Shown piece by piece: positions 1 through 64,000 of a DNA stretch of 64,000 bases. The stretch is taken from the NCBI RefSeq assembly GCF_009765975.1, contig NZ_LMUJ01000085.1:3454-67453 (forward strand), written 5' to 3'. The translations under genes were made by a program, and so were the position numbers. The number at the start of each line of letters is the position of its first letter. Position 1 is the stretch's first letter. The notes beneath the pieces are model-generated. The model searched no databases. It saw only the letters and a program-made list of their open reading frames with translations, and was not told the DNA's origin. Source of the stretch: Acidisphaera sp. S103. GTDB lineage: Bacteria > Pseudomonadota > Alphaproteobacteria > Acetobacterales > Acetobacteraceae.

Positions 1-633
1 AAAAGACGAGCCGATGGCAAATGTCCATACGATCACCCGGTCAGCATTCACCCCCGAATACAACGCCCCCACCAGATCGTTCGAAACCGCTCGGATTCCA
101 AGTCCCACACGGGTGTGGTGCAGGAAGACCTGCAGCGCGGCCAGCATGACGCAGGCCGCACCGAAGATGATGAAATCGCCGCGCGCGAAGACGATCTGTC
201 CCCAGGGGATCGGGTCGTTGATCATCAGCCGGTCGGGGATCGGCTGCATGTCGCCGCCGAAGGCGATTTCGGCGAGTTCCCGCACCACAATGCCGACCGC
301 CAGGGACGACAGCAGCGTCGCTTCCCGCAGTGCGCGCGATTTCAACGCGGCTTCGTCGCGGGACCGGCGCAACGGACGAAAGGCGACGCGTTCCAGGCCG
401 ATACCCAGCATCGCGCCGATGGCCCCCACGATCAGCACCAGGACGATCAGCGGCGGCGAGAACGCCAGCGCGATCATCAGGCCGGCGAAGGCACCCAGCA
501 TGTAGATCTCTCCGTGCGCGAAATTCACCGCGTCCAGGACACCAAAGATCAGGGTGAAGCCGATGGCGAGCAGCGCGTAGCACAGGCCGGCACTGAGGCC
601 GTTCACCACATCCTGCAACAGGATCCAATCCAT
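1..633 (-). CDS. livH: Branched-chain amino acid-type ABC permease LivH, 3' part cut by window edge
   Basis: Inner-membrane permease of a HAAT-family ABC importer (leucine/isoleucine/valine or related acyl acids). The frame opens at an ATG at 633 and stays open for 211 codons to base 1, so the C-terminus lies outside the window. The N-terminus MDWILLQDVVNGLSAG followed by a hydrophobic segment and the FAHGE motif is the usual LivH opening. It begins 7 bp after the stop of the binding-protein gene, so it is in the same minus-strand operon as livG and livF. LivM is not seen and is expected just beyond the left edge. Confidence 0.88.
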   Translation of the reverse strand, partial: MDWILLQDVVNGLSAGLCYALLAIGFTLIFGVLDAVNFAHGEIYMLGAFAGLMIALAFSPPLIVLVLIVGAIGAMLGIGLERVAFRPLRRSRDEAALKSRALREATLLSSLAVGIVVRELAEIAFGGDMQPIPDRLMINDPIPWGQIVFARGDFIIFGAACVMLAALQVFLHHTRVGLGIRAVSNDLVGALYSGVNADRVIVWTFAIGSSF

Positions 634-640
634 GTCCGGG

Positions 641-1762
641 TCAGAACTTTGGTGCGTAATCGACTTTGCCGTTCTCGACCCGGACCGTAACCAGACCGTA
701 CCGAACGACATCCCGCGTTTCAGGGTCGATCGAGAGGGCACCGTTCGCCCCCTCATAGCGCCCGAGCTTCATCAGTTGTTGGCGGACCCCGTCGCGCGTC
801 ACATCCGGCCACGCCCGCTTGGCGGCCAGCATGGCGATACTGGCCGCGTCACAGCCGTATGCGGACCAGATATCGGGTGCCTTGCTGTATTTTTTCTGGA
901 ACCCGGCAACGAAGGCGCGCACCTCCGGTGTGTCGCGCTCCGGGTTGAACAGGCGCGAGGAATACATGCCGTCGAATGCGTCACCGGCCAATCGCAGGGA
1001 TCGTTCGGTCACCCCGACCCCTGAATCGACCACGGGAATGTCTGTCAGGCCAAGCTGCTTGCGTTGTTTCATGAACGTCGCGGCTTCTTCCTCCAGCATC
1101 GCCAGAAAGATCGCCTCGGGCCTGGACCGGCGCAGTTGCGTCAATATGGCACGAAAGTCGGAGGTGCCCTCATTGTAGATCTCGTCATCCGTCACCTCGC
1201 CGCCATCCTTCTTGAGCTGCGCGATGAAGGTTTGCCCGACCGACTGGCCCCAGTCGGTCTGCACCTGGATCACCGCAACCCGTTTCTTATGCAACGTGTT
1301 CACGGTGAAGTCGGCCAGTGGATCGATATAGCTCGGCACCGTCTCGCTGGTGCGGAACATCCATTTGTTCATCTTGACCAGGTCGGGATGCGACGCCGTC
1401 GGAGTCATTTCCACGAGGCCTGCGCGGCCATAAGTGTCCGCCGCCGCCATGGTCGCGGTGGATGTGAAGTCGCTGACCGAAATGAACACGGTCTTGTCGT
1501 CGATCAGCCGTTCGGCGATGTTCACCGTTTCCTTCGGGTCGCCTTGGCTGTCACTGCACGCCAGCACGAAATGCGCGCCCGGCATCTGGTGGGAGGCGTT
1601 GAAGCTGTCGACGGCGAGTTGCATGCCTTGTTCGATTGGTTGGCCGAAGCCCACCATCCGGCCCGACAGCGGCAGCGAACACCCGATGGTCAGCACCCTG
1701 TCCTCCGCCCGGGCGGTTCCAATCGCGGCCAACACCGCGATTACGGCGAGCAGTGTTCTCAT
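641..1762 (-). CDS. ABC transporter periplasmic binding protein, LivJ/LivK family
   Basis: Periplasmic binding protein (373 aa) that delivers substrate to the LivHMGF-type importer. A Sec signal peptide is clear: MRT, a hydrophobic run, and a likely cut after residue 19 at the ARA site. The mature protein starts with the family pattern IGCSLPLSG near residue 27 and keeps the type I fold spacing. It sits 17 bp after livF and 7 bp before livH. The amino acid ligand cannot be read from sequence; the neighbouring CoA ligase and thioesterase make an aromatic or acyl acid as likely as leucine. Confidence 0.9.
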   Translation of the reverse strand: MRTLLAVIAVLAAIGTARAEDRVLTIGCSLPLSGRMVGFGQPIEQGMQLAVDSFNASHQMPGAHFVLACSDSQGDPKETVNIAERLIDDKTVFISVSDFTSTATMAAADTYGRAGLVEMTPTASHPDLVKMNKWMFRTSETVPSYIDPLADFTVNTLHKKRVAVIQVQTDWGQSVGQTFIAQLKKDGGEVTDDEIYNEGTSDFRAILTQLRRSRPEAIFLAMLEEEAATFMKQRKQLGLTDIPVVDSGVGVTERSLRLAGDAFDGMYSSRLFNPERDTPEVRAFVAGFQKKYSKAPDIWSAYGCDAASIAMLAAKRAWPDVTRDGVRQQLMKLGRYEGANGALSIDPETRDVVRYGLVTVRVENGKVDYAPKF

Positions 1763-1779
1763 GTCTCAAGTCCCTTTTT

Positions 1780-2505
1780 TCATGCAGCAGCCGGGGAGCC
1801 GCCCAGATAGGTGCTGATCACACGTCCGGTCCGGACGATTTCGGCGGCAGGACCATCAAGGACGATGTGTCCGCCCTCCATCAGGTACGCATGATCGGCG
1901 ACGGCCAGCGCGGCACGGGCGTTCTGCTCGACCATCAGGATCGATGTGCCGGATTCCCGGATCCGCTCGACCAGGGCAAAGATCGACCGCACCACCAGCG
2001 GCGCGAGCCCCAGCGAAGGCTCATCCAGCAGCAGCAGGCGGGGGCTGGCCATCAGCGCCCGCCCGATGCACAGCATCTGCTGTTCGCCGCCGGAGAGTGA
2101 TCCCGCCTTTTGCCGCAGCCTGGTTTTCAGCAGAGGGAACAGATCGAAGATCCGTTCCATGGACGTGGCGATCTCCCCAGGCGGGCGCAGCGAGGCCCCC
2201 ACGCGCAGATTGTCGCCGACGGTCATGGCCGCGAAGATATGCCGCCCTTCCGGCGCTTGGGCGATCCCGGCCGCGACGATCGTGTGCGCGGGGCGATTCA
2301 GTATCTCGTTGCCGTCGAAGCGGATCGATCCGGTGGCGTTGCGGTAGATCCCGCTGATCGTGCGCATCAGCGTGGTCTTGCCCACGCCGTTGCTGCCCAG
2401 CAGGCAGACGATCTGTCCCTCATTCACCCGCAGCGCCACATCGCGCAGAACGACCTGCGCACCAATCGGCACCGTCAGGTTTTCAACCCGCAGCAGATCG
2501 GTCAT
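1780..2505 (-). CDS. livF: Branched-chain-type ABC transporter ATPase LivF
   Basis: Cytoplasmic ATPase (241 aa) of the LivHMGF-type importer. It has Walker A GSNGVGKTT at about 37-45, the signature LSGGEQQ at 137-143 and Walker B LLLLDEP at about 157-163, followed by the LivF-typical SLGLAP. Its ATG overlaps the livG stop by 4 bp (ATGA), which indicates translational coupling. Length and motif order are normal for LivF. Confidence 0.95.
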   Translation of the reverse strand: MTDLLRVENLTVPIGAQVVLRDVALRVNEGQIVCLLGSNGVGKTTLMRTISGIYRNATGSIRFDGNEILNRPAHTIVAAGIAQAPEGRHIFAAMTVGDNLRVGASLRPPGEIATSMERIFDLFPLLKTRLRQKAGSLSGGEQQMLCIGRALMASPRLLLLDEPSLGLAPLVVRSIFALVERIRESGTSILMVEQNARAALAVADHAYLMEGGHIVLDGPAAEIVRTGRVISTYLGGSPAAA

Positions 2506-3299
2506 TCGGCACCGCCCAGATAGGCCCGTTGCACTTCGGGGTCGGCCTGGACCTCGGCTGGTGCGGCGTCGGCGATCTTCCGGCCGGCCGCCAGTACGAC
2601 CACACGCCGGCAGGTGCTCATGACCAGACCCATGTCGTGCTCGACCAGCAGGAGCGTCAGGCCCGAGGCATTCAACCCACGCATGAAATCGGCGAGTTCA
2701 ATCGTTTCGGTCTCGTTCAATCCGGCGGCCGGTTCGTCCAGGATCAGCAACTCCGGCTCCGTCGCCAGCGCTCGGGCGATTTCCAGGTATTTTCGCCGCC
2801 CATAGGGCAGCGTGGTGACCGCATCCGTGGCATGGCCGGCCAGTCCGACCCGCTCCAGCGCCTGCCACGTGCGCTGCGTGATCGCGGTGGTTCGGTTGCC
2901 GCCGATAAAGGCCCGCCAGGCCGGGAACCCCAGCGCGCCGATGGCGCCGGCGGCCACGTTGTCGAAGACGGTCAGGTTCGGAAACACACGCAGGTTCTGG
3001 AAGGTGCGAGAAATCCCGAAATGCGCGATCCGGTGTGCCGCCTTTCCGTCGATCCGCCGGCCCTTGAACCGGATACGTCCGCTGCTCGGTCGCACGAAAC
3101 CACTGATCAGATTGAACAGCGTCGTCTTGCCTGCGCCGTTGGGACCGATGATGCCCAGCAGTTCCCCACGCGCGATCGCCAGATCGACGCCGTCCACCGC
3201 CTGCACACCGCCGAAGCGGCGGCTGACCGCCTCCAGTTCCAGGAACGGTCGGATGGCCGATGCCGTGTCCCGGCCGATCGAGCGGACGGTTCCATCCAT
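2502..3299 (-). CDS. livG: Branched-chain-type ABC transporter ATPase LivG
   Basis: Second ATPase subunit (265 aa) of the Liv-type importer. Walker A GPNGAGKT lies near 52-59. The signature region reads LPYGRRKYLEIARAL, the LivG form rather than LSGGQ, and Walker B is LLILDEP. About 18 residues precede the usual start of the domain; no better internal ATG is seen. It lies 6 bp downstream of the thioesterase gene and overlaps livF by 4 bp, so importer and enzymes form one transcription unit. Confidence 0.94.
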   Translation of the reverse strand: MDGTVRSIGRDTASAIRPFLELEAVSRRFGGVQAVDGVDLAIARGELLGIIGPNGAGKTTLFNLISGFVRPSSGRIRFKGRRIDGKAAHRIAHFGISRTFQNLRVFPNLTVFDNVAAGAIGALGFPAWRAFIGGNRTTAITQRTWQALERVGLAGHATDAVTTLPYGRRKYLEIARALATEPELLILDEPAAGLNETETIELADFMRGLNASGLTLLLVEHDMGLVMSTCRRVVVLAAGRKIADAAPAEVQADPEVQRAYLGGAE

Positions 3300-3305
3300 C
3301 GTGGC

Positions 3306-3722
3306 TCAGGCGGTAGCGTATGTGGCGCGGCCGATCGCGAGCAACTGCCCGGCCTCGTTGGCTACATCGACATCCACCACGCCGACGGTCTTGCCGTTGC
3401 GGCGTACGCGCGCGGTCACTACCAGGGCGGTATTGATCGCGGGCCGCAAGTAGTCCACGCGGAAATTGACGGTCGGCAGCGGCCGGCCCAGCAGCATCAC
3501 CAGCGCGTAGTCGCCGACCGTATCGATCACAGCCGCGATTGGCCCGCCATGCCACTGACCGGACCCTTTGAGGCGTTCGAATTCGGCACGCATCGGTGCA
3601 CGCATGACCACTTCCTCTTTCGCGGGATCGGCCGAGATCACGGTCAATCCCATGAAATCGATGAAGGTGGAGTGCGCCAGCCGCTCCTGAAGCTGTTCGA
3701 CGCCGAGGGGGGAATTGCTCAT
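3306..3722 (-). CDS. PaaI-family hotdog-fold thioesterase
   Basis: A 138-aa hotdog thioesterase, expected to hydrolyse acyl- or aryl-CoA esters in the cytoplasm. The family helix motif HGGPIAAVIDTVG lies around 58-70, with the Asp of this helix as the likely catalytic carboxylate. Its ATG overlaps the upstream oxidoreductase stop by 4 bp. The operon partner is a CoA ligase, which suggests it releases stalled CoA thioesters or ends the pathway. The exact substrate is unknown. Confidence 0.85.
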   Translation of the reverse strand: MSNSPLGVEQLQERLAHSTFIDFMGLTVISADPAKEEVVMRAPMRAEFERLKGSGQWHGGPIAAVIDTVGDYALVMLLGRPLPTVNFRVDYLRPAINTALVVTARVRRNGKTVGVVDVDVANEAGQLLAIGRATYATA

Positions 3723-4732
3723 GGCGTGATCACCAGCTTGCCGAACACCTTGCGGTCCTCGATGCGTTGCAGCGCTTCCGCGGCGCCTTCCAGCGTGTAG
3801 GTATCGTCCACCAGTGCCTTCAGCTTGCCGGCCTGCACTAGGTTCAGCAGCGTCACCACGTCTTCCTTCGCCCAGCCATTCGAACCCAGGATTTTCAGCT
3901 CGAACGTCCAGATGAAACGAATATCCTCGGCCGGGTCATAGCCGGCGGTCGCGCCGCAGGTCAGCATCCGGCCGCCGACGCGCAGCACGCGCAACGATTT
4001 CGTCCAGGTATCGCCACCGGTGTAGTTGACCACGACATCCACGCCGCGATCGGTGCCCTCGCCCCGCCGCACCGGCTTGCCGAACAGCCCATAGGTCGCT
4101 TTGACGAAGTCCTGCTCGATGTAGTTGATCGTATGATCAGCACCGAGCGCGCGTAGCCGCGCTTCTTTCTCGGCTGAGCCGGCGCAGGCGATGACGGTGG
4201 CCCCGGCGAGTTTCGCAAGTTGCACGCAGCACACACCGACGCCGCCGCTGGCGCCCAGGATCAACACCTTTTCGCCGGCGCGCACCCCGCCGTTGGTGTA
4301 CATCATCCGCATCGCGGTGCCGTAAGCGCAGGGCAGGGCGGCGGCCTGTTCGAACGACACCCCATCCGGCAGCCGGATCAACTGGTGCGCCTTGGTCCGG
4401 CAGAGTTCGGCAAGGCCGCCATGCTGGGTCTCGCCCATCAGCCCGCCTTCGACGCGGTTGATCGGATCAACCACCACACGATCGCCGACCGACCAGCCTT
4501 CCACGCCGGCGCCGATTGCCACGATCTCCCCTGCTACATCCAGGCCCATGATGGCAGGCATCGGGATCTTGATCCCCGGCATACCGCGCCGGGTGAACAC
4601 ATCGTGGTAATTGAAGGACGTCGCGCGGACGCGCAGGACCACGTCGCCCTCACCCGGAATGGGATCGGGAAAGTCATTTTCGACCCGCAGCTTTTCAAGG
4701 CCGCCATGTTCGCGCAGCACGAGTGCTCTCAT
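3719..4732 (-). CDS. Zinc-independent MDR oxidoreductase (quinone oxidoreductase type)
   Basis: Medium-chain dehydrogenase/reductase (337 aa) that would use NAD(P)H. The N-terminal GroES-like domain and a Rossmann domain with LGASGGVG near residue 157 are present. The position that carries the catalytic-zinc GHE motif in alcohol dehydrogenases reads GLD, and the preceding cysteine ligand is replaced (NYHDVF). It therefore belongs with the zinc-independent quinone oxidoreductase or enoyl reductase branch. It overlaps both neighbours by 4 bp in an operon with a CoA ligase, so an enoyl-CoA or enone reductase role is plausible but not shown. Confidence 0.85.
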
Positions 4733-6240
4733 TGCATTTGTTCCTTCTTGGCGCGTTGTGCCAATGCGCTTCGATCGATCTTATTCGTTCCGGCGAGCGG
4801 CAGTTCGGACAGGAACCAGACCCGGCGAGGATGCAGATAAGGTGCGGCATTTGCCAGTGCGAAGTCCTTTACCGCTTGCTCCGCCAGGTCCGCGCCGGCA
4901 CGCGCGACCACGAATGCAACTGGCTTCTGCCCCTTGATGTCATCGTCAATGGGGACCACGACGGCCTGATGGATATCGGGATGGCGTTCGAGCATCTTCT
5001 CCACCTCGCCGGGGTAAACATTCTCTCCCCCACTCACGAACATGTCGTCGGCCCGTCCGACAAACGTATAGAACCCGTCGGCGTCGCGGCTGAACACGTC
5101 GCCGGTGCGATAGAATCCATCCTCCGTCAGTGCCTGGCGGGTCCGTTCCGGCAGGTTGTGGTATTCCGTCATCAGGGCTGGACACTGCATTTCAAGCACG
5201 CCCTCATCCGGATTTTCGCCGGTCAACCGCAACATCACACGTGGGTGCGCAACACCTAGCGATAGCTCCGGGGTCGGCAGGCCGTCAGGATGTGGCGCGA
5301 AGACGATCGGCCCGGCCTCGGTCGTGCCATAGCCGTTGGTGATGGCGGCGTTCGGAAACGCTTGTCGTACCGCGGCCAGCAAGGTGCGGGAAACAGGGGC
5401 GGATCCCATCCGTATCGCGCTGACGGAAGATAGGTCGGTACGCGCCAGGCGTGCGAGTTCACGCAGCATCATCGCGATCATGGTCGGCACCGAGGTCAGC
5501 GCGGTCGCCCGATGCGTGCCGATCGCGTCGATGTAGGACGCGGCGGTGAAGCCTGGCAGCAGAATGATCGTATCGCGCTGCGCCAGGGCAGCCTGGCAGA
5601 CCGCCAGGGCATTCATGTGATAGAGCGGCGCTGCCACCAGCACCCGATGGTCGTCCGCGGACGGTGCCCGACGGCGCATATCAAGTACCCAGAGATGACT
5701 GTGATGCGACAGCACCACGCCCTTCGGCCGTCCCGTTGAGCCTGATGTATAAAGAAACATCGCCGCTTCGTGCGGATCCGGCACGACAGCAGTAAACGGG
5801 CCCGGATCGAGCAAGGTCTTGAAGTCCGCGCCGAAGACCAGGCACGGCAGGTCGGATGGACAGAGTGCCCGCCGTGCTGCATCGCACAGCACGAGCTTCG
5901 CGTCACAGTCGCGCAGGATGTAGTCCACCGTCGCGGCGGGAAGCTTGAAGTTGACGGGCACGGACACCAGTCCGGCCCGCATCGTGCCCAAAAACACAGC
6001 CAGATACTCGGCACGGTTAGCCGACAGGATGGCAACGCGCTGGCCTCGGCGTAATCCGCGTGCCAGCAGTCCGCGTGCGACGGCGTCGGACAAGGCGTCT
6101 ATATCACCGTAGCTATAAGTGTGTGGCGGAGAATCGCCGCCGAGGTCGATCAGTGCGGGCGCATCCGGATTGCCATTGCGATCGATCGCATCGCCGAGAT
6201 TGGTGAAGGTGGTAGGTTCCAGCTTCAGGTCAGCGGGCAT
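4729..6240 (-). CDS. Acyl-CoA synthetase, AMP-dependent (ANL superfamily)
   Basis: A 503-aa adenylate-forming ligase that activates a carboxylic acid to its CoA thioester with ATP. Diagnostic motifs are the P-loop-like [11 protein letters not shown], the A5 motif NGYGTTEAG, the A7 motif YRTGDV and the A8 hinge [18 protein letters not shown]. Length is normal for fatty- or aryl-acid ligases. It overlaps the glyoxalase-like gene by 11 bp and the oxidoreductase by 4 bp. With the Liv-type importer it suggests uptake followed by CoA activation of a small branched or aromatic acid. Confidence 0.92.
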
Positions 6241-7075
6241 GCTCGTCCTCGAAAAGGATGGTCGTGTTGAACGCGGCCTGCGCCGGAACGATGACCCGGT
6301 GTGGGCCGGTCACAAGGCCCGGCACGCCACGCAACAACTGGGCCACGGCCGGCACCGACGCTACGCGGATTGCCAGTGCTGCCAGGAAATCACCCCGCCC
6401 GGCAGGGTCGGGTGCGGCCTCACCCAAACGCCCGAGTGTGTCGGCGACTGGCGCCAGCACAACGCTGCCGCCATCGGTCAGTGTCAGGCCGATTGTGCCG
6501 TCCGGGCCAGCCGTGAGCGCGCTGAGACCGAAAAGACCGGTGAACAGTGTGGCCTGGCGCGAGGGATCGTTCGTTGCAACCAGGACACGGACGATCTGCC
6601 TTGCCCCATTCGCATGCACTTGCCATTCCGGACGCCACACCAACTCCGGCGTCAAATGCTCGCAGAAATAGACCCGGCCGATACCGGAGGAATCGGGCGG
6701 TAGATGGGTGGTGCGGAAGCGCGCATCCTGTTCCCGTCCGTCCAGCGTTACCGGGCGCGAAAACGCGCTCACAGGCGATGCAGGAATGCCGGCTGCCCGG
6801 GCGCGTGCGGCGGTGTCTTCCGCGTCGTGCGTCTTGAAAACCAGCCCGTTCAGGCCGGCCGGAAACGCGGCGAGTTCGGGGCGGCTCGCGCTATGCTGGC
6901 CGAAACCGAGCAGCTCCAGATAATTCGTGCCGAACATCGCCAGGTTGTTGCTGGAACCAAGGGTATGGTGGCCGCGTGGCGTCAGTTGAAAGCCGAGAGC
7001 CTGGTAGACACGGGCGGCTTCGTCGATACGGTCCCTGGCATCGACGACGACGTGATCGAGGGTAGCGCCTGCCAT
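6230..7075 (-). CDS. Glyoxalase-like (VOC superfamily) protein
   Basis: A 281-aa vicinal-oxygen-chelate fold protein of the Glyoxalase_3 type. The N-terminus [15 protein letters not shown] and the segment [15 protein letters not shown] are characteristic. A second VOC-like half follows ([14 protein letters not shown] onward). The start is set at 7075 because an AAGGAG box precedes that ATG by 6 bp; the frame is open upstream to 7225, but that stretch is not domain-like. It is the first gene of the CoA-ligase/Liv operon. It could act as a ring-cleavage or isomerase-type enzyme; the reaction is unknown. Confidence 0.8.
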
Positions 7076-7660
7076 CGAATGCTCCTTGTTGGCGGAAGGG
7101 TGTACTGCGGCGTCCGGAAAAGCGACATTTTTACGCGGGAGGCAAGGGCTTGGAGAAAATAACAAAAACATCCTTTCATGCCTAATTTCCGGAGAAGCCT
7201 CGTCCCTTCTATGAGCGGCGTACACGGGATTTCATGTGCATCCGGTATCGGCGGGGAAAGATGTCGCGCGGTGACTTCCAGCTGATCAGTAGCCCGCGGC
7301 GCATCGTCGACGACTTACAGGCCGCAGGATTGACAGCGTGTCAGCTGAGCTATTCGATTTCAAGGTGGCCTTCGGATCGTTGGGCAATCGTATCACGCCG
7401 TCGGCGGTGCAAGTTGCGCTGCGACTGCCCAACGAACTGAAACACAAAACAGCACGCTTGCCGCTCCACCCCTCATCAGCGACCGGCAGTGGTTTCTGTC
7501 TGTCCCACGAGTTCGGGAAAGAAGACTTCATGCCACGAGCCGGCCAGACTGGCGATCTGGAACGTGAATACGTCCGATGCGCCCGCCTTGCTCATACCAA
7601 CGGCCCCAAGTGCTGACCCATGAAGAATGTATCAACGGCCAACAGTGTGAGTCTCGTTCG
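7076..7660. other. Non-coding or unrecognised stretch between two minus-strand operons
   Basis: No gene I recognise. The part next to 7075 should hold the promoter of the glyoxalase/CoA-ligase/liv operon, and an AT-richer patch lies at about 7150-7180. Short frames exist on both strands, for example 92 codons at 7338-7616 plus, but none has a convincing ribosome-binding site or family motif. Confidence 0.6.
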
Positions 7661-7690
7661 GCGCGTGGCCGCCCCGCCAACCCCACGCGC
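7661..7690. other. Inverted repeat, first of two adjacent hairpins
   Basis: GCGCGTGG at 7661-7668 pairs exactly with CCACGCGC at 7683-7690 around a 14-nt C-rich loop. It directly abuts the longer hairpin at 7691-7743 and lies downstream of the minus-strand binding-protein gene, so it may be part of the same transcript end. Confidence 0.6.
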
Positions 7691-7743
7691 GATGCCAGTG
7701 GCCCTGGTTGTCGGAAGAGTCGGTAGCCAGGGCCACTGGCATC
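7691..7743 (-). terminator. Long perfect hairpin over the stop codon of the sulfonate-binding gene
   Basis: GATGCCAGTGGCCCTGG at 7691-7707 and its exact complement at 7727-7743 form a 17-bp stem with a 19-nt loop. The stop codon of the minus-strand gene (7742-7744) lies in the stem. No U-tract follows, so intrinsic termination is not certain; mRNA 3'-end protection or a mobile REP-like repeat are alternatives. Confidence 0.6.
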
Positions 7744-8722
7744 ATACGGGCGGGGTCCAGGTAGCACTGGCAATGTCGAGATGCCGCGGGATCAGCTTCA
7801 GATCGTAGAATGTATCCGCGATCTTCTGCTGATCCGCGACGACGTCGGGGGTGAGCGGATGCACGCCGAACCCGGTACGACTGAGGAATATCTCCACGAT
7901 ACGGGGCGGCAGACCCATGCCGGGCGCCAGTTCGGCCGCCGCGGCCGCCTGGTTCGCCTCGGCCCAGCGATCGACCTTGTCCAGTTCGCTCAGGATCGTG
8001 GACACGACCTTGGGTGCGGTTTTGATGAGCGTGCGCGAGGCAAGTAGGAACTCCCGGTTGGCCACAAGGCCGGTCCCATCGGCCAGCACGCGTGCATGGG
8101 TGGCGTCCACGGCCGCGGCCAGATACGGGTCCCAGATCACCCACGCGTCGATGCTGCCCGCCATGAAGGCCGCTCGGGCGTCGGCGGGGGCGAGGTAGGA
8201 CGGCTGGATGTCAGAATATCGCAATCCGGCGCTCTGCAATGCCCTGACCAGCAGATAGTGGACATTGGATCCCCTGTTGAGAGCAACCGTTTTGCCCCTC
8301 AACTGCGCGATGGTCTGAATCGGGGAGTGTTGCGGCACGATGATGGCCTCGCCTTTCGGGGCGGACGGCTCATAGCCGACATAGACCAGTGGCGCGCCAC
8401 CGGCCTGCGCGAAAACGGGCGGTGCTTCCCCTGTCGTGCCGAAATCGATCGCACCGACGTTCAGTGCTTCCAGAAGCTGCGGTCCACCGGGAAATTCGGT
8501 GTAGACGACATCGTATCCAAAGGGGGCCAGCGCCGCCTGCAGCGTGTTACGATCGCGCAGGATGTAGAGCGTGACGCCCTTTTGCGTGCCGATATGCACG
8601 ACTTTTCCCGCCGCGCGGGCCGGGTGGATGCCAAGGCGGGCCGCGCTCAATGCCGTCGCGGCGAAAAGGCCCGCAGACACCACCTGACGCCGCGTCGTGC
8701 GTTTAGGAATGACAGACACCAT
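7742..8722 (-). CDS. ssuA: SsuA/TauA-type ABC substrate-binding protein
   Basis: Periplasmic binding protein (326 aa) for aliphatic sulfonates or a related NitT/TauT substrate. A twin-arginine-like leader (TTRRQVVSAG) and a cut after the PARA site precede the mature domain beginning IGTQKG. FPGGPQLLEALNVGAIDFG is the SsuA ligand-loop pattern, and SIDAWVIWDPYLAA is also family-typical. An AAGAGG box lies about 10 bp before the ATG. It is separated by 159 bp from the upstream permease gene, so it may have its own promoter. Confidence 0.9.
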   Translation of the reverse strand: MVSVIPKRTTRRQVVSAGLFAATALSAARLGIHPARAAGKVVHIGTQKGVTLYILRDRNTLQAALAPFGYDVVYTEFPGGPQLLEALNVGAIDFGTTGEAPPVFAQAGGAPLVYVGYEPSAPKGEAIIVPQHSPIQTIAQLRGKTVALNRGSNVHYLLVRALQSAGLRYSDIQPSYLAPADARAAFMAGSIDAWVIWDPYLAAAVDATHARVLADGTGLVANREFLLASRTLIKTAPKVVSTILSELDKVDRWAEANQAAAAAELAPGMGLPPRIVEIFLSRTGFGVHPLTPDVVADQQKIADTFYDLKLIPRHLDIASATWTPPV

Positions 8723-8767
8723 GGGAACAACCTCTTAAGTCGGTTATCAGCGTTTTCTATTCGTATA

Positions 8768-8780
8768 TTCTATCATAGAA
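8768..8780. promoter_or_regulatory. TTCTATCATAGAA palindrome upstream of ssuA-type gene
   Basis: A 13-bp palindrome (TTCTAT, C, ATAGAA) lies 46 bp before the start of the minus-strand binding-protein gene in an AT-rich patch between two operon genes. It is a candidate operator, perhaps for a sulfur-responsive LysR regulator; no protein is assigned. Confidence 0.4.
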
Positions 8781-8881
8781 CGATAGGAAACGGTACGAAC
8801 ATGGTCAATGGGTGACGTTGCCTCGCATTCGGCGGGCGCCCGCATGTCCGGAACCACATCCCACGCGGCCTCGACCGTCCG

Positions 8882-9748
8882 TCAGACGTTTCCTTGAGGC
8901 GCCTTCCAGCGCGTGGCCCGCCCCTCGATCGCTTCGAGTGTGTAGTTCAGCAGCAGACCAATCGCGGTGATGGCCAGGATGCCGAAATACATTTGCGGAA
9001 TCAGGAAGCTGTATTGATCGTAGATGATCATGTAGCCAAGCCCGGCCTTTGCTCCAACCATTTCCGATGCCACCAGAACCAGCACGGCGGATGCGCTGGC
9101 CAACCGGATCCCGACGAAAATAGTCGGCGAGGCAGCGGGTAAAATCACCCTTGTGAACAACTGTACAGGCGTTGCACCCATGGTGCGGCCGGACTTGATG
9201 AGCAGGGGATCAACCTGCTTGACCGCGGCGATCGTGTTCAGCAGCAGAGGCCACGCGCAACTGTAGAACACCATCGTTACCTTCGCGACTTCTCCGATCC
9301 CCAGCAGCAGGATGAACACCGGCAGAAGGGCCAACGGTGCGGTGTTGCGCAACACCTCGATCAATTGATTGCACGCCTCGCCCAACCGAGCGTAGCGGCC
9401 GATCGCCAATCCCAACGGAATGATCAGCACGACGGCGATGGCGAAGCCGCTCAGCATCCGGAACAGGCTGGCCGTGACGTTGTCGTAGAGCTGGCCATTC
9501 AGGGCGAGGCCCCAGCCCGCGGCCAGGACGTCGGACAAAGGCGGCAAAAACGTCGAATCAATCCAGCCGGCCTGTGGCGCGATCTCCCACAGCGACAGCA
9601 ACACGAGGACCAGCCAGGAGCGGCGCAGCCATCCCGCCAGCCACCGCTGAAGCACGGTTGTCGTGCCCGGTTTCAGGCCAGCGTACCGGCTGAGCGGCCG
9701 CGACCGCCGAGGAATAAGTGGAAGACCGGACGTCTCCAGGCTATCCAT
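8882..9748 (-). CDS. SsuC/TauC-type ABC permease
   Basis: Inner-membrane permease (288 aa) of a sulfonate/taurine/nitrate-type importer, with about six hydrophobic segments and the binding-protein-dependent permease loop (GRTMGATPVQLFTRVILPAASP) near the C-terminal half. The ATG at 9748 is preferred to the earlier in-frame start at 9847 because an AGGAAGGAA box lies just upstream and the extension has no domain character. It overlaps the ATPase stop by 8 bp. Confidence 0.9.
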   Translation of the reverse strand: MDSLETSGLPLIPRRSRPLSRYAGLKPGTTTVLQRWLAGWLRRSWLVLVLLSLWEIAPQAGWIDSTFLPPLSDVLAAGWGLALNGQLYDNVTASLFRMLSGFAIAVVLIIPLGLAIGRYARLGEACNQLIEVLRNTAPLALLPVFILLLGIGEVAKVTMVFYSCAWPLLLNTIAAVKQVDPLLIKSGRTMGATPVQLFTRVILPAASPTIFVGIRLASASAVLVLVASEMVGAKAGLGYMIIYDQYSFLIPQMYFGILAITAIGLLLNYTLEAIEGRATRWKAPQGNV

Positions 9749-10598
9749 GGACCGGTTCCTTCCTGGATCGGTCCGGCACCGGATCGGCGGCCACGGACTG
9801 GTTTTGCGTCTCCCAGACATCTTCTCGCAGCAACGTCCAGATCTCATGCCTCAACCGGCCGAACAGCGGCAGCGAGCGCACATCGTCACTGCCGCTGTTG
9901 AGTTCCTCGGGGATATCGACCACGCGCCCGATACGCCCGGGTCGAGCGGTCATGATCGCCACGCGCTGACCCAGGACGACCGCTTCGTCGATGCCGTGGG
10001 TGATGAAGATGATGGTCTTGGCCGTGGCCCGCCATATGCGCAGCAGCTCGATCTGCAGGGTTTCGCGTGTCTGGGCATCGAGTGCGGCGAACGGTTCGTC
10101 CATCAGCAGCACATCCGGGTCGTAGGCCAGGCTTCGGGCGATCGCCACGCGCTGCTTCATGCCGCCCGACAATTCATGCGGGTATCGATTGGCGAACGCG
10201 GACAGGCCGACAAGCTCCAGGTAGTGCCGAGCCTTTTCCGTGCGTTCGGATGCCCTCACCCTGGCTATTTCGAGGCCGAACGCGATATTCTGCAATGCGG
10301 TCCGCCAGGGAAACAAGGCGTATTGCTGGAACACCACGCCCCGGTCGCGTGCCGGGCCCGTGACCGGCCGGCCATCCAGCAGGATTTGTCCGCTGGTCGG
10401 CATGGTCAATCCGCCCAGCAGATCGAGCAGCGTCGACTTGCCGCAGCCGCTTGGGCCCACCAGCGTCAGGAACTCGCCGGGCCGAACGTCCAGCGTCGCA
10501 TCGTCCAGCGCAACGAAACGCCGGGCTGGCCCGTTCCCCTCATCGCGAACTACGAATTCCTTGCGGACTTGCCGCAAGCTGATCTTGGCCGTGCTCAT
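9741..10598 (-). CDS. SsuB/TauB-type ABC ATPase
   Basis: ATPase subunit (285 aa) of the minus-strand sulfonate/taurine-type importer. Walker A GPSGCGKST lies near 48-56, the signature is LSGGMKQR and Walker B is VLLMDEPFAALD, followed by ITHGIDEA for the H-loop. The ATG at 10598 overlaps the upstream binding-protein stop (ATGA), which decides the start. A C-terminal tail of about 30 residues goes beyond the usual family length. Confidence 0.92.
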   Translation of the reverse strand: MSTAKISLRQVRKEFVVRDEGNGPARRFVALDDATLDVRPGEFLTLVGPSGCGKSTLLDLLGGLTMPTSGQILLDGRPVTGPARDRGVVFQQYALFPWRTALQNIAFGLEIARVRASERTEKARHYLELVGLSAFANRYPHELSGGMKQRVAIARSLAYDPDVLLMDEPFAALDAQTRETLQIELLRIWRATAKTIIFITHGIDEAVVLGQRVAIMTARPGRIGRVVDIPEELNSGSDDVRSLPLFGRLRHEIWTLLREDVWETQNQSVAADPVPDRSRKEPVHG

Positions 10599-11608
10599 TT
10601 CGCGGCTGTCGTAGTTGCGTGCAGGTAGGGATTGAATTGGTTGGTGAACAGATCGCCGGCTTTGACCTGCCCCGGCTTCAGCCAGCCGTCCTTGACCAGC
10701 CAGTCGATCCATCGCTGCAAATCCTGATCGGCGATCAGCCCGCCCTGGCCGCTGACTCCGGTGCTCTTCCAATATTTGATCGTCGATGCATCTTCATTGC
10801 GCTTCCGCTTGGCAATGATGCTGGTGAAGCGTGCCCGCACCACATCGGGCGGGTTGGTTCGTGCCCACTCGATGGCGCGGGCGACCCCTTCGACGAATTT
10901 GCGCGCGGTATTGGGATCGTCCTTGATGAACCGGTCGCGCAAGACATAGGCGCCCCCAGTGAATGTCCCGAACAGATCCGTATCGGCGAACAACCGCCGA
11001 ATGCCACCCCGTTCCAGCGCCTTGTCGCGCAGCACGTCGCCCAGCGTCGTGACATCGACCTGTCCCTGGCGCAACGCCTGCTCACCGGTGACCGGCGGTA
11101 TGGCCACCAGGGTCACCTGCTTGATCTCGTCCGGGGTCAGGCCGCCCCGCGTGAGGTACTCGCGCAAGGTAAATTCCAGATGCGCCCCGAGTGTATTGAC
11201 GGCCACTTTCTTGCCGATCAGGTCGCGTGCGGTCCTGATGGGGCTGTCTGCCTTGACGTAGTAACCCTGCCACGTATTCTGGTCGGACCCGTAATAACCG
11301 ATGACAGCCTTGATCGGGGCCTTTGCCGCGATCAGCTTGATGATCGCGCCGTAGAACGCACCGCCGAAATCGATGTCGCCGGTCACGACGGTCTGTATGT
11401 CCTGCGGTCCGCTGGTGGTGTTGCCGACCCAATCGAGCTTCAGTGGTGCCAGATAGCCCAGATCGTCCGCCAGTTCGGGGAAGGTGACCTGACCGGCCCA
11501 TCCCTGGTAGCGCAGCGTTGTTTTTTCCAGGGGCTGGGCGAACGCCGGCTGGCCGGCGATCAAGGTCAAGGCGAGGGCGGCGAACCGCACGATAGGCCCG
11601 ATGTTCAT
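10595..11608 (-). CDS. NitT/TauT-family ABC substrate-binding protein
   Basis: Secreted binding protein (337 aa) with a Sec signal peptide ending near residue 24 (AFA-Q). It shows the family scheme: FPELADDLGYL near the N-terminus, DIQTVVTGDIDFGGAF, then DLIGKKVAVN. It follows a TauD-type dioxygenase gene by 27 bp and couples to the ATPase by ATGA. The pairing suggests that the importer supplies a sulfonate or other substrate to the dioxygenase. Confidence 0.88.
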   Translation of the reverse strand: MNIGPIVRFAALALTLIAGQPAFAQPLEKTTLRYQGWAGQVTFPELADDLGYLAPLKLDWVGNTTSGPQDIQTVVTGDIDFGGAFYGAIIKLIAAKAPIKAVIGYYGSDQNTWQGYYVKADSPIRTARDLIGKKVAVNTLGAHLEFTLREYLTRGGLTPDEIKQVTLVAIPPVTGEQALRQGQVDVTTLGDVLRDKALERGGIRRLFADTDLFGTFTGGAYVLRDRFIKDDPNTARKFVEGVARAIEWARTNPPDVVRARFTSIIAKRKRNEDASTIKYWKSTGVSGQGGLIADQDLQRWIDWLVKDGWLKPGQVKAGDLFTNQFNPYLHATTTAAK

Positions 11609-11635
11609 ACGATCATTCCCGGAAAAAAATATTAT

Positions 11636-12565
11636 TTATGTCACTTCGGCGGTTTGGGGCTTGGACGCCTTCTTGCGCGTCACGCTGCGCTGTCCATCCA
11701 CCGCGATCGGGGGAACGCCGGCGATGGTGACACGGCGCACGATCCTTGGTTCCTCGCCGTAATCGTTGATTGCGATGTGCTGGGTAGCTCGGTTGTCCCA
11801 CATCACGACGTCGCCGGCCTGCCAGCGCCAGCGGAATGTGTAATCCAGCCGGGTGACATGGTCCTGGAACAGGCGCAGCAGCAGTTCGGACTGGTCCTGC
11901 GAATGACCGCGGATGCGGCGGACGAAATTGCCCAGGATCAGCGATCGCTGTCCGGTTTCGGGATGCACATGCACCAGCGGGTGGTCGGTTTCGAAGACGG
12001 CCGACGTGAACACGTCTTCATAGGCCTTGCGGTCGGCCGCTGACGCGCTGGGGCGTTCCGCGGCGTAGTCGTAGAGATTGCTGTGCACGGCCCAGAGCCG
12101 GTCGGCCAAAGCGCGCAGCTCGGGGGTAAGGCCGGCATAGGCGGCGGCGGTGTTGGTCCAGATCGTGTCGCCGCCGTGGCTTGGCACGACGACCGCACGA
12201 AGGATACTGATGGCGGGATAGGCAGCGACGAACGTGACGTCGGTATGCCAGCGGTCGGCGCGGCCGCCGCCTCGCGACGCATCCAGTTCCAGGATGCTGG
12301 TCCCGGTTCGGGAAGGCGTGGTGGGATGCTCCACCAGGTCTCCGAAGCCGCGGGCAAATCCCTCGTGCGCCGCATCGTCGAGATGCTGCTGGTCGCGGAA
12401 GATCACCACCTTGCGGTGAAGCAGGGCCCGGCGGATCGCGCCGAGGATCTCGGCGGGCAGGTTTGCCGAGAGTTTCACGCCGCGTATTTCGGCACCGATA
12501 TGGCCGGCGATTGGATGGATGCCGAGATCGAAGTTTGCCGCTTCACGAAGAATACTGTCTGACAT
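11636..12565 (-). CDS. TauD/TfdA-family Fe(II)/2-oxoglutarate dioxygenase
   Basis: A 309-aa alpha-ketoglutarate-dependent dioxygenase; family members hydroxylate taurine, alkylsulfates or chlorophenoxyacetates, releasing sulfite, sulfate or phenol. The metal triad is visible: HxD in WHTDVTF, the distal His in ATQHIAIND, and the 2-oxoglutarate-binding Arg in RIVRRVTIAG. It is the first gene of the minus-strand importer operon. Taurine or alkylsulfate is likely from the context, but the substrate is not decided by these motifs. Confidence 0.92.
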   Translation of the reverse strand: MSDSILREAANFDLGIHPIAGHIGAEIRGVKLSANLPAEILGAIRRALLHRKVVIFRDQQHLDDAAHEGFARGFGDLVEHPTTPSRTGTSILELDASRGGGRADRWHTDVTFVAAYPAISILRAVVVPSHGGDTIWTNTAAAYAGLTPELRALADRLWAVHSNLYDYAAERPSASAADRKAYEDVFTSAVFETDHPLVHVHPETGQRSLILGNFVRRIRGHSQDQSELLLRLFQDHVTRLDYTFRWRWQAGDVVMWDNRATQHIAINDYGEEPRIVRRVTIAGVPPIAVDGQRSVTRKKASKPQTAEVT

Positions 12566-12682
12566 TGGTGTTTCATCCAGGGTCGGCCGGCGGTCGCCGG
12601 CACAGATGGTTGATACGGCAAGTGGTCGGTCGATAGGGATTTATCGTAATACGACGTAAATTAGCGGGTCAATAACTATACT

Positions 12683-12702
12683 CACATAAAGCGTATAAAC
12701 CA
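12683..12702 (+). promoter_or_regulatory. Shared 20-bp element, copy 1 (CACATAAA-N6-AAACCA)
   Basis: Reads CACATAAAGCGTATAAACCA. The same pattern with a different 6-nt centre recurs at 13176-13195. This copy lies 118 bp before the minus-strand dioxygenase start, in a position that suits an activator-binding site. Confidence 0.45.
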
Positions 12703-13175
12703 GATATCGAACATCGACCGTAGGGCGATCATGCCCCATCCTCAGGCTGCGGATCGCTGTGGCCAAAGCCGGTTCGGATCCGCGACGTTATATCGGCCGG
12801 CCGCCGCTAATCATTCGGAGTGACCGGTCCATGCCGGCACTATTATGCGCGTCGATCGGATTGCGCGCTCGTTGTGCGCAACGTCATCAACCGGGTGCCC
12901 GCGGTGACGGGCCTCGACTGTGCGGACTGGCTTTCCCGAAATGGGTCGCCTCTTCCATGACGCCGCGCAGGCTGCCGATCGCCGCTTTCCTCGGCGGGAA
13001 GGTGCACCGCACCGAGACGGGCCCGCCGCAGCAGGGCCAGCGATCCGTGTCGTGTGCGGGGGCGCCCTCGGCGACCACGTCATAGATCTGCCGCAGCGTG
13101 GGCGAGGCGAAGCCGTTCACGGCGATACCCCAGGGTCTGTGCGGCGGCATCATATCACCCGGAATTATCGCTAAA

Positions 13176-13195
13176 CACATAAAACATGTAAACCA
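13176..13195 (+). promoter_or_regulatory. Shared 20-bp element, copy 2 (CACATAAA-N6-AAACCA)
   Basis: Reads CACATAAAACATGTAAACCA, matching copy 1 in both outer blocks (14 of 14 bases). It lies 175 bp before the plus-strand dioxygenase start. The centre ACATGT is itself palindromic. Confidence 0.45.
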
Positions 13196-13370
13196 AAAGT
13201 GTTTAATGTTGATTGTGCATATCACATGTGTAGTATTTCGCGATCGGGCGGTCGATCAGTCAGTACGGGCTAAACCGGCGTCTGCTGAACCATACGACCC
13301 AGGCGACCGGGATATCGTCCGACCTGGCCGACGCACATTTTGCCTGACCACGAACCCTGAGGAGGAAGAT

Positions 13371-14345
13371 ATGTCTTTGACGCCGGACCGACCGGCTGTG
13401 ACTTCGGATTTGCGATTTCATCCCACGACGGCGTTGATCGGTGCCGATGTGACCGGCATCGACCTGCGGCAGGAACTCGATGCGGAAACAGTCGCACGTT
13501 TGCGGCATGCTCTGCTGAAGTACAAGGTCCTGTTCTTTCGCGACCAGGCGATCGACGACGACCAGCAGATTCGTTTCACGCGTTATTTTGGTGCGGTCAC
13601 GCCGGCGCATCCCGTTACCAATGGCCTGGAGGATCACCCCGAGATCAAGGTCAACAAGCTGTTCGGCGGGATCCAGGAATATCCGGCCTTCCGCCTGGAT
13701 GTGGACCATCCGTTGCGGCCGGTATCACGCTCGCGGAAGGGCAGGGGATGGCACACCGACATCACCTTTGTTGCCAATCCGGCCGCGATCACCATTCTGC
13801 GTGGGGTCGAAATCCCGTCCTATGGCGGCGACACGGTGTGGGCGGATCTGGAAGCGCTGTATGACGGCCTGTCGGCGCCGCTGAAGGGCTTCCTCGATGG
13901 GCTGCACGCGATTCATGTCCGTGATGATGCCGCGAACGGCCTGCCTCGGCCGCCGCGCTATGATGGCCGAGCGCCCGGGCCGTTCGCGTCGTTGCATCCG
14001 TTGGTCAGGGTCCACCCCGAGACCGGCCGCAAGGCGCTGTTCCTCAGTACCGGCTTCGTCAAGGCGATCGACGGGCTGCAGCCCAGCGAAAGCGCGGCGC
14101 TGCTGGATTATCTGAACGAGGAACTCAGCGGACACGCCGACTATCAGGTGCGCTTCCGCTGGGCGCCCAATTCCATCGCGGTGTGGGACAATCGTTCGAC
14201 CAGCCATTTCGGGCCGGTCGATGGCCCGCATCTGAAGGAGCAGCGGATCGTCCATCGCACCACTGTCGGCGGCGACCTGCCGATTGGTCCGGATGGTTTC
14301 GTTGCGCGTCCATTGGTGGGCGAACTGTTCAACACGATTTCCTGA
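13371..14345 (+). CDS. TauD/TfdA-family Fe(II)/2-oxoglutarate dioxygenase
   Basis: Second TauD-type dioxygenase (324 aa), divergent from the first. HxD is in WHTDITF, the distal His in STSHFG, and the 2-oxoglutarate Arg in RIVHRTTVGG. The start at 13371 is chosen because GGAGGAAG precedes it by a few bases; the longer frame from 13098 has no such support. It is a monocistron closed by a strong hairpin. It resembles the first copy in layout but differs enough in the substrate loop (QEYPAFRLDVDHPL) to suggest a different sulfonate or sulfate ester. Confidence 0.92.
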   Translation: MSLTPDRPAVTSDLRFHPTTALIGADVTGIDLRQELDAETVARLRHALLKYKVLFFRDQAIDDDQQIRFTRYFGAVTPAHPVTNGLEDHPEIKVNKLFGGIQEYPAFRLDVDHPLRPVSRSRKGRGWHTDITFVANPAAITILRGVEIPSYGGDTVWADLEALYDGLSAPLKGFLDGLHAIHVRDDAANGLPRPPRYDGRAPGPFASLHPLVRVHPETGRKALFLSTGFVKAIDGLQPSESAALLDYLNEELSGHADYQVRFRWAPNSIAVWDNRSTSHFGPVDGPHLKEQRIVHRTTVGGDLPIGPDGFVARPLVGELFNTIS

Positions 14346-14353
14346 CACGAAAA

Positions 14354-14381
14354 GGCCGCCGCCCGGTTCGGGGCGGCGGCC
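14354..14381. terminator. Bidirectional intrinsic terminator between convergent genes
   Basis: GGCCGCCGCCC (14354-14364) and GGGCGGCGGCC (14371-14381) form a perfect 11-bp stem with a 6-nt loop. On the minus strand the stem is followed by TTTT, the classic intrinsic form for the gene ending at 14393. On the plus strand a weaker T-rich run follows, so it probably serves both genes. Confidence 0.85.
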
Positions 14382-14392
14382 AATCGTCTTGT

Positions 14393-15214
14393 TCAGGCTT
14401 CGGGCGGGAAGAACACCAGCGTCCGGACTTCGATGCTTTCGCGTGGCGGTGCGTTCTGCGCCAGCGGATTTTCGAACGACGTATGGAACGACAACCTCGC
14501 TCGGCCGTCGTCCTTGCTGTCGTGGACTCGGATCAGCAGGACTTCATCGCGCTGCTGTTCCGAGAAGTAGTACCAGCGGTGTTCGGGCTTGAACTCCACC
14601 CGCGATGTTTCGCCGCGAACATGCTTGTAGACGAGATCGCTGGCGATCAGGTCGTCATTGGTGAAGCTACGCGCGTCGCACAGCGCCAGCGGTGAATCGA
14701 GGACGGGTCCCCGGATCGGGCGCCAGACGTTGACCACGCCGAACCGGTGCTTCAGCAGTTCGTCCGCATCGGCGCCGAGGTGATCGCGCACCCGGCGCGG
14801 TGCAGAGTTGATGGTGTGGTCGTTATGCACCTGCCGGGACGGTGTCCGGCCGCCGGCCAGTCCGGCGTTGCGCACGCCGTGATCGAAGACGAACACGCGT
14901 GAGGCCCCAAGCTGCTCTTTCAGCAGGCGCTCGACTTCGGGGTAGTAGACGGCTTTGACTTCCTCCGGGTTATAGAAGTCTTGCACCTGGGTTGGGGCGT
15001 GCGCCAGTGCGAAGCCGTTGCGGTCGAGGGTGAATTCGGCTTCACGGCCGCGGGCGTCTTCGATCCGCACTTCGCGCGGGTCGTCGATGCCGTTGTAGCT
15101 GCTGTAGCCGGTGGGCGGTTCATCCACGTAGCGGACGGGCTTTTCAGTGCCACGCACGAGGTAGTGCAGCGTCGTGGTGACGTTTTTCGGTGAGACAGTG
15201 ACATCGAGCGGCAT
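14393..15214 (-). CDS. CmcJ/NvfI-family oxidoreductase (putative 2-oxoglutarate oxygenase)
   Basis: A 273-aa protein of the CmcJ/NvfI group, relatives of fungal and actinobacterial hydroxylases in secondary metabolism. Diagnostic segments are VFDHGVRN, VHNDHT with an HxD iron motif, and NVWRPIRGPVLDSPLALCDARS. No signal peptide. It is convergent with the dioxygenase upstream and shares a terminator. In a sulfonate island it may oxidise an organosulfur compound, but this is only inferred from context. Confidence 0.8.
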   Translation of the reverse strand: MPLDVTVSPKNVTTTLHYLVRGTEKPVRYVDEPPTGYSSYNGIDDPREVRIEDARGREAEFTLDRNGFALAHAPTQVQDFYNPEEVKAVYYPEVERLLKEQLGASRVFVFDHGVRNAGLAGGRTPSRQVHNDHTINSAPRRVRDHLGADADELLKHRFGVVNVWRPIRGPVLDSPLALCDARSFTNDDLIASDLVYKHVRGETSRVEFKPEHRWYYFSEQQRDEVLLIRVHDSKDDGRARLSFHTSFENPLAQNAPPRESIEVRTLVFFPPEA

Positions 15215-15363
15215 GACAGGCGTCCTTCATGACGGTTTCGGATGACGCGTCGGTCGGCCCTGGGTCGAACGGGATAGCCCGACCGGTGCGCTTGGTGGAG
15301 ACGTTCTACCTGGTTATGTCGGGAGTCAATACCATATCACAGCCATAGAACGTGCTTAACCGA

Positions 15364-16443
15364 TCAGGCGGCTTGTGGGCGGCGCCGAGCGATCAGTTCC
15401 CGGGTGAGTGGCAGCAGGTCCCGGCCGTAACCGACGGCATCTTCAAGCGGGTCGAAACCGCGGATCAGGAACGTCGAGATGCCAAGATCGTGGTAATCCA
15501 GCAGCGCGTCGGCGACCTGTTCCGGCGTGCCCACCAGTGCGGTGGAGTTGCCCTGCGCGCCCAGCAATCCAGCGACGCCCGTCCACAGCCGCTTGTCCAA
15601 CCGAGCACCCTGCGCCGCGGCGGCAATCAGACGCTGTGAACCAGCATTCTGCGGCGGTGCCTTGCGGAATGTGTTGTTGCGTTCCGCCTGTTCCGTCGCT
15701 CTCTGCAGGATGTCTTCCGCCCGGGACCAGGCCTTCGCCTCGGTATCGGCCAGGATTGGGCGCAGCGACAGGCTGAACTTGATGGTTCGTCCGTGCCGGA
15801 CGGCTTCCGCGCGGACGCGTCCGACCAGTTCGGCGACCTGGGCGTAGGTTTCGCCCCATAGGGCGTAGACGTCGGCGTGTTTGCCGGCGACCCGGATGGC
15901 CGCATCCGACGCGCCACCGAAATACACGGGTATATGCGGGTGCTGTGGCGACTTTACCGCGGAGAATGCCTGTTCAAAATGATAGAACGTGCCGTGATGG
16001 TCGAACGGCGCGGTGCTGGTCCATTCGCGGCGCACGATGTCCAGGTATTCGTCGGTTCGGGCATAGCGCTCATCCTTGCCGATGAAACTGCCGTCCTGCC
16101 GTAGTTCCTGATCGCTGCCGCCGGTGATCACGTGCAATGCCACGCGTCCGCCGGTGAACACGTCCAGCGTCGCAAGCTGCCGAGCGGCGAGGGTAGGGGC
16201 GGTGAAGCTGGGCCGATGGGCGATCAGCAGGCCCAAGTGCCTGGTAACCGATGCGGCGTGCCCCGCCACCAGAATGCTCTCCGGCGACGTCGAGTGAAAC
16301 GCCACCAGCGCGCGATCGAACCCGCCTTCCTCGTGGATGCGCGCAGCCTTTTCGACATGCGCGGGATCGAGTGCCGGCCCCTGGGGCGCGATGATTTCCG
16401 ACTGCAGCCGGGTACCGATATAGCCGATGAATTCCACGCTCAT
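15364..16443 (-). CDS. ssuD: FMNH2-dependent alkanesulfonate monooxygenase-type enzyme (LLM class)
   Basis: A luciferase-like flavin monooxygenase (359 aa) that cleaves the C-S bond of alkanesulfonates to aldehyde and sulfite, using FMNH2 from a separate reductase. Family features include SVEFIGYIG at the start, TLDVFTGGRVALHVITGG in the flavin region and the C-terminal GTPEQVADALLDYHDLGISTFLIRGF. The ATG at 16443 matches the usual N-terminus; the frame extends to a TTG at 16500 that is less likely. No NADPH:FMN reductase (ssuE) is seen in the window. It is divergent from the acyl-CoA-dehydrogenase-like gene. Confidence 0.88.
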   Translation of the reverse strand: MSVEFIGYIGTRLQSEIIAPQGPALDPAHVEKAARIHEEGGFDRALVAFHSTSPESILVAGHAASVTRHLGLLIAHRPSFTAPTLAARQLATLDVFTGGRVALHVITGGSDQELRQDGSFIGKDERYARTDEYLDIVRREWTSTAPFDHHGTFYHFEQAFSAVKSPQHPHIPVYFGGASDAAIRVAGKHADVYALWGETYAQVAELVGRVRAEAVRHGRTIKFSLSLRPILADTEAKAWSRAEDILQRATEQAERNNTFRKAPPQNAGSQRLIAAAAQGARLDKRLWTGVAGLLGAQGNSTALVGTPEQVADALLDYHDLGISTFLIRGFDPLEDAVGYGRDLLPLTRELIARRRPQAA

Positions 16444-16587
16444 GGTCCAGGTTCCCGAAAGATTTGGATCAACGGTGGTGGGCGCCAGCAAAACAGTCAA
16501 CAGAAAAGTAGGTCATAGGAAGCACGTCACATACACGTGGAACATGATTGACGTTGCCGCAGTCGGCGTGGAATACATGCTGGGACC
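16444..16587. promoter_or_regulatory. Divergent promoter region ssuD / monooxygenase-ssuCBA
   Basis: This 144-bp gap must drive ssuD leftward and the five-gene ssu operon rightward. CACATACACGTGGAACAT at 16528-16545 resembles the 20-bp elements at 12683 and 13176 in its CACATA start. No clear -35/-10 pair is obvious. Confidence 0.4.
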
Positions 16588-17730
16588 ATGAACCACGTTG
16601 CGCTCAGGCCGTCGGCGATCGACGACGCAAACTTGCAAGCCCTCAGCCGGGCATTCGCGGCCGATGCCGCTCGGGTGGACCGGGATGGCAGTTTCCCGGC
16701 CGTCAACATCGGCCGTTTGCGTGATGCCGGGTTGCTGGCGCTGACAGTGCCGCGGCGATACGGCGGGCTGGGGGCAGGCTTGCGCGAGACCACCCGCGTT
16801 CTCGGCGCCATCGCCGAGGGATGCGCTTCGACCAGCCTGATCCTCGCCATGCAGGTGTTCAAGATCGCCGCGCTGAACCGGGGCGACCTGTGGCCGGAAG
16901 CCGTGCGTGCCCGGATATCCGCCGAGGCGGTGGAAGACGGCGCGCTGATCAACGCCTTGCGGGTGGAACCGGAACTGGGTTCCCCGACGCGCGGCGGCAT
17001 GCCGGCGACGGTGCTGCGGCGAACAGGCGATCGCTGGACCCTGTCGGGGCACAAGATCTTCTGCACCGGCGCGCCGGGCTTGCGCTGGATGGATGTCTGG
17101 GCTGCGCATGACGACACGGTGGGCCACGTCCTCGTGCGCGGCGATGCGCCCGGCATTCGCATTGTGGAAACGTGGGACCATATCGGCATGCGGGGCACGT
17201 GCAGCCACGATGTGGTGTTTACCGACGTTCCTGTGGATCCGGATCATATCGCGTTGAAGACTCCGGCCGCGTGGTTGAACGCCGATCCCGCGCAAATGGC
17301 GTGGAATGCCGCCGGCATCGGCTCTGTCTATACAGGTGTCGCTCGGGCGGCGCGCGACTGGGTGGTGGATTTCCTGCGCCATCGCGTGCCCACCGGCCTG
17401 GGGGCGCCGCTGTCGACGCTGCCTCGCGCACAGGAGAAAGTTGGCGAAATCGAGATGCTGTTGTCCGCCAACGCCAGGCTGATCGCCTCGATCGCCACCG
17501 AGACAGATTACGGGACACCGACCGGCCCGAATGAGAGTGCCTTGATCAAGGCGATGGTGATCGAGAACGCCATCAGAGCAGTGGAATTGGCGGCCTCGCT
17601 GGCGGGCAATCATGCGCATGCCAAGGCAAACGCGATCGAACGACACATCCGCGACGTGCGGTCGGGCCGGGTGCAGGCGCCGCAGGCTGACGCTTCTTTC
17701 GTCACCGCTGGCCGCGGGGTGCTGCTGTGA
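16588..17730 (+). CDS. Acyl-CoA dehydrogenase-fold flavoprotein (SfnB/DszC-like monooxygenase)
   Basis: A 380-aa flavoprotein of the acyl-CoA dehydrogenase fold. The N-terminal helical domain, the flavin motif region (GDRWTLSGHKIFCTGA) and GMRGTCSHDVVFTDV are clear. Versions lying next to ssu genes are usually FMNH2-dependent monooxygenases of sulfones or sulfonates rather than fatty acid enzymes. It heads the ssu operon and its stop overlaps the GTG of ssuC (GTGA). The monooxygenase role is inferred from family and context. Confidence 0.82.
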   Translation: MNHVALRPSAIDDANLQALSRAFAADAARVDRDGSFPAVNIGRLRDAGLLALTVPRRYGGLGAGLRETTRVLGAIAEGCASTSLILAMQVFKIAALNRGDLWPEAVRARISAEAVEDGALINALRVEPELGSPTRGGMPATVLRRTGDRWTLSGHKIFCTGAPGLRWMDVWAAHDDTVGHVLVRGDAPGIRIVETWDHIGMRGTCSHDVVFTDVPVDPDHIALKTPAAWLNADPAQMAWNAAGIGSVYTGVARAARDWVVDFLRHRVPTGLGAPLSTLPRAQEKVGEIEMLLSANARLIASIATETDYGTPTGPNESALIKAMVIENAIRAVELAASLAGNHAHAKANAIERHIRDVRSGRVQAPQADASFVTAGRGVLL

Positions 17731-18557
17731 GCGACCTTGCGATCGCCGCGCCGGTTCGGGCCAAGCGGCTGCCGCGGCAACCTCGGTTCGCAGTGAGGCG
17801 GTTGCTGCCTTGGCTGGTGCCGGTTCTTTTGCTGTTGGCGTGGGAGGCGCTTGCACGGTTCGGTAAGATACCGCCGTATATCCTGCCGGCGCCGACGAAG
17901 GTGATGTTGACCGGGGTTGCGCTGGTCCAGGACGGGACGCTGATCCCCGATATCGGCATCAGCCTGCTGCGCGCCGCTTCGGGCTTCGCCATCGGCGGGG
18001 CCATCGGGTTTGGCCTCGGCGTTGCCGTGGGATTTTCCCGCACCGCCGGCTTGCTGCTGGACCGCACCGTGCTGATGCTGCGCGCAATTCCGTTCCTGGC
18101 GGTGCTGCCGCTGGTCATCGTCTGGCTAGGCATCGGGGAGGGCGCGAAGATCTTCCTCGTCGCGTTCGGCGTCACGTTCCCGATCTACATGAACACAGTC
18201 CTGGGTATCCGTCAGGTCGACCCGAAACTGGTCGAGCTTGGCAAGGTCACCGGCCTGTCCACATGGATGCTGATCCGCCGCATCATCCTGCCTGGCGCGC
18301 TGCCGTCGATCCTGAACGGCGTCCGTTACGCGCTCGCGACGGCCTGGCTGGCGCTGGTGGTTGCGGAAACCATCGCCGCCAGTTCCGGCATTGGATTCCT
18401 GGCGATGGATGCTCGTGAATTTCTCCGCACTGACGTTATCGTGCTGGTGATCGTCATCTACGCTGCGATCGGCGTGGCCGCGGATTCGGTGGCCCGGCTG
18501 CTGGAGCGTCGGTTGCTGGCCTGGCATCCGAATTATGCCGGGGAGACTCGGCGATGA
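17727..18557 (+). CDS. ssuC: Aliphatic sulfonate ABC permease SsuC
   Basis: Inner-membrane permease (276 aa) with a GTG start overlapping the previous stop by 4 bp. About six hydrophobic helices are visible. The cytoplasmic loop LGKVTGLSTWMLIRRIILPGALPSILNG matches SsuC/TauC permeases. The positively charged N-terminus (AKRLPRQPRFAVRR) precedes the first helix. ssuB follows with a 4-bp overlap. Confidence 0.92.
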   Translation: MSDLAIAAPVRAKRLPRQPRFAVRRLLPWLVPVLLLLAWEALARFGKIPPYILPAPTKVMLTGVALVQDGTLIPDIGISLLRAASGFAIGGAIGFGLGVAVGFSRTAGLLLDRTVLMLRAIPFLAVLPLVIVWLGIGEGAKIFLVAFGVTFPIYMNTVLGIRQVDPKLVELGKVTGLSTWMLIRRIILPGALPSILNGVRYALATAWLALVVAETIAASSGIGFLAMDAREFLRTDVIVLVIVIYAAIGVAADSVARLLERRLLAWHPNYAGETRR

Positions 18558-19255
18558 CCGAAGCCGTCACGGTACGCGGATTGCGACGGGCGTACGGGGA
18601 CCGGGTGGTGATCCGTTCGCTCGATCTGCACATCGAACGTGGTGAATTCGTTGTCCTGCTGGGCGAAAGTGGCTGTGGCAAGACGACGCTGCTGCGGGCG
18701 CTGGCGGGTCTGGATCCGATCGACGGTGGGCGCATCGACGGTCCCCCGCGTCCTGCCGTGGTGTTCCAGGAACACCGCCTGCTCCCGTGGGATCCGCTGT
18801 GGCGCAACGTCTCCCTGGGATTGTCGGAAAAGGATAGCCGCCAACTGGCGGGCGCGGCCTTGGCCGAGGTCGGTCTGGGCGACCGCCTGGACGACTGGCC
18901 TCGCAACCTGTCGGGCGGCCAGGCGCAGCGTGTGGCCTTGGCTCGGGCGTTGGTGCAGCAGCCGCAGTTGCTGTTGCTGGACGAACCGTTTGCCGCGTTG
19001 GACGCGCTGACGCGCATCAAGATGCAAAGCCTGGTCAAGGCGCTGGTGCGCAAGCATCAGCCTGGCGTGTTGCTGGTGACCCACGACGTCGATGAAGCCA
19101 TTACGCTCGGAGACCGAGCGTTGGTGATGCGAGAGGGGGCGATCGCACGGACTTATGCCATTTCTGCTGCGGCGAACGGCCATCGATCGCATCCCGAAGC
19201 GATCGAGCTGCGGGACCGCCTGCTGGCCGACCTTGGTGTCGGCGCGGACGCCTGA
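18554..19255 (+). CDS. ssuB: Aliphatic sulfonate ABC ATPase SsuB
   Basis: ATPase subunit (233 aa). Walker A GESGCGKTT lies at 37-45, the Q-loop in VVFQEHRLLPW, the signature LSGGQ at 119-123, Walker B LLLLDEP at 139-145 and the H-loop His at about 177. The FQEHRLLPW stretch is typical of SsuB. Its ATG overlaps the ssuC stop by 4 bp. Confidence 0.94.
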   Translation: MTEAVTVRGLRRAYGDRVVIRSLDLHIERGEFVVLLGESGCGKTTLLRALAGLDPIDGGRIDGPPRPAVVFQEHRLLPWDPLWRNVSLGLSEKDSRQLAGAALAEVGLGDRLDDWPRNLSGGQAQRVALARALVQQPQLLLLDEPFAALDALTRIKMQSLVKALVRKHQPGVLLVTHDVDEAITLGDRALVMREGAIARTYAISAAANGHRSHPEAIELRDRLLADLGVGADA

Positions 19256-19276
19256 GTTTTTCGGAAGGAATCCATC

Positions 19277-20233
19277 ATGTATCGCCGTTCCCTGCTCGCA
19301 ACAGGTGCTGCTGCTGTTCTGGCCCCGGGAGCGAAGGCGGCAAGCCGGGAGACTGATACGGTGCGCCTGACCTGGGGGTTTGGTGGGTTGCCGCTGATCG
19401 CCAAGGAACGTGGTGAGTTTGCCAAGGCGCTAGCCAAGGACAATATCCGCGTGCAATGGATCGGTCCGTTTCCGAACCATGCGCCCACGATCCAGGCTGT
19501 CGTCGGTGGCAGTGCGGATTTCAGTTTTGGCGGCAGCACGACGCCGGCGCTGGCGGCAATCCTGGCCGGGTCGCCCTTAGTGTTCACGCTGTTCGCGGTC
19601 GTCGAGCCTCGCACCACGGCAATCATCGCCAGGGACGGGTCTGGGATCAACAGCGTATCGGACCTGGCGGGCAAGACTGTCGCGGTTAATCGTTCCGGGC
19701 TGGGCGAGTTCATCCTGGTCGCGGCGCTGGAAAAATACCATGTCGACCGCAGCAAGGTTAAGGTCGTCTATCTGAACCCGCCGGAGGCGGCGCCGGCATT
19801 CGGGTCGGGACAGGTCGATGCGTGGGCGATGTGGAGTCCGGGGGTGGACCTCGCGCGTACCCAATACAAAGGTCACGACATCTTTCTGGAGGGCCGGGAC
19901 CTGGAATTCCAGATCGATTTCAATTCATGGCTGACCCGCAAGGATTTCGCGGATCGGAACCGCGATCTTGTGGCCGCTGTGAACGCTGCGTTCACCACCG
20001 AGGCGGAATGGGCGTCGACGCATCCGAAGGAGGCTGAGACCATCGCGCAGGTGCAGGGTCATTACGACGACGCGATCCGCGACATGTTCATCTCATGGAA
20101 GCGCCAGTATCACATCCATCGCGCCGATGATCAGGCCTTTCTGTCGGAGCTGCAACGCGCCGCGGATTGGTTGTCCGCTCGCAAGGTGTTGCCGGACAAG
20201 GTGCATGTGGCTGATCACCTGGTGTCGGTTTGA
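19277..20233 (+). CDS. ssuA: Aliphatic sulfonate ABC binding protein SsuA, copy 1
   Basis: Periplasmic binding protein (318 aa) with a leader beginning MYRRSLLATGAAAVLAPG and a cut near AKA-A at residue 22. FPNHAPTIQAVVGGSADFSFGG and VNRSGLGEFILVAALEKY are SsuA-type segments. GGAAGG lies 7 bp before the ATG. It is directly followed by a second SsuA-type gene, so the importer probably works with two receptors. Confidence 0.9.
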   Translation: MYRRSLLATGAAAVLAPGAKAASRETDTVRLTWGFGGLPLIAKERGEFAKALAKDNIRVQWIGPFPNHAPTIQAVVGGSADFSFGGSTTPALAAILAGSPLVFTLFAVVEPRTTAIIARDGSGINSVSDLAGKTVAVNRSGLGEFILVAALEKYHVDRSKVKVVYLNPPEAAPAFGSGQVDAWAMWSPGVDLARTQYKGHDIFLEGRDLEFQIDFNSWLTRKDFADRNRDLVAAVNAAFTTEAEWASTHPKEAETIAQVQGHYDDAIRDMFISWKRQYHIHRADDQAFLSELQRAADWLSARKVLPDKVHVADHLVSV

Positions 20234-21159
20234 CGCAGATGATCCTCACACGCCGCAGGCTGGCCAGCCTGCTCATCGTTGCGCCACGGCTTGGTATGGC
20301 CTCACCCACCTTGCGCGTGGGCGATCAGAAGGGCGGTGCCAAGTCGCTGATGACCGCGTCCGGTGTGCTGGCCGGTATCGAGCACCTGATCGAGTGGAAC
20401 ATATTCGCCGCCGCCGCGCCGTTGCTTGAGGCGCTGAATGCGGGCGCCATCGATTGTGGTGGCGTGGGTGATGCGCCGTTCGCCTTCGCCCGAGCGGCGG
20501 GGATCAAAGCGAAGGTCATTACGGCGACGCGATCGGCGGGTGCGTCAACTGCTCTGCTGGTGCCGGCGACGTCCACCGCCCGCACATTCGCCGACCTGAA
20601 AGGTCGCACGATCGGAACCGGCAAAGGATCCGTCGGGCATTTTCTGGTCCTCGCGGCCAGGGAGAAGGCGGGTCTGTCCGCCGGCGACATCAAACTGGCC
20701 TTCTTGTCGCCGGCAGACTCCAAGGCTGCTTTCGTGTCCGGCGCCATCGATGCGTGGTCCACCTGGGGCCCCTACGTCTATCTGGCTGTGGCGCAGAACA
20801 AGGCGCGTATCCTGTTGGATGGGCAGGGACTGATGAGCGGCTTAAGTTACGAGGTCGCCACCGAACAGGCGATCGCCGAGAAGCACGATCTGCTGCGCAC
20901 TTTCTCTGACCGTCTGCAAAAAGCGTTGCGCTGGGGCCTGGAAAATGTCGATGCCTACGCGGCTGCGTGGGCGAACGAAACCGGTGTCCCCTACGATGTT
21001 TCCCGTCAGACTCTACTTGCTCGGGGTTTCGCACCCGCACCGATCGATGCGCGCATGATTGCCGATCAGCAACGCACCGTGGATGTCTATGCGCATGAGG
21101 GCGTTCTGCCCGTCCGCTATGACGCGGCCAGCGGGTTCGATACGTCGTTCAACGTGTAG
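20230..21159 (+). CDS. Aliphatic sulfonate ABC binding protein SsuA, copy 2
   Basis: A second SsuA-type receptor (about 306-309 aa) in tandem. The leader [18 protein letters not shown] carries a twin-arginine-like motif. The mature part has [14 protein letters not shown] and [23 protein letters not shown], clearly SsuA. The start is either a TTG at 20230 overlapping the upstream stop or the ATG at 20239; the ATG seems safer. Its 3' end overlaps the convergent cysA by 43 bp. Confidence 0.88.
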
Positions 21160-22172
21160 ATGCGAGCGCGTGATAGATCGATACCGTAACCCTGTCCGAT
21201 CGTGGGTAACGGGGCGGCTTCGGGCAACAGGACCTCTGTGGTGCGGCCGGCGAACGTTACGCGGACGCGTGGCATCGGACCCGTTGCGTGGACGCTTTCG
21301 ACGCGAACCGGTCCGGGACCAGGCAGCAGGCCGATCTCATGCGGGCGCACCAACGCGATAGCTGGGCCGGGTGGGCAATTTGTTGCCAGGTTGGTGCCGC
21401 ATAGTCCTTGAAACCGAGCGGTGCCGGCTGTGACGATGCAGTCCAGGCGGACGGATTCGCCGAGAAATTCGTGCACGAACGCATTGACCGGTTCGGCGTA
21501 CAGGCGATCAGGCGTGTCCACCTGCTCGATCCGCCCGGCCCGCAGGACCGCGACGCGATCGGCCATTTCCAGCGCTTCGTTCTGGTCGTGGGTTACGAAG
21601 ACGCTCGTCAGGCCCATGCGGTTGTGCAGGTCGCGCAGCCAGATGCGCAGGTTCTTCCGCACCTTGGCATCCAACGCGCCGAACGGTTCGTCCAGCAGCA
21701 GCAGCGACGGTTCGATCGCCAGCGCCCTCGCCAGGGCGACGCGCTGCCGCTGCCCGCCGGAGATTTGTTCCGGATAGCGTTCCGCCAGTTCGCCGATTCC
21801 CATCAGGTCCAGCAGTTCGGCCACTTTGGTGCGGATGGCTGTGCTGGCTGGGCGTTCGCTGCGCCGCCGTACCTCCAAGCCAAATGCGACGTTGCGGGCG
21901 ACGCTCATGTGGCGGAACAGGGCGTAGTGCTGGAAGACCAGACCGATGCCGCGCTTGCGGGCGGGGACGTCGTGCATCGAGCGGCCATTGATTTCGATCG
22001 CGCCGGATTCGGCGAACTCCAGCCCTGCGACGACGCGCAACAGCGTGGTCTTGCCGGAACCGGACGGGCCGAGCAGCGCCAGGAATTCGCCTTGCGGTAC
22101 GGACAGACTCAGTCCGTCCAGCGCTGCCGTGCGGCCGAAGTGCTTGCGCAGATCGCGCAGTTCCAGGCTCAA
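21117..22172 (-). CDS. cysA: Sulfate/thiosulfate ABC ATPase CysA
   Basis: ATPase (351 aa) of the sulfate/thiosulfate importer. Walker [10 protein letters not shown] begins at about 35, the Q-loop is [24 protein letters not shown] (CysA-typical), the signature ISGGQRQR and Walker [15 protein letters not shown]-terminal TOBE-like regulatory domain follows from about residue 240 ([11 protein letters not shown]). It couples to cysW by ATGA. The last 43 bp overlap the convergent ssuA-type gene. Confidence 0.95.
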
Positions 22173-22999
22173 AAAATATCCCTCCGGCTTCCGCCCATTT
22201 GCCGTTCCAACAGGACGCGAAGACCCAGCGTGACCAGTGCGAGCAATGACAGCAGGGCGGCGACCGAGAACGCACCGACCCAGTCATAGTCGTTGAACAA
22301 TGCTTCGACAAAAAGCGGCATGGTCAATGTCTGGCCACGGATATGGCCGGATACGACGGCGACGGCGCCGAATTCCCCCATCGCTCGGGCGTTGCACAGC
22401 AGGACGCCATACAGCAGTGCCCAGCGGATGTTGGGCAGTGTGACCCGGAAGAATGTCTGCCAGCCGGTGGCGCCCAGGGTCAGTGCGGCTTCTTCCTCGG
22501 CGGCGCCTTGTTCCCGCATCAGGGGAAGCAACGATCGCGCGACGAAGGGGAATGTGACGAAGACGGTGGCCAGGATCAGGCCGGGCAGGGCGAAGATGAT
22601 CCGCACTTCGTGCTGGTCCAGCCAGGAACCGAACCAGCCGTTGGCGCCGAACAGCAGCACCCAGACCAGGCCGGAGATGACCGGTGAGACGGAGAATGGC
22701 AGCTCGATCAGGGTGGTCAGCAAGGTGCGTCCGGGGAAGTCGAAGCGGCCGATGCACCATGCCGCGGCGGTGCCGCAGATGGCGTTCAACGGCACGCTGA
22801 CGGCGGCGACGGTCAGGGTCAGGCGGATGGCGTCGATGGCGTCCGGATCGGTCAGTGCGCCCAAGACCGCACCCAATCCGCGGGAGAATGTCTCGGTGAA
22901 GATGACGCCCAGCGGCAGCAGCAGGAGCAGCGTCATCAGGACCAGGGTCAGCGTGATCAGCGCGCCGTGACGCAGCCGGGTCACGTGCGGATCAGCCAT
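22169..22999 (-). CDS. cysW: Sulfate ABC permease CysW
   Basis: Inner-membrane permease (276 aa). The family pattern [28 protein letters not shown] near the N-terminus and the loop [24 protein letters not shown] are diagnostic, with six hydrophobic helices. The gene starts inside the end of cysT (19-bp overlap) and ends overlapping cysA by 4 bp. Confidence 0.94.
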
Positions 23000-23799
23000 C
23001 GCTGTAGCCGGTTGATCACCAGCAGGATGGCGAACGACAGCAGCAGCATCGCGACGCCGAGGGCCGCGGCGCCGGCGTAATCAAGCTGTTCCAGGCGGAT
23101 CACGATCAGCAGCGGTGCGATTTCGCTGACCATGGGCATGTTGCCGGCGATGAAGATGACGGAGCCGTACTCGCCCACGCCTCGGGCGAGTGCCGCGCCG
23201 AAGCCGGCCAGCAGGGTCGGCGCGAGCGCGGGCAGGGTGACTCGCCACAGGGTCTGCAAGCGGGTGGCACCGAGGGTTGCGGCGGCTTCCTCGGCGTCGG
23301 CGGGCAGGTCGAGGATGATGGGTTCCAGCATGCGGACGACGAAGGGCAGGCCGACGAAGATCAGCGCGACGAGGACGCCCAACGGCGTGTAGGCCACTTT
23401 GATTCCCAAGGGGGTCAGCAGTGCGCCGATCCAGCCTTTGGGGGCGAACAGCGCGGTCAGGGAGATGCCGGCGACGGCGGTGGGCAGGGCGAGCGGCATG
23501 TCGATGATCGAGTCGGCCAGGCCTCGGCCGGGGAAGCGGTAGCGGACCATGACCCAGGCGATCAGCAGTCCCAGCGGCACGTTGATCGCGGCGGCCAGGG
23601 TGGCGGCGCCGAAGCTGAGGCGCAATGCCGCCAGCACCCTGGGTTCGGTCAGGGAGTGCCACAAGCCGGCGATCCCAAGCTCCCACGGGCGCAGCGTGAG
23701 CGCGGCCAGCGGCAGCAGCACGATCAGCGAGAGCCAGGTCAGCGTGATGCCGAGTGTCAGGCTGAAGCCGGGCAGGGACGAACGCCGAGCCAGACGCAT
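22981..23799 (-). CDS. cysT: Sulfate ABC permease CysT (CysU)
   Basis: Inner-membrane permease (272 aa) pairing with CysW. The N-terminus PGFSLTLGITLTWLSLIVLLPL, the segment DMPLALPTAVAGISLTALF and EEAAATLGATRLQTLWRVTLPAL mark CysT. The ATG at 23799 overlaps the last base of the binding-protein gene, so translation is coupled. Confidence 0.94.
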   Translation of the reverse strand: MRLARRSSLPGFSLTLGITLTWLSLIVLLPLAALTLRPWELGIAGLWHSLTEPRVLAALRLSFGAATLAAAINVPLGLLIAWVMVRYRFPGRGLADSIIDMPLALPTAVAGISLTALFAPKGWIGALLTPLGIKVAYTPLGVLVALIFVGLPFVVRMLEPIILDLPADAEEAAATLGATRLQTLWRVTLPALAPTLLAGFGAALARGVGEYGSVIFIAGNMPMVSEIAPLLIVIRLEQLDYAGAAALGVAMLLLSFAILLVINRLQRWLIRT

Positions 23800-24815
23800 T
23801 ATTTGCCGGGTACGTAGATACGATCGAACATGCCGCCATCGGCGAAATAGGTCGCCTGCGCTTTGTCCCAGCCGCCGAAATCCTGGATCGTCACCAGCTT
23901 GAGGGGCGGGAAGACCTTGGCGTATTTGGCGGCGGTGGCCGTATCCCGGGGGCGGTAGAAATTGCGGGCGGCGATTTCCTGGCCTTCCGGCGTGTAGAGA
24001 TATTGCAGGTAGGCTTCGGCGACTTTTCGTGTGCCGCGCTTATCGACGATGCTATCCACGACGGCGACCGGTGGTTCCGCCAGGACGGAGATGCTGGGCA
24101 GCACGGTTTCATAGTCAGTGTCGCCAAATTCCTTGCGGACCAGGAAAGCCTCATTTTCCCAGGCGATCAGCACGTCGCCCAGGCCGCGTTGGGCGAAGCT
24201 GGTGGTGGCGCCGCGTGCCCCAGTGTCCAGCACGGGTACCTGGTGGAACAGCGCTTTGATATAGGCCTCCGCCGAGGCGTCGGTGGCGCCGGGCTGACGT
24301 TGCGCCCAGGCCAGGGCCGCGAGGAAGTTCCAGCGAGCGCCGCCGGAGGTCTTCGGGTTGGGGGTGATGACCTGCACGCCGGGTTTCAGCAGGTCGGGCC
24401 AGTCGTGGATCTGCTTCGGGTTGCCCTTCCGCACCAGCAGGACGATCGTGCTGGTGTACGGTGAGGCGTTGTCGGGCAACCTTGTCTGCCAGTTGGTGGC
24501 AAGCAAACCGTGTTTTGCCAGCGCATCGATATCGGCCGCGAGGGCCAGCGTCACGACATCCGCTTGCAGTCCGTCCAGGACAGCCCGAGCGGATGCCCCG
24601 GAACCATTGTGGGACTGGTTGACGACGAGCGTTTCGCCAGTCTTCGTTTTCCAAGCCTTGATGAAGGCTCGATTGAAGTCGCGATAGAGCTCGCGCGTCG
24701 GATCGTAGGATACGTTCAGCAGGGACGTTGGCTGGGCCGCGTGCGCGGTCGTTGCCAGCAGTGCGCCTGCCGCGGTGGTGATGGCGTCACGGCGGGTCAG
24801 GAGGGGGCGCGGCAT
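23799..24815 (-). CDS. Sulfate-binding periplasmic protein (Sbp/CysP family)
   Basis: Sulfate/thiosulfate receptor (338 aa). A leader with [20 protein letters not shown] ends at about residue 27. The mature start [20 protein letters not shown] is the hallmark, and [25 protein letters not shown] and [17 protein letters not shown] belong to the anion-binding region. The ATG at 24815 is chosen because AAGGAGAAGA lies just upstream. It is first of the sbp-cysT-cysW-cysA operon. Confidence 0.94.
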
Positions 24816-24874
24816 AATCTGGTCTTCTCCTTGCCTGGCCGGGACGTGGGGAAACGGCTGCGGGCACATTTGAT

Positions 24875-24945
24875 CCGTTATCGTGCCGAGTCAAGTGTAA
24901 AAATTTATATCACTATAATTTATCGTATGTTACTTTTGTCGGATT
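24875..24945 (-). promoter_or_regulatory. AT-rich promoter region of the sulfate operon
   Basis: This stretch is far richer in A/T than its surroundings and lies 60-130 bp before the sulfate-binding gene. It contains the imperfect palindrome AAATTTATA-TCAC-TATAATTT around 24900. It is the probable promoter and regulator site (a CysB-type LysR protein would be usual), assigned by position only. Confidence 0.45.
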
Positions 24946-25383
24946 TTACCGGACCGGTGTGAGATATTTGCCGTAATGAGCCAGGATGAACGCCTTGACC
25001 TCGGGCGAACGGTAGATATCGACGAAGTGGAGGATACGCAGATCGTTCCTGCGGTCCGCCCGCACCACGAAGTTCAGTGCGTAGTGCGGGTTACCGGTGC
25101 CGTCGGTCAGGGATCGGGGCGACCAGAAGGACGATTAGGTGGATTTTCCGGCCCCGCTGCGGCCGATGACGCCGAGTATTTCACCTGATTGAACCTCGAA
25201 CGTGACGTCGTCGAGCGCGGTGACGGGGCCGAATTTCTTGCTGATGTTGCCAGGCCGCACGACGGGCCCGTCGGGTAACGGGACGTGGAGGTCGGGTGCG
25301 TCCTCTCGGGTGCAAGCGCGGGATGGGAGTGTATCGAACAGCGCCATCGCCTCCGGATGCCACCAGCCTATGCAGCAACTCAT
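24946..25383 (-). pseudogene. metN'-'metQ remnant of a methionine ABC transporter
   Basis: Two pieces joined by a deletion. The 5' part (25383 to 25135) encodes 82 residues ending in an ABC ATPase start: [21 protein letters not shown] and Walker [10 protein letters not shown], then an immediate TAA. Directly after it, in another frame (about 25130 to 24946), the sequence encodes the C-terminus of a MetQ/NlpA receptor: GNPHYALNFVVRADRRND and SPEVKAFILAHYGKYLTP, then TAA. The rest of metN, the permease metI and most of metQ are gone. Homology is judged by eye; the junction lies near 25130-25138. Confidence 0.78.
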
Positions 25384-25471
25384 GGGATATTCCTATTCCG
25401 CTTCCGGTTGAAGGGCAGGGTGCCTGTACGTCGCGCTGGAGATATGCGATTATTGCCGGGCTGATCGGGAA

Positions 25472-25789
25472 TCAGAACGACGTAGCGGCACGGCTGGACT
25501 TGAATAACTGACGCGCCGATCTGTATGCGTAATCGACACTGGGCCAGATGCTCTGGTCCATCTCGGTCACCCGGACATCTACGGCGACAAATTGGACGCC
25601 GAGTTCATGTTCGATCGCGGCACCTAGAAAAACACCGTCGACCTCGATCGGGCGGGACTGGCGCATGGGTACTAGGTGGACGCCATCGACCTCGACGGGT
25701 CGGGATTGGCGCGTAGGCACGGGTCGGCCGGCAGGCTGTGACTGCCTGGCGGGGAACGTGAATCTGTGCAGGTTACGTGATTCGTTCAT
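25472..25789 (-). CDS. Small uncharacterised protein with a 16-residue tandem duplication
   Basis: A 105-aa protein of unknown function, start at the ATG at 25789 (frame open to 25900). Residues about 26-57 contain two copies of a 16-residue unit, PTRQSRPVEVDGVHLV and PMRQSRPIEVDGVFLG, preceded by a partial ARQSQP. The rest (IEHELGVQFVAVDVRVTEMDQSIWPSVDYA) is non-repetitive and looks like a folded domain. No signal peptide or membrane helix. It lies amid broken sulfur genes; whether it is still translated is uncertain. Confidence 0.5.
   Translation of the reverse strand: MNESRNLHRFTFPARQSQPAGRPVPTRQSRPVEVDGVHLVPMRQSRPIEVDGVFLGAAIEHELGVQFVAVDVRVTEMDQSIWPSVDYAYRSARQLFKSSRAATSF
25628..25723. 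repeat. 48-bp tandem duplication, two units
   Basis: The stretch around TCGACCTCGA at 25638 recurs at 25686, a period of 48 bp (16 codons), with a few substitutions. It keeps the reading frame of the small minus-strand protein. Confidence 0.7.
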
Positions 25790-26001
25790 GACGAATTGCC
25801 CAAATGTATCGGTTTCTCTGCTGAAGATCCCATCAAGGGGATACGATTGAGTGAGATCAGCGACAACATCCGGCCTGCTTGAGAAGACCCGGGAACGCAA
25901 AGCAATAGATCATGCTGGCCTCCGTTCGTGTTGGCTGGCGTATCATGGCCGCGATCACACATATTATACGTCACAAAAACATCTGTCAACACATAACACT
26001 C

Positions 26002-26445
26002 TCACAAAACGCATATAAGGAGTTTCACAAAAGTGGTTTGCAGACCCGCCGGCGCAACGGCATTGGCGACGATCTCACCGAACGGTCCGGCGTTCCGGGC
26101 CGGTCCGCAATGACACCCGGTCGTTGGCTTCAACAGCAGCAGCAGAAAGACGAGCTCCGCGAAACGATAGCATTCCTCCAGATGCGAATAGCCGGATAGG
26201 ATGAACCGATCGATCCCGATCGCCATATACTCCCGCATCCGCGCAGCCACCTGCTTGGGATTTTCGACAGGCGCGGTGCCAGCATCTCCGCGCACGAGGC
26301 CAACGCCCGCCCAAAGATTTGGGTTGATCTCTAGCTTGTCACGCCGCCCATTGTGCAAACGCGCCATGCGCTGTTGCCCACTGAGTCAAAACGAACGTGC
26401 GTTAGATATCGAAATGCCCTCATCATCGACGTGCTGGATCAGCCT
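26002..26445 (-). pseudogene. 3' remnant of an alkanesulfonate monooxygenase gene (ssuD)
   Basis: C-terminal third of a classical SsuD. From 26367 the frame reads [41 protein letters not shown] and GPFGEIVAN, all strongly SsuD-like. Upstream the match continues as LIQHVDDE and, with a single-base frame disturbance near 26380-26390 and an in-frame TGA (26386-26388), DSV-GQQRM. The 5' two thirds are absent. It is a different lineage from the intact LLM gene at 15364, so an older or transferred sulfonate locus has decayed here. Confidence 0.8.
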
Positions 26446-26508
26446 CAAAACCGGCACAAAAGGCCGGATGGAACACCCCGCCGCACACCTTGAGACATTC
26501 AAGCGATT

Positions 26509-26546
26509 CCTCTGATTCAGAGGTTTTTCAGGAAGAATTTTCTTCC
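26509..26546. promoter_or_regulatory. Two adjacent palindromes
   Basis: CCTCTGATTCAGAGG (26509-26523) is a perfect 15-bp palindrome followed by TTTTT on the plus strand. GGAAGAATTTTCTTCC (26531-26546) is a perfect 16-bp palindrome 7 bp later. They lie about 105 bp before the LivJ-type gene. The first could terminate plus-strand transcription or they could be operators; no plus-strand gene ends here. Confidence 0.5.
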
Positions 26547-26649
26547 CCCCGGCAAGATCCGCCTCTCGAGGCGGAACGCCAACCGTCCCGTGGACTCACC
26601 GCAGGTCTCGGCGCAATCTCGGTGTCAAAGAAACTGGGAGACGTCCAAA

Positions 26650-27867
26650 ATGATCCGCCGCCGCGTGTTGCTTTCCGCCGCCGCCGTGTTGCCGCTCCGC
26701 GTCGCCCGTGCCGAGGCCAGCTCTACCATCCGCATCGGTGTCCTCACCGACCTCAACGGTCCAAACTCCGCGTCCTCTGGCCCCGGGTCGGTGGTTGCCA
26801 CGCAACTCGCGGCTGAAGACTTCATGGCGACCCATCCTGGCACCAAAATCGAGGTGCTGTCCGCCGACTACCAGTCGAAGCCCGACATTGCCGTGTCCGT
26901 TGCGCGCGATTGGTTCGACCGGCAGGGCGTCGACATTGTCTCCAATATCAACAACTCCGCCGCCGCGCTTGCGATCGCCAACCTGGTGAAGGAGAAGGAT
27001 AAGGTCGCACTGTTCACCAGCCCTGCCAGCTCGGCGCTGACCGGTACCGCCTGCGGCCCCAACCACGTCCATTGGACACATGACACCTGGGCGGTCGGCA
27101 AAAGCACCGGCGGCGCGCTGGTCCAGCAGGGAGGCGATAGTTGGTACTTTGTCGCTGCTGATTATGCGTTCGGCCACCAGCTCGCTGCCGACACCGCCGG
27201 ATTCGTCACCGGCGCGGGCGGCAAGGTGCTGGGAACCGCGTTCACGCCGTTCCCGGAGACCACCGACTTCTCGTCCTTCCTGGTGCAGGCCTCTTCCTCC
27301 GGCGCCAAGGTTATCGGGCTGGCAAACAGTGGCATCGACACCGCGAACTGCGTGAAGCAGGCGCACGAGTTCGGGCTGACCGCGAAAGGCACCAAATTGG
27401 CGGCGCTGTTGATGATGCTGCCGGACCTGCACGGGGTGGGGCTGGAAACCGCGCAGGGACTGGTGCTGTCCGAAGCGTTCTACTGGGACCTGAACGACGG
27501 CACACGCGCCTATGGAAAGCGCTATGGCGCGCGGATGAACGGCTGGATGCCGTCAATGGTCCAGGCGGGTGATTACGCCGCTAACGCGCACTGTTTGAAG
27601 GCGATGGCGGCGCTGGGGATAGGCAAAACGCGCAGCGGCCGTGCCATCGTGGAGCAGATGAAGGCGATGCCGACCGATGATCCGCTGTTCGGCAAAGGCA
27701 TCGTCCGTGCCGACGGCCGCGTGCTGCATCCGATGTATTTGTTCGAAGTGAAGTCGCCTTCCGAGAGTCACTACGCCTGGGACTACTACAAGCTGCTGCG
27801 CACGACCGACGGGGCCGATGCCTTCCGGCCGCTTGTTGATGGGCACTGTCCGATGGTGCACGCCTGA
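26650..27867 (+). CDS. ABC transporter substrate-binding protein, LivJ-like (urea/amide or branched-chain family)
   Basis: Periplasmic receptor of 405 aa with a leader MIRRRVLLSAAAVLPLRVARA. The mature domain starts STIRIGVLTDLNGPNSASSGPGSV, and the type I scheme continues (WFDRQGVDIVSNINNSAAALAIA; WYFVAADYAFGHQLAAD). The ATG at 26650 has GGGAGA upstream; the frame is open from 26590. It stands alone: no matching permease or ATPase is adjacent. It is flanked by gene remnants, so it may serve a Liv importer encoded elsewhere. Confidence 0.88.
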   Translation: MIRRRVLLSAAAVLPLRVARAEASSTIRIGVLTDLNGPNSASSGPGSVVATQLAAEDFMATHPGTKIEVLSADYQSKPDIAVSVARDWFDRQGVDIVSNINNSAAALAIANLVKEKDKVALFTSPASSALTGTACGPNHVHWTHDTWAVGKSTGGALVQQGGDSWYFVAADYAFGHQLAADTAGFVTGAGGKVLGTAFTPFPETTDFSSFLVQASSSGAKVIGLANSGIDTANCVKQAHEFGLTAKGTKLAALLMMLPDLHGVGLETAQGLVLSEAFYWDLNDGTRAYGKRYGARMNGWMPSMVQAGDYAANAHCLKAMAALGIGKTRSGRAIVEQMKAMPTDDPLFGKGIVRADGRVLHPMYLFEVKSPSESHYAWDYYKLLRTTDGADAFRPLVDGHCPMVHA

Positions 27868-27890
27868 CCGGTTCTGGCGCGATCTGGGTG

Positions 27891-28078
27891 TTAGCCCGGC
27901 TCATGAAGCGGCATTATCCGACCACGAAGCAAATCGATGCCGGCTCGGCCGTACATTGAGCGTTTGAGGGTTTCAATCGATTGATCTGCCCTTCTGCTTG
28001 CCCATTGCTCCATGGTTCCAGCATAGCATTGCGAACCGCGTCGAAATCCTGCCGCAACATCTGTGCAAAGCCATGCCA
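27891..28078 (-). pseudogene. Remnant of an ISL3-type transposase, frameshifted
   Basis: About 60 C-terminal residues of a transposase of the ISL3 group. One frame gives FAQMLRQDFDAVRNAM and EPWSNGQAEGQINRLK; after a single-base loss near 27971 the next frame gives TLKRSMYGRAGIDLLRGRI and a TAA at 27891. The WSNGQ-EG-NRLK and RxMYGRAGxDLLR motifs are the family hallmark. No terminal repeats were found, and the plus-strand amidohydrolase begins 58 bp beyond. Confidence 0.75.
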
Positions 28079-28135
28079 ACACCGGTTAAGTTGACAATGT
28101 CGCCAGCAAGTGAGCCGATCGGACACGGAGGAAGC

Positions 28136-28957
28136 ATGCGAATAACAGACGCCCAAGTTCATATCTGGGCCGCGGACAGCCCTGAGCGGCCCTGGCCGAA
28201 GCATGGGCGCGCCCACCCGCACCGGGATACGCCGTTCTCACATGCCGATCTTCTCGGGGAGATGGACGCGGCCGGTGTGTCCCGGGCGATCATCGTCCCG
28301 CCGTCGTGGGAAGGTGAGCGTAACGACCTGGCGTTCGAAGCCTGCCGGCTGCATCCCGATCGGTTCGCGACCATGGGCCGCATCGACCTGAATCCAGCCA
28401 ATCAGCCGGTCCTGGACACATGGCGCGCCCAGCCAGGCATGTTGGGCCTTCGCTTCACCTACCGTGACGGACAGAGTTGGATGGAAGATGGGTCCGCTGA
28501 CTGGATGTGGCGCGCGGCGGAGCGGATCGGTTTGCCGGTTATGGTTTCCTGCCCGGGACAGTTGCGGATTTTGGCGCGCGTGGCGGCCCGGTATCCCGGT
28601 CTGAAACTGATTGTGGACCACCTGGCGCTGATACGTGGGAAAAAGGGCGCGGCCGCTTTCGTCGATCTTCCCGACCTGCTGGCCATGGCGCGTTATCCGA
28701 ACGTCGCCGCCAAAGCCTCGGCGCTGCCGCGGTTTTCATCGCAGCCGTATCCTTACCGTAACGTGCACGGCTATCTGCGCGAGGTCTTCGATGCATTCGG
28801 CCCGAACCGGACGTTTTGGGGCACGGATCTGACCGGCCTTCCCTGCACCTATCGGCAGGCGGTCACCATGTTCACCGAGGAACTGCCCTGGCTTTCGGAC
28901 GCCGACAAGGAATGGGTCATGGGACGAGGCATATCCGAATTCGTCGGATGGGCCTGA
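28136..28957 (+). CDS. Amidohydrolase family protein (Amidohydro_2 TIM barrel)
   Basis: A 273-aa metal-dependent hydrolase or decarboxylase. It opens with RITDAQVHIWAADSPERPWP, where the usual DxHxH is reduced to DAQVH, as in the lactonase/2-pyrone-4,6-dicarboxylate hydrolase group. LIVDHLAL and FWGTDLTG supply the later His and Asp. GGAGGAAGC just before the ATG at 28136 sets the start; the frame opens earlier at 27998. It is first of a plus-strand cluster with a NitT/TauT importer and a hydrolase-fold protein. A lactone or cyclic ester substrate is likely. Confidence 0.82.
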   Translation: MRITDAQVHIWAADSPERPWPKHGRAHPHRDTPFSHADLLGEMDAAGVSRAIIVPPSWEGERNDLAFEACRLHPDRFATMGRIDLNPANQPVLDTWRAQPGMLGLRFTYRDGQSWMEDGSADWMWRAAERIGLPVMVSCPGQLRILARVAARYPGLKLIVDHLALIRGKKGAAAFVDLPDLLAMARYPNVAAKASALPRFSSQPYPYRNVHGYLREVFDAFGPNRTFWGTDLTGLPCTYRQAVTMFTEELPWLSDADKEWVMGRGISEFVGWA

Positions 28958-29117
28958 CTTTGACATACCGCAATATGATGAAACCACGGGGAATTGCGGC
29001 CACGATATGGCTTCGATCCATGGACGGGACAGCATCCGCACCGTATGGATAGCGGAACGTCCACCCGACCCGGCACACCAAGACCGGGGTTAGGGTCCAA
29101 GGAGAGGAGGTCTGGAA

Positions 29118-30155
29118 GTGATCACCCGCCGTGCGTTCGCCGGCTTAGCCGCCGCATCTCTGCCGCTCCTGCGAAACCGCCGCGCCAGGGCGGCGGCGCT
29201 GACGCCCGTGACGATCGTCCAAAGCTCCATCAGCTTCAACTTCGTGCCGATCTACATCGCGCAGACCGCCGGCTACTTTAAGCAAGAGGGCATCGACCTG
29301 AGCGTCGTGCTCGCCGGCGGCGGCCCGAAGGCGATGACCGGCCTGATCGGCGGTGGCGGGCAGTTTTCCGCCTCGGTCCTGTTCGACGGCATGATGGCGC
29401 ATCGGCGCGGGCTGACAGACGTACGCGCCCTTGCCACGCTGTCGTTGTTCCAAAATCCCATGGCCATTCTGACCACGGTCGCGAAGCAGCGCGGCATAAC
29501 GCTCGATATGCCGCTGAAACAGCGGCTGGAGGCGATGAAGGGTCTGCGCATCGGCATGACGACTCCTGGTGCCACGTCGGACATGTTCATGCGCTATCTG
29601 TTCCGCGCCAATGGCATGAACCCGGATCGCGATCTGCAGATCATTCCCCTTGGCGGGGTCAGCGCGCAGATTGCGGCTTTGCAGGCCGGTCGTGTTGATG
29701 GCTGTTCCTGTCTGCCGCCGGTGGACGTGATCGCGAATACACAAGGGCTGACGACGGAGGTTCTCGATCGGCTCAAGGATATTCCGCTGCTGTCCGGCGT
29801 TACCTACGGCACGCTGTATGGGCTGGATTCCTACAACAAGGCGCATCCGGAGGTTACGAACGCGATGGCGAGAGCATTGGCTCGGGCCACGCTGCTGTTG
29901 ACGCATGATCCCGACGCAGCGAAGCAGGCCACGCGGCCGTTCCTCAAGGAACTCGACCAGGCAACCTACGACGCCGCCTGGAACACGTATTTCCCGGAGA
30001 TGCCCAGGACGCTCGACATCACCAGCGACAGCTTCGACAAAGAACTGGCGTTCGAGAAAGCGGTGCTGCCGGCTCGCGATGACGCGCCGCTGAAGTATGA
30101 CGACGTCGTCGATGCATCCTTCGTGCGCCGCGCCATGCAGCAGGTGTCGCGGTGA
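29118..30155 (+). CDS. NitT/TauT-family ABC substrate-binding protein (NMT1/THI5-like)
   Basis: Secreted receptor of 345 aa with a GTG start preceded by GGAGGT. The leader ITRRAFAGLAAASLPLLRNRRARA is Tat-like. The mature domain has FNFVPIYIAQTAGYFKQEGIDLSVV and GMTTPGATSDMFMRYLF, typical of the NMT1 group. Its stop overlaps the ATPase GTG by 4 bp. Ligand unknown; the neighbouring amidohydrolase suggests an organic acid or aromatic compound rather than taurine. Confidence 0.88.
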   Translation: MITRRAFAGLAAASLPLLRNRRARAAALTPVTIVQSSISFNFVPIYIAQTAGYFKQEGIDLSVVLAGGGPKAMTGLIGGGGQFSASVLFDGMMAHRRGLTDVRALATLSLFQNPMAILTTVAKQRGITLDMPLKQRLEAMKGLRIGMTTPGATSDMFMRYLFRANGMNPDRDLQIIPLGGVSAQIAALQAGRVDGCSCLPPVDVIANTQGLTTEVLDRLKDIPLLSGVTYGTLYGLDSYNKAHPEVTNAMARALARATLLLTHDPDAAKQATRPFLKELDQATYDAAWNTYFPEMPRTLDITSDSFDKELAFEKAVLPARDDAPLKYDDVVDASFVRRAMQQVSR

Positions 30156-30943
30156 CCGATGACGCCCTGATCGAATACCGCAACGTCGCCCGGCGGTTTC
30201 ACAGCCGTTCGGGAACCGTGGTGGCGTGCGAGGATGTCAATCTGTCCGTGCGGCGGGGTGAATTCATGGCCGTCGTGGGACCGAGCGGCTGCGGGAAGTC
30301 GACGCTGTTGAACATGGCGGCCGGGTTGATGGCACCCAGCGCGGGACAGGTGTTTTATGGCGGCAGGCAGGTGCCTGCGCCGAACACCGATGTCGGCTAC
30401 CTGACGCAACGCGACACGCTGCTGCCGTGGCGCACCGTGGAGGACAATGTCGCCATCGCGCTTGAATTACGTGGCCAGTCCCGCGCTGACCGGCTGCGGG
30501 TTGCGCACGAATGGCTTGACCGCATGGGCCTGATCGGTTTTGAAAAATCTTATCCGGCGCAACTATCAGGCGGCATGCGCCGGCGCGTCGCCCTGGCACG
30601 CACCCTCGCCTATGAGCCTGAGACGATCCTGATGGATGAGCCGTTCGGCGCCTTGGATGCACAGTTGCGGATGGTCATGCATGAGGAACTTCTGAAACTA
30701 TGGACGGGTATGCAGAAGACGGTCATTTTCGTGACGCATGATCTGGCGGAGGCTCTGACCCTGGCTGACAGGATCGCTGTTTTTTCGGCACGCCCCGGCC
30801 GCATCCGCTCGGTCGAGACAGTCGATCTGCCGCGCCCCCGCGATGTGTTCCGTATCCGTTTCGACCCGCATTTCGGTAAATTGCACGATCGGCTTTGGTC
30901 ATACCTGGAAGCGAGCGTCCGCAGCGATGTCATGGTGAATTAG
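30152..30943 (+). CDS. NitT/TauT-family ABC ATPase
   Basis: ATPase subunit of 263 aa, GTG start overlapping the receptor stop. Walker A GPSGCGKST lies near 43-51, the Q-loop in VGYLTQRDTLLPW, the signature LSGGMRRR, Walker [12 protein letters not shown] and the H-loop VTHDLAEA. The permease gene begins on the very next base. Confidence 0.93.
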   Translation: MTDDALIEYRNVARRFHSRSGTVVACEDVNLSVRRGEFMAVVGPSGCGKSTLLNMAAGLMAPSAGQVFYGGRQVPAPNTDVGYLTQRDTLLPWRTVEDNVAIALELRGQSRADRLRVAHEWLDRMGLIGFEKSYPAQLSGGMRRRVALARTLAYEPETILMDEPFGALDAQLRMVMHEELLKLWTGMQKTVIFVTHDLAEALTLADRIAVFSARPGRIRSVETVDLPRPRDVFRIRFDPHFGKLHDRLWSYLEASVRSDVMVN

Positions 30944-31780
30944 ATGTCTGAAGCCTTCGTCGCCCTGCCGGCCACGAATGATGAGGCACCGCCCAGCCCG
31001 TCGTTCTTCCGCGGCGGGTGGGTGTCCATATTGGCGTGGCGCGTTGCCATCATCGTCGTTGGGCTGTCGTTGTGGCAATACGCCAGCGGCCGGTTGATCA
31101 AGACGTTCTGGATCTCCAGGCCATCCGATATCTGGCAGCAGCTTGTCGAATGGGTCGTCACCGGCGATCTCTGGATCCATCTGCAGGTCACGCTTATCGA
31201 GACGGTCATGGGCTTTGTGTTCGGTGCCGTCGCGGGCATTCTGTTCGGGCTGGCGCTTGGGCTGAACCGCCGTCTCGCCGCGGTGCTCGACCCCTTCATC
31301 GTGGCGTTTTACAGTCTGCCGAAAATCGCCCTCGCGCCGCTGTTCATCCTGTGGTTCGGCGTTGGCCTGGCGTCCAAGGTCGTTTTGGCGACGTTCGTCG
31401 TGTTCTTCCTGGTATTCTACAACACCTATGCCGGCACACTGGCGGTGGAGGCAGAACTGGTTGACGTGCTGCGACTGATGGGCGCCAGCCGGGGCCAGAT
31501 AGTGCGCAAGGTCATTCTGCCGTCCGCGCTGATCTGGATTTTCACCGGCATGAAAAGCTCAGTCCCCTATGCGCTGATCGGCGCCGTGGTTGGGGAGATG
31601 ATGGCGTCGAACAAAGGCCTCGGTTACCTGATCCAGGCGGCCGCCGGCCAATACGATACCGGCGGCGTGTTCGCGGCCCTTTTTGTGCTGATGATTATCG
31701 CAACTGGCCTGCACGAACTGCTGAAGCAAAGCGAACGCGTGATGCTGCGGTGGCGCGAAGAAGGCCACGGCCGGAACTAG
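30944..31780 (+). CDS. NitT/TauT-family ABC permease
   Basis: Inner-membrane permease of 278 aa, starting immediately after the ATPase stop. It has about six hydrophobic helices and the loop LRLMGASRGQIVRKVILPSALIWIFTG. The segment YSLPKIALAPLFILWFGVG is characteristic of the family. It completes the importer with the two genes before it. Confidence 0.92.
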   Translation: MSEAFVALPATNDEAPPSPSFFRGGWVSILAWRVAIIVVGLSLWQYASGRLIKTFWISRPSDIWQQLVEWVVTGDLWIHLQVTLIETVMGFVFGAVAGILFGLALGLNRRLAAVLDPFIVAFYSLPKIALAPLFILWFGVGLASKVVLATFVVFFLVFYNTYAGTLAVEAELVDVLRLMGASRGQIVRKVILPSALIWIFTGMKSSVPYALIGAVVGEMMASNKGLGYLIQAAAGQYDTGGVFAALFVLMIIATGLHELLKQSERVMLRWREEGHGRN

Positions 31781-31794
31781 AGGAACGCGAAGGC

Positions 31795-32604
31795 ATGCCA
31801 AACTTCAATCCGACCCCCGACCTGACCATGCACTATGAGGTCGATGAGTTCTGCGACCCGTGGCGCACGCCCGAAACCATCCTGATGCTGCACGGCAACG
31901 CGGAGAGTGGTCTCGCCTGGTACGCCTGGGCACCCAAATTGGCGCGGCAATTTCGCGTGGTGCGTCCCGATATGCGTGGCTTCGGCCAATCCAGCCCAAT
32001 GCCTCGCGACTTTCCCTGGAGCCTCGATCGTCTGATCGATGATTTCTGCGCCCTGATGGACCATCTGGACGTCGACCGATTCCACCTGGTTGGCGCGAAG
32101 CTGGGTGGGACGATCGCGCGGGCGTTCGCCGGTCGTCGACCGGGTCGCGTGCTGACTCTGACAGTGGTCGGCACACCGCCGCCTCTGCGCGAAGGCGCCT
32201 TGGAACGTGTGCCCGAATCGATCCGCACCTTCGAGACGTACGGCGTCGAGCACTGGGCTCGGCAAAATATGGCAAGCCGCCTGGGCGATTATTTTCCCCA
32301 AGATGGCGTGGAGTGGTGGGCCAAGTACATGGGGCGCACTGCCGTCTCGACCCAGGTTGGTTTCATGGGGCCCATCGGCGCCGCGGATATCCGCGCCGAT
32401 CTGCCGAACATCCAATGTCCTACGCTGGTGATCACCACTGAGGGCAGCGCGCTGGGTTCCGTCGATGTGACACGAGGCTGGCAGCAGCAGATTCCGGACT
32501 CGGCGCTGCTGGTCCTGCCCGGCAATTCCTATCACGTCGCGGCCACGCATGCCGACCAGGCCGCTGCCGCAACGCTGGATTTCATTCGACGTCGCCATGG
32601 CTGA
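31795..32604 (+). CDS. Alpha/beta-hydrolase-fold protein with Lys in the nucleophile elbow
   Basis: A 269-aa alpha/beta-hydrolase-fold protein. The oxyanion segment LMLHGNAESGLAWYAWAP and the RPDMRGFGQSS stretch are normal. The nucleophile elbow, normally GxSxGG, reads HLVGAKLGGTIA, so lysine stands at the serine position. A His near the C-terminus (NSYHVAATH) may be the triad His. The start at 31795 avoids most of the upstream gene and gives a normal N-terminus. It closes the importer cluster. It may be a non-hydrolytic member such as a C-C lyase, or use another nucleophile. Confidence 0.82.
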   Translation: MPNFNPTPDLTMHYEVDEFCDPWRTPETILMLHGNAESGLAWYAWAPKLARQFRVVRPDMRGFGQSSPMPRDFPWSLDRLIDDFCALMDHLDVDRFHLVGAKLGGTIARAFAGRRPGRVLTLTVVGTPPPLREGALERVPESIRTFETYGVEHWARQNMASRLGDYFPQDGVEWWAKYMGRTAVSTQVGFMGPIGAADIRADLPNIQCPTLVITTEGSALGSVDVTRGWQQQIPDSALLVLPGNSYHVAATHADQAAAATLDFIRRRHG

Positions 32605-32654
32605 AGGCGGCGATTTGATGGGCTTGCTGCCGTCGCGATCTGTGATCGCGGGGA

Positions 32655-33959
32655 TTATCGTCCCGGCGCGGAAGATGCCTCCACTGGCCTGATTAACTCA
32701 GGCGCGGCGTCCCGCTTTGGGGAATTACTCGGTCGCATTTGAACGAACAGGGCCAGCACTCCTGCCATGATATAGAGCCCGCCGCCGACCATCATCGACG
32801 TGTTGAAACCGCCGGATTCCCCGCGTAACAATCCAAACATCCAAGGACCGATAAAGCCGCCGAGGTTGCCGACGCCATTGGCAATCGCCATGGCAGGGCC
32901 GGCAGCCCCTTTCGGCACCGCATCGGCCACCATGATCCAGTAGACGGTGATGCGGCCAAACCAGAGGCCGAAGGACAGGCTGATGCAAATCAGCAGAAAC
33001 ATGATGTGGCTTTCGCCGAAGAACCCGGCCACCCCCATGCAGGCTCCGGCCAGGATCGTCGGGACGATCAAATGCCAGCGCCTCTCCTGCATGCGGTCGG
33101 AACTCGCGGAAATGATGCAGGTCATGACGATGCTGACCGCATAAGGGATCGCGGACAGAAAACCGGCCGTCCCGATCGCCCGTCCCTCTTCGACAATCAG
33201 CGATGGCAGCCAGAACGTTAGGCCCCACAGCGCGGTCAGGCCCAGCAGATTGTAAAGCGCCAGGATCAGCACGGTCGGATGCCAAATAGCCCCGAGCCAA
33301 TGGCCTTGAGCAACAGGCGCGTGTTTCGCCTCCGCATCCAGCGCGGCCACCAGTTTTTGTTTTGTCGCGCCGTCAAGCCATGTCGCATCGCGCGGGTCGT
33401 CTTCGATCGCCCACCACCACACGAAGCACCACAGCAGCGAAGGTACCGCGGTAACGACAAACATCCAGCGCCAGCCAACGTAGCTCACCGCAAATCCACA
33501 CAGCGCATTGCCGATCATCAGCGCGATAGGCGTCCCGAGCAGGGCAAGATTGGCGCGCGCCCGCTCCTGCTGCGTGAACCAGGCGCGCATTACCACGACG
33601 ACCGCCGGCAGGATGCCACCCTCCGATATGCCCAGGACGAAGCGGTTGATGATGAACTGCGTTTCCGTCTGGACGAGTGCGGTACTGGCGGAGGTGATCG
33701 ACCAGGCGGCGCACAGGACCAGGATCGTGCCTTTGGCACTCCAGGCGGACGTCAATCGGCCGACCGGTATCTGGAACACCAGATAACCCCAGGCAAACAT
33801 ACCGACCGCGAAACCGATCACACCGGATGTCAAACCCAGATCCGTGCGAATACCGGGAAACGCCACGGCGACATTCGCTTTGTCGATCTGCGCGAAGATA
33901 TACAGGACCGTCGCCACACCTTGGATGCGAACCCAACGGTTATGTAAAATGCCTTTCAT
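32655..33959 (-). CDS. MFS transporter, ACS (anion:cation symporter) type
   Basis: Twelve-helix inner-membrane carrier of 434 aa. YIFAQIDKANVAVAFPGI in helix 1, WGYLVFQIPVGRLTSAWSAKG and RFVLGISEGGILPAVVVVMRAWF are the ACS signature regions for carboxylate importers (tartrate, phthalate, galactarate relatives). It lies downstream of leuCD paralogues on the same strand with a 73-bp gap, which suggests it brings in the hydroxy- or dicarboxylic acid they act on. Confidence 0.88.
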   Translation of the reverse strand: MKGILHNRWVRIQGVATVLYIFAQIDKANVAVAFPGIRTDLGLTSGVIGFAVGMFAWGYLVFQIPVGRLTSAWSAKGTILVLCAAWSITSASTALVQTETQFIINRFVLGISEGGILPAVVVVMRAWFTQQERARANLALLGTPIALMIGNALCGFAVSYVGWRWMFVVTAVPSLLWCFVWWWAIEDDPRDATWLDGATKQKLVAALDAEAKHAPVAQGHWLGAIWHPTVLILALYNLLGLTALWGLTFWLPSLIVEEGRAIGTAGFLSAIPYAVSIVMTCIISASSDRMQERRWHLIVPTILAGACMGVAGFFGESHIMFLLICISLSFGLWFGRITVYWIMVADAVPKGAAGPAMAIANGVGNLGGFIGPWMFGLLRGESGGFNTSMMVGGGLYIMAGVLALFVQMRPSNSPKRDAAPELIRPVEASSAPGR

Positions 33960-34032
33960 CGCGTTTCCTCATCTTTCGCCCCAGCCGTTGTGGCTTTGTT
34001 GGCGGCGTCGTGGTCCGACTTCTGTGAATCGG

Positions 34033-34662
34033 TCACGCCTGGCTGGTTACAGGAAGCCAGGGATACGAGCCGCGTCGCCGGCCTTCGACCATCGCGATCT
34101 CCCGAGCATACCCTTGTGTGACGTCGATATCGTCGAGCCCTTGCACCAGCCGATCCTTGCGGAGCGGATTGATCTCGAACGGATGCTTGTTGCCGTCGGA
34201 ATCGACGACAATTTGCCTGGGCAGATCGATGGTTACCGTGATGCCGGGACTCTTCCGCACGTCGGCCCACAGCCGGTGGCAGATCGTTTCATCCAACACC
34301 ACCGGCAGAACCCCGTTCTGCAAGCAATTGCCATAGAAAATCTCCGCGAAGCTCGGGCCGATCATGGCTCGGAATCCGTAATCCAACACCGCATAGGCCG
34401 CCCCCTCACGTGAGGAACCGCAACCGAAGTCGGCGTCCGTCAGAAGAATTTCCGGCTTGCCGTATGCTGGATCGTTCAACGCGCAATCCGGCCTCGGCTT
34501 TTCGTTCTCGTCGAAACGAATGTCGTGCAGGAAGGCCTCGCCATAGTCATGCCCCGGCCGGCGATGGCGGCGCATGTAACGCCCGGGGAGGATCATACCG
34601 GTGTCGATCTTGGCGATCGGCACCGGCACGGCCGCCGAGGTAAGGACAGTAAAGGCTTGCAT
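34033..34662 (-). CDS. LeuD-like small subunit of an isopropylmalate isomerase-family hydro-lyase
   Basis: Small subunit (209 aa) of a two-part aconitase-superfamily enzyme. FTVLTSAAVPVPIAKIDTGMILPGRYM at the N-terminus and DADFGCGSSREGAAYAVLDYGFRAMIG are the swivel-domain hallmarks. The ATG at 34662 follows the large-subunit stop by 16 bp with GGGAG upstream. Biosynthetic leuD usually lies with leuB; here the neighbours are a carboxylate transporter and a LysR regulator, so a catabolic role on a substituted malate is more likely. Confidence 0.85.
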   Translation of the reverse strand: MQAFTVLTSAAVPVPIAKIDTGMILPGRYMRRHRRPGHDYGEAFLHDIRFDENEKPRPDCALNDPAYGKPEILLTDADFGCGSSREGAAYAVLDYGFRAMIGPSFAEIFYGNCLQNGVLPVVLDETICHRLWADVRKSPGITVTIDLPRQIVVDSDGNKHPFEINPLRKDRLVQGLDDIDVTQGYAREIAMVEGRRRGSYPWLPVTSQA

Positions 34663-34678
34663 GGCGACTCCCGTGTGC

Positions 34679-36094
34679 TCAGGCCAAAGCCATATGGCGC
34701 ACATCCGTCAGCCGCCCGGTGACCGCGGCGGCGGCGACCATGGCCGGACTCATGATGTGGGTCATGGCGGCGCGTCCCTGGCGACCCTCGAAATTGCGGT
34801 TGGTTGTGGAAGCGCATCGCTGGCCGGGTCCGACAATCTCGCCATTGGACCCGTTGCAACTGGAGCAACCGGAATCCCGCCACTCCAGGCCGGCGTCGAG
34901 AAAGATGCGGTGCAACCCTTCTTGTTCCGCCTGCCGCTTGATCTCGCTCGAACCGGCGGAAACCATCCCGGGGACACTGGCCTTTTTGCCCTTCAGCACG
35001 CCAGCCGCGGCCCGAAGGTCTTCGATCCGGCTGTTGGTGCAGGACCCGACGAAAATTCGGTCAACCCGCACCTCGGACAGAGGCATCGCCGGCGTGATCT
35101 GCATGTATTCGAGTGCGCGCGCAACATGCCGCCGGCGTTCGGGATCGGAGAAACTGTCTGGATCCGGTACCTTGCCGTCGATCGGCGAGCAATCCTCCGG
35201 GCTCGTGCCCCAGGTGACCATCGGCGCAAGCGCGGCGGCGTCAAGCGTCAGTTCGCGATCGAATTGTGCGCTGTCGCCGGTCGGCAGCGTGCGCCAATAG
35301 CCAATCGCCCGATCCCAATACGCACCCTTCGGCGCCCGCTCGCAATTTGCCAGATGTTGGAAAGTCGTATCATCCGGCCCGATCATACCAATCCGGGCGC
35401 CACCCTCGATCGACATATTGCAGATTGTCATGCGGCTCGCCATCGCCATCGCGCGAATGGTCGAGCCGGCATATTCGACGGCGTAGCCTGTGCCCCCGCC
35501 GATCCCGATCTCTCGGATGATGGAGAGAATGACGTCCTTGGCCGTCACCATCCGCGCCAATGTACCGTCGATGCCGATACGCATCGTCTTGGGGCGCTTC
35601 ATCCAGACCGTTTGCGTCGCGACGACGTGGCGAAGCTGATTGGATCCGCCGATCGGAATAGCGCAGGCGCCCATCGCGCCATGCGTCGCGGTGTGGGAAT
35701 CGTTGCAGGTGATCAGCATGCCCGGTTGGGAAATGCCAAGCTCCGGCCCGATCACATGCGCGATGCCCTGTCGCCTATGATGCATATGAATATGCGGCAA
35801 GCCGAACTCGGCGGCGTTGTTGGCCATCATCGAGACGACCTTGCGGATCTCGGGATTGGCGATGCCCTCGATGCCGGCCTGGCGGTTGATGGTGGGCAGG
35901 TAGTGGTCGGTCACCGCAAGGTGCTGTTCCGGCCGAACGCTCTTGCGCCCTTCAAGCCGCAGTTGGTCGAATGCCAGGAACGACTGGCCCTCGTTGATGT
36001 AGTTGAAATCGACGTAAAGCAGGTCTTCGCCCTGGGAGGAGGCGATCACATGATCGTCCCAGACGTTTTCGAACAACGTGCGTGCGGCCGGCAT
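34679..36094 (-). CDS. LeuC-like large subunit of an isopropylmalate isomerase-family hydro-lyase
   Basis: Large subunit (471 aa) of the hydro-lyase. The iron-sulfur ligands are seen in VGSCTNSR and SGCSSC, and CNDSHTATHGAMGA and RCASTTNRNFEGRQGR are conserved. Beside the second cysteine pair the usual PGCSMCLAMN of LeuC reads SGCSSCNGSN, and the downstream stretch is NGEIVGPGQ. These changes lie near the substrate pocket, so the enzyme probably acts on a relative of 3-isopropylmalate such as a methylated or citraconate-type acid. Divergent from the LysR gene. Confidence 0.87.
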   Translation of the reverse strand: MPAARTLFENVWDDHVIASSQGEDLLYVDFNYINEGQSFLAFDQLRLEGRKSVRPEQHLAVTDHYLPTINRQAGIEGIANPEIRKVVSMMANNAAEFGLPHIHMHHRRQGIAHVIGPELGISQPGMLITCNDSHTATHGAMGACAIPIGGSNQLRHVVATQTVWMKRPKTMRIGIDGTLARMVTAKDVILSIIREIGIGGGTGYAVEYAGSTIRAMAMASRMTICNMSIEGGARIGMIGPDDTTFQHLANCERAPKGAYWDRAIGYWRTLPTGDSAQFDRELTLDAAALAPMVTWGTSPEDCSPIDGKVPDPDSFSDPERRRHVARALEYMQITPAMPLSEVRVDRIFVGSCTNSRIEDLRAAAGVLKGKKASVPGMVSAGSSEIKRQAEQEGLHRIFLDAGLEWRDSGCSSCNGSNGEIVGPGQRCASTTNRNFEGRQGRAAMTHIMSPAMVAAAAVTGRLTDVRHMALA

Positions 36095-36212
36095 CTCAGT
36101 GGCTCCCCTCGTTGCCCCGCGCCGAATCGTCCGGCTCGATTTGCCTCAGCGATGGCGCCTGTTTTGAGGCCATGCCAGTCTTCCTCCCGTGATGCCGATT
36201 GCGGCTCAATGT

Positions 36213-36233
36213 AACTTATACTAACTATAAGTT
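36213..36233. promoter_or_regulatory. LysR-type operator palindrome
   Basis: AACTTATA-CTAAC-TATAAGTT, arms exactly complementary around a 5-bp centre, in the divergent gap between the LeuC-like and LysR genes. Size, symmetry and place fit a LysR-type box controlling both genes. Confidence 0.72.
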
Positions 36234-36285
36234 CAACTGGCGGCCGCGGCAAGCACTTCCGGGGAAACTTTTTTGGTCAAAGCGA

Positions 36286-37332
36286 ATGAAGGCAAAAGAC
36301 GAAGATATTCAAACCTTTGACAAGGTGGCCGTCGAACAGTTGACCCGCCTCTCGATCGGCACCGGGCTGACAACGCGTTCGCTTGAGGTGTTCGTGGCCG
36401 TAGCGCGAGCCGGCACGATGAGTGCCGCCGCGGAGCAGCTGGGAATGACGCAACCCGCTGTTTCGCAACTCATCAGCCAGATGGAGACCGCGCTCAATAT
36501 ACAACTCTTCGATCGCTCGAAGCGTCCGTTGATCTTGACGCTGCACGGCGCGGCGCTTGTCCAGCCGGCACGGGCCATCGTCAGTGGCATCGAGCGCTTC
36601 GGCCAGGCACTTCAATCGGGCCTCGGTGGCCAGATGCCCTTGCTGCGGATCGGCATGCTCAACAGTTTTGCCGAAACCATCGGGCCAAGTGTTTTCGCCG
36701 AACTGCGGCGGAATGCCGCCCAGCTTACAATCGACTCCGGCTTCTCCGCCACGCGCATGCGGGCGGTCGCCGACCGGGAACTGGATTTCGTGATCACCAC
36801 GGATGAATCGCCACTCGTTCCGGGGGTGATGATGGCGCCAATCCTGACCGAACCGTTTCTGATCGTCGCGCCAGGCAGCTACGCGGGCGATCCGCGGGCC
36901 ATCAAGCCGCTCAGCGAAACGCTCGACCTGATCCGCTTCGGGCGGGACCCGTTCATGAATTCGCGGTTCGACCAGACGCTCAAGGCCTGGGGTATATCGC
37001 CGACACATCGTTACCATTTGGATACCCATGCCGCGGTGCTGGAGATGGTGGCGTCCGGCGTCGGCTGGACGATCCTGCCGCCACTCGCCGTCTATCGCGC
37101 CATCACCCGCGGTGACCGGATTCGTGTCGCGCCATACCCTGAGCAATCGATGAAGCGCGTCATGATGGTGATCGCGCGAGAGGGCGAGGGGACGCAAATC
37201 GTGCGCACCATTCACGCCGCCGCCACGCAGGCACTGAAGACCAAGGTCTTGCCCGTGCTTAAGCAGCATTTGCCGGAAATCGCGGAGATGATGACCCTAC
37301 ACGACTACGATCATCCGCCGTCTGATCGGTGA
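36286..37332 (+). CDS. LysR-family transcriptional regulator
   Basis: DNA-binding regulator of about 348 aa. The N-terminal winged helix reads TRSLEVFVAVARAGTMSAAAEQLGMTQPAVSQLISQMETAL. An extra N-terminal stretch of about 25 residues precedes it. The effector domain follows from about residue 110. The start at 36286 is the last ATG before the conserved region; earlier in-frame starts reach 36199 and would overlap the operator. It probably controls the divergent leuCD-like/MFS operon in response to its acid substrate. Confidence 0.87.
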   Translation: MKAKDEDIQTFDKVAVEQLTRLSIGTGLTTRSLEVFVAVARAGTMSAAAEQLGMTQPAVSQLISQMETALNIQLFDRSKRPLILTLHGAALVQPARAIVSGIERFGQALQSGLGGQMPLLRIGMLNSFAETIGPSVFAELRRNAAQLTIDSGFSATRMRAVADRELDFVITTDESPLVPGVMMAPILTEPFLIVAPGSYAGDPRAIKPLSETLDLIRFGRDPFMNSRFDQTLKAWGISPTHRYHLDTHAAVLEMVASGVGWTILPPLAVYRAITRGDRIRVAPYPEQSMKRVMMVIAREGEGTQIVRTIHAAATQALKTKVLPVLKQHLPEIAEMMTLHDYDHPPSDR

Positions 37333-37517
37333 AACGACGGTTCACCCACCTGGTGCAGCGACTCGCAACGGGCGGCCAGGACAATGCTACTTGGTTTCGC
37401 GCACGGTTTCTGACGCGCGAGGACGGCTAGCGCATACGCTCACCACAACCGGCCTGACGGCAACACGTGCCCGTTGAAAACTTCCTTTTCGGTCGCGGAA
37501 AAGGGCGCCGACGATGT

Positions 37518-38336
37518 TCAACGGGTGGCCAGGTTGTGCAGCGCGCGTTCCGCGTCGGCGCGCAAGGCCGGATCGTGTGTCAGGTCGCGTGCTCGTTCGA
37601 GCCAGGTGCGTGCTTCCGCCGTATCGCCCTGGCCGGAAGCACTTTGCCCAGCCCGCAGATACAGATCCGCCGCCTGGGGTGCAGACGGCGTGAATTGCGC
37701 CGACAGCGCCAGCGCCCGAGCCATTCCGCGGTAATCCAATTGGTCTCGCCGCAGATCGGCGGCATGCAGCGCCAGGACTGGATCGTGCGACAGCCGCGCT
37801 TTCAGTTCCGCCGTATCCGCCGGGTCGGCGGCGGCGGTCATCGACGCCACGGCTTTTTCCAGGCCTGGCGTATCGCCGCGCTGGTCGGCGATAAGGCCGA
37901 TCAGGAACCATGCGGCATTGACCAGCGCGGAATCCTTGTCACCGGTCAGGCCCGTGGCGATGCGATCCGCTTCCGCCAGGTTTCCCAGCCGGAACTGCGC
38001 CGTCGCCGAAATCAGGTCGAAGCCGGCATCGGCGATGCCGCGCCGGGCCAGTTCGGTGCGCAGTTCCGCCGCCGTCTGCAGGGCATCCGCCGGCTTGCCG
38101 GCCCGCAACTCGGCGGTGGCGAGGTTGAAGCCGGCATCCGCGATCGCCGCGGCATCGTCCCGCACGCGCGCCCGGACCAACGCGGCACGATATTGCTCAG
38201 CGGCCTGATCCGGCTGTTCCAACTGGATGGCAATGTCACCCGCATGCCTGAGGCGAGAGAGCGTCGGGTCGATGGGGACGCCAGACGGTGCCGTGGAACA
38301 GCCCGCCAGCAGCAATGCGATCAGAACGCGCCTCAT
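37518..38336 (-). CDS. Lipoprotein with TPR-like repeats, Mla-type operon
   Basis: A 272-aa lipoprotein. MRRVLIALLLAGCSTA is a short signal peptide with a lipobox cysteine at residue 13. The mature protein is alpha-helical with TPR-like units (AAEQYRAALVRARVRDD; AADLYLRAGQSASGQGDTAEARTWLERARDL). Its ATG overlaps the MCE-gene stop by 4 bp. As last gene of the operon it may anchor the MCE protein at the outer membrane or act as a periplasmic scaffold. No known Mla component has this build, as far as I can tell. Confidence 0.78.
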   Translation of the reverse strand: MRRVLIALLLAGCSTAPSGVPIDPTLSRLRHAGDIAIQLEQPDQAAEQYRAALVRARVRDDAAAIADAGFNLATAELRAGKPADALQTAAELRTELARRGIADAGFDLISATAQFRLGNLAEADRIATGLTGDKDSALVNAAWFLIGLIADQRGDTPGLEKAVASMTAAADPADTAELKARLSHDPVLALHAADLRRDQLDYRGMARALALSAQFTPSAPQAADLYLRAGQSASGQGDTAEARTWLERARDLTHDPALRADAERALHNLATR

Positions 38337-39283
38337 GGTGTGACGTTGGCCGGCGACAGGCGGCTTGCCTCCGGCGCGGCAGAACCGGACAGCGGCCAAG
38401 TGTGACGCAACTGGTTCAGTGTCTTCTCCAGTTCCGCCATACTCTGTTGCGACTGGGTCAGCAGCGCGGGCAGGTTGGCCGTGCTGTCGGCGACGTTTCG
38501 GCTGATTGCCGGCAGCCGTGGGGTCGCGCTCGCCAGGTCGTGGGTCGCTTTCTGGACCGAGGCCAACGCGGCGTCCGCTTTGTGCAGCAAGGCCGGCACG
38601 CCATCGGGTGCCGCCGTCGATGCCACCAGCCCCCGAACATCGGCCAGCGTGGTGTTGAGCTGATCGGTGGCTGTTTTCAGATTGGTCAGCAACTGGGTCA
38701 ATTGGTTGACCATCTCCTCGTTCTTCACCAGACGGCCGATATCGCCGTGGCCCTGGGAAATGCCCTCCACGGTGTCCGCCAGGGCATGCATGGCTCGGCC
38801 GGCGTCGTCGAGAACCGGAAAGATCTTCGCCTTCACCTGGTCCACCATAGCGCCAATATTTTCGGTGGCGTCGCGTTCGGTTACCGCGTCGATCACCGCG
38901 AAATGCCAATCGAGCGGCGCGCCGGTGCCGCGCGAGATGTCGAGATACGCCGCGCCGGCAACGCCGAACTGCTTCTTCACCACCGCCTTGCTGTCGCGCC
39001 GGATGAAAGCCTCCGCCTGCTCGTCCAGTTGCGCCTCGGCGTACATCCGGTTCGGGTCGACCACGACACGGCGCACCGTGCCGACGCGCGTGCCCAACAA
39101 CTGGATGTCGGCACCGGCCGACAGGCCCTGACTGCCCGACTCCGGCAAGATCACGCGCAGGTCCACGGTGGGACGGAACCAGTCGCTCAGCAGCCCCGCA
39201 TGCAGCGCGGCGGCGACGAACAGGACGATGCTCAGCACCACCAGCAGGCCGACCCATTCGTCCGTATTGCGCAGGATTTTCAT
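38333..39283 (-). CDS. mlaD: MlaD/MCE-domain protein
   Basis: A 316-aa inner-membrane-anchored periplasmic protein. One N-terminal helix (about residues 9-31) is followed by a single MCE domain (VDLRVILPESGSQGLSAGADIQLLGTRVGTVRRVVVDP). A long helical, coiled-coil-prone tail (about 180-300) follows, with many Ala, Leu and Gln. MCE proteins form hexameric rings that carry lipids across the periplasm. The ATG at 39283 has GAGGTG upstream. It overlaps the lipoprotein gene by 4 bp. Confidence 0.88.
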   Translation of the reverse strand: MKILRNTDEWVGLLVVLSIVLFVAAALHAGLLSDWFRPTVDLRVILPESGSQGLSAGADIQLLGTRVGTVRRVVVDPNRMYAEAQLDEQAEAFIRRDSKAVVKKQFGVAGAAYLDISRGTGAPLDWHFAVIDAVTERDATENIGAMVDQVKAKIFPVLDDAGRAMHALADTVEGISQGHGDIGRLVKNEEMVNQLTQLLTNLKTATDQLNTTLADVRGLVASTAAPDGVPALLHKADAALASVQKATHDLASATPRLPAISRNVADSTANLPALLTQSQQSMAELEKTLNQLRHTWPLSGSAAPEASRLSPANVTP

Positions 39284-39293
39284 GCCGGGCACC

Positions 39294-39992
39294 TCACGCG
39301 ACACGCGCCGGCAGCCGGACCGGCATCAACGCGGCATCGGTCAGTCGCAATCGATGGGTCGGACGGACCGCTCGGTTGCGCAGCGCCGGCCCAGCATTGG
39401 CCAGCCATATCACGGCTGCGCCCTGGCCGCGTGCTTCGGTGCCGACATCCAGCAGGGCGGACAGCATGTCCTCATGCTGGGCGGCCAAAGGCAGTTCCAG
39501 GATCGCGAGGCGCGGCCGGCCGAGGAAGGCACGCACACAGGCGGCTCGGCGAAGGTCGGGCGGCGACAACAGCCTGGCGGGTCCCACCGGCAACCCGGGC
39601 AGGCCGAAACGCAGCGCGAGAACCGCCGCTTCCTCCCGCAACGCCGCCTCGGGAATGCGGGTGTGGTGCAGCCGCGCCAGCAGCACCCGCGATGCCACGT
39701 CACGGGTTTCCGGACGCAGCGGCTGGTGGAACAGCCGGCCGATATGACCGCGCAGCGCGTCGGCATGGGCGTCCGGCACGGTCTGCCAATCCCGACCCAG
39801 GAAGCGCACGCACCCGCTCGTCAGTGGGATGAGGCCGGTGCAAAGGTTGGCGAAACTGGCGCCTCGCCTTGGGCCGGGGACCTCGATCAGGGCGAAATCG
39901 CCCTCCGACAGGACCAGGTCGATCGGGGCATAGGGCAGGTACTCACCGACGCCGCAGGCGGCTTCGATCGCAAGGGTGGGTGGCGCGGTCAT
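39294..39992 (-). CDS. Degenerate ABC ATPase-like protein in Mla-type operon
   Basis: A 232-aa protein in the position of MlaF. The ABC fold can be aligned: beta-strand FALIEVPGPRRGASFANLCTGL sits at the Walker A position, GRLFHQP at the Q-loop, SPPDLRRAACVRAFLGRP at the signature and LAILELP at Walker B, with VIWLANAG at the H-loop. All catalytic residues are missing: no Walker A lysine, no SGG, no Walker B Asp-Glu, no His. It overlaps mlaE by 4 bp and lies 10 bp before the MCE gene. It is probably a non-hydrolysing structural partner of the permease. Confidence 0.78.
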   Translation of the reverse strand: MTAPPTLAIEAACGVGEYLPYAPIDLVLSEGDFALIEVPGPRRGASFANLCTGLIPLTSGCVRFLGRDWQTVPDAHADALRGHIGRLFHQPLRPETRDVASRVLLARLHHTRIPEAALREEAAVLALRFGLPGLPVGPARLLSPPDLRRAACVRAFLGRPRLAILELPLAAQHEDMLSALLDVGTEARGQGAAVIWLANAGPALRNRAVRPTHRLRLTDAALMPVRLPARVA

Positions 39993-40768
39993 AGCAGCGC
40001 GCTCAGCAGCAGCGTGACCGTCAGGATGCCGGTGACGCCGCGGGTGAAGCCGCGGGGCAGCAGGCTGGCGGGCGTATCGGTCTCGCTGGCGGCGAGGCCG
40101 GTCACGCAGCAGGACAGGGCGACGATCAGGCCGATCAACAGCAGCTTGGCCGGAAAGACGGCGAAATCGCCGATGCTCATCGCGCGCAGCATCGTGTCGA
40201 GGAAGCCGAAGATCGACGTGTTCACCACGCCGGCAAAACTGCCGGTGACGAAGCCGCTGAGCAGGCTGATCAGAAGGAACACCACGCCGAGGGTGAAGCC
40301 GGCGACCGCGAAGGCCGCGGCGCGCGGCAGCAGTAGGTACTGGAAAATATCGATCCCTTCGGCGCGCAGAATTTCGACCTCGCCTTCCGCCTTCAGCGCG
40401 CCGAGTTCGGCCACTGTTGCCGTGCCACCGCGCCCGAGCAAGATGATGCCGACCAGCAGCGGGGTGATCTCGCGAACCAGCACGATGACCAGGATGCGGC
40501 CGATCTGTTCCTCCTGTCCGGCGGTGCGCAACCAGTAGATCGCCTCGAACACCAGGCCCAGGCCGACGATGATCGCGGTCACTGCAATGGTACCCAGGGA
40601 GCCGCCGATCACGCTGGTCAGCGTGGTTCGGAAGCTGGCGCGCACCGTGCGCCGCCAGGTGGACGGCCATGTCCCCTCCCGCACTACGCCCCACAGCAGG
40701 GCCATGAGTTGGAGTATGTAAGCGGATCGCGAGCGCGTCGCGGCGCCGACGGTGCCGAGCGCGCTCAT
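39989..40768 (-). CDS. mlaE: MlaE-family (YrbE) ABC lipid permease
   Basis: Inner-membrane permease of 259 aa. The MlaE hallmark is present: REITPLLVGIILLGRGGTATVAELGALKAEGEVEILRAEGID, followed by LLLPRAAAFAVAGFTLGVVFLL and about five hydrophobic helices. It overlaps the receptor gene upstream and the pseudo-ATPase gene downstream by 4 bp each (ATGA). In known systems it pairs with MlaF for ATP-driven phospholipid transport; here the adjacent partner lacks ATPase motifs. Confidence 0.93.
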   Translation of the reverse strand: MSALGTVGAATRSRSAYILQLMALLWGVVREGTWPSTWRRTVRASFRTTLTSVIGGSLGTIAVTAIIVGLGLVFEAIYWLRTAGQEEQIGRILVIVLVREITPLLVGIILLGRGGTATVAELGALKAEGEVEILRAEGIDIFQYLLLPRAAAFAVAGFTLGVVFLLISLLSGFVTGSFAGVVNTSIFGFLDTMLRAMSIGDFAVFPAKLLLIGLIVALSCCVTGLAASETDTPASLLPRGFTRGVTGILTVTLLLSALL

Positions 40769-43062
40769 GCCCGCCCCGCCAGCACGTAGCTGCGTGCCGC
40801 GCCGGTGTGCGGTCGATGGAAAAGCCCGCGCGGACGGAACAGGAAATTCTGCCGCAGCAGCAGATAGGCCTGTTCGCTGGTCTGGATGGCCTCGGTTGGG
40901 GCGGATGAGGCGAGGGCGCCGGCGCCTTGCATGACCTCGCCCCAGATGTTGAAGAGGCCGGGCGCCGACCCCAACCGGGCGCCGAAGATGATCCCGACGT
41001 CGAGGCCCATGCTGAAGGCGGCCAGGCCGTCGGTGCCCTCGAACAGCACGATGCAGCGCTCGCGGAGGGCGATGGCGACGTCGGCAAGCCGGGTGGCGGC
41101 TTCGGCCAGATCTGATCCTGTCCTGATTCCGTAGCCGGTGGCGGCAACGATCGTCGTGCCCATCATTTTGACATAGGGGATGCCGTGGGCGGCGGTGATC
41201 TCCTGCGCCGCGCAGGCAGCCTGGTGCGTCAGGGATTCCTCGGTGTCGGGCAGGCGCAGCACCAGGACCACTGCCCGCGTGTGGGTTTCATCGATGGTGC
41301 CGGAGGCTGCCAGGATTGGGTCGAATCCGTGCTCATCCAGCGATGGTTCGGTCTCGGACAACATGCCCGTCGGGATAAGGGGAGGCGCGTCGGTCTCTGC
41401 TCCGGACAGCGCGGCAGGTGTGCCGAGGCCGACCAAGGTGGCGCAGGCACGGGCGAAATCGATCCCGGCGAGATCCCGCCGCGGGTCCTCCAGCGTCACC
41501 ATGCCGATCGGCTGTCCAGCCTTCGTCACCGGAACGGCGAACAGCGCGACACTGCCGATCTGGGTCATGATCGAGCCATGGAACGCGGCGGTACGGCGGT
41601 CCCGCCTTGCATCGGGCGTGTCGATCGTCTCGCCCGCGGCCAGCGCCTCGATCAGCGCCGGCAGTTCCTGCCGCGACAACTCCAACCCGGTGAGACGCGC
41701 GCCCGTCGCGGGCTCGAAGCTGTCGTCGCAATGCAACGCCTGGCGGCCCTCGGACAAGCGCCATATCCCAGCACGCCTGGCGCCGGTCGCCTCGGCCAGG
41801 GTTTCGGCCAATGCCGCGGGCGGACGGCCTTCGGCATCGAACATCCCTGCCTCCTCGGCCAGCCGCGCGAAGGCTGCGCTCTGTTGCCGTAGCACTGTCG
41901 AGCGTTCCGCCACCGTCCGCGCGGCTCGGTCTGCGCGCAGTCCCTGGCGCACCACCAGGGCCGCCAAACCGGCGGCCAAGGCGACCACGATCAGGGAGAG
42001 CAGCGCCGTCCGGCGCGAGTTGACGGCGACGAAGCCGCTGAATTCGGCTTCCGGCACGGTGATGAAAAGCAGCCAGCCCTGGGTGTTGTTCGCGAGCGGC
42101 GTGACGATCGAAATCATGCGCTCGCCGTTCACGCCGATGATGCGGTTGCCCGGCCCCTGCGTGCGGAAATGGTCCCAGCTCGCGGCGAGCCGGGGGTCGC
42201 CGACGGCATCGACCCGGGCTGGCATCAGCGTGCCGTCCTGCTTCGTCAGGATATGCGCGGGATCAGGGCCGGCGACCATCCGCCCGTCCCGTGTCGCGAT
42301 ATAGGCTCGGCCCGTGCGGCCAATGGAGAGGCCACCCAGAAAGCGGGAGATGGCGTCGAGCCTGATATCCACACCGACGACGTCGGGGTCTGGGTCGGGC
42401 CCATGCACCGCCGCGGTGATGCCCGGTGCCTGTTCGGAGAAGAAAACGTAGACGTCGCTCCAGAACACCTCGTTGATCGCTCGGGCGCCGATGAACCAGG
42501 AACGGGTACGGGCGTCGTAATTGTCCTTGGGGTCTGCGTGCTGCGAGATGATTTTTCCACTCGCGTCGCTTGTGGTCCATTCGACACTGCGTTTGCCGGC
42601 CGACAACAGGATGCGCTTCGTGTCGATGGCATTCGGCGGGCCGTTCGATGCGCGGGTAACGAGCATGAAGTTGCCCTGGGCGTCGGCGAACAGGACATTC
42701 TCGATCTGTGGCGTCTCGGCTAGTATCGAAGCGGAAAAGGTCCTCGCTTCGTTGGCGCGGGACGTGGCGCCCTCACGGCCAAGCATGCTGTGAGCCAGCA
42801 ACGCCGCATGGGCCGCCGGCTCGAGATAGGCCGAGACCTGCAGGGCGATGCGTTCTTGCGTGCTACGCAGCAAAGTCCCCGACAGGTCGAGGACGCCGGC
42901 GCGGTTGGCGCTGTCGGCATAGATGGTGATGCCGAGCAGGAAGCCGATGATCAGGCCGACACCGCCGATCGGTAGGCCGATGCGCAGCAAAGTCTGGCGC
43001 CGGCGCTGCCGTTCAGCCAGGGGATCGACCTCGACATCAACGATGTCCGTACGATCGGGCAA
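40765..43062 (-). CDS. Membrane receptor: Cache - GAF - degenerate class III cyclase domain
   Basis: A 765-aa inner-membrane protein. Helix 1 is at about 27-49. A periplasmic double-Cache-like domain (85-335) contains RSWFIGARA, and helix 2 is at 352-373. A GAF-like domain spans about 410-545. From 595 to 750 the sequence follows a class III nucleotide cyclase: VKMMGTTIVAATG, FSMGLDVGIIFGARLG, LFNIWGEVMQ, IQTSEQAYLLL, FLFRPRG. Both metal-binding Asp positions and the Asn-Arg pair are replaced, so it should not make cAMP. It is the first gene of the Mla-type operon and overlaps mlaE, suggesting ligand-gated control of transport. Confidence 0.82.
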   Translation of the reverse strand: MPDRTDIVDVEVDPLAERQRRRQTLLRIGLPIGGVGLIIGFLLGITIYADSANRAGVLDLSGTLLRSTQERIALQVSAYLEPAAHAALLAHSMLGREGATSRANEARTFSASILAETPQIENVLFADAQGNFMLVTRASNGPPNAIDTKRILLSAGKRSVEWTTSDASGKIISQHADPKDNYDARTRSWFIGARAINEVFWSDVYVFFSEQAPGITAAVHGPDPDPDVVGVDIRLDAISRFLGGLSIGRTGRAYIATRDGRMVAGPDPAHILTKQDGTLMPARVDAVGDPRLAASWDHFRTQGPGNRIIGVNGERMISIVTPLANNTQGWLLFITVPEAEFSGFVAVNSRRTALLSLIVVALAAGLAALVVRQGLRADRAARTVAERSTVLRQQSAAFARLAEEAGMFDAEGRPPAALAETLAEATGARRAGIWRLSEGRQALHCDDSFEPATGARLTGLELSRQELPALIEALAAGETIDTPDARRDRRTAAFHGSIMTQIGSVALFAVPVTKAGQPIGMVTLEDPRRDLAGIDFARACATLVGLGTPAALSGAETDAPPLIPTGMLSETEPSLDEHGFDPILAASGTIDETHTRAVVLVLRLPDTEESLTHQAACAAQEITAAHGIPYVKMMGTTIVAATGYGIRTGSDLAEAATRLADVAIALRERCIVLFEGTDGLAAFSMGLDVGIIFGARLGSAPGLFNIWGEVMQGAGALASSAPTEAIQTSEQAYLLLRQNFLFRPRGLFHRPHTGAARSYVLAGRA

Positions 43063-43227
43063 GAGCGGGGCTCCTCCTTTCCAGGCTGATTGTATCTTCT
43101 CCGAAGGATTCGCGGTGTCGTCAATTTATAGCAGATACGCATTCAGGCAACGACGTCGCCACTTGATCCCCCGTCCTGAACACGCCCCGTTCCAGCCCGC
43201 GGCCCGAAGCGATTACGCCGCCACGTC

Positions 43228-43566
43228 CACGACCACGAATCGCAGGACACCGGCGCCTCATTGGGCGCCGGCGAATTGAGCATTGCCGACAACCGGGTGG
43301 ATCCCACTACCGGCACCGTCAAAATGAAGGCACGCTTCGCCAACACCGCGGATCTGCTGCTGCCGGGCCAGTTCGTGAATGTCCGGTTGACGCTGCGGAC
43401 ACTCTCGAAGGCCATTACGATCCCGGCCGCGGCGGTCAATGTGGGGCCGAACGGCACCTTCGCTTATGTGGTCGGGGCCAACCAGAGGGTCGCGGTGCAG
43501 CCAACTCACAAAACATACATTAGGCGGCCTTTAAGTATGCCGACATCGGCTGTAGATCACCGATAG
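43228..43566 (+). pseudogene. Remnant of an RND efflux periplasmic adaptor (MdtA/HlyD family)
   Basis: Only the C-terminal barrel of an adaptor is left: GAGELSIADNRVDPTTGTVKMKARF, LLLPGQFVNVRLTL, ITIPAAAVNVGPNGTFAYVV and VAVQP. The frame is open from about 43228 but has no plausible start or N-terminal half. Homology ends near 43505, before the TAG near 43564, where the remaining residues are unlike the family. No pump or outer-membrane gene is nearby. Confidence 0.75.
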
Positions 43567-43879
43567 AAATGTCACTGGGGCAAGCTGTTGTCGACCTGTA
43601 TGACCGGCGGAACGGTCACGTCCGATCAGGTCGAGCGGGTCATTCTGCAATCAGGCAAGGCGCCGACCGGACATACCGGGTCAACAACGATCTTCTCAAT
43701 CCATTCATCAGACACGGGCAGGGGCCGACACACGTTCCGCATCTGGTGACGGGACCCCGCGTCCATCAGGCAAAATGAATTCTTAGCATCGCCCGGCACG
43801 CTCTCTGAATTCGTTCCGCCTCCGGCTAACTTGACAATACCCGATCACCTTATACACATCGAAGTGAGGAAACGAGGAG
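43567..43879. other. Non-coding stretch upstream of the GMC dehydrogenase pair
   Basis: No recognised gene. The plus-strand frame at 43569-43778 has no family match and is probably debris following the adaptor remnant. TTGACA at 43831-43836 with TATACA at 43851-43856 is a possible promoter for the dehydrogenase genes, although the 14-bp spacing is short. Confidence 0.5.
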
Positions 43880-44539
43880 ATGACCTTGAGCGACAACCCG
43901 ATCGGGGCTTCCTATCTCTACTTGCTGGAGCCCGAGATTCGCTTTCTGGAGGCGGCCGTCGAGCATCTGATTCCCACCGATGAGCTGAGCCCTGGGGCTC
44001 GCGATGCAGGCGTGGTGGTCTATATCGATCGGCAATTGGCCGGCACCTGGGGCGTCCACGGCCGCATGTATCGTGGCGGCCCGTGGATGGAGGGCACGCC
44101 GCAGCAGGGCTACCAATCGCGGTTCACGCCACAGGAAGTCTACCGCATCGCGATTCGCGAGATCGACCAGCACTGCAAAACCGCGTTCGGCCGGCCTTTC
44201 GCGCAGCTTGCAAGTGACGACCAATTGCGCCTGCTCGAGCAGTTGGAGAAGGACGAGATCGCGCTGCCTTCGCTGTCATCGAAATTCTTCTTCGATCTGC
44301 TATGGCGCAACACCGATGAGGGCTTCTTCGCCGACCCCCTATATGGCGGCAACCGCGATAAAGTGGGTTGGAAGCTGCTCGGATTCCCCGGACTGCCCTC
44401 CAGCGAATACCGCCGGCTGGTCACCAGCGACGAGCCGTATTACGCCGAACCCGTCAGCGTGCTCGACGTCCAGACCGGTCAGGTGCCGGTCGACGCGGAA
44501 GGCTTTCCGAAGCACGTGATCATCAAACGCGACAGGTAA
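43880..44539 (+). CDS. Gluconate 2-dehydrogenase subunit 3-family protein
   Basis: Small subunit (219 aa) of a membrane-associated flavoprotein dehydrogenase. Diagnostic are LEPEIRFLEAAVEHLIPTDELSPGARDAGVVVYIDRQLAG and FFDLLWRNTDEGFFADPLYGGNRDKVGWKLLGFPG. Normally this subunit has a Tat signal that exports the complex. Here the start at 43880 (GAGGAG upstream, in-frame TGA a few codons earlier) gives MTLSDNPIG with no leader. The GMC subunit follows 7 bp later. Export route is therefore unclear. Confidence 0.85.
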   Translation: MTLSDNPIGASYLYLLEPEIRFLEAAVEHLIPTDELSPGARDAGVVVYIDRQLAGTWGVHGRMYRGGPWMEGTPQQGYQSRFTPQEVYRIAIREIDQHCKTAFGRPFAQLASDDQLRLLEQLEKDEIALPSLSSKFFFDLLWRNTDEGFFADPLYGGNRDKVGWKLLGFPGLPSSEYRRLVTSDEPYYAEPVSVLDVQTGQVPVDAEGFPKHVIIKRDR

Positions 44540-44546
44540 AACTGAT

Positions 44547-46310
44547 ATGTCGAATACGAAACTGAAATCCGTCGACGTCGTCGTCGTGGGCAGCGGCGTC
44601 GTGGGCTCCATCATGTCGATGGAACTGGCCAGTGCCGGACTGAGCGTGGTGTGCCTGGAGCGCGGCAAGTCGTTCGATGTGAACACCGACTTTTATAAGC
44701 CCAACGTGTACGACGAACTGAAGTACGATCGCCACAGCGACATCTTCCAGAACCTGGCGCGCGACACCCTTACATTTCGTAACAACAACGCGCAGACGGC
44801 GCTGCCGATGCGCGAGATGGGCGCGTTCAAGCCGGGCGAGATGGTCGGTGGCACCGCGGCCCACTGGGGCGGCAATGCGCGCCGCTTTCTGCCGCATGAT
44901 TTCGAAATGCGTTCGCGCATCAAGGAACGATACGGCGCATCGTTCATTCCCGAGGACTGCAATTTGCAGGACTGGGGCGTCACCTGGGACGAGGTCGAAC
45001 CGTACTACGACCAGTTCGAGCATATCTTCGGCGTGGGCGGCAGAGCCGGCAACCTGAACGGCGAGATCCAGGACGGCGGCAATCCGCATGAAGGGCCGCG
45101 TTCGCGCGAGTATCCGAACCCGCCGACGCAGCCATCGCATGAAGGCCGGCTGTTCGCCGACGCGGTGAGTTCCCTGGGCTATGTGCCGTTCCAGGGGCCG
45201 ACCGCGGCGATGACGGCGGACTATCGCAATGCTTACCGCGTGCAGATGTTGGAATGCGCGCGCGGCGGCTTCTGCTCGAGCCATGTCTGCGCGCAAGGGG
45301 CGAAGGCCAATCCCCTCACCTCGGTGCATCCCGCGCTGATGCGGCAGCCGACGTTCGAGATGCGCCCGCTGTGCAACGTGCTGCGGGTCAACACCGATTC
45401 CACCGGCAAGAAAGCCACCGGGGTCACCTATATCGATGCGCGGGGCAACGAAGTCGAGCAGCCGGCCGACATCGTCATTCTGGGTGCGTATTGCTTCAGC
45501 AACACGCGTCTGCTGCTGTTGTCGGGCATCGGCACGCCCTATGACCCGCTGACCGGCAAAGGTGTTGTCGGCCGCAACTATTCCTACCAGCAAGGCGGGT
45601 CGGTGCATGTCTTCTTCGACGATCGGGAGTTCAATCCGTTCATCGGCGGCGGACAACTCAACACGTCGATCGACGAGCTCAATGGCGACGTGATCGACCG
45701 CGGGCCGCTGGGCTTCATCGGTGGCGCCTATGTCAACACCTCGGCGCGCGGTGCGGCGCCGATCAAGGGCAAGGTGGTGCCGCCCGGAACGCCGCGCTGG
45801 GGCGGCGAATGGAAGAAAGCCGTGGCGTACAACTACCGCCGCAACATGGCGATCACCAGTCACGGGACCTGCCTGAGCTATCGGCACAATTACCTCGATC
45901 TGGATCCGACCTACAAAGACGCTTACGGGCTGCCGCTGCTGCGCATGACGTTCGACTGGAACGAGAACGAACTGCGGATGATGAAGTGGATCGATGAGCG
46001 CTGCATGGAGATCGGCCGAGCGCTCAACGGTTCGAGGCTTGGCGGTAAGGGCAAGGGCACGCATTTCGGTCTCGTGGGGTATCAGAGCACCCACAACGTC
46101 GGCGGCGCCGTGATGGGCACTGATCCGTCGACCAGTGTTGTCAACAAATACCTGCAGTCGTGGGACGTTTCGAATCTGTTCGTGGTGGGCGGCAGCGCGT
46201 TCCCGCAGAACCCCGCGAACGGCCCCACTGAGACGATCGGCATGCTGGCTTGTTGGGCGGCCGATGCGATCAAAGAAAACTACATTGGAAAACCGGGCTC
46301 TTTGGTCTGA
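44547..46310 (+). CDS. GMC-family FAD dehydrogenase (gluconate 2-dehydrogenase large-subunit type)
   Basis: Flavoprotein of 587 aa that would oxidise a sugar, sugar acid or alcohol. The FAD-binding motif VVVGSGVVGSIMSMELASAG opens the protein, and EMVGGTAAHWGGNARRF contacts FAD. The active-site histidine lies in STHNVGGAVMG and the C-terminal cofactor motif in NPANGPTETIGMLACW. It forms a pair with the subunit-3-like gene. The usual third subunit, a membrane multiheme cytochrome c, is absent; the next gene is a convergent LysR regulator. The electron acceptor and substrate are unknown. Confidence 0.88.
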   Translation: MSNTKLKSVDVVVVGSGVVGSIMSMELASAGLSVVCLERGKSFDVNTDFYKPNVYDELKYDRHSDIFQNLARDTLTFRNNNAQTALPMREMGAFKPGEMVGGTAAHWGGNARRFLPHDFEMRSRIKERYGASFIPEDCNLQDWGVTWDEVEPYYDQFEHIFGVGGRAGNLNGEIQDGGNPHEGPRSREYPNPPTQPSHEGRLFADAVSSLGYVPFQGPTAAMTADYRNAYRVQMLECARGGFCSSHVCAQGAKANPLTSVHPALMRQPTFEMRPLCNVLRVNTDSTGKKATGVTYIDARGNEVEQPADIVILGAYCFSNTRLLLLSGIGTPYDPLTGKGVVGRNYSYQQGGSVHVFFDDREFNPFIGGGQLNTSIDELNGDVIDRGPLGFIGGAYVNTSARGAAPIKGKVVPPGTPRWGGEWKKAVAYNYRRNMAITSHGTCLSYRHNYLDLDPTYKDAYGLPLLRMTFDWNENELRMMKWIDERCMEIGRALNGSRLGGKGKGTHFGLVGYQSTHNVGGAVMGTDPSTSVVNKYLQSWDVSNLFVVGGSAFPQNPANGPTETIGMLACWAADAIKENYIGKPGSLV

Positions 46311-46414
46311 ATAGTGACGCGAAACCCTGCGCCACAGGATCAACCGAAAATAGGAGCGCACACCACCGCCTCAGGCCAATTCGCAATAAAGCCACCTATA
46401 GCTGCCGACCATTA

Positions 46415-47281
46415 TTAGATGGCCGTAAGCGGTGGAGAGTGAAACTGTTGTTTCAACCAGGCCGCGAGCGCCACCAACGGCGTGGCTGCTTCGTCGGCTT
46501 TTCGCCACAGCAGAATGTGGCGGGCTCCGTGAATTCTCATGCTGGGTTCCAGAACAGCAAGGCGTCCATTCCGCACATCCTCCGCGGCAACCAACGTCGA
46601 AGCGATCAGAATTCCGTCGCCAGTCAACGCGGCTTGGTAGGCGGTGTAGAAATGCCCAAAGCTTTGCCGCGTCCCGTTTGTTTCCCGAACGTCGCATGCA
46701 GCCAGCCACCGATCCAGTTCGCCAGGTCTCGTGCGGCTCTCCAAAAGCGGCACGTCCTTCAGGATTTCGCGACCGGCGCCTCGGATCAACGTTGGATTGG
46801 CATAGGCCGCGAGTTCTTCCTGAAACAGCAAGTCCTGCCGGTAGCCCGGGGGAACGAAGCCGTCGCGGCGGATCGCCATGTCATGCGGCAGTGAAAGCCA
46901 GTCCTCACCCGTATGGGTCGCGTGCACGCGCAACCGGAACCCGAGGTCCGCCTGCTCGATTTGCGGCAGAAGAGGCATAAGCCAGTGCGTGGAAAGCGTG
47001 GCAGGCACAAGGAGGCGAAGCTCCGTGCGATCGATAGGGCGCTGCGCCACTTCGTCCAGGCCGAGTTGTATCGTCTCCATCGCCGCGGTCATGGCCTGGG
47101 CCAGTCTGCGTCCCGCCGCGGTCATTGCCGATCCCCGGCCCCCGCTTTCGAACAGTGGCGTGTTCAGCCACTGCTCCAGCGCACGCAACTGTTTGGCAAT
47201 CGCACCTTCGGTGACGTTCAGTTCGGCCGCCGCGGTTTGCCTCGACCCAAGGCGGGCCATCGCCTCGAAGCAAGCCAGCAT
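46415..47281 (-). CDS. LysR-family regulator, probable PhnR
   Basis: Regulator of about 288 aa in the GcvA branch. The winged helix reads SRQTAAAELNVTEGAIAKQLRALEQWLNTPLFE. The typical leading residues (RPPLR) are encoded just before the ATG at 47281, yet no start codon lies further upstream in the open frame and no ribosome-binding site is evident, so the start is uncertain. It is divergent from phnA; a LysR gene next to phnA is known to control phosphonoacetate hydrolase in Pseudomonas fluorescens. Confidence 0.82.
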   Translation of the reverse strand: MLACFEAMARLGSRQTAAAELNVTEGAIAKQLRALEQWLNTPLFESGGRGSAMTAAGRRLAQAMTAAMETIQLGLDEVAQRPIDRTELRLLVPATLSTHWLMPLLPQIEQADLGFRLRVHATHTGEDWLSLPHDMAIRRDGFVPPGYRQDLLFQEELAAYANPTLIRGAGREILKDVPLLESRTRPGELDRWLAACDVRETNGTRQSFGHFYTAYQAALTGDGILIASTLVAAEDVRNGRLAVLEPSMRIHGARHILLWRKADEAATPLVALAAWLKQQFHSPPLTAI

Positions 47282-47436
47282 CCGAAGTGGTGGTCTACGA
47301 TCCCGAACGATGTCTGGGTCTCCCTGATGTGTCGGCTCGCGCCGGGAATTTTTGGCCGCGTTTCGCGGAAAATAAGTCGCTCGCGCTGGCGAAGCTTAGT
47401 GCTCATGTCTGTGTCCGGAAAGCGAGGAGGACCATC

Positions 47437-48687
47437 ATGCCGCACAACGCCACGCCGAACACCGTCGAGGTCAACGGGCGGACCTACGCCGCGCCAAAAC
47501 GACCCACCGTGGTGATTCTCGTCGACGGTTTCGATCCGGCTTACCTCGAACACGGCATCGCCAATGGTACACTGCCCACCATGAAGTCGTTCAAGGAAAA
47601 GGGCTTCATGGCCATTGCCGATTGCTCGATGCCGGCCACGACCAACACCAACAATACCTCGGTCGTAACCGGCGTGCCGCCTGCCGTGCATGGCATAAAC
47701 GGCAACTATTATCTCGACTCGGAAACAGGCGAGGAGGTCATGGTCACTGACGCCAGGCGGCTGCGGTGCGGCACGATCCTGGGCGCGCTGAGTCACGTGG
47801 GTGTGAAAACCGCCGTCGTGACCGCCAAGGACAAGCTGCTCAAGGTTCTGGCCTATGAAATGGACGGCATCAATTTCGCGGCGGAATATGCCGACAAGGC
47901 GACACTGAAGGAAAACGGCATCGAGAACGTCGAAAAGCTGGTTGGCCGGCCCACACCGGACCGCTATTCCGCCGATCTGTCACTGTTCGTCCTCGATGCA
48001 GGCGTGAAACTGTTGTCCACCCAACGTCCGGACCTCATGTACCTCTCGACCTCGGATTACGTGCAACACAAGCACGCGCCCGGGGAGCCGGAGGCGGACG
48101 CCTATCACCAGGCGGTGGACAAGATCGTCGCTTCGCTGATGGCCCTCGGTGCCACCGTGGCCATCACCGCCGACCACGGGATGAGCGATAAGTCCACCCC
48201 CGACGGCACGCCCAATGTCATCTATCTGGAGGACGAATTGAACGCTCGGTTCGGCGAAGGCGCCGTCCGGGTCATCTGCCCGATCGCGGACCCCTTCGTC
48301 CGCCATCACGGCGCCCTGGGTTCATTCGTTCGCGTCCATCTGCAAAAATCCGGTGACGTCCAGGCGATGATGGCGTTTGTTCGGACGCTGCCCGGCGTCG
48401 AACTGGTTCTCGACAAGGAGACGGTGTGCGAGCAATTCGAACTTCCGATCGACAGGGAAGGGGATTTCGCGGTCTTCGGCGATCGCCAGACCGTTGTCGG
48501 CGCACGTCGGCAGGATCACGATCTGAGTCAGCTCGCCGGACATCGGCTGCGCTCGCATGGCGGTCTCGGTGAGCAGCGCGTGCCCTTCCTGCTGTCGGCG
48601 CCGCTCGATCCTGGCTGGCAGGCGGCGCATCCGCGGCCGAGAAACTACGACATCTTCGACGCCGTGCTGAATGGAGTAGTTGCATGA
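47437..48687 (+). CDS. phnA: Phosphonoacetate hydrolase PhnA
   Basis: Zinc-dependent C-P hydrolase of the alkaline phosphatase superfamily (416 aa), cleaving phosphonoacetate to acetate and phosphate. Metal and active-site residues are in place: Asp in VILVDGFDP (about 30), the nucleophile Thr in PATTNTNNT (about 68), Lys in TAKDK (131 and 133), Asp and His in STSDYVQHKH (207, 211), ADHG (246-247) and a late His in RSHGG. GAGGAGG before the ATG at 47437 sets the start. Its ATGA overlap couples it to the next enzyme. Confidence 0.93.
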   Translation: MPHNATPNTVEVNGRTYAAPKRPTVVILVDGFDPAYLEHGIANGTLPTMKSFKEKGFMAIADCSMPATTNTNNTSVVTGVPPAVHGINGNYYLDSETGEEVMVTDARRLRCGTILGALSHVGVKTAVVTAKDKLLKVLAYEMDGINFAAEYADKATLKENGIENVEKLVGRPTPDRYSADLSLFVLDAGVKLLSTQRPDLMYLSTSDYVQHKHAPGEPEADAYHQAVDKIVASLMALGATVAITADHGMSDKSTPDGTPNVIYLEDELNARFGEGAVRVICPIADPFVRHHGALGSFVRVHLQKSGDVQAMMAFVRTLPGVELVLDKETVCEQFELPIDREGDFAVFGDRQTVVGARRQDHDLSQLAGHRLRSHGGLGEQRVPFLLSAPLDPGWQAAHPRPRNYDIFDAVLNGVVA

Positions 48688-49985
48688 AACGCCGTGCGAT
48701 CGTCGTTGTTTTGGATGGCCTGCGACGGGATATGGTGGGACCGGAGGCGACGCCGGAACTCCATCGGTTCGGCGCGGTGGCGACACGTTTCGCCGCCCAC
48801 CGTTCGGTGTTCCCGTCCGCCACCCGCGTGGTCTCCGCCTGCTTCGCGACCGGCACCTTGCCGGCGCAACACGGGTTGCAGGGCAATTCGGTGGCACTGA
48901 TGGAGGGGAGCACGCTGGTGCCGCACGATGTCGGCCGGCCGGACTTCATGGATCACTGGCGCGCGGTGCGTGGACATACCTTCGCAGTGCCCACCATGGC
49001 CGAACGCCTCGCACGTGCGGGGCTGGAGGCGATGGTGTTCAACAACGTCTCGCCGGGGGCGGCACGAGCGCACGATCCGGACGGTCATGGCTGGATCTTC
49101 AATCGCGCCTGCTCATTCGCACCAACCCTTCGCCGCCTGGGCGCGGGCGAGGATATCGCCGATGTCACCCTCGATACGAAGGGGGACCGCCTGCTGACCA
49201 CGTATTTCCTGGATCGCGCGCTGGCCGGCCACGAAGCCGCCCTTGGCGTACTCTGGTTCGGTGAGCCCGATCATAGCCAGCATGAGAACATCCTGGGATC
49301 GCCCGCCGCAATGGCCGCGATCGCCGGTGCCGATGCCTGCTTCGGCGCCGTCCGCCGCGCCGTCGACGCCAGGCGAGCGGCCGGACAGGAAGACATCCTG
49401 CTGATCGCCTGCTCCGATCATGGGCACCAAACCGTGGACGAGGTGATCGATATCGATGCCGCCTTCGTCGCGGCCGGGCTGAAGGCAGCGGGCGATCCAA
49501 GCCTGCTCGCCGTCTCGAACGGCACCTCGGCGTTGATCTACCTGCACCCTGATCGCAACGAAGATGCCGCCGCCGTGCTGGCCTTCCTGCGAAGTTGCTC
49601 CTGGGCCGGTTCGGTGCTGGAAGGGGATGCGCTCGCGGCGGTGGGGCAGGTGCCCGTGGATAGCCTGCTTTGCGCCATTGCCATGCGGAGCGACGATCGG
49701 CCGAACGAATTCGGTGTGCCAGGGATGAGTGCCGCGGCCAAACCCTTCGCGGGCAAGCCGGACCGGCTCGGCTGCGGTCAGCACGGCGGTCTTGGTGCCT
49801 GGGAGCAGATGCCTTTCCTGATGATCGAGGGTGATGGTTTCAGGCAGGCTGCCTTATCGGACGAACCCACTTCCGTGATTGACTTGGCCCCCACCATCCT
49901 CGGTCACCTGGGTATTTCAGCGGAAGGCTGTGAGGGACAACCCATGCAACAGCGGCGGGTAGTTACCGCTGGCCACCAGGGGTAA
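48684..49985 (+). CDS. Alkaline phosphatase-superfamily hydrolase (nucleotide pyrophosphatase/phosphodiesterase-like)
   Basis: A 433-aa member of the same superfamily as PhnA, with no signal peptide. The metal and nucleophile framework is VVVLDGLRRDM (Asp 11), FPSATRVV (Thr 47), GEPDHSQHE, ACSDHGHQ and CGQHGG. Coupled to phnA by ATGA overlap. It may hydrolyse another phosphonate or an organophosphate, for example an ester that yields phosphonoacetate. The precise substrate cannot be read from sequence. Confidence 0.82.
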   Translation: MKRRAIVVVLDGLRRDMVGPEATPELHRFGAVATRFAAHRSVFPSATRVVSACFATGTLPAQHGLQGNSVALMEGSTLVPHDVGRPDFMDHWRAVRGHTFAVPTMAERLARAGLEAMVFNNVSPGAARAHDPDGHGWIFNRACSFAPTLRRLGAGEDIADVTLDTKGDRLLTTYFLDRALAGHEAALGVLWFGEPDHSQHENILGSPAAMAAIAGADACFGAVRRAVDARRAAGQEDILLIACSDHGHQTVDEVIDIDAAFVAAGLKAAGDPSLLAVSNGTSALIYLHPDRNEDAAAVLAFLRSCSWAGSVLEGDALAAVGQVPVDSLLCAIAMRSDDRPNEFGVPGMSAAAKPFAGKPDRLGCGQHGGLGAWEQMPFLMIEGDGFRQAALSDEPTSVIDLAPTILGHLGISAEGCEGQPMQQRRVVTAGHQG

Positions 49986-49990
49986 CTACC
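49958..49990 (+). terminator. Hairpin over the stop codon of the phn operon
   Basis: GGTAGTTACC (49958-49967) and GGTAACTACC (49981-49990) form a perfect 10-bp stem with a 13-nt loop. The TAA stop lies in the second arm. There is no T-run, so it may act as a 3' stabiliser or a factor-assisted terminator. Confidence 0.5.
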
Positions 49991-50113
49991 TCCGCGACCA
50001 ACAAGGTTTCGGCCGCGGCGGTGTCCAGCAAAAAGGCCGCCAAACGCAAGATTATGCCGACGCCCGTCGCGCCAGCCAGGCGGGGCTCATCGATCGAACG
50101 AATGCGCTGCACA

Positions 50114-50950
50114 TCACCCGGCGGCGCTCGCTACGAAGGCCGCGAGTTCGCTGTTGAACCGCCCCGCATCCTCCTGGAACGGCGCGTGGCCGCAGGCATC
50201 GAACCATGACACACGTGCCCCGGGAATGGCCTGTGCCGCCATCTCCGCCGCCAATGGCAGCACGATCGCGTCCTGCCTGCCATGGGTGATCAGGGTCGGC
50301 ACCCGCACCTTCGCCAGGGCCGCGATCGTTTCGGTCGGATCGGTCGACCAGCCACCGATTGCCTCCCGCACGTGGAACGGCACCAGCATGTTGTACCCAA
50401 CCGCCACACGGAAATCCGCCTCGCTGGGCTTGATGGCATAGCACCCGTCCAGGAATGCGATCGCCGCCTCCAGTTGCACGCCAAGCGGTGCCGATGCTGG
50501 CGGGCGAGGCCTGCCGCCCGCCGGCCCCCGGGCGCGCGGATCCTCCACCACCAGCGACCCGACGAAATTCAGCCCGGCCACGCCATTGTCGCCGAAATTC
50601 ATCAGGTATTGGCGAATGATGCGGCCGCCCATCGACCAGCCCGCCAGCACGGGCCGCCGCAACCGTTTCGCCGCCATCACCGCGGCGACGTCGCGTGCCC
50701 AGACCGATCCGCCCTGGTAGGCCGCCGCGTCGGCCGGCTTGTCCGACGCGCCATGGCCACGCAGATCGAACGCCACGATGCGGAAATGACGAGCCAGTTC
50801 GCTGTCCAGTTGCGGTGCGAAGCAAAGATGCGACTGCGCGAACCCATGGATCAGCAACAACTCCAGCCCCGCCGGGTTGCCGCATTCATAGACGGCCAGC
50901 CGCACGCCATCGGGCGCCGCGACGTACTGTGGCGGGATCGCGATCGTCAT
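50114..50950 (-). CDS. Alpha/beta hydrolase
   Basis: A 278-aa alpha/beta hydrolase with an intact triad: Ser in GWSMGG, Asp in HGRQDAIV and His in CGHAPFQED. LLIHGFAQSHLCFAPQL provides the oxyanion loop and DLRGHGASDKP is typical of haloperoxidase/esterase relatives. The ATG at 50950 has an AGGAGCG box upstream. It is divergent from the TRAP operon and may hydrolyse an ester or lactone whose acid the TRAP system imports. Substrate unknown. Confidence 0.87.
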   Translation of the reverse strand: MTIAIPPQYVAAPDGVRLAVYECGNPAGLELLLIHGFAQSHLCFAPQLDSELARHFRIVAFDLRGHGASDKPADAAAYQGGSVWARDVAAVMAAKRLRRPVLAGWSMGGRIIRQYLMNFGDNGVAGLNFVGSLVVEDPRARGPAGGRPRPPASAPLGVQLEAAIAFLDGCYAIKPSEADFRVAVGYNMLVPFHVREAIGGWSTDPTETIAALAKVRVPTLITHGRQDAIVLPLAAEMAAQAIPGARVSWFDACGHAPFQEDAGRFNSELAAFVASAAG

Positions 50951-51109
50951 CGTCAAACGCTCCTTCAGCATCCTGTCCACGCTTGGTCCCGCGCTGTTGA
51001 CACGGGTGAATTCATCCTACGATATTGATAATCGGCGAGGCATCAAGCCACCCTCCGTGCGGGTCCCGCATCGCGCGGCAATCAAGCAAGCCTCCGGGAG
51101 GAAAATCCG
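50951..51109. promoter_or_regulatory. Divergent promoter region of hydrolase and TRAP operon
   Basis: This 159-bp gap must drive genes in both directions. On the plus strand TTGACA at 50997-51002 is followed by GATATT at 51021 (18-bp spacing), a plausible promoter. GATATTG and TAATCGGCG here recur in the same order at 58325-58346, before another gene of this island. Confidence 0.45.
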
Positions 51110-52105
51110 TTGTCCGGTCAGCAAATTACCAGACGGCGCGCGGCGATCGGCGGCATCGCCGGCGGCATGCTTGCGGCCACAGCCAGGCGAGCGCGCGCCG
51201 AACCCATCCCGCTGAAACTCGCCACCGCCGACACGATGAACGACACGTCGTACGAGGTCGGCCAGCGCTTCGGCGCCGAGGTCGCCAAGCGTACCGACAA
51301 CAAATACAACATCCAGCTCTTCGTCGGCGGCGCGCTTGGCAGCACGGTGAACCTCGTCAACAGCCTGCAAACCGGCATCATCGACTGTGCCATCCTGACC
51401 TCGGGCTATCTGGAATCCATCGTCCCCACCGCGCAGGCGATCGACCTGCCGTTCATCTTCAAGGACCAGGCGACGGCCGAGGCGATGCTCGACGGCGACC
51501 TCGGCAAGCGCCTGTTCGCCGATATGGCGGGCAGGGGGATCAAGGGCCTCGCCTGGGGCTGGTACGGCTGGCGGCAGATGGAGATCAGCGACCGTGCCGT
51601 GAAGACGCCCGATGACATGCATGGTTTGAAAATCCGCATCCAGCCCGGCCCCGTTTTCGCTGCGATGTTTCGGGCGCTGGGGGCCATTCCGGTGCCGCTG
51701 GATGGCAGCGAGGTCTACCTCGGCTTGTCGCAGCACACCGTCAATGGCGTGGAATTCCCACTGCCCACGGCGGTGACGTTCAAGGTGTATGAAGTCACCA
51801 AATACCTGGCCCTGACCCGGCACAGTTATAACGCCGGCGCCCTGATGGTCAGCAACGCCCGATGGAGTCAGTTGTCTCCGTCCGACCAGCAGGCCTTCCA
51901 GGACTCCGCCACCGCCGTGCTGCCATTCTGGCGCGAAACGATCGCCAGGCGATCCGACGATGCGCTGGCGTTTCTGCAGGCGCACGGCATGCAACGTTCG
52001 GAGCCGGATTTCAAGGCATTCCAGGACAAGATGAAATCCGTCTACGACCAGTTCAGTCCGCGCTATCCGGACCTGTTCAAGATGATCATGGAGCGCAATA
52101 CATGA
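51110..52105 (+). CDS. dctP: TRAP transporter solute-binding protein DctP
   Basis: Periplasmic receptor (331 aa) of a TRAP carboxylate importer. It starts with TTG, preceded by GGGAGGAAA at good spacing. The leader TRRRAAIGGIAGGMLAATARRARA is Tat-like. LKLATADTMNDTSYEVGQRFGAEVAKRTDNKYNIQLF and the Arg in LKIRIQPGPVF (carboxylate ligand) are DctP marks. Its stop overlaps the next ATG. Substrate is probably a 2-hydroxy or 2-oxo acid, judging from the nearby dehydrogenases. Confidence 0.92.
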   Translation: MSGQQITRRRAAIGGIAGGMLAATARRARAEPIPLKLATADTMNDTSYEVGQRFGAEVAKRTDNKYNIQLFVGGALGSTVNLVNSLQTGIIDCAILTSGYLESIVPTAQAIDLPFIFKDQATAEAMLDGDLGKRLFADMAGRGIKGLAWGWYGWRQMEISDRAVKTPDDMHGLKIRIQPGPVFAAMFRALGAIPVPLDGSEVYLGLSQHTVNGVEFPLPTAVTFKVYEVTKYLALTRHSYNAGALMVSNARWSQLSPSDQQAFQDSATAVLPFWRETIARRSDDALAFLQAHGMQRSEPDFKAFQDKMKSVYDQFSPRYPDLFKMIMERNT

Positions 52106-52710
52106 CCGAACCCGCCGGCCTGATGATGGCGATGATGCAGCCTCCACCGACCATGGAGGAGGAATTCCAGGACTGGTACGACACCGAACACTTCCCGGAA
52201 CGCGCCAATTGCGAGGGTTTCGAGACGGCGCAACGGCTGATCTGCCTCGATGGCTTTCCGCGCTATCTCGCGTTGTACGACCTGACAAACCGGGCGGTGC
52301 TGGATGGTCCGGGCTACGCAGCGATCGCTCGGACACGTTATTCGCTGTGGACGAAGCGGATCATTCCGAGGATGTGGGGCCACTACCGCGCCGAGGCAGA
52401 TCAGATCTACCCAGGACAGGCTCGGCTTGGTGCGAATGGCGTGCCGACGCGGCTGGCACTGTGGCGTTTCTCCGGTGTGCCGGAAACGTCTGTCCAGACA
52501 GTTGTCGATGGCGTGCGGCTCACCTTCGCCGACACGCCGGGCGTGCAGCAAATCCGGGTGTTCGAAGCCAAGGCAGCGCAGGCCGGCGATGTGATCGCGA
52601 CGATCGAACTGGCCGGTCCGGTGCCGCTGCCCGCGCCGACGGCCAAGGCGTTCGGCGACACCTTGCGGTGCCTGAACCTCAGCAACGTCTACATGCCTTA
52701 CTGGCGCTGA
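52102..52710 (+). CDS. Uncharacterised protein, probable dimeric alpha/beta-barrel fold
   Basis: A 202-aa cytoplasmic protein in the DUF4286/EthD-like style. It opens MTEPAGLMMAMMQPPPTMEEEFQDWYDTEHFPER, where EEEFxxWYxxEHxPER is the ferredoxin-like barrel hallmark. The second half shows a similar arrangement, so it may be a duplicated domain. It lies between dctP (ATGA overlap) and dctQM (4-bp gap), an unusual place. It could process or isomerise the imported compound; no function is known. Confidence 0.72.
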   Translation: MTEPAGLMMAMMQPPPTMEEEFQDWYDTEHFPERANCEGFETAQRLICLDGFPRYLALYDLTNRAVLDGPGYAAIARTRYSLWTKRIIPRMWGHYRAEADQIYPGQARLGANGVPTRLALWRFSGVPETSVQTVVDGVRLTFADTPGVQQIRVFEAKAAQAGDVIATIELAGPVPLPAPTAKAFGDTLRCLNLSNVYMPYWR

Positions 52711-52714
52711 TCCG

Positions 52715-54595
52715 ATGCGGCAGGCCGAGATACCGGCGTCCGTCGCCGGTTGGGCCGCCGCACCGGAATCGGGACGTTTATGGGTCATGGACGCCGCCCT
52801 CGATGTCGTCGTTGCGGTCGCGATATTTGGCGAACTCGCGGCGGTGATCACCGATGTCCTGGGTCGCACGCTGTTCGACGCGCCGCTGCTGTGGGCGGAT
52901 GAGGTGGGCGGCCTCGCGCTGACGATGATCGCGTTCATCGGCGGCGCGGTGGCGTATCGCCGCGATCAGCACATCGCTGTCCGGGTGCTGGTAGATGGAC
53001 TGCCGCCCCGGCTGCGCGCCCCAATGTACGCGGCCGCGGACTGGCTGGTGCTGGAAACCGCCGTGGTGTGCTTCGTGACATCCTTTCCCCTGTTGATCTC
53101 GCGATGGGATGAGTTGACGCCGCTGTTGCAAATGCACGGCACGTGGCTGGCCCTGCCGCTGACGATCGGCATGGCACTCCTGGCGGTGTACGCGATTGCC
53201 CGGTTGCTGTCGCAGCCGCCTCGCGCGGTGCTGGTCAGCTTGGTGGTGTTGCTGATCCTGAATGGTGTGTTCTGGGCCGCGGCGCTGTATGGGCCGCCGC
53301 TGGGGTCGACTATGGCGATTACCCTGGCGATCGCCATCGTGTTGGTTACGGTATTGCTGGGGTTGCCGGTCGGTTTCGCGCTGGTGCTGGCGACCAGCCT
53401 CTTCCTGCGGCAGGTGTATCCAGCGGCGATGGTGGCGTTGCCGCAGAACATGGTGGATGGCGTGTCCCGCTTCGTGTTGTTGGCGCTGCCGTTCTTCATC
53501 CTCGTCGGCTTCGTCATGGAAGCGGGCGGTATCTCCCGCCGCCTGGTGTTGTTCGTGGCGGCTTTGGTGGGGCGTTTACGTGGCGGCCTGCTGCAAGTCG
53601 TCATCATCAACATGTACATCGTCTCCGGCATCTCCGGGTCGAAGGCGGCGGACGTCGCGGCGGTCGGGCTGGTGATGCGCGACATGCTCGACAAGGAGGG
53701 CTACGAACGCAGCGAAACAGCGGTCGTGCTGGCCTCCGCCGCGGCGATGGGTGAGTGCGTGCCGCCCAGCATCGCCATGCTGGTGCTGGGGTCGGTGACG
53801 TCGCTGTCGATGGGTGCGCTGTTCGCCGCCGGGCTGCTTCCCGCCGCTGTCATCGCGCTGTGCCTGATGGCACTGGTGTTCGTGCGGGTCCGCCGAACGC
53901 AACCCACCGGAGCGTCACCAGTCCGCGGATCGCTGCCAAGGCTGGCGCTGGACGCGATCCTGCCTTTCTCCATGCCGGTCCTGCTGTTCGCCGGCATCCT
54001 CAGCGGCTTCGCCACACCCACGGAGATTTCCGCCTTCGCCGTGCTGTACGGGCTCATCCTCGCGACATTGGTGTATCGAGAGGTCGGGTTGCGCGCACTG
54101 ACCCGTGTCGCCGCAGACGCCTCCACCGTGGCGGCGATGGTGCTGTTTACGCTGGCGGCGGCGCAGACATTTTCCTGGTCGCTGTCGGCGGCGCAGATGC
54201 CGCAGGCGTTGGCAGCGCTGGTGTTCTCCTGGCGCGACAACACCGTTCTGTTCCTGCTGGCCTCCATCGTCGCGCTGGTCGTGCTGGGATCGCTGCTGGA
54301 GGGGTTGCCGGCGCTGCTGATCCTGGCACCGCTGTTGCTGCCGATCGCCACGCAACTGGGGATCAGCGACCTGCATTACGGCATCGTATTGCTGATCGCG
54401 ATGGGGATCGGCGCCTTCCTGCCGCCCCTCGGCGTCGGCTTCTACATCGCCTGCGCCATCGCCCGCGCGCCGATGGGTGCGTCATCCCGAGCAATGATGC
54501 CGTATGTGGCGGTGCTGCTGGCAGGATTGCTGCTGGTGACGTTCGTGCCGTGGTTCACCCTGTCGCTGCCACGGGCGGTGGGACTGGCGCCGTAA
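52715..54595 (+). CDS. Fused TRAP transporter membrane protein DctQM
   Basis: A 626-aa inner-membrane protein with the small DctQ part (about residues 25-175, four helices, LLWADEVGGLALTMIAFIGGAVAYRRDQHIAV) joined to the large DctM part (about 190-620). The DctM part includes LPVGFALVLATSLFLRQ, ISGSKAADVAAVGLVM, and GAFLPPLGVGFYIACAI. Such fusions occur in many TRAP systems. It follows the 202-aa protein by 4 bp and precedes the SnoaL-like gene by 19 bp. Confidence 0.92.
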   Translation: MRQAEIPASVAGWAAAPESGRLWVMDAALDVVVAVAIFGELAAVITDVLGRTLFDAPLLWADEVGGLALTMIAFIGGAVAYRRDQHIAVRVLVDGLPPRLRAPMYAAADWLVLETAVVCFVTSFPLLISRWDELTPLLQMHGTWLALPLTIGMALLAVYAIARLLSQPPRAVLVSLVVLLILNGVFWAAALYGPPLGSTMAITLAIAIVLVTVLLGLPVGFALVLATSLFLRQVYPAAMVALPQNMVDGVSRFVLLALPFFILVGFVMEAGGISRRLVLFVAALVGRLRGGLLQVVIINMYIVSGISGSKAADVAAVGLVMRDMLDKEGYERSETAVVLASAAAMGECVPPSIAMLVLGSVTSLSMGALFAAGLLPAAVIALCLMALVFVRVRRTQPTGASPVRGSLPRLALDAILPFSMPVLLFAGILSGFATPTEISAFAVLYGLILATLVYREVGLRALTRVAADASTVAAMVLFTLAAAQTFSWSLSAAQMPQALAALVFSWRDNTVLFLLASIVALVVLGSLLEGLPALLILAPLLLPIATQLGISDLHYGIVLLIAMGIGAFLPPLGVGFYIACAIARAPMGASSRAMMPYVAVLLAGLLLVTFVPWFTLSLPRAVGLAP

Positions 54596-54614
54596 TAACC
54601 TGGAGAACAACCTG

Positions 54615-54989
54615 ATGTCAGACACGCAAATCATCGCCGACCGCGAGGCCGAATTGTACCGAGCGATGCTCGCATTCGACTACAACGCGCTGGATGCGAT
54701 CTTGTCGGATGAGGTCAGCTACATCCATTCCACGGCCGTAGTCGAAACGAAATCCGAATATTTCGCCGGAATGCGCCGCGGCCTGTACGAATACGGCGCC
54801 ATCGATATCCGAAGCGCCAACACGCGAATGTTCGATAGCGTTGCCATGACCACCGGCGTCATGGACATGCTGGTCGGTGCCAATGGGTCGGCGAAGGGCA
54901 CGATCCACCTTCAACACGTGCTGGTCTGGCGGTTGGAAGCCGGCACATGGCGGCTGTTGTTGCGGCAGGCGACCCGGATGCCGGCCTGA
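54615..54989 (+). CDS. SnoaL-like (NTF2 fold) protein, copy 1
   Basis: A 124-aa single-domain protein of the DUF4440/SnoaL-like type: ADREAELYRAMLAFDYNALDAILSDEVSYIHSTAVVETKSEYF is the characteristic cone-fold start, and LQHVLVWRLEAGTWRLLLRQATR the closing strand. It ends the TRAP operon and lies 2 bp from the convergent GntR gene. It may be an isomerase, dehydratase or binding protein for the imported acid. Confidence 0.82.
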   Translation: MSDTQIIADREAELYRAMLAFDYNALDAILSDEVSYIHSTAVVETKSEYFAGMRRGLYEYGAIDIRSANTRMFDSVAMTTGVMDMLVGANGSAKGTIHLQHVLVWRLEAGTWRLLLRQATRMPA

Positions 54990-54991
54990 CC

Positions 54992-55750
54992 TTATCGCTT
55001 CACTGCCTTGCGCGCCGGCTTCCGGGGCGCGAGAGCGGTTCGCCGGCGTTCCGTATCGTCCAGGTGCACCTGCATCGCCTCCCGCGCCATCGCGGTGTCG
55101 CGCGCCAGGATCGCGTCGCAGATCGCCTTGTGCAGCGGCAGGGTCACCGTCCGGTTCTGTTCGCTGTCGCGGTTGGTGATCCGCATCGACGTCACCAGGC
55201 TGGCGCGTATCGCATGCGCCACCGGCAGCAGGAATTCGTTGCGGGCGGCCCGCAGGCAGGCGATGTGGAACAGCACGTCCGCCGCCACGAACGCCGGTAC
55301 GTCGTTGCCGGCCACCACCATCGCTTCATACGCCTTGACGATCGCCGCGTGATCCTCGGCGGTGCCGCGCCGGGCAGCCAGTTCGGCGGCGGCGGGCTCG
55401 ATGATGCGGCGCAGTTCCATCAAGTGGTCGAGGTTGTCGTCGATCGGTTCCGCCGGGTCGTCGCGCCAGCCCAGGATGGCCGGGTCAAGCTGGCTCCAGT
55501 CCGAACGGGGGCGGACGATGGTGCCGCGACGGGGCTTGGCGTCGAGCAGTCCCTTCGCGGAAAGAACGTTCAGCGCCTCCCGCAGCACGGTGCGGCTGAC
55601 GTCGTAGCGGGACAGCAGCTTTTCTTCGTTGGGGAGTGTCTCACCCGGCAGCAGCCGGCCGCGCACGATGTCGCCGCCGAGTTGTTCGACGAGTTGCTCG
55701 CGCAGGTTCCGTTTCAGGGGCAGCGCGGCCGGATGATCGGGTGACATCAT
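54992..55750 (-). CDS. GntR-family regulator, FCD (FadR) subfamily
   Basis: A 252-aa repressor-type regulator. The N-terminal winged helix (LREQLVEQLGGDIVRGRLLPGETLPNEEKLLSRYDVSRTVLREALNVLSAKGLL) is followed by an FCD effector domain (DHLMELRRIIEPAAAELAARRG and later metal-binding histidines). It lies between the TRAP operon and two hydroxyacid dehydrogenases, so it is the likely regulator of the island, responding to a hydroxy acid. TAGTAT half-site sequence lies in its upstream region. Confidence 0.9.
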   Translation of the reverse strand: MMSPDHPAALPLKRNLREQLVEQLGGDIVRGRLLPGETLPNEEKLLSRYDVSRTVLREALNVLSAKGLLDAKPRRGTIVRPRSDWSQLDPAILGWRDDPAEPIDDNLDHLMELRRIIEPAAAELAARRGTAEDHAAIVKAYEAMVVAGNDVPAFVAADVLFHIACLRAARNEFLLPVAHAIRASLVTSMRITNRDSEQNRTVTLPLHKAICDAILARDTAMAREAMQVHLDDTERRRTALAPRKPARKAVKR

Positions 55751-55829
55751 ATAGTATTATCGTCTGGCCGAGGTGCCAGCGTCAATGTAATCCAGCGTCA
55801 ATGTAATTGGGTACCACACAACCACCCGA
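55751..55829. promoter_or_regulatory. Promoter region of the GntR gene
   Basis: A 79-bp gap. The AT-rich stretch at 55748-55763 contains TAGTAT, half of the TNGTNNNACNA box found at 58329. Autoregulation is plausible. Confidence 0.4.
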
Positions 55830-56756
55830 TCACCCCAACCGGCGGCGCACCCCATAAACCTCCGGATTGACGACAAATGCCGGGCACCGGCCATCGAACT
55901 CGTCCAGGATCGCCTGCACCGCCGCGTGCCCGACCCGCACCATGGCACTGCCGGTTTGTCCCGCGACATGCGGCGACAGCAGCACGTTCGGCATCGACCG
56001 CAGCGGCGAGTCCGGCGGTAACGGCTCCACGGCGTAGGTGTCCAGCGCCGCGCCTGCCAGATGCCCGGTATTCAGCGCGGCGATCAAGGCTGCCTCATCG
56101 ACCAATTCGCCGCGGGCGGTGTTGACCAGCACCGCACCCGGTTTCATCGCGGCGATTGCATCGGCACCGATAATCCCCGCATTCTCCGGCACCAGTCGCA
56201 GATGCAACGATACGATATCCGCCCGGCGCAACAGTTCGTCCAGCTTCACGGTCGGAACCGAGGGCAGGGGAGCATCCCGTCGACCGGGTTCGGAGGCCAG
56301 CACCTCCATCCCAAAGGCCTGGGCAACACGCGCCACCCGCATCCCGACCGCCCCGCAGCCGACGATTCCCAGCGTGCTGCCCTCCAGCGCACCACCCACC
56401 AACGGCTCGCGCGACCACAGCCCCTCGCGCATGCTAGCGTCTGCGGCAACCACCTTACGAAGCAAACCCAGCAGCAGGGCAATGGTATACTCGGCAACAG
56501 CCCCGGCATTTGCCGGCCCCGTTGTCGTAACGATGACGCCCCGCGCGGTCGCCGCCGGCAGATCCACCCCGTCGCTCCCCGCACCATGCCGCGCGATGAT
56601 GCGCAGGTGCGGTGCCGCCTGGATAACGCCGGCGGTAACCACCCCCAGCCGTGCAAGGATGGCATCCGCGTCCCGACAGGCCTCGCTCAACGTAGCCTCA
56701 TCCGGATACCCATCCAGAATCCGCAGCTCCGCTCGGGTCCGGAGGCGCGCGACCAC
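55830..56756 (-). CDS. D-2-hydroxyacid dehydrogenase, copy 1
   Basis: NAD-dependent D-2-hydroxyacid dehydrogenase (308 aa from the GTG at 56756). The Rossmann motif LGIVGCGAVGMRVARVAQAFGM, the catalytic Arg in NTARGELVD, Glu in AVEPLPPDSPL and His in LLSPHVAGQTG are clear. The first strand LVVLTDNTVHPE lies upstream of any canonical start; the frame is open to the TAG that ends the previous gene, so initiation may be at an ACG at 56795 (which has GGAGGG 7 bp before) or by readthrough. Otherwise the first strand is lost. Confidence 0.85.
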   Translation of the reverse strand: MVARLRTRAELRILDGYPDEATLSEACRDADAILARLGVVTAGVIQAAPHLRIIARHGAGSDGVDLPAATARGVIVTTTGPANAGAVAEYTIALLLGLLRKVVAADASMREGLWSREPLVGGALEGSTLGIVGCGAVGMRVARVAQAFGMEVLASEPGRRDAPLPSVPTVKLDELLRRADIVSLHLRLVPENAGIIGADAIAAMKPGAVLVNTARGELVDEAALIAALNTGHLAGAALDTYAVEPLPPDSPLRSMPNVLLSPHVAGQTGSAMVRVGHAAVQAILDEFDGRCPAFVVNPEVYGVRRRLG

Positions 56757-56795
56757 CTCCGGATGGACGGTGTTATCTGTGAGTACGACGAGCGT

Positions 56796-57221
56796 CTAAA
56801 GACCCTCCAGCACGTAGTCGTGGTCGTGCAGGACAACACGACGCTGGAACTTCCACTGTCCGCCGATCTTCCGCAGTTCGCAGTCGTAACGGCCAGGCGC
56901 CATCAGGCTGCTCTTCCCGTCCTTGGTCAGGAACACCGTCAGATAGCACGTCGCATGCGCGCGATTGCCATCTACCGTCATCATCAGGTTGGACAGCACG
57001 TGCCGCAATTGCGACCCGCCGGCCTGAAAACGAGCGAAACGATGCGCGAACGCGGTGATGGCGGCGCGTCCGGTGTGCTCACCCACCGCGGGGCTGACCA
57101 GTGTTCCGTCTTCGGCGAAGCAGTCGATGACGGTGTCGGCATCGCCCGCGTCGAGCGCACAGGTATAGCGCACGAACAGGTCGTTGATGCCGAACCGGTC
57201 CTCGATCGAGGGCGATGCCAT
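56796..57221 (-). CDS. SnoaL-like (NTF2 fold) protein, copy 2
   Basis: A 141-aa SnoaL_4-type protein. IEDRFGINDLFVRYTCALDAGDADTVIDCFAEDGTLVSP is the family start, and HDHDYVLEGL the end. GGAGG lies 8 bp before the ATG at 57221, which decides the start; the frame extends further upstream but without signals. It is not similar in detail to copy 1 at 54615. It lies between two hydroxyacid dehydrogenases on the same strand, and its TAG is in the same frame as the next gene. Confidence 0.85.
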   Translation of the reverse strand: MASPSIEDRFGINDLFVRYTCALDAGDADTVIDCFAEDGTLVSPAVGEHTGRAAITAFAHRFARFQAGGSQLRHVLSNLMMTVDGNRAHATCYLTVFLTKDGKSSLMAPGRYDCELRKIGGQWKFQRRVVLHDHDYVLEGL

Positions 57222-57232
57222 TCGGTTGCCTC

Positions 57233-58285
57233 CTATGCCAGTTGATCGGGACGGAAGCCGATGATCTGCTCGAACCGGTCGGAATAGCGGTCCCAGATCT
57301 CGGGGTTCACCAGGCGGGGCGGCACGCGGCCGCGCAGCAGTGCGATCCATTGTTCGGCGGCGGCGATCGACATGTCGTACAGCGTCTCGATCGTGACGCC
57401 GGCGATATGCGGGGTGGCCATGACGTTGTCGAGATGCAGCAGCGGATGATCGGACGGCGGCGGCTCGACATCGAATACGTCGATCCCGGCACCGGCGATG
57501 CGGCCAGCCTTCAGCGCGTCGACCAGCGGGCCTTCCTGGTGGATTTTGCCGCGCGCGGTGTTGATGAAATACGCATTCGGCTTCATCCGCGCGAACGCCT
57601 CGGCGCCGAACATGCCCAGGGTTTCGCTGTTGCGCGGGCAATGCACGGTGATGAAGTCGGATTCAGCCAGCAATGTCGGAAAATCCACCTTCTGCGCGCC
57701 CCGTTCGGCGACCTGCTGCTCACTCAGATACGGATCGCACGCCAGCACCCGCATATCGAACGCATTGGCAAATTTCGCGGTCAGCCGCCCGATCTGGCCG
57801 ATACCGACGATGCCGACGGTCTTGCCCTTGATGTTGTTGCCCGACAGCGTCATCCGGTCGTTTGCCGTGCCGTTGACCATCGCCCGGTGCGTGTAGCCGA
57901 CCTTCTTGGTCAGACCGAGCATCAGGGCGATGGCATGTTCGGCGACGGGTTCGCTGTTGGTGCCGGACTGGTTGACGACGATCACGCCGGCGGCGTTGCA
58001 GGCATCCACATCGATCACGTCGTAGCCGGCACCGGCCGAGGAAATGGCCAGCATGTTTGGGCAGCGCGCCAGCAGCGCGGCATCGCCGAACCACGGTTCC
58101 TTCAGTTCGGTACGGGCACTGATCTGGTAGCCGACGGCGGTTTCCAGCGGCGGCCAGTTATCGGCATCGGGATCGGCGTACTGCAGCCGCGTCAGTTCGA
58201 TGTCGTCCTCCGCATTGAGAACCCGTTCCGCGATCGGGTCGAACCAGCGCTCGAAATAAACCAGCCGCTTGCGATTAAGTGCCAT
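57233..58285 (-). CDS. D-2-hydroxyacid dehydrogenase, copy 2
   Basis: NAD-dependent D-2-hydroxyacid dehydrogenase (350 aa). GKTVGIVGIGQIGRLTAKFANAF is the nucleotide fold, and the triad is Arg in NTARGKIHQ, Glu in DVEPPPSDHPL and His in ATPHIAGVT. It is longer than copy 1, with an N-terminal insertion around PDADNWPPLETAVGYQIS. It is first of the minus-strand dehydrogenase operon, divergent from an MFS gene with a FadR-type box between them. Confidence 0.9.
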   Translation of the reverse strand: MALNRKRLVYFERWFDPIAERVLNAEDDIELTRLQYADPDADNWPPLETAVGYQISARTELKEPWFGDAALLARCPNMLAISSAGAGYDVIDVDACNAAGVIVVNQSGTNSEPVAEHAIALMLGLTKKVGYTHRAMVNGTANDRMTLSGNNIKGKTVGIVGIGQIGRLTAKFANAFDMRVLACDPYLSEQQVAERGAQKVDFPTLLAESDFITVHCPRNSETLGMFGAEAFARMKPNAYFINTARGKIHQEGPLVDALKAGRIAGAGIDVFDVEPPPSDHPLLHLDNVMATPHIAGVTIETLYDMSIAAAEQWIALLRGRVPPRLVNPEIWDRYSDRFEQIIGFRPDQLA

Positions 58286-58328
58286 CGGTACCGCTTTCCT
58301 CTCTGTCCCAACGCTCGTTGGGCTGATA

Positions 58329-58339
58329 TTGTCATACTA
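58329..58339. promoter_or_regulatory. FadR/GntR-type operator TTGTCATACTA
   Basis: Matches TNGTNNNACNA, the consensus of FadR-subfamily GntR regulators, on both strands. It lies in the 106-bp divergent gap between the dehydrogenase and MFS genes, near the FCD-type regulator gene at 54992. Confidence 0.6.
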
Positions 58340-58391
58340 ATCGGCGGGCTTGGGTGTCAACGAAGCCCCGGCGTGGGGAGGGGCTGGCGCG

Positions 58392-59672
58392 ATGCAACAC
58401 AAACGTCGTTACATAGTCTATGTGCTGTTGTTTCTGTTCCTGTCGATCTATTCGCTGGATCGGGCGATGATGGGCGTGGTCGGCAGCACGATCGCGAAGG
58501 AAATGCAGATCGGTCCGGTCGCGCTGGGCTATTTGTTTTCCTCCTATCTGTGGCTTTACGCGCTGACATTGCTGCCCGCCGGTGCGATCACCGATCGTGT
58601 CGGCCCCTGGCGCATGAGCACGGTCGCCGCCGGCGGCTGGTCGATCTTCCAGATGCTGGGTGGCTTCGCCACGTCGCTGGGGTTTCTGCTGGTAAGCCGC
58701 CTGGGCCTGGGCGTGTTCGAATCCGCGGCCAATCCCTGTGCGCACAGCGCCATCCGCGAATGGACGCCGCGTGGCGAACGCGGCTTCGTGACGGCGATCT
58801 GGTACAGCGGCACCAACGCCGGCCCGGCGCTGGGCACGCCACTGGTCGCCTGGCTGACGACTGTCTATGGCTGGCGGTCGGCGTTCTTCGTGACCGGAAT
58901 CCTCGGCCTGGTCTGGGTCGCCATCTGGTTGCCGCTGTATCGATCGCCCGACCGCGCACGCTGGCTGACCGAAACCGAGCGGACAAAAATCCTCGCCGAA
59001 CGCGACGGCACGCCGAAGGCACTGGCGGAAGGCGCCGTCGGGTATCGCGGCCTGCTGCTGGAAACGCCGACGCTGTGGGGCCTGGCGCTGGCCCAGGGCT
59101 GCATCAACTACACGTCCTATTTCTTCCTGGCCTGGCTGCCCGGGTTCCTGCAGGCGTCCTATCACCTGACGGTCATGCAGGCGGGCGGCTACACCGCCGT
59201 GCCGTTTGCCCTGAGCACCGTGCTGAGCATCGCCCTGAGTTACGGCTGCGACCGCGTGCTGACCCCCAGGGCCATCTATGACGGCAAGCGCCGATACGCC
59301 GTGGCGTTGGGCGCGCTGCTGTCGGCGAGCATCGTACTGACGCCGTATGTCGGCTCGATCGGACTGGCGACGGCGGTGCTGACCGTCGCCCTGACGTTCA
59401 ACACCTTCGCGCAATCGATGAATTTCGCGCTGGCGAACGATCGCCTGCGATCACCCGCCGACGTCGGACGCACCTACGCGTTTTTCACCCTGGGCGGCAT
59501 CACGTTCGGCATCCTGGGTCCGATCGTCACTGGATATCTGGTGGCGCTGACCGGGAATTTCAAAATCGCGCTGGTGCTGTGCGGGGGGCTGTCGATCCTG
59601 GCGGTGATCCTTGTCAGCACGCTGACCCATCGCCCGCTTGGCGAACGACGGACCGTGACGCAGGCCGCATAA
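58392..59672 (+). CDS. MFS transporter, carboxylate (ACS-like) type, copy A
   Basis: Twelve-helix carrier of 426 aa. IYSLDRAMMGVVGSTI in helix 1, GAITDRVGPWRM as motif A, and RLGLGVFESAANPCAHSAIREW fit the ACS family. The ATG at 58392 has GGGAGGGG upstream; a longer frame from 58350 is less likely. Located beside a hydroxyacid dehydrogenase and a GntR box, it may import the same or a related hydroxy acid as the TRAP system. Confidence 0.87.
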   Translation: MQHKRRYIVYVLLFLFLSIYSLDRAMMGVVGSTIAKEMQIGPVALGYLFSSYLWLYALTLLPAGAITDRVGPWRMSTVAAGGWSIFQMLGGFATSLGFLLVSRLGLGVFESAANPCAHSAIREWTPRGERGFVTAIWYSGTNAGPALGTPLVAWLTTVYGWRSAFFVTGILGLVWVAIWLPLYRSPDRARWLTETERTKILAERDGTPKALAEGAVGYRGLLLETPTLWGLALAQGCINYTSYFFLAWLPGFLQASYHLTVMQAGGYTAVPFALSTVLSIALSYGCDRVLTPRAIYDGKRRYAVALGALLSASIVLTPYVGSIGLATAVLTVALTFNTFAQSMNFALANDRLRSPADVGRTYAFFTLGGITFGILGPIVTGYLVALTGNFKIALVLCGGLSILAVILVSTLTHRPLGERRTVTQAA

Positions 59673-59694
59673 GGGGGGAATGGCTGGCCGAGCG

Positions 59695-59731
59695 TTGACA
59701 CACCGTGCATGCCACCGGATATCATATGATA
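59695..59731 (+). promoter_or_regulatory. Promoter with overlapping palindrome before second MFS gene
   Basis: TTGACA at 59695-59700 is followed 17 bp later by GATATC and 19 bp later by TATCAT. TATCATATGATA at 59720-59731 is a perfect 12-bp palindrome over this -10 region, 20 bp before the ATG. Such a place suits a repressor site; the local GntR protein is a candidate. Confidence 0.55.
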
Positions 59732-59751
59732 AATGATCGGGAGCTGCGGAC

Positions 59752-61041
59752 ATGGTCCAGGAAAAATTTGTCATCGGGAAGGTGGCGCGACGGTTCGTTC
59801 CGTTACTGATCACGGCGGCTTTCCTGGCCTATCTGGACCGGGTGAACGTCAGTTTCGCGGCCATCACCCTGAACCGGGATATCGGACTGTCCGCCGCCGC
59901 GTACGGCTTCGGGGCCGGCGTGTTCTTCCTGCCCTATGTGTTGTTCGAGGTGCCCTCCAACGTCATTCTCGAACGGGTCGGCGCCAGACGGTGGCTGTCA
60001 CGCATCATGCTGAGTTGGGGCCTGGTTTCCCTCTGCATGGTCTTCGTCCGCGGTGAATACAGCTTCTATGCCGTCCGCGCCCTGCTCGGTTTTGCCGAGG
60101 CGGGCCTGTATCCCGGTGTCGTGTTCTTCCTGACCACGTGGTTCCCGTCCTCGTATCGTGCCCGTATCGGTGGGCTGTTCTGGCTGTCCATCCCGCTGTC
60201 CACGGTTATCGGCGCGCCGGTATCCGGCCTGATTCTGGGTCTCGATGGTGTCCTGGGTCTGCGGGGCTGGATGTGGCTGTTCGTTCTGGAGGCGTTGCCG
60301 ACGTTGATCCTGGCATTCGTGCTGCTGCGCGTGTTGACCGACCGCCCGAGCGAAGCCGCCTGGCTCAGCGCTGAGGAACGCGAATGGTTGGTCAAGCGCA
60401 TGGCAGCCGAACAGACGGACGCCGCGCATGGCCATGCGCCGCTGGACGCCTTGCGCAACCCGCGCGTTCTCGCGCTGGGTCTGGTCTGCTTCGGGGCGGT
60501 TATCATCAACTATGGTCTCAGTTTTTTCCTGCCGCAGATCGTGAAAGGGTTCGGTCTGTCGAATACGATGGTGGGAATGGTCTCCGCATTGCCCTACGTG
60601 GCGGCGCTGTTCGGTATCATGACGTTCGGATTCATTTCGGACGCAACGCAGAACCGGCGAGGCTGCGCGGGGGCGGCGATCGTCCTGTGCGCGGCGTGCC
60701 TGGCGGTGTCCACGCTGTTCGATGCACCGGTGGCGAAGATGGCGATCCTTGTCGTGGCTGGATTTTTCATGTTCGGCTACCTGCCGGCGTTCTGGGCGCT
60801 GCCGGAACGGATTCTGCAAGGCCCGGCCCTGGCGGCGGCTATCGCGACGATCAATTCGATCGCCAACATCGCTGGTTTCACCGGGCCTTATCTGATGGGG
60901 TATTTGTATCAGCAGACTGGCAGCTACCGGATTGGCCTGCTCGCGCTGGCGGTCATCGGCGCGGCATTGTCGTTGCTGTTGTTTGGGATCAGGACGCGGC
61001 GGGTCGAGGTCTGGGACGGGCGTGAGGCCCGGGCAAGGTAG
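59752..61041 (+). CDS. MFS transporter, ACS family, copy B
   Basis: Twelve-helix carrier of 429 aa. FLAYLDRVNVSFAAITLNRDIGLSAAAYGFGAGVFF at the N-terminus, VPSNVILERVGARRW and LLGFAEAGLYPGVVFFLTTWFPSSYRARIGGLF are strong ACS marks (tartrate/vanillate/phthalate importers). It is quite different in detail from copy A at 58392. No other gene overlaps; a promoter with operator precedes it. Confidence 0.9.
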   Translation: MVQEKFVIGKVARRFVPLLITAAFLAYLDRVNVSFAAITLNRDIGLSAAAYGFGAGVFFLPYVLFEVPSNVILERVGARRWLSRIMLSWGLVSLCMVFVRGEYSFYAVRALLGFAEAGLYPGVVFFLTTWFPSSYRARIGGLFWLSIPLSTVIGAPVSGLILGLDGVLGLRGWMWLFVLEALPTLILAFVLLRVLTDRPSEAAWLSAEEREWLVKRMAAEQTDAAHGHAPLDALRNPRVLALGLVCFGAVIINYGLSFFLPQIVKGFGLSNTMVGMVSALPYVAALFGIMTFGFISDATQNRRGCAGAAIVLCAACLAVSTLFDAPVAKMAILVVAGFFMFGYLPAFWALPERILQGPALAAAIATINSIANIAGFTGPYLMGYLYQQTGSYRIGLLALAVIGAALSLLLFGIRTRRVEVWDGREARAR

Positions 61042-61238
61042 AGAGCGGCTGGGGTGGGGGCCAGACAACACGGCTCCTCGATGAACCGGATGCCAGCGCC
61101 GGACCTGAATTGACAAGGTCCACTTCGCGTCGCCAATGACTCAAATGTAACCGCTCTGCCTTCGGCCATTTACGATCATCGGGAACCGGCGGCTACCAGC
61201 GATATTCGCTGGTGCCCCCGACGATCGATAACGGAGTC

Positions 61239-62081
61239 CTATGCTTTCCGCGGCGACCAGCCATAAGCCTTCGCGCAGGCGCCGCCCATCAGCATGGCTC
61301 GCTCCGAGTCACTCAGGCGGTCGGTTTTGAGGAACGGCTCGACGGCCTGCTCGAAGTTGACGACCGCATAGGCGCGAGTCCAGTCCGTGCCCCACAGGCA
61401 GCGCTCGAAGCCCCAGGCGTCGAACACACGGGCCAGCGGGTCCCAGATGTCCGGGAACGGGAACGGCTGGTGGGACAGCGTGCAGGCGCCGCTCACCTTG
61501 ATCACCGCGTTTGAGCGCTTCGCCAGTTCCAGCACTTTCGGCAGATCGGCCCAAGCCTGCGGCGGTGCGGGCGGCACATGCGGTTGCACGATGCCCAGAT
61601 GATCGATGATGAACCGCGTGTTGGGATGGCGGTCGATCAGAGCGGTGCCGACCTCCAGATTGCCCCAGAACAGGACATTGACGGGAAAGTCGTGGGCAGC
61701 GGCGGCTCGGGCGATCCGATCGATGCCGGGATCGTCGGCCTTCCGTCCTGACTCCTTCGGCAGCATGATGCGGATTCCGACCGTCCCCGGCGTCTTCTTC
61801 CAGTCGGCGATAACGTCGGCAACGTTGGGATCGTCCGGATCGACCGGCTTGATGATCGCGAAACGGTCGGGATGGGCTTGTTGCACTTGCACCGCATAGC
61901 TGCCGTCATAACGGTACAGGCCGAAGGCGGAGATGAAGATCGCGCCGTCGACCCCGACTTTGTCCATGGCCGCCACCATCTCATCACCCGTAACATGCGC
62001 GGGCCAGTTCGGGACGTTGTGCCAGGGGCGCTTCGGCGTGTTCGCCTCATAGGCGTGAACCTGTGAATCGATAATCGTCAT
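61239..62081 (-). CDS. Amidohydrolase family protein (Amidohydro_2)
   Basis: A 280-aa TIM-barrel hydrolase or decarboxylase, a distant relative of the gene at 28136. TIIDSQVHAYEANTPKRPW is the N-terminus with SQVH at the metal site, FIIDHLGI and CLWGTDWTRAY give later ligands, and GGACAKAYGW closes it. It is last of a minus-strand cluster after an MFS gene. Substrate is probably a lactone, or an aromatic acid to be decarboxylated. Confidence 0.85.
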   Translation of the reverse strand: MTIIDSQVHAYEANTPKRPWHNVPNWPAHVTGDEMVAAMDKVGVDGAIFISAFGLYRYDGSYAVQVQQAHPDRFAIIKPVDPDDPNVADVIADWKKTPGTVGIRIMLPKESGRKADDPGIDRIARAAAAHDFPVNVLFWGNLEVGTALIDRHPNTRFIIDHLGIVQPHVPPAPPQAWADLPKVLELAKRSNAVIKVSGACTLSHQPFPFPDIWDPLARVFDAWGFERCLWGTDWTRAYAVVNFEQAVEPFLKTDRLSDSERAMLMGGACAKAYGWSPRKA

Positions 62082-62162
62082 CGGGGGATCTCCTCTTTGT
62101 CATGCAAGCTTGGCGACCGCGGCTGGTTTTTGTCCAGAGGGTGGAAGCGCCAGTACGACCCT

Positions 62163-63524
62163 TCAATCCAGTTGGAACCCGTACACCTCGCGGAAGATGA
62201 AGATCGCCGCCAGCAGGCCAACGATAGGGAACACCAGCACGAACGTCGTGGCGTTGGCCTGGCCGATCATGGCGAACAGCGACGGGAACAGGAAAATCCC
62301 CATGAACACCGCGATCTTGTTGAACACGTAGGTCAAGCCGCCGGCGACCCCTCGATATTCCGCCCGAGACACCACGGTGGCGATCGTCAGCGGATTGGTG
62401 ACCGCCCAGATATGCCCCCACATCATGATGGCGGCGGCCAGCGGCAGCAGGAACGGATGCCCCGTGTACAGCGCATAGGCGGCGATCGACAGCCCGACGA
62501 TCACGGTGGAGAACCCGGCGATGCCGACGCCGCGATGTCCCAGCCTGGGCAGCATCGCCGGCCCGACCCAGGCGGCGATGCCGGCGATCACCCAGATCAG
62601 CCCGGTCATCAGGCTGGTGCCGATGATCGATGACACACCGACCATCATGAAGATCACCGGAATGTAGAAGCCGAACGTCGAGAACTGGCCACCGCAGCAC
62701 AGAAACGAAATCCAGCTGTAGATGCTGGCCCGCCAGCGGACCGGATCCTGGCGCAGGTCGCTCAGGAATTCCCGCAGCGGCGGCTTCCTTATCGTGACAT
62801 CCATATCCGGCAGCATGTCCAGGCTGTCGCCGTAGATCTGCCGCGATGTCGCCTTGGCCTCGCGGAACCGGCCCTGGCGGACCAGCCAGATCGTCGTCTC
62901 CGGCAACTCGCTGCGCATGATCAGGATGATCACCGCCGGGACCGCTCCAAGCCCCAGGATCACCCGCCACATCCATTCGTGCGACATGCCAGAGACCAGG
63001 AACAGCGCCACCACCGCCGCGCAGACCGCCTGGCCGGCGGCGTACATGACCTGCCATCGGTTGCCCATGACCTCGCGCCGGCCGGTGGGCAGATATTCCA
63101 TGATGTAGGTATAGCTGGTGGTGACGTCGGCCCCCAACGGGATGCCCAGGACGAAACGGATGACGATCAACTGCTCGATGCTGGTCACAAAGGCCTGCAT
63201 CGCTGCCAGCACGATGAAAAGCGCGATGCTGGCCATGAACATCACCCGCCGCCCTAGCTTGTCGGTCAGCCAGCCGCCCAGCAGTGCGCCCAGTACCGCA
63301 CCCGCCTGCACCCCGGCGGCGCTAAGCCCCAGCAGCAGCGGCGACGGATTGAACTGCTGGCGGATGAACGTCAGCACGAAGGCGATCGAGTAATAGTCCC
63401 AGGCCTCCACGAACAGGGAAGCCAGCATCAGGATCCCGATGTAGTTGCCCTTCGGCGCGTAGGTGCCGGCGATATGCCTGACAGCTTCATCCATCGCCGT
63501 CTGTTGAGTGACAGTCGTTGACAC
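62163..63524 (-). CDS. MFS transporter, sugar-porter/metabolite:H+ symporter type
   Basis: Twelve-helix carrier of 453 aa. GGWLTDKLGRRVMF is MFS motif A, VLGIPLGADVTTSYTYIMEYLPTGRR and SELPETTIWLVRQGRFREA (PESPR-like) match the sugar or aromatic-acid porter style. Both the N-terminal loop and the central loop face the cytoplasm. It follows the NHL gene by 41 bp and precedes the amidohydrolase by 81 bp. It probably imports the amidohydrolase substrate. Confidence 0.87.
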   Translation of the reverse strand: MSTTVTQQTAMDEAVRHIAGTYAPKGNYIGILMLASLFVEAWDYYSIAFVLTFIRQQFNPSPLLLGLSAAGVQAGAVLGALLGGWLTDKLGRRVMFMASIALFIVLAAMQAFVTSIEQLIVIRFVLGIPLGADVTTSYTYIMEYLPTGRREVMGNRWQVMYAAGQAVCAAVVALFLVSGMSHEWMWRVILGLGAVPAVIILIMRSELPETTIWLVRQGRFREAKATSRQIYGDSLDMLPDMDVTIRKPPLREFLSDLRQDPVRWRASIYSWISFLCCGGQFSTFGFYIPVIFMMVGVSSIIGTSLMTGLIWVIAGIAAWVGPAMLPRLGHRGVGIAGFSTVIVGLSIAAYALYTGHPFLLPLAAAIMMWGHIWAVTNPLTIATVVSRAEYRGVAGGLTYVFNKIAVFMGIFLFPSLFAMIGQANATTFVLVFPIVGLLAAIFIFREVYGFQLD

Positions 63525-63565
63525 GTCGGACGTTTCCCTATCCCGTTATTTATTCTGCACTCCGA

Positions 63566-64000
63566 TCAACTGATCCGCACCAGCTTCTGCAGGCTGCGGA
63601 TACGCCGAGGCCTGGCGGCCCCGGGAAAAACATGCTCCCACGCGGAGTAGGAGACCTCGCCGACATACAGGTCGCCGCGGGAGTCCATCGCCAGCGTGTG
63701 CGGCGCGATGAACGCGCCGTCTTCCGTGCCGGCATGCGGCGCGCCCAGCCGGCCCAGCAACTGGCCTTTGTGATCCAGGACGGAGATACGCGGCCCGATA
63801 TTCGGATACCGACGATTGATCGCCAGGAACGGCCCGAGTTCGCCGACGAAGAAGATCGGCTGTCTGGTCCCGTGCATATACAGCCCGCAGGGGCGGAACA
63901 GATTGTGCCATTGCGTCACGAATTTGCCGTCGGTGTCGAACACCTGGATGCGGTAGTTCTCGCGGTCGGCGATGTAGACGAACCCGTCATCGTCGCAGGT
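63566..64000 (-). CDS. NHL-repeat beta-propeller protein, N-terminal part cut by window edge
   Basis: C-terminal 144 residues of a protein running past base 64000. NHL-type blades are visible: DDDGFVYIADRENYRIQVFD, FFVGELGPFLAINRRYPNIG-RISVLDHKGQLLGRLG and HTLAMDSRGDLYVGEVSYSAWE. The family has peptidyl-alpha-hydroxyglycine-lyase-like and other propellers. It is upstream of an MFS carrier and amidohydrolase in one operon; its role is unknown. Confidence 0.83.
   Translation of the reverse strand, partial: TCDDDGFVYIADRENYRIQVFDTDGKFVTQWHNLFRPCGLYMHGTRQPIFFVGELGPFLAINRRYPNIGPRISVLDHKGQLLGRLGAPHAGTEDGAFIAPHTLAMDSRGDLYVGEVSYSAWEHVFPGAARPRRIRSLQKLVRIS

Follow-up and report, generated by a model that had tools for sequence, protein, structure and literature searches.

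A conserved five-gene MlaE/MCE operon combining a predicted pseudo-ATPase with a receptor that ends in an apparently inactive cyclase fold

The window, that is, the whole 64-kb stretch of DNA that was analysed, is part of an 8.4-Mb genome, and the relatives fetched for its comparison belong to the Acetobacteraceae. Between positions 37518 and 43062 it carries an operon of five minus-strand genes that overlap or nearly touch each other, in the order receptor, MlaE permease, ABC-ATPase-like protein, single-MCE protein, and TPR lipoprotein. Their tight packing and coordinates were as proposed in the first-pass annotation, and the features recognized are the following:

40765..43062, minus strand: receptor of 765 amino acids with a TTG start (PF02743, PF01590 and PF00211 above cut-off; AlphaFold model; fold search)
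43071..43080, minus strand: Shine-Dalgarno-like AAAGGAGGAG, 8 bases 5' of the receptor TTG (sequence reading)
42019..42900, minus strand: Cache sensor of the receptor, residues 55-348 (Z ~21.7 to Cache domains of amino-acid chemoreceptors)
41428..41811, minus strand: GAF domain of the receptor, residues 418-545 (PF01590, E 1.3e-8)
40768..41301, minus strand: class III cyclase-like domain of the receptor, residues ~588-765, its catalytic residues lost (PF00211; Z 22.7; residue counts)
39989..40768, minus strand: MlaE-family permease of 259 amino acids (PF02405, E 2.9e-36)
40349..40408, minus strand: coupling-helix segment of MlaE, residues 121-140, diverged from T(E/D)QIDAL (alignments against the canonical MlaE of the same genome)
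39294..39992, minus strand: predicted pseudo-NBD of 232 amino acids, an ABC ATPase fold without catalytic motifs (alignments; model pLDDT 92.8; Z 23.2 over 219 residues to LolD and 21.7 to MlaF)
39852..39881, minus strand: lost Walker A loop site of the pseudo-NBD, VPGPRRGASF (sequence and alignment; GxxxxGK[ST] in 0/115)
39486..39569, minus strand: signature/Walker B-equivalent region of the pseudo-NBD, LSPPDLRRAACVRAFLGRP and LAILELPL, with no LSGG and no DE (sequence)
38333..39304, minus strand: MCE protein with an N-terminal membrane helix, one MCE domain and a long helical tail (PF02470, E 3e-11)
37518..38336, minus strand: TPR lipoprotein of 272 amino acids with lipobox LLAGC (TPR Pfam models above cut-off; lipobox read from the sequence)

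Three of the junctions are 4-bp ATGA-type overlaps. The fourth, between the ATPase-like and MCE genes, is an 11-bp overlap if the latter starts at the GTG at 39304 or a 10-bp gap if it starts at the alternative ATG at 39283. Curated Pfam cut-offs were passed within the operon by dCache_1, GAF, MlaE, MlaD, and TPR models, in agreement with its previous description as an Mla/MCE-type operon led by a Cache-GAF receptor. None of the five genes encodes, according to Pfam, a STAS protein (MlaB), MlaC or MlaA, the first two absences having already been implied.

Both domains named for the receptor were found, but this description was incomplete, its C terminus corresponding to a class III cyclase domain (PF00211) whose catalytic residues are nearly all lost. 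The AlphaFold model displays, in order, a membrane helix, a double Cache domain, a membrane helix continued by a long helix, the GAF domain, and the cyclase fold, a disposition in which the Cache domain, flanked by membrane helices, would be periplasmic. With the receptor-family profile, matches were obtained to Rv1625c/Cya, an adenylate cyclase of mycobacteria (E ~1e-33), and to the amino-acid chemoreceptor PctA in its Cache domain (E ~1e-21), while the model of the C-terminal domain retrieved an adenylyl cyclase domain (Z 22.7 over 176 residues), as befits a cyclase fold.

The catalytic set of class III cyclases, made up of a metal Asp pair, purine Lys/Asp, and transition-state Asn/Arg, is not retained. 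When 102 receptor cyclase domains were aligned against Cya, the purine Asp was replaced by Asn in 99, the purine Lys was kept in 35, the second metal Asp in 4, and the transition-state Asn and Arg in 8 and 6, respectively, whereas the structural Trp and Gly were retained in 101 and in all 102. At most one of the five catalytic residues is left in 98 of the 102 domains, and in no receptor (0/102) do the second metal Asp, the Asn, and the Arg occur together. The first metal Asp was excluded from the count because HMMER and MAFFT disagree on its ambiguous position, the former placing an Arg there and the latter a conserved D/E a few residues on. Judging from these residues, the output domain of the receptor is a catalytically dead class III cyclase fold. 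More of the ancestral cyclase residues are found in some Desulfobacterota receptors, consistent with a stepwise loss from an active cyclase. The receptor is the sole PF00211 match in the genome, which thus holds no second such domain that might serve as an active cyclase for comparison.

Pfam returned nothing for the ATPase-like protein, and the ABC models of NCBIfam matched it only weakly. Walker A (GxxxxGK[ST]), the LSGG signature, and the DE of Walker B were each found in 0/115 distinct homologues, the Walker B position being mostly occupied by ED, EN or EE, and the H-loop His is absent from the alignments. The claim that the operon lacks a working ATPase is hence extended to the whole family. 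The fold, on the contrary, is that of an ABC NBD, the confident model and its matches to LolD and MlaF predicting it to be complete; the protein is, on this model, a maintained pseudo-NBD. Over twelve species pairs, dN/dS ranged 0.03-0.29 for the pseudo-NBD and 0.03-0.24 for the receptor, values comparable to those of MlaE (0.01-0.27) and the MCE protein (0.01-0.25), and purifying selection maintains both the pseudo-NBD and the receptor. The conserved clusters of the pseudo-NBD (ALRGRIGR, HHTR, FGLPGLP, and DLxRAACVRAFLGxP) surround the Q-loop and the helical subdomain, where the coupling helix docks in ABC transporters, and these regions may well contact the coupling helix of MlaE.

Regarding the permease, it scored 125 bits against PF02405 (cut-off 22.5) and 71 bits against TIGR00056, under the stricter 212-bit cut-off of this model, and it belongs to the MlaE family that provides the permease of Mla systems. 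Residues R99, E100, D201, and K208 are nearly invariant in its family, which retains in this way the positions of R97, E98, D198, and K205 of the E. coli protein, where these charges form a network buried at the lipid pocket (PMC7790496). Growth of E. coli was not impaired when R97, E98, or K205 of MlaE was mutated to alanine (PMC7790496), so retention of these charges speaks for structure more than for function. The coupling-helix segment mostly reads GGxxRxL in the family, as compared with VTDQIDAL in the canonical MlaE of the same genome, and such divergence fits an altered NBD partner. The MCE protein contains one PF02470 domain above cut-off, as single-MCE proteins of the MlaD type do, and stays under the cut-off of the TIGR04430 MlaD equivalog.

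Other Mla/MCE parts are found elsewhere in the genome. A canonical MlaE adjoining alr (C104), an MlaF (C98), and an MlaD-like protein (C52) lie at separate sites, a second MCE operon (C58) encodes an STAS-MlaE fusion, an intact NBD, an MCE protein, and a lipoprotein, and a PqiB-like protein with three MCE domains is found at C110. All motifs are intact in the NBDs at C58 (GGSGCGKST, LSGGM, FFDEP, and SHE) and C98 (GGSGSGKSV, LSGGM, FFDEP, and THD). No competent MlaF is encoded together with the permease of the operon, and two intact MlaF-like ATPases are encoded elsewhere. Canonical MlaE was present in 26/26 genomes checked.

Homologues of the ATPase-like protein with E 1.4e-14 or better were detected in ~61 of 200 sampled genomes of the family, the next matches (1e-11) resembling ordinary ABC proteins. 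In 40 loci fetched from these ~61 genomes the first four genes always keep the same order (40/40), and the TPR gene follows in 35, two of the remaining loci being cut by a contig end and three lacking a detectable copy; the majority of junctions are again 4-bp overlaps or short gaps. When named genomes were scanned with a ten-sequence alignment as query, 127 relatives came up; 80 were kept, and 76 of these loci display the complete five-gene order. The search for this gene order suggested at first reading has been run, and shows a wide distribution; an arrangement unique to one genome, which would have counted as a refutation of that reading, is thereby ruled out. Since the order recurs in 40/40 family and 76/80 scan loci, it is not a chance one.

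Members of the scan include Acetobacter, Gluconobacter, Komagataeibacter, Asaia, Gluconacetobacter, Acidomonas, Elioraea, and Roseomonas-like genera. Outside the family, and in part past the Alphaproteobacteria to which the suggested search was limited, further members were reached in MAGs of Desulfobacterales and other Deltaproteobacteria (L137, L155, L157, L161, L168, L170, and L172), of Chromatiaceae (L183), and of Proteobacteria (L141, L156, and L197). Occurrence outside the family is nonetheless rare, with 2 of ~380 genomes in a sample of the class and 1 of ~390 in a sample of the phylum. The closest relative in the tree is a genome from another family (G723), whose pseudo-NBD is 79% identical to that of the window, and this kinship, together with the patchy occurrence, suggests horizontal spread. 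Beyond local synteny among acetic acid bacteria, no conserved flanking genes that might add a function were observed. The same five-gene unit is present in vinegar bacteria and scattered among sulfate reducers.

Some loci carry a part of the unit. In two genomes (G267 and G293) MlaE, the pseudo-NBD, the MCE protein, and the TPR protein are present with the receptor absent from anywhere in the genome, and the receptor is dispensable in them, considering that the four transporter genes stand without it. Two uncultured Rhodopila MAGs show the receptor, MlaE, and the pseudo-NBD, with neither MCE nor TPR gene at the locus. Since the receptor-less genomes and the Rhodopila MAGs are nested among complete members in the tree, the partial loci look like losses. 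MlaE and the pseudo-NBD apparently make up the constant core, as seen in scans that were themselves queried with the pseudo-NBD.

When compared with known systems, the operon resembles Mla (MlaFEDB with MlaC and MlaA, including the minimal MlaEFD of Veillonella, PMC10665443) in that an MlaE permease, an ABC-fold subunit, and a single-MCE protein are encoded together, and from its sequences it may work like an Mla/MCE system. It differs in that its NBD is devoid of any catalytic motif, in the absence of MlaB, MlaC, and MlaA, and in that it begins with a Cache-GAF-pseudo-cyclase receptor and ends with a TPR lipoprotein. The operon does not qualify as an Mla system, given an NBD without the catalytic motifs and the lack of MlaB and MlaC. 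PqiABC and LetAB are likewise MCE systems without an ATPase, Pqi also having a lipoprotein partner. In the operon, however, the membrane subunit is MlaE instead of PqiA/LetA, one MCE domain replaces their three or seven, and the TPR lipoprotein stands in place of PqiC; it is neither Pqi nor Let. The Mpc system of Brucella is another simplified alphaproteobacterial MCE operon with an MlaE-type permease and an MCE protein, but it has an MlaF-like ATPase and an STAS-MlaE fusion (PMC12436622). Identity with Mpc was rejected, Mpc resembling instead the C58 system of the genome. Finally, class III cyclase receptors of the Rv1625c/Cya type share with the operon receptor a membrane location and a C-terminal cyclase fold, whereas the family of the latter has lost the catalytic residues throughout and is encoded in an MlaE operon. 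No description of the operon was found in the open-access literature searched (MCE/MlaE with cyclase, Cache, pseudo-ATPase, or acetic acid bacteria).

Starting from what was directly established, namely gene content and order, family-wide catalytic loss, intact predicted folds, purifying selection, and the retained MlaE charges, we infer lipid transport by the operon products, as well as its substrate, direction and gating and the contacts and localisation of the proteins. An MlaE dimer would provide the lipid gate of the inner membrane and the MCE protein, long helical tail included, the tunnel of the periplasm, and the TPR lipoprotein would anchor or end this conduit at the outer membrane. 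The pseudo-NBD would take the place of MlaF on the MlaE coupling helix and, without the usual use of ATP, behave as a conformational lever. A periplasmic ligand on Cache, or a cytosolic one on GAF, would move the cyclase-like domain, which would touch the pseudo-NBD in a role such as that of MlaB towards MlaF; the ensuing shift of the pseudo-NBD would open or close MlaE, lipids flowing downhill. PqiA and LetA systems exist without an ATPase (PMC12436622), so MCE tunnels need no dedicated one. MlaF, for its part, joins its complex only if MlaB is bound to it (PMC7367683), and by analogy MlaB would be a precedent for control exerted via the NBD. Hence a signal probably switches lipid movement, with no ATPase of the operon itself supplying the power. 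We give about an even chance to the operon encoding an ATPase-less MCE conduit gated by the receptor via contact between two pseudo-enzymes. The wider proposal, made tentatively and with somewhat less confidence, is a distinct MCE class in which the receptor allosterically switches lipid flow through MlaE, its dead cyclase acting on the dead ABC ATPase in a complex that hydrolyses no ATP.

An alternative that we regard as unlikely, albeit worth serious attention, is that energy is provided in trans by a canonical MlaF, named at first reading as a possible refutation, which would either take the place of the pseudo-NBD or dimerize with it; the operon would then encode an ordinary ATP-driven transporter that has a regulatory pseudo-subunit. 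The two intact MlaF-like NBDs of the genome (C58 and C98) and the canonical MlaE of every genome checked agree with it, as does the case of mycobacteria, where one MceG is shared by several Mce transporters. On the contrary, the operon always has its own NBD-fold partner, and its MlaE coupling helix has diverged from the form paired with canonical MlaF. Moreover, the two subunits of an ABC dimer share each ATP site, one contributing Walker A and its partner the signature; with both motifs missing from the pseudo-NBD, every site of a mixed dimer would be incomplete. This objection does not touch a full exchange of the pseudo-NBD for MlaF, which may still occur. It is less probable still that the products form a sensory complex instead of a transporter, with MlaE and the pseudo-NBD as a membrane scaffold through which the condition of lipids or envelope is signalled to the receptor or from it. 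The Rhodopila loci without MCE and TPR genes and the inactivity of both enzymatic domains would suit such a complex; nevertheless, the MCE and TPR proteins occur in nearly all members, under purifying selection, MlaE retains the charged cluster at its lipid pocket, and a dead cyclase fold would be the sole output domain.

Unusual nucleotide binding by the pseudo-NBD or the cyclase-like domain, either as a ligand sensor or as a slow enzyme, appears improbable. Both folds are predicted intact, some receptors keep the purine Lys (35/102) or the second metal Asp (4/102), and a conserved D/E is found close to the first metal position. Against it, Walker A, signature, and Walker B are missing in 115/115 pseudo-NBDs, and the second Asp, Asn, and Arg never coincide in the 102 receptors. 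That the unit is what decay has left of an Mla operon and a neighbouring gene, as the missing catalytic motifs might suggest, we find scarcely credible, the same order being kept across phyla and the motifs missing in every member, and decay was rejected on the dN/dS values of 0.03-0.29.

The switched conduit that we favour touches two general open questions, how MCE transporters are regulated and what drives lipids where an ATPase is missing. In the operon, nature would have uncoupled ATP hydrolysis from the part that an NBD plays in coupling, and the flow of envelope lipids may be under direct control of a ligand. Many of the acetic acid bacteria employed to make vinegar, cellulose, and sorbose carry it, so that tractable strains such as those of Gluconobacter and Komagataeibacter are at hand for its study.

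Partial versions of the five-gene operon were observed among its relatives. In L118 and L119, loci of uncultured Rhodopila MAGs, the receptor, MlaE and the pseudo-NBD, an ABC ATPase fold without catalytic motifs, are all close to the versions of the window, and genes for the MCE protein and the TPR lipoprotein were not found at the locus. L113 and L114 (genomes G267 and G293) retain MlaE, pseudo-NBD, MCE and TPR genes, the receptor being absent both there and in the rest of these genomes. Within one small-genome genus, an in-frame TGA is located inside the profile-matched span of the pseudo-NBD at L071 and in other genomes (G118, G170, G207, G209, G220, G228 and G239), and the L071 protein shows an early end, consistent with a shortened C terminus.

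Around the operon, the window carries:

43880-46310, plus strand: gluconate 2-dehydrogenase subunit 3 and GMC oxidoreductase genes, adjoining the operon in the opposite direction
34679-37332: aconitase-family dehydratase gene and divergent LysR regulator, immediately past the operon 3' end
47287-49985, plus strand: two tandem type I phosphodiesterase/nucleotide pyrophosphatase genes

The two genes at 43880-46310 make up a dehydrogenase pair of the usual kind, for sugars or alcohols.

Further Mla and MCE genes are present in the Acidisphaera sp. S103 genome:

L074 7689-8474 (contig C104): canonical MlaE, adjoining alr
L202 2779-3729 (contig C98): MlaF
L203 1905-2762 (contig C52): MlaD-like
L075 4566-8069: second MCE operon

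The canonical MlaE, MlaF and MlaD-like genes are spread across three contigs, not gathered in one operon. The L075 operon comprises a STAS-MlaE fusion, an intact NBD, an MCE protein and a lipoprotein, and resembles Brucella Mpc.

Follow-up and report, generated by a model that had tools for sequence, protein, structure and literature searches.

ATP hydrolysis is the defining trait of ABC transporters, and both the energy supply and the lipid direction of MCE systems are still debated. In the MlaF2E2D6B2 complex, the ABC subunit MlaF contacts the permease MlaE via the coupling helix (PMC7790496, in the portion available to us), and in E. coli replacement of the MlaF Walker A lysine (K47R) abolishes both ATPase activity and function (PMC5016091, likewise accessible only in part). 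Among other MCE systems, Pqi and Let are described as tunnel systems without an ATPase domain (accessible portion of PMC12436622), and the simplified Mla systems of Veillonella and Brucella do without MlaA/MlaC and have long proteins of the MlaD type, for which a role in bridging the envelope has been proposed (PMC10665443 and PMC12436622, each in part). In the same excerpts, MlaF of such systems closely resembles the proteobacterial one (PMC10665443) and MpcF is an ABC ATPase homologous to MlaF (PMC12436622), and neither a pseudo-ATPase nor a cyclase-like sensor is mentioned. In the mycobacterial Mce systems the ATPase, MceG, is shared, as far as the partial source goes. Loss of catalytic residues in an ABC nucleotide-binding domain (NBD) is familiar from the heterodimers TAP, TM287/288 and BmrCD, which, according to the excerpts available, keep one competent site per pair.

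Here we describe an operon in which the ABC subunit is almost certainly a pseudo-ATPase. It lies in the window (the whole 64,000-nucleotide stretch of Acidisphaera sp. S103 that was analysed) and consists of five tightly packed genes, encoding a dCache-GAF-cyclase-like sensor, MlaE, the pseudo-ATPase, a long MlaD and a TPR lipoprotein. The features are as follows, with the pseudo-ATPase motifs placed by the family/MlaF alignment.

37518 to 38336, minus strand: TPR protein with a lipobox (LLLAGC), from TPR matches and the lipobox
38333 to 39304, minus strand: MlaD/MCE protein (P0003) with a single TM helix, a single MCE domain and a helical C-terminal part of about 150 residues (Pfam PF02470, 3e-11)
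39294 to 39992, minus strand: pseudo-ATPase gene, encoding an MlaF-like ABC NBD fold without catalytic motifs (P0001, 232 aa)
39393 to 39407, minus strand: H-loop region, residues 196-200 WLANA, with His replaced by Asn199; Trp196 is a family hallmark
39489 to 39509, minus strand: altered Walker B, residues 162-168 LAILELP, with Asp replaced by Glu166 and the catalytic Glu by Leu167
39549 to 39569, minus strand: degenerate ABC signature, residues 142-148 LSPPDLR for LSGGxxx
39855 to 39881, minus strand: degenerate P-loop, residues 38-46 VPGPRRGAS, with the Walker A Lys replaced by Gly44
39989 to 40768, minus strand: MlaE-family permease, the partner subunit (P0002; Pfam PF02405, 2.9e-36)
40765 to 43062, minus strand: sensor (P0004) with dCache at about 42238-42723, GAF at about 41428-41811 and a class III cyclase-like domain at about 40768-41280 (Pfam)

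The operon resembles MlaFEDB in its MlaE permease, its MlaD/MCE subunit, an ABC-fold subunit in the place of MlaF and overlapping genes. It differs in that the ABC subunit has no catalytic motif, and so there is no competent MlaF ATPase, in its longer MlaD, and in the addition of the cyclase-like sensor and the TPR lipoprotein; Pfam finds no STAS/MlaB domain among the five operon proteins. The long MlaD recalls the Veillonella and Brucella systems. The TPR protein, probably an outer-membrane lipoprotein, although its outer-membrane placing is inferred, recalls the outer-membrane lipoprotein of Pqi, a system in which PqiA (LetA in Let) stands where the present system has an MlaE-type membrane subunit together with an ABC-fold subunit. 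The MlaD model is weak (pLDDT 67.3), and its nearest solved chains by Foldseek are Mce1, the top match, and MlaD, a likeness to the mycobacterial system. Unlike the heterodimers above, the operon has just one NBD gene, and the product of that gene lacks the motifs for both halves of the ATP site.

The gene itself is in good order. Translation of 39294-39992 on the minus strand gives 232 amino acids and a stop, with no internal stops, and the gene overlaps mlaE (39989-40768) by 4 bp on its upstream side and mlaD, which has a GTG start, by 11 bp on its downstream side; overlaps of 4 bp also occur between the sensor gene and mlaE and between mlaD and the TPR gene. Its codon adaptation index (CAI) is 0.653, within the 0.624-0.720 of the other four operon genes, and its two wrong frames score 0.575 and 0.382. 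The initial annotation had proposed an ABC ATPase-like protein with an intact frame, an overlap with mlaE, codon use like that of its neighbours, and the strings GPRRGAS, SPPDLRR, LAILELP and VIWLANAG at the positions of the catalytic motifs. Each of these readings was reproduced, with the strings at residues 40-46, 143-149, 162-168 and 194-201, respectively.

The kinship of this protein to ABC ATPases by sequence methods alone is weak. Pfam gives no match at E<=1, hence no ABC_tran; NCBIfam FtsE matches at 2e-6 with 27.6 bits, far under its cut-off of 264.85, and OppF matches at 4.9e-7 in phmmer. Among the 15 members of an alignment of the motif-less family (A2), six match PF00005 at E<=0.01. 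In contrast to these weak matches, an AlphaFold2 model built from an alignment of 15 window and locus sequences is confident (pLDDT 90.9, pTM 0.89). Foldseek returns a best match at E 1.4e-14, and VIA-align superposes the model on LolD with Z 24.3 (220 residues, 2.8 A) and on E. coli MlaF 6xgz with Z 22.4 (226 residues, 3.0 A). A non-ABC fold, which would have refuted the initial annotation, was rejected on this evidence, and the comparison with MlaF that it had called for bears out the ABC fold.

The loss of motifs extends to the whole family. We aligned 80 non-redundant family members, selected at an HMM score >90 bits with an HMM built from motif-less members, against 34 MlaFs of ordinary Mla loci, near-identical rows having been removed beforehand. 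The Walker A pattern GxxGxGK[ST] is absent from the window protein and from all 80 members, and the Walker A Lys is found in 0/80 members versus 34/34 MlaFs. At the signature, Ser is kept in 39/80, the first Gly in 2/80 and the second in 8/80, and the remaining motif residues are mostly lost too: Walker B Asp 2/80, D-loop Asp 2/80, H-loop His 1/80, catalytic Glu 11/80 and Q-loop Gln 13/80, each of these, like each signature residue, being present in 34/34 MlaFs. Taken per protein, 27 members retain none of the eight catalytic residues, 34 retain one (among them the window protein, with Ser143), 15 retain two and four retain three, so that the maximum is 3/8 for any family member compared to 8/8 in every one of the 34 MlaFs. 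The loss seen in the window protein is thus shared by all 80 members. Mean Jensen-Shannon conservation in the family versus MlaF falls to 0.19 versus 0.74 in the P-loop and 0.19 versus 0.68 in the D-loop, whereas it stays at 0.52 versus 0.58 in the post-Q/coupling segment and 0.58 versus 0.60 in the helix after the signature. The lost catalytic sites are therefore the unconstrained ones in this family. New hallmarks have also arisen, with W69 and R81 in 80/80 members and P135, H110, E166 and W196 in >90%.

Non-canonical binding of ATP or another ligand could still occur, there being no biochemistry, and Glu is strongly kept at the position of the Walker B Asp. A stronger version of this idea is that nucleotide is still bound and used through a rebuilt, non-canonical site, for example around Glu166, for which the Glu in 75/80 members and the other new invariants W69, R81 and H110 could be cited. 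We regard it as very unlikely, because the P-loop and D-loop are the least conserved of the measured segments, which is unlike an active site, and because the Walker A Lys, the signature Gly-Gly and the H-loop His are all missing.

The distribution of the family is wide but patchy. Within the genus, orthologues of the pseudo-ATPase occur in 3/32 genomes (71, 69 and 61% identity); one further orthologue, from another genus, has 44% identity, and the remaining matches are weaker, at <=34%. In a profile search of Acetobacteraceae, 61/200 genomes matched at E<=3.3e-35, with a gap before the next match at 1.7e-23; sequence was read for 33 of the 61, and matches past such score gaps, where read, are ordinary ABC ATPases. 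A sample of the class yielded 5/337 matches, four in the window's own family and one in another. Beyond the class, family matches were found in 38/288 Verrucomicrobiota, in 1/247 Desulfobacterota (an already known member) and, within the order to which one Chromatiaceae member belongs, in 4/147 genomes. In this last, gammaproteobacterial search, two further genomes (G1133 and G1238) and a second copy in G563 entered the count with their motifs unread. When a genome collection, of 84,980 species by its own description, was scanned with the first alignment, it gave 15 loci, all 15 without motifs, from Acetobacteraceae and other Alphaproteobacteria, a Desulfobacterales MAG, two Chromatiaceae MAGs, a Verrucomicrobiales MAG and a PVC MAG. 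The members read overall come from Alphaproteobacteria (mostly Acetobacteraceae), Chromatiaceae, one Desulfobacterales MAG and Verrucomicrobiota/PVC. No plasmid copy matched at 1e-15. Several profile-search rows from Acetobacteraceae and Verrucomicrobiota were reported with one internal stop; those that yielded loci (L077/L190, L120, L124, L144) have an open frame over most of the domain in HMM scans. The patchiness suggests horizontal transfer, loss, or both.

This distribution bears on whether the gene is simply a decaying mlaF. The catalytic motifs are gone and an orthologue is present in only three of the 32 same-genus genomes, as might be expected of a recent wreck. However, the frame is intact, an equal loss is found in 80/80 members of an ancient clade, and the gene is under purifying selection: dN/dS of the pseudo-ATPase is 0.255 (window-L032), 0.245 (window-L031), 0.182 (L031-L032) and 0.032 (L036-L038), and that of MlaE is 0.372, 0.326 and 0.120 for the first three pairs. 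No close homologue with intact motifs, which would have exposed this copy as a recent wreck, was found. Shared loss, the MlaE clade described below and dN/dS together led us to reject a recent pseudogene, which we consider virtually ruled out, and the initial view that this is not a decaying gene stands (dN/dS 0.03-0.26, motif loss shared by 80 members).

Because the family profile had been built on motif-less members, we also ran a control based on MlaE, using 20 further Verrucomicrobiota MlaE loci outside those already read. At 17 of them a lower-scoring MlaE (78-124 bits) adjoins an NBD whose Walker A and SGG are intact. At another locus (L242, G855), mlaE and mlaD form a pair for which no neighbouring ABC ATPase gene was found, and two (L245, L246) carry the family's own MlaE apart from the family's ABC gene. 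Full-length MlaEs scoring >150 bits to the family MlaE profile adjoin motif-less subunits or, in those two genomes, lie apart from them. In a tree of 85 MlaEs, in which long branches were flagged, a single branch (SH-aLRT 85) sets off all 66 partners of motif-less subunits, and support rises to 99 when the MlaE of locus L101 is included as sister, with ordinary MlaEs outside. In the ABC subunit of L101, Walker A (GGAGTGKT) and a Walker B survive, PPG replaces SGG, and the rest reads N; this half-degenerate protein (L101/L192; G564, C132), known from one MAG, is possibly a transitional state. The ABC tree supports the motif-less clade at 100; the free tree places it outside MlaF, and constraining it to group with MlaF improves the likelihood by 6.03 lnL (p-AU 0.64). 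The motif-less subunits are thus well established as a monophyletic, ancient family.

The partnership with MlaE is conserved as well. At 29 distinct proteobacterial and Desulfobacterota loci, the motif-less subunit stands beside MlaE in 29/29, with a cyclase-like domain in 29/29, MlaD in 27 and TPR in 26; all five genes occur together in 26/29. At 39 Verrucomicrobiota/PVC loci, the subunit is beside MlaE in 36, with MlaD in 37 and TPR in 33, and all three are present in 32/39; some contigs end inside the operon in these counts. The pseudo-cyclase sensor is not adjacent at nearly all Verrucomicrobiota loci, a related domain being found in 1/39, and the sensor is therefore not universal.

Where the sensor is present, its cyclase domain appears to be inactive as well. 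In P0004 the domain matches PF00211 at 22.6 bits (cut-off 21.9), the only PF00211 match in the window's genome, and the solved adenylate cyclase 7yzi is matched at 2e-8 by phmmer. The catalytic roles of class III cyclase residues are known, and neither the transition-state Asn nor the Arg is found in any of 37 sensor-type cyclase rows (32 distinct, five being second locus copies), whereas nine CHASE2 cyclases serving as controls in the same alignment keep both. Of the metal-binding Asp pair of P0004, the presence of the first hinges on a small alignment shift, and the second is Thr in the window and kept in some relatives. Judged by the missing Asn and Arg, the sensor cyclase domain is itself a pseudoenzyme, the second of the operon.

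These observations raise the question of whether the MlaE-pseudoMlaF-MlaD unit is mainly a signal transducer, which would sense the lipid state of the envelope and report it through the cyclase-like sensor without bulk lipid transport. Cyclase-family proteins do lie near the system in both major clades, as the pseudo-cyclase at 29/29 proteobacterial and Desulfobacterota loci and as intact CHASE2 cyclases 4-5 kb downstream in nine Verrucomicrobiota loci. However, a pseudo-cyclase without catalytic Asn and Arg makes no obvious signal, and the long MlaD and outer-membrane-type lipoprotein favour a transport path, leaving this a quite improbable reading.

We instead lean towards a lipid-conducting MlaE-MlaD machine in which a motif-less MlaF-like dimer serves as scaffold and regulatory adaptor rather than as motor. 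Given that K47R kills MlaF activity (PMC5016091, as far as that source is accessible), a natural family without the Walker A lysine should not run the known cycle. The family lacks this lysine, yet its MlaE-facing segments and the coupling-helix region of MlaE are kept; for this reason a scaffold or adaptor is the role we think somewhat better than even. The surface argument rests on sequence segments, not on coordinates. The initial suggestion that the protein is kept for structure or regulation gains support from the residue loss, the purifying selection, the monophyletic family and the conserved MlaE operon; the role itself remains inferred.

In the mechanism we propose, the pseudo-ATPase would take the place of MlaF within an MCE complex of MlaE and MlaD that transports lipid. 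Two copies are inferred to dock on the MlaE coupling helices through the conserved helical and post-Q segments, as MlaF does, and the docked pair would hold the MlaE dimer in shape, with no ATP hydrolysis presumed at this subunit. Lipid may then pass via MlaE and along the MlaD tunnel, either to the outer membrane or away from it (its direction being inferred), and it might be driven down a gradient or by another energy source. At the outer membrane, the TPR lipoprotein would anchor the tunnel. As for regulation, we propose only tentatively that a periplasmic Cache domain binds a ligand, upon which the cytoplasmic pseudo-cyclase dimer would act on the pseudo-ATPase or MlaE and so open or close the path, protein-protein gating thereby substituting for the nucleotide cycle.

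Alternatively, the MlaE dimer of this operon could draw its power in trans from an intact MlaF whose gene lies elsewhere, the pseudo-ATPase being a regulator or heterodimer partner. The window's genome (G000) does encode an intact MlaF beside its own MlaE (C58) and an MlaF-type match on C98, 69% identical to Acetobacteraceae MlaF, whose neighbours are unread. Eight other genomes with the family have ordinary MlaE loci with an adjacent intact MlaF; the exceptions are L101, which is half-degenerate, and L109, a short contig on which none was seen. Mycobacterial Mce systems offer a precedent in sharing one ATPase, MceG (PMC9947336, in the part available). A heterodimer would leave both composite ATP sites broken, however, since the motif-less partner supplies neither Walker A nor signature. 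In addition, the motif-less subunit retains the segments on its coupling side, and its gene is found next to this MlaE at 29/29 and 36/39 loci. We consider MlaF in trans unlikely, but not excluded, because the genome has MlaF-type genes elsewhere. The same genome has one more mlaE, after alr (L150:6689-7474, C104), with no mlaF or mlaD adjoining; this gene and the C98 match (L256) are apparently a split ordinary Mla locus.

Returning to the scaffold and adaptor reading, it is interesting to speculate whether ATP was given up by a whole branch of the ABC-type transporters of lipid, one that spans Pseudomonadota, Desulfobacterota and Verrucomicrobiota at the least. The ABC subunit of this branch would have become a purely structural and regulatory adaptor and, in Proteobacteria, the nucleotide switch would have passed to a ligand-sensing pseudo-cyclase, such that two pseudoenzymes gate an MCE lipid tunnel. 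This wider picture is no more than a working possibility. The motif-less MlaF-like family is itself a new variation on MCE/Mla transporters. In the literature searched, which left preprints and most subscription papers outside its scope, neither an MlaF family devoid of motifs nor a cyclase-like sensor in an MlaE operon was found to be described. These loci may have been overlooked because, according to the accessible part of PMC10665443, its Mla tree was built on MlaD and MlaE of MlaDEF and MlaDE clusters, the MlaF annotation being uncertain. A selected natural family with MlaE, MlaD and an ABC fold and no ATP site separates the roles of ABC scaffold and ATP. In addition, since Pfam gives nothing for the window protein at E<=1, surveys of MlaF that use generic ATPase profiles may miss or misname these loci.

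The operon is not always contiguous. In two congeners (L002, L003; G006, G008), mlaD, at 70-71% identity, lies on another contig, away from the sensor, mlaE and pseudo-ATPase genes, and in the two control genomes with a separate family MlaE (L245/L134 in G658, L246/L135 in G672), mlaE does not share a contig with the pseudo-ATPase gene and mlaD. An apparent TPR-cyclase fusion at the Verrucomicrobiales locus L151 was discarded, as its frame crosses two stretches of N. Downstream of the system, an SH3b protein and an M48 peptidase occur in about half of the Verrucomicrobiota loci, with homologues in 16 other loci among 30 compared. The loci with CHASE2 cyclases are L158, L160, L162, L165-L167, L133, L136 and L137; SH3b and M48 neighbours were read in some of them, and at L167 an M48 peptidase and a CHASE2 cyclase were both read nearby.
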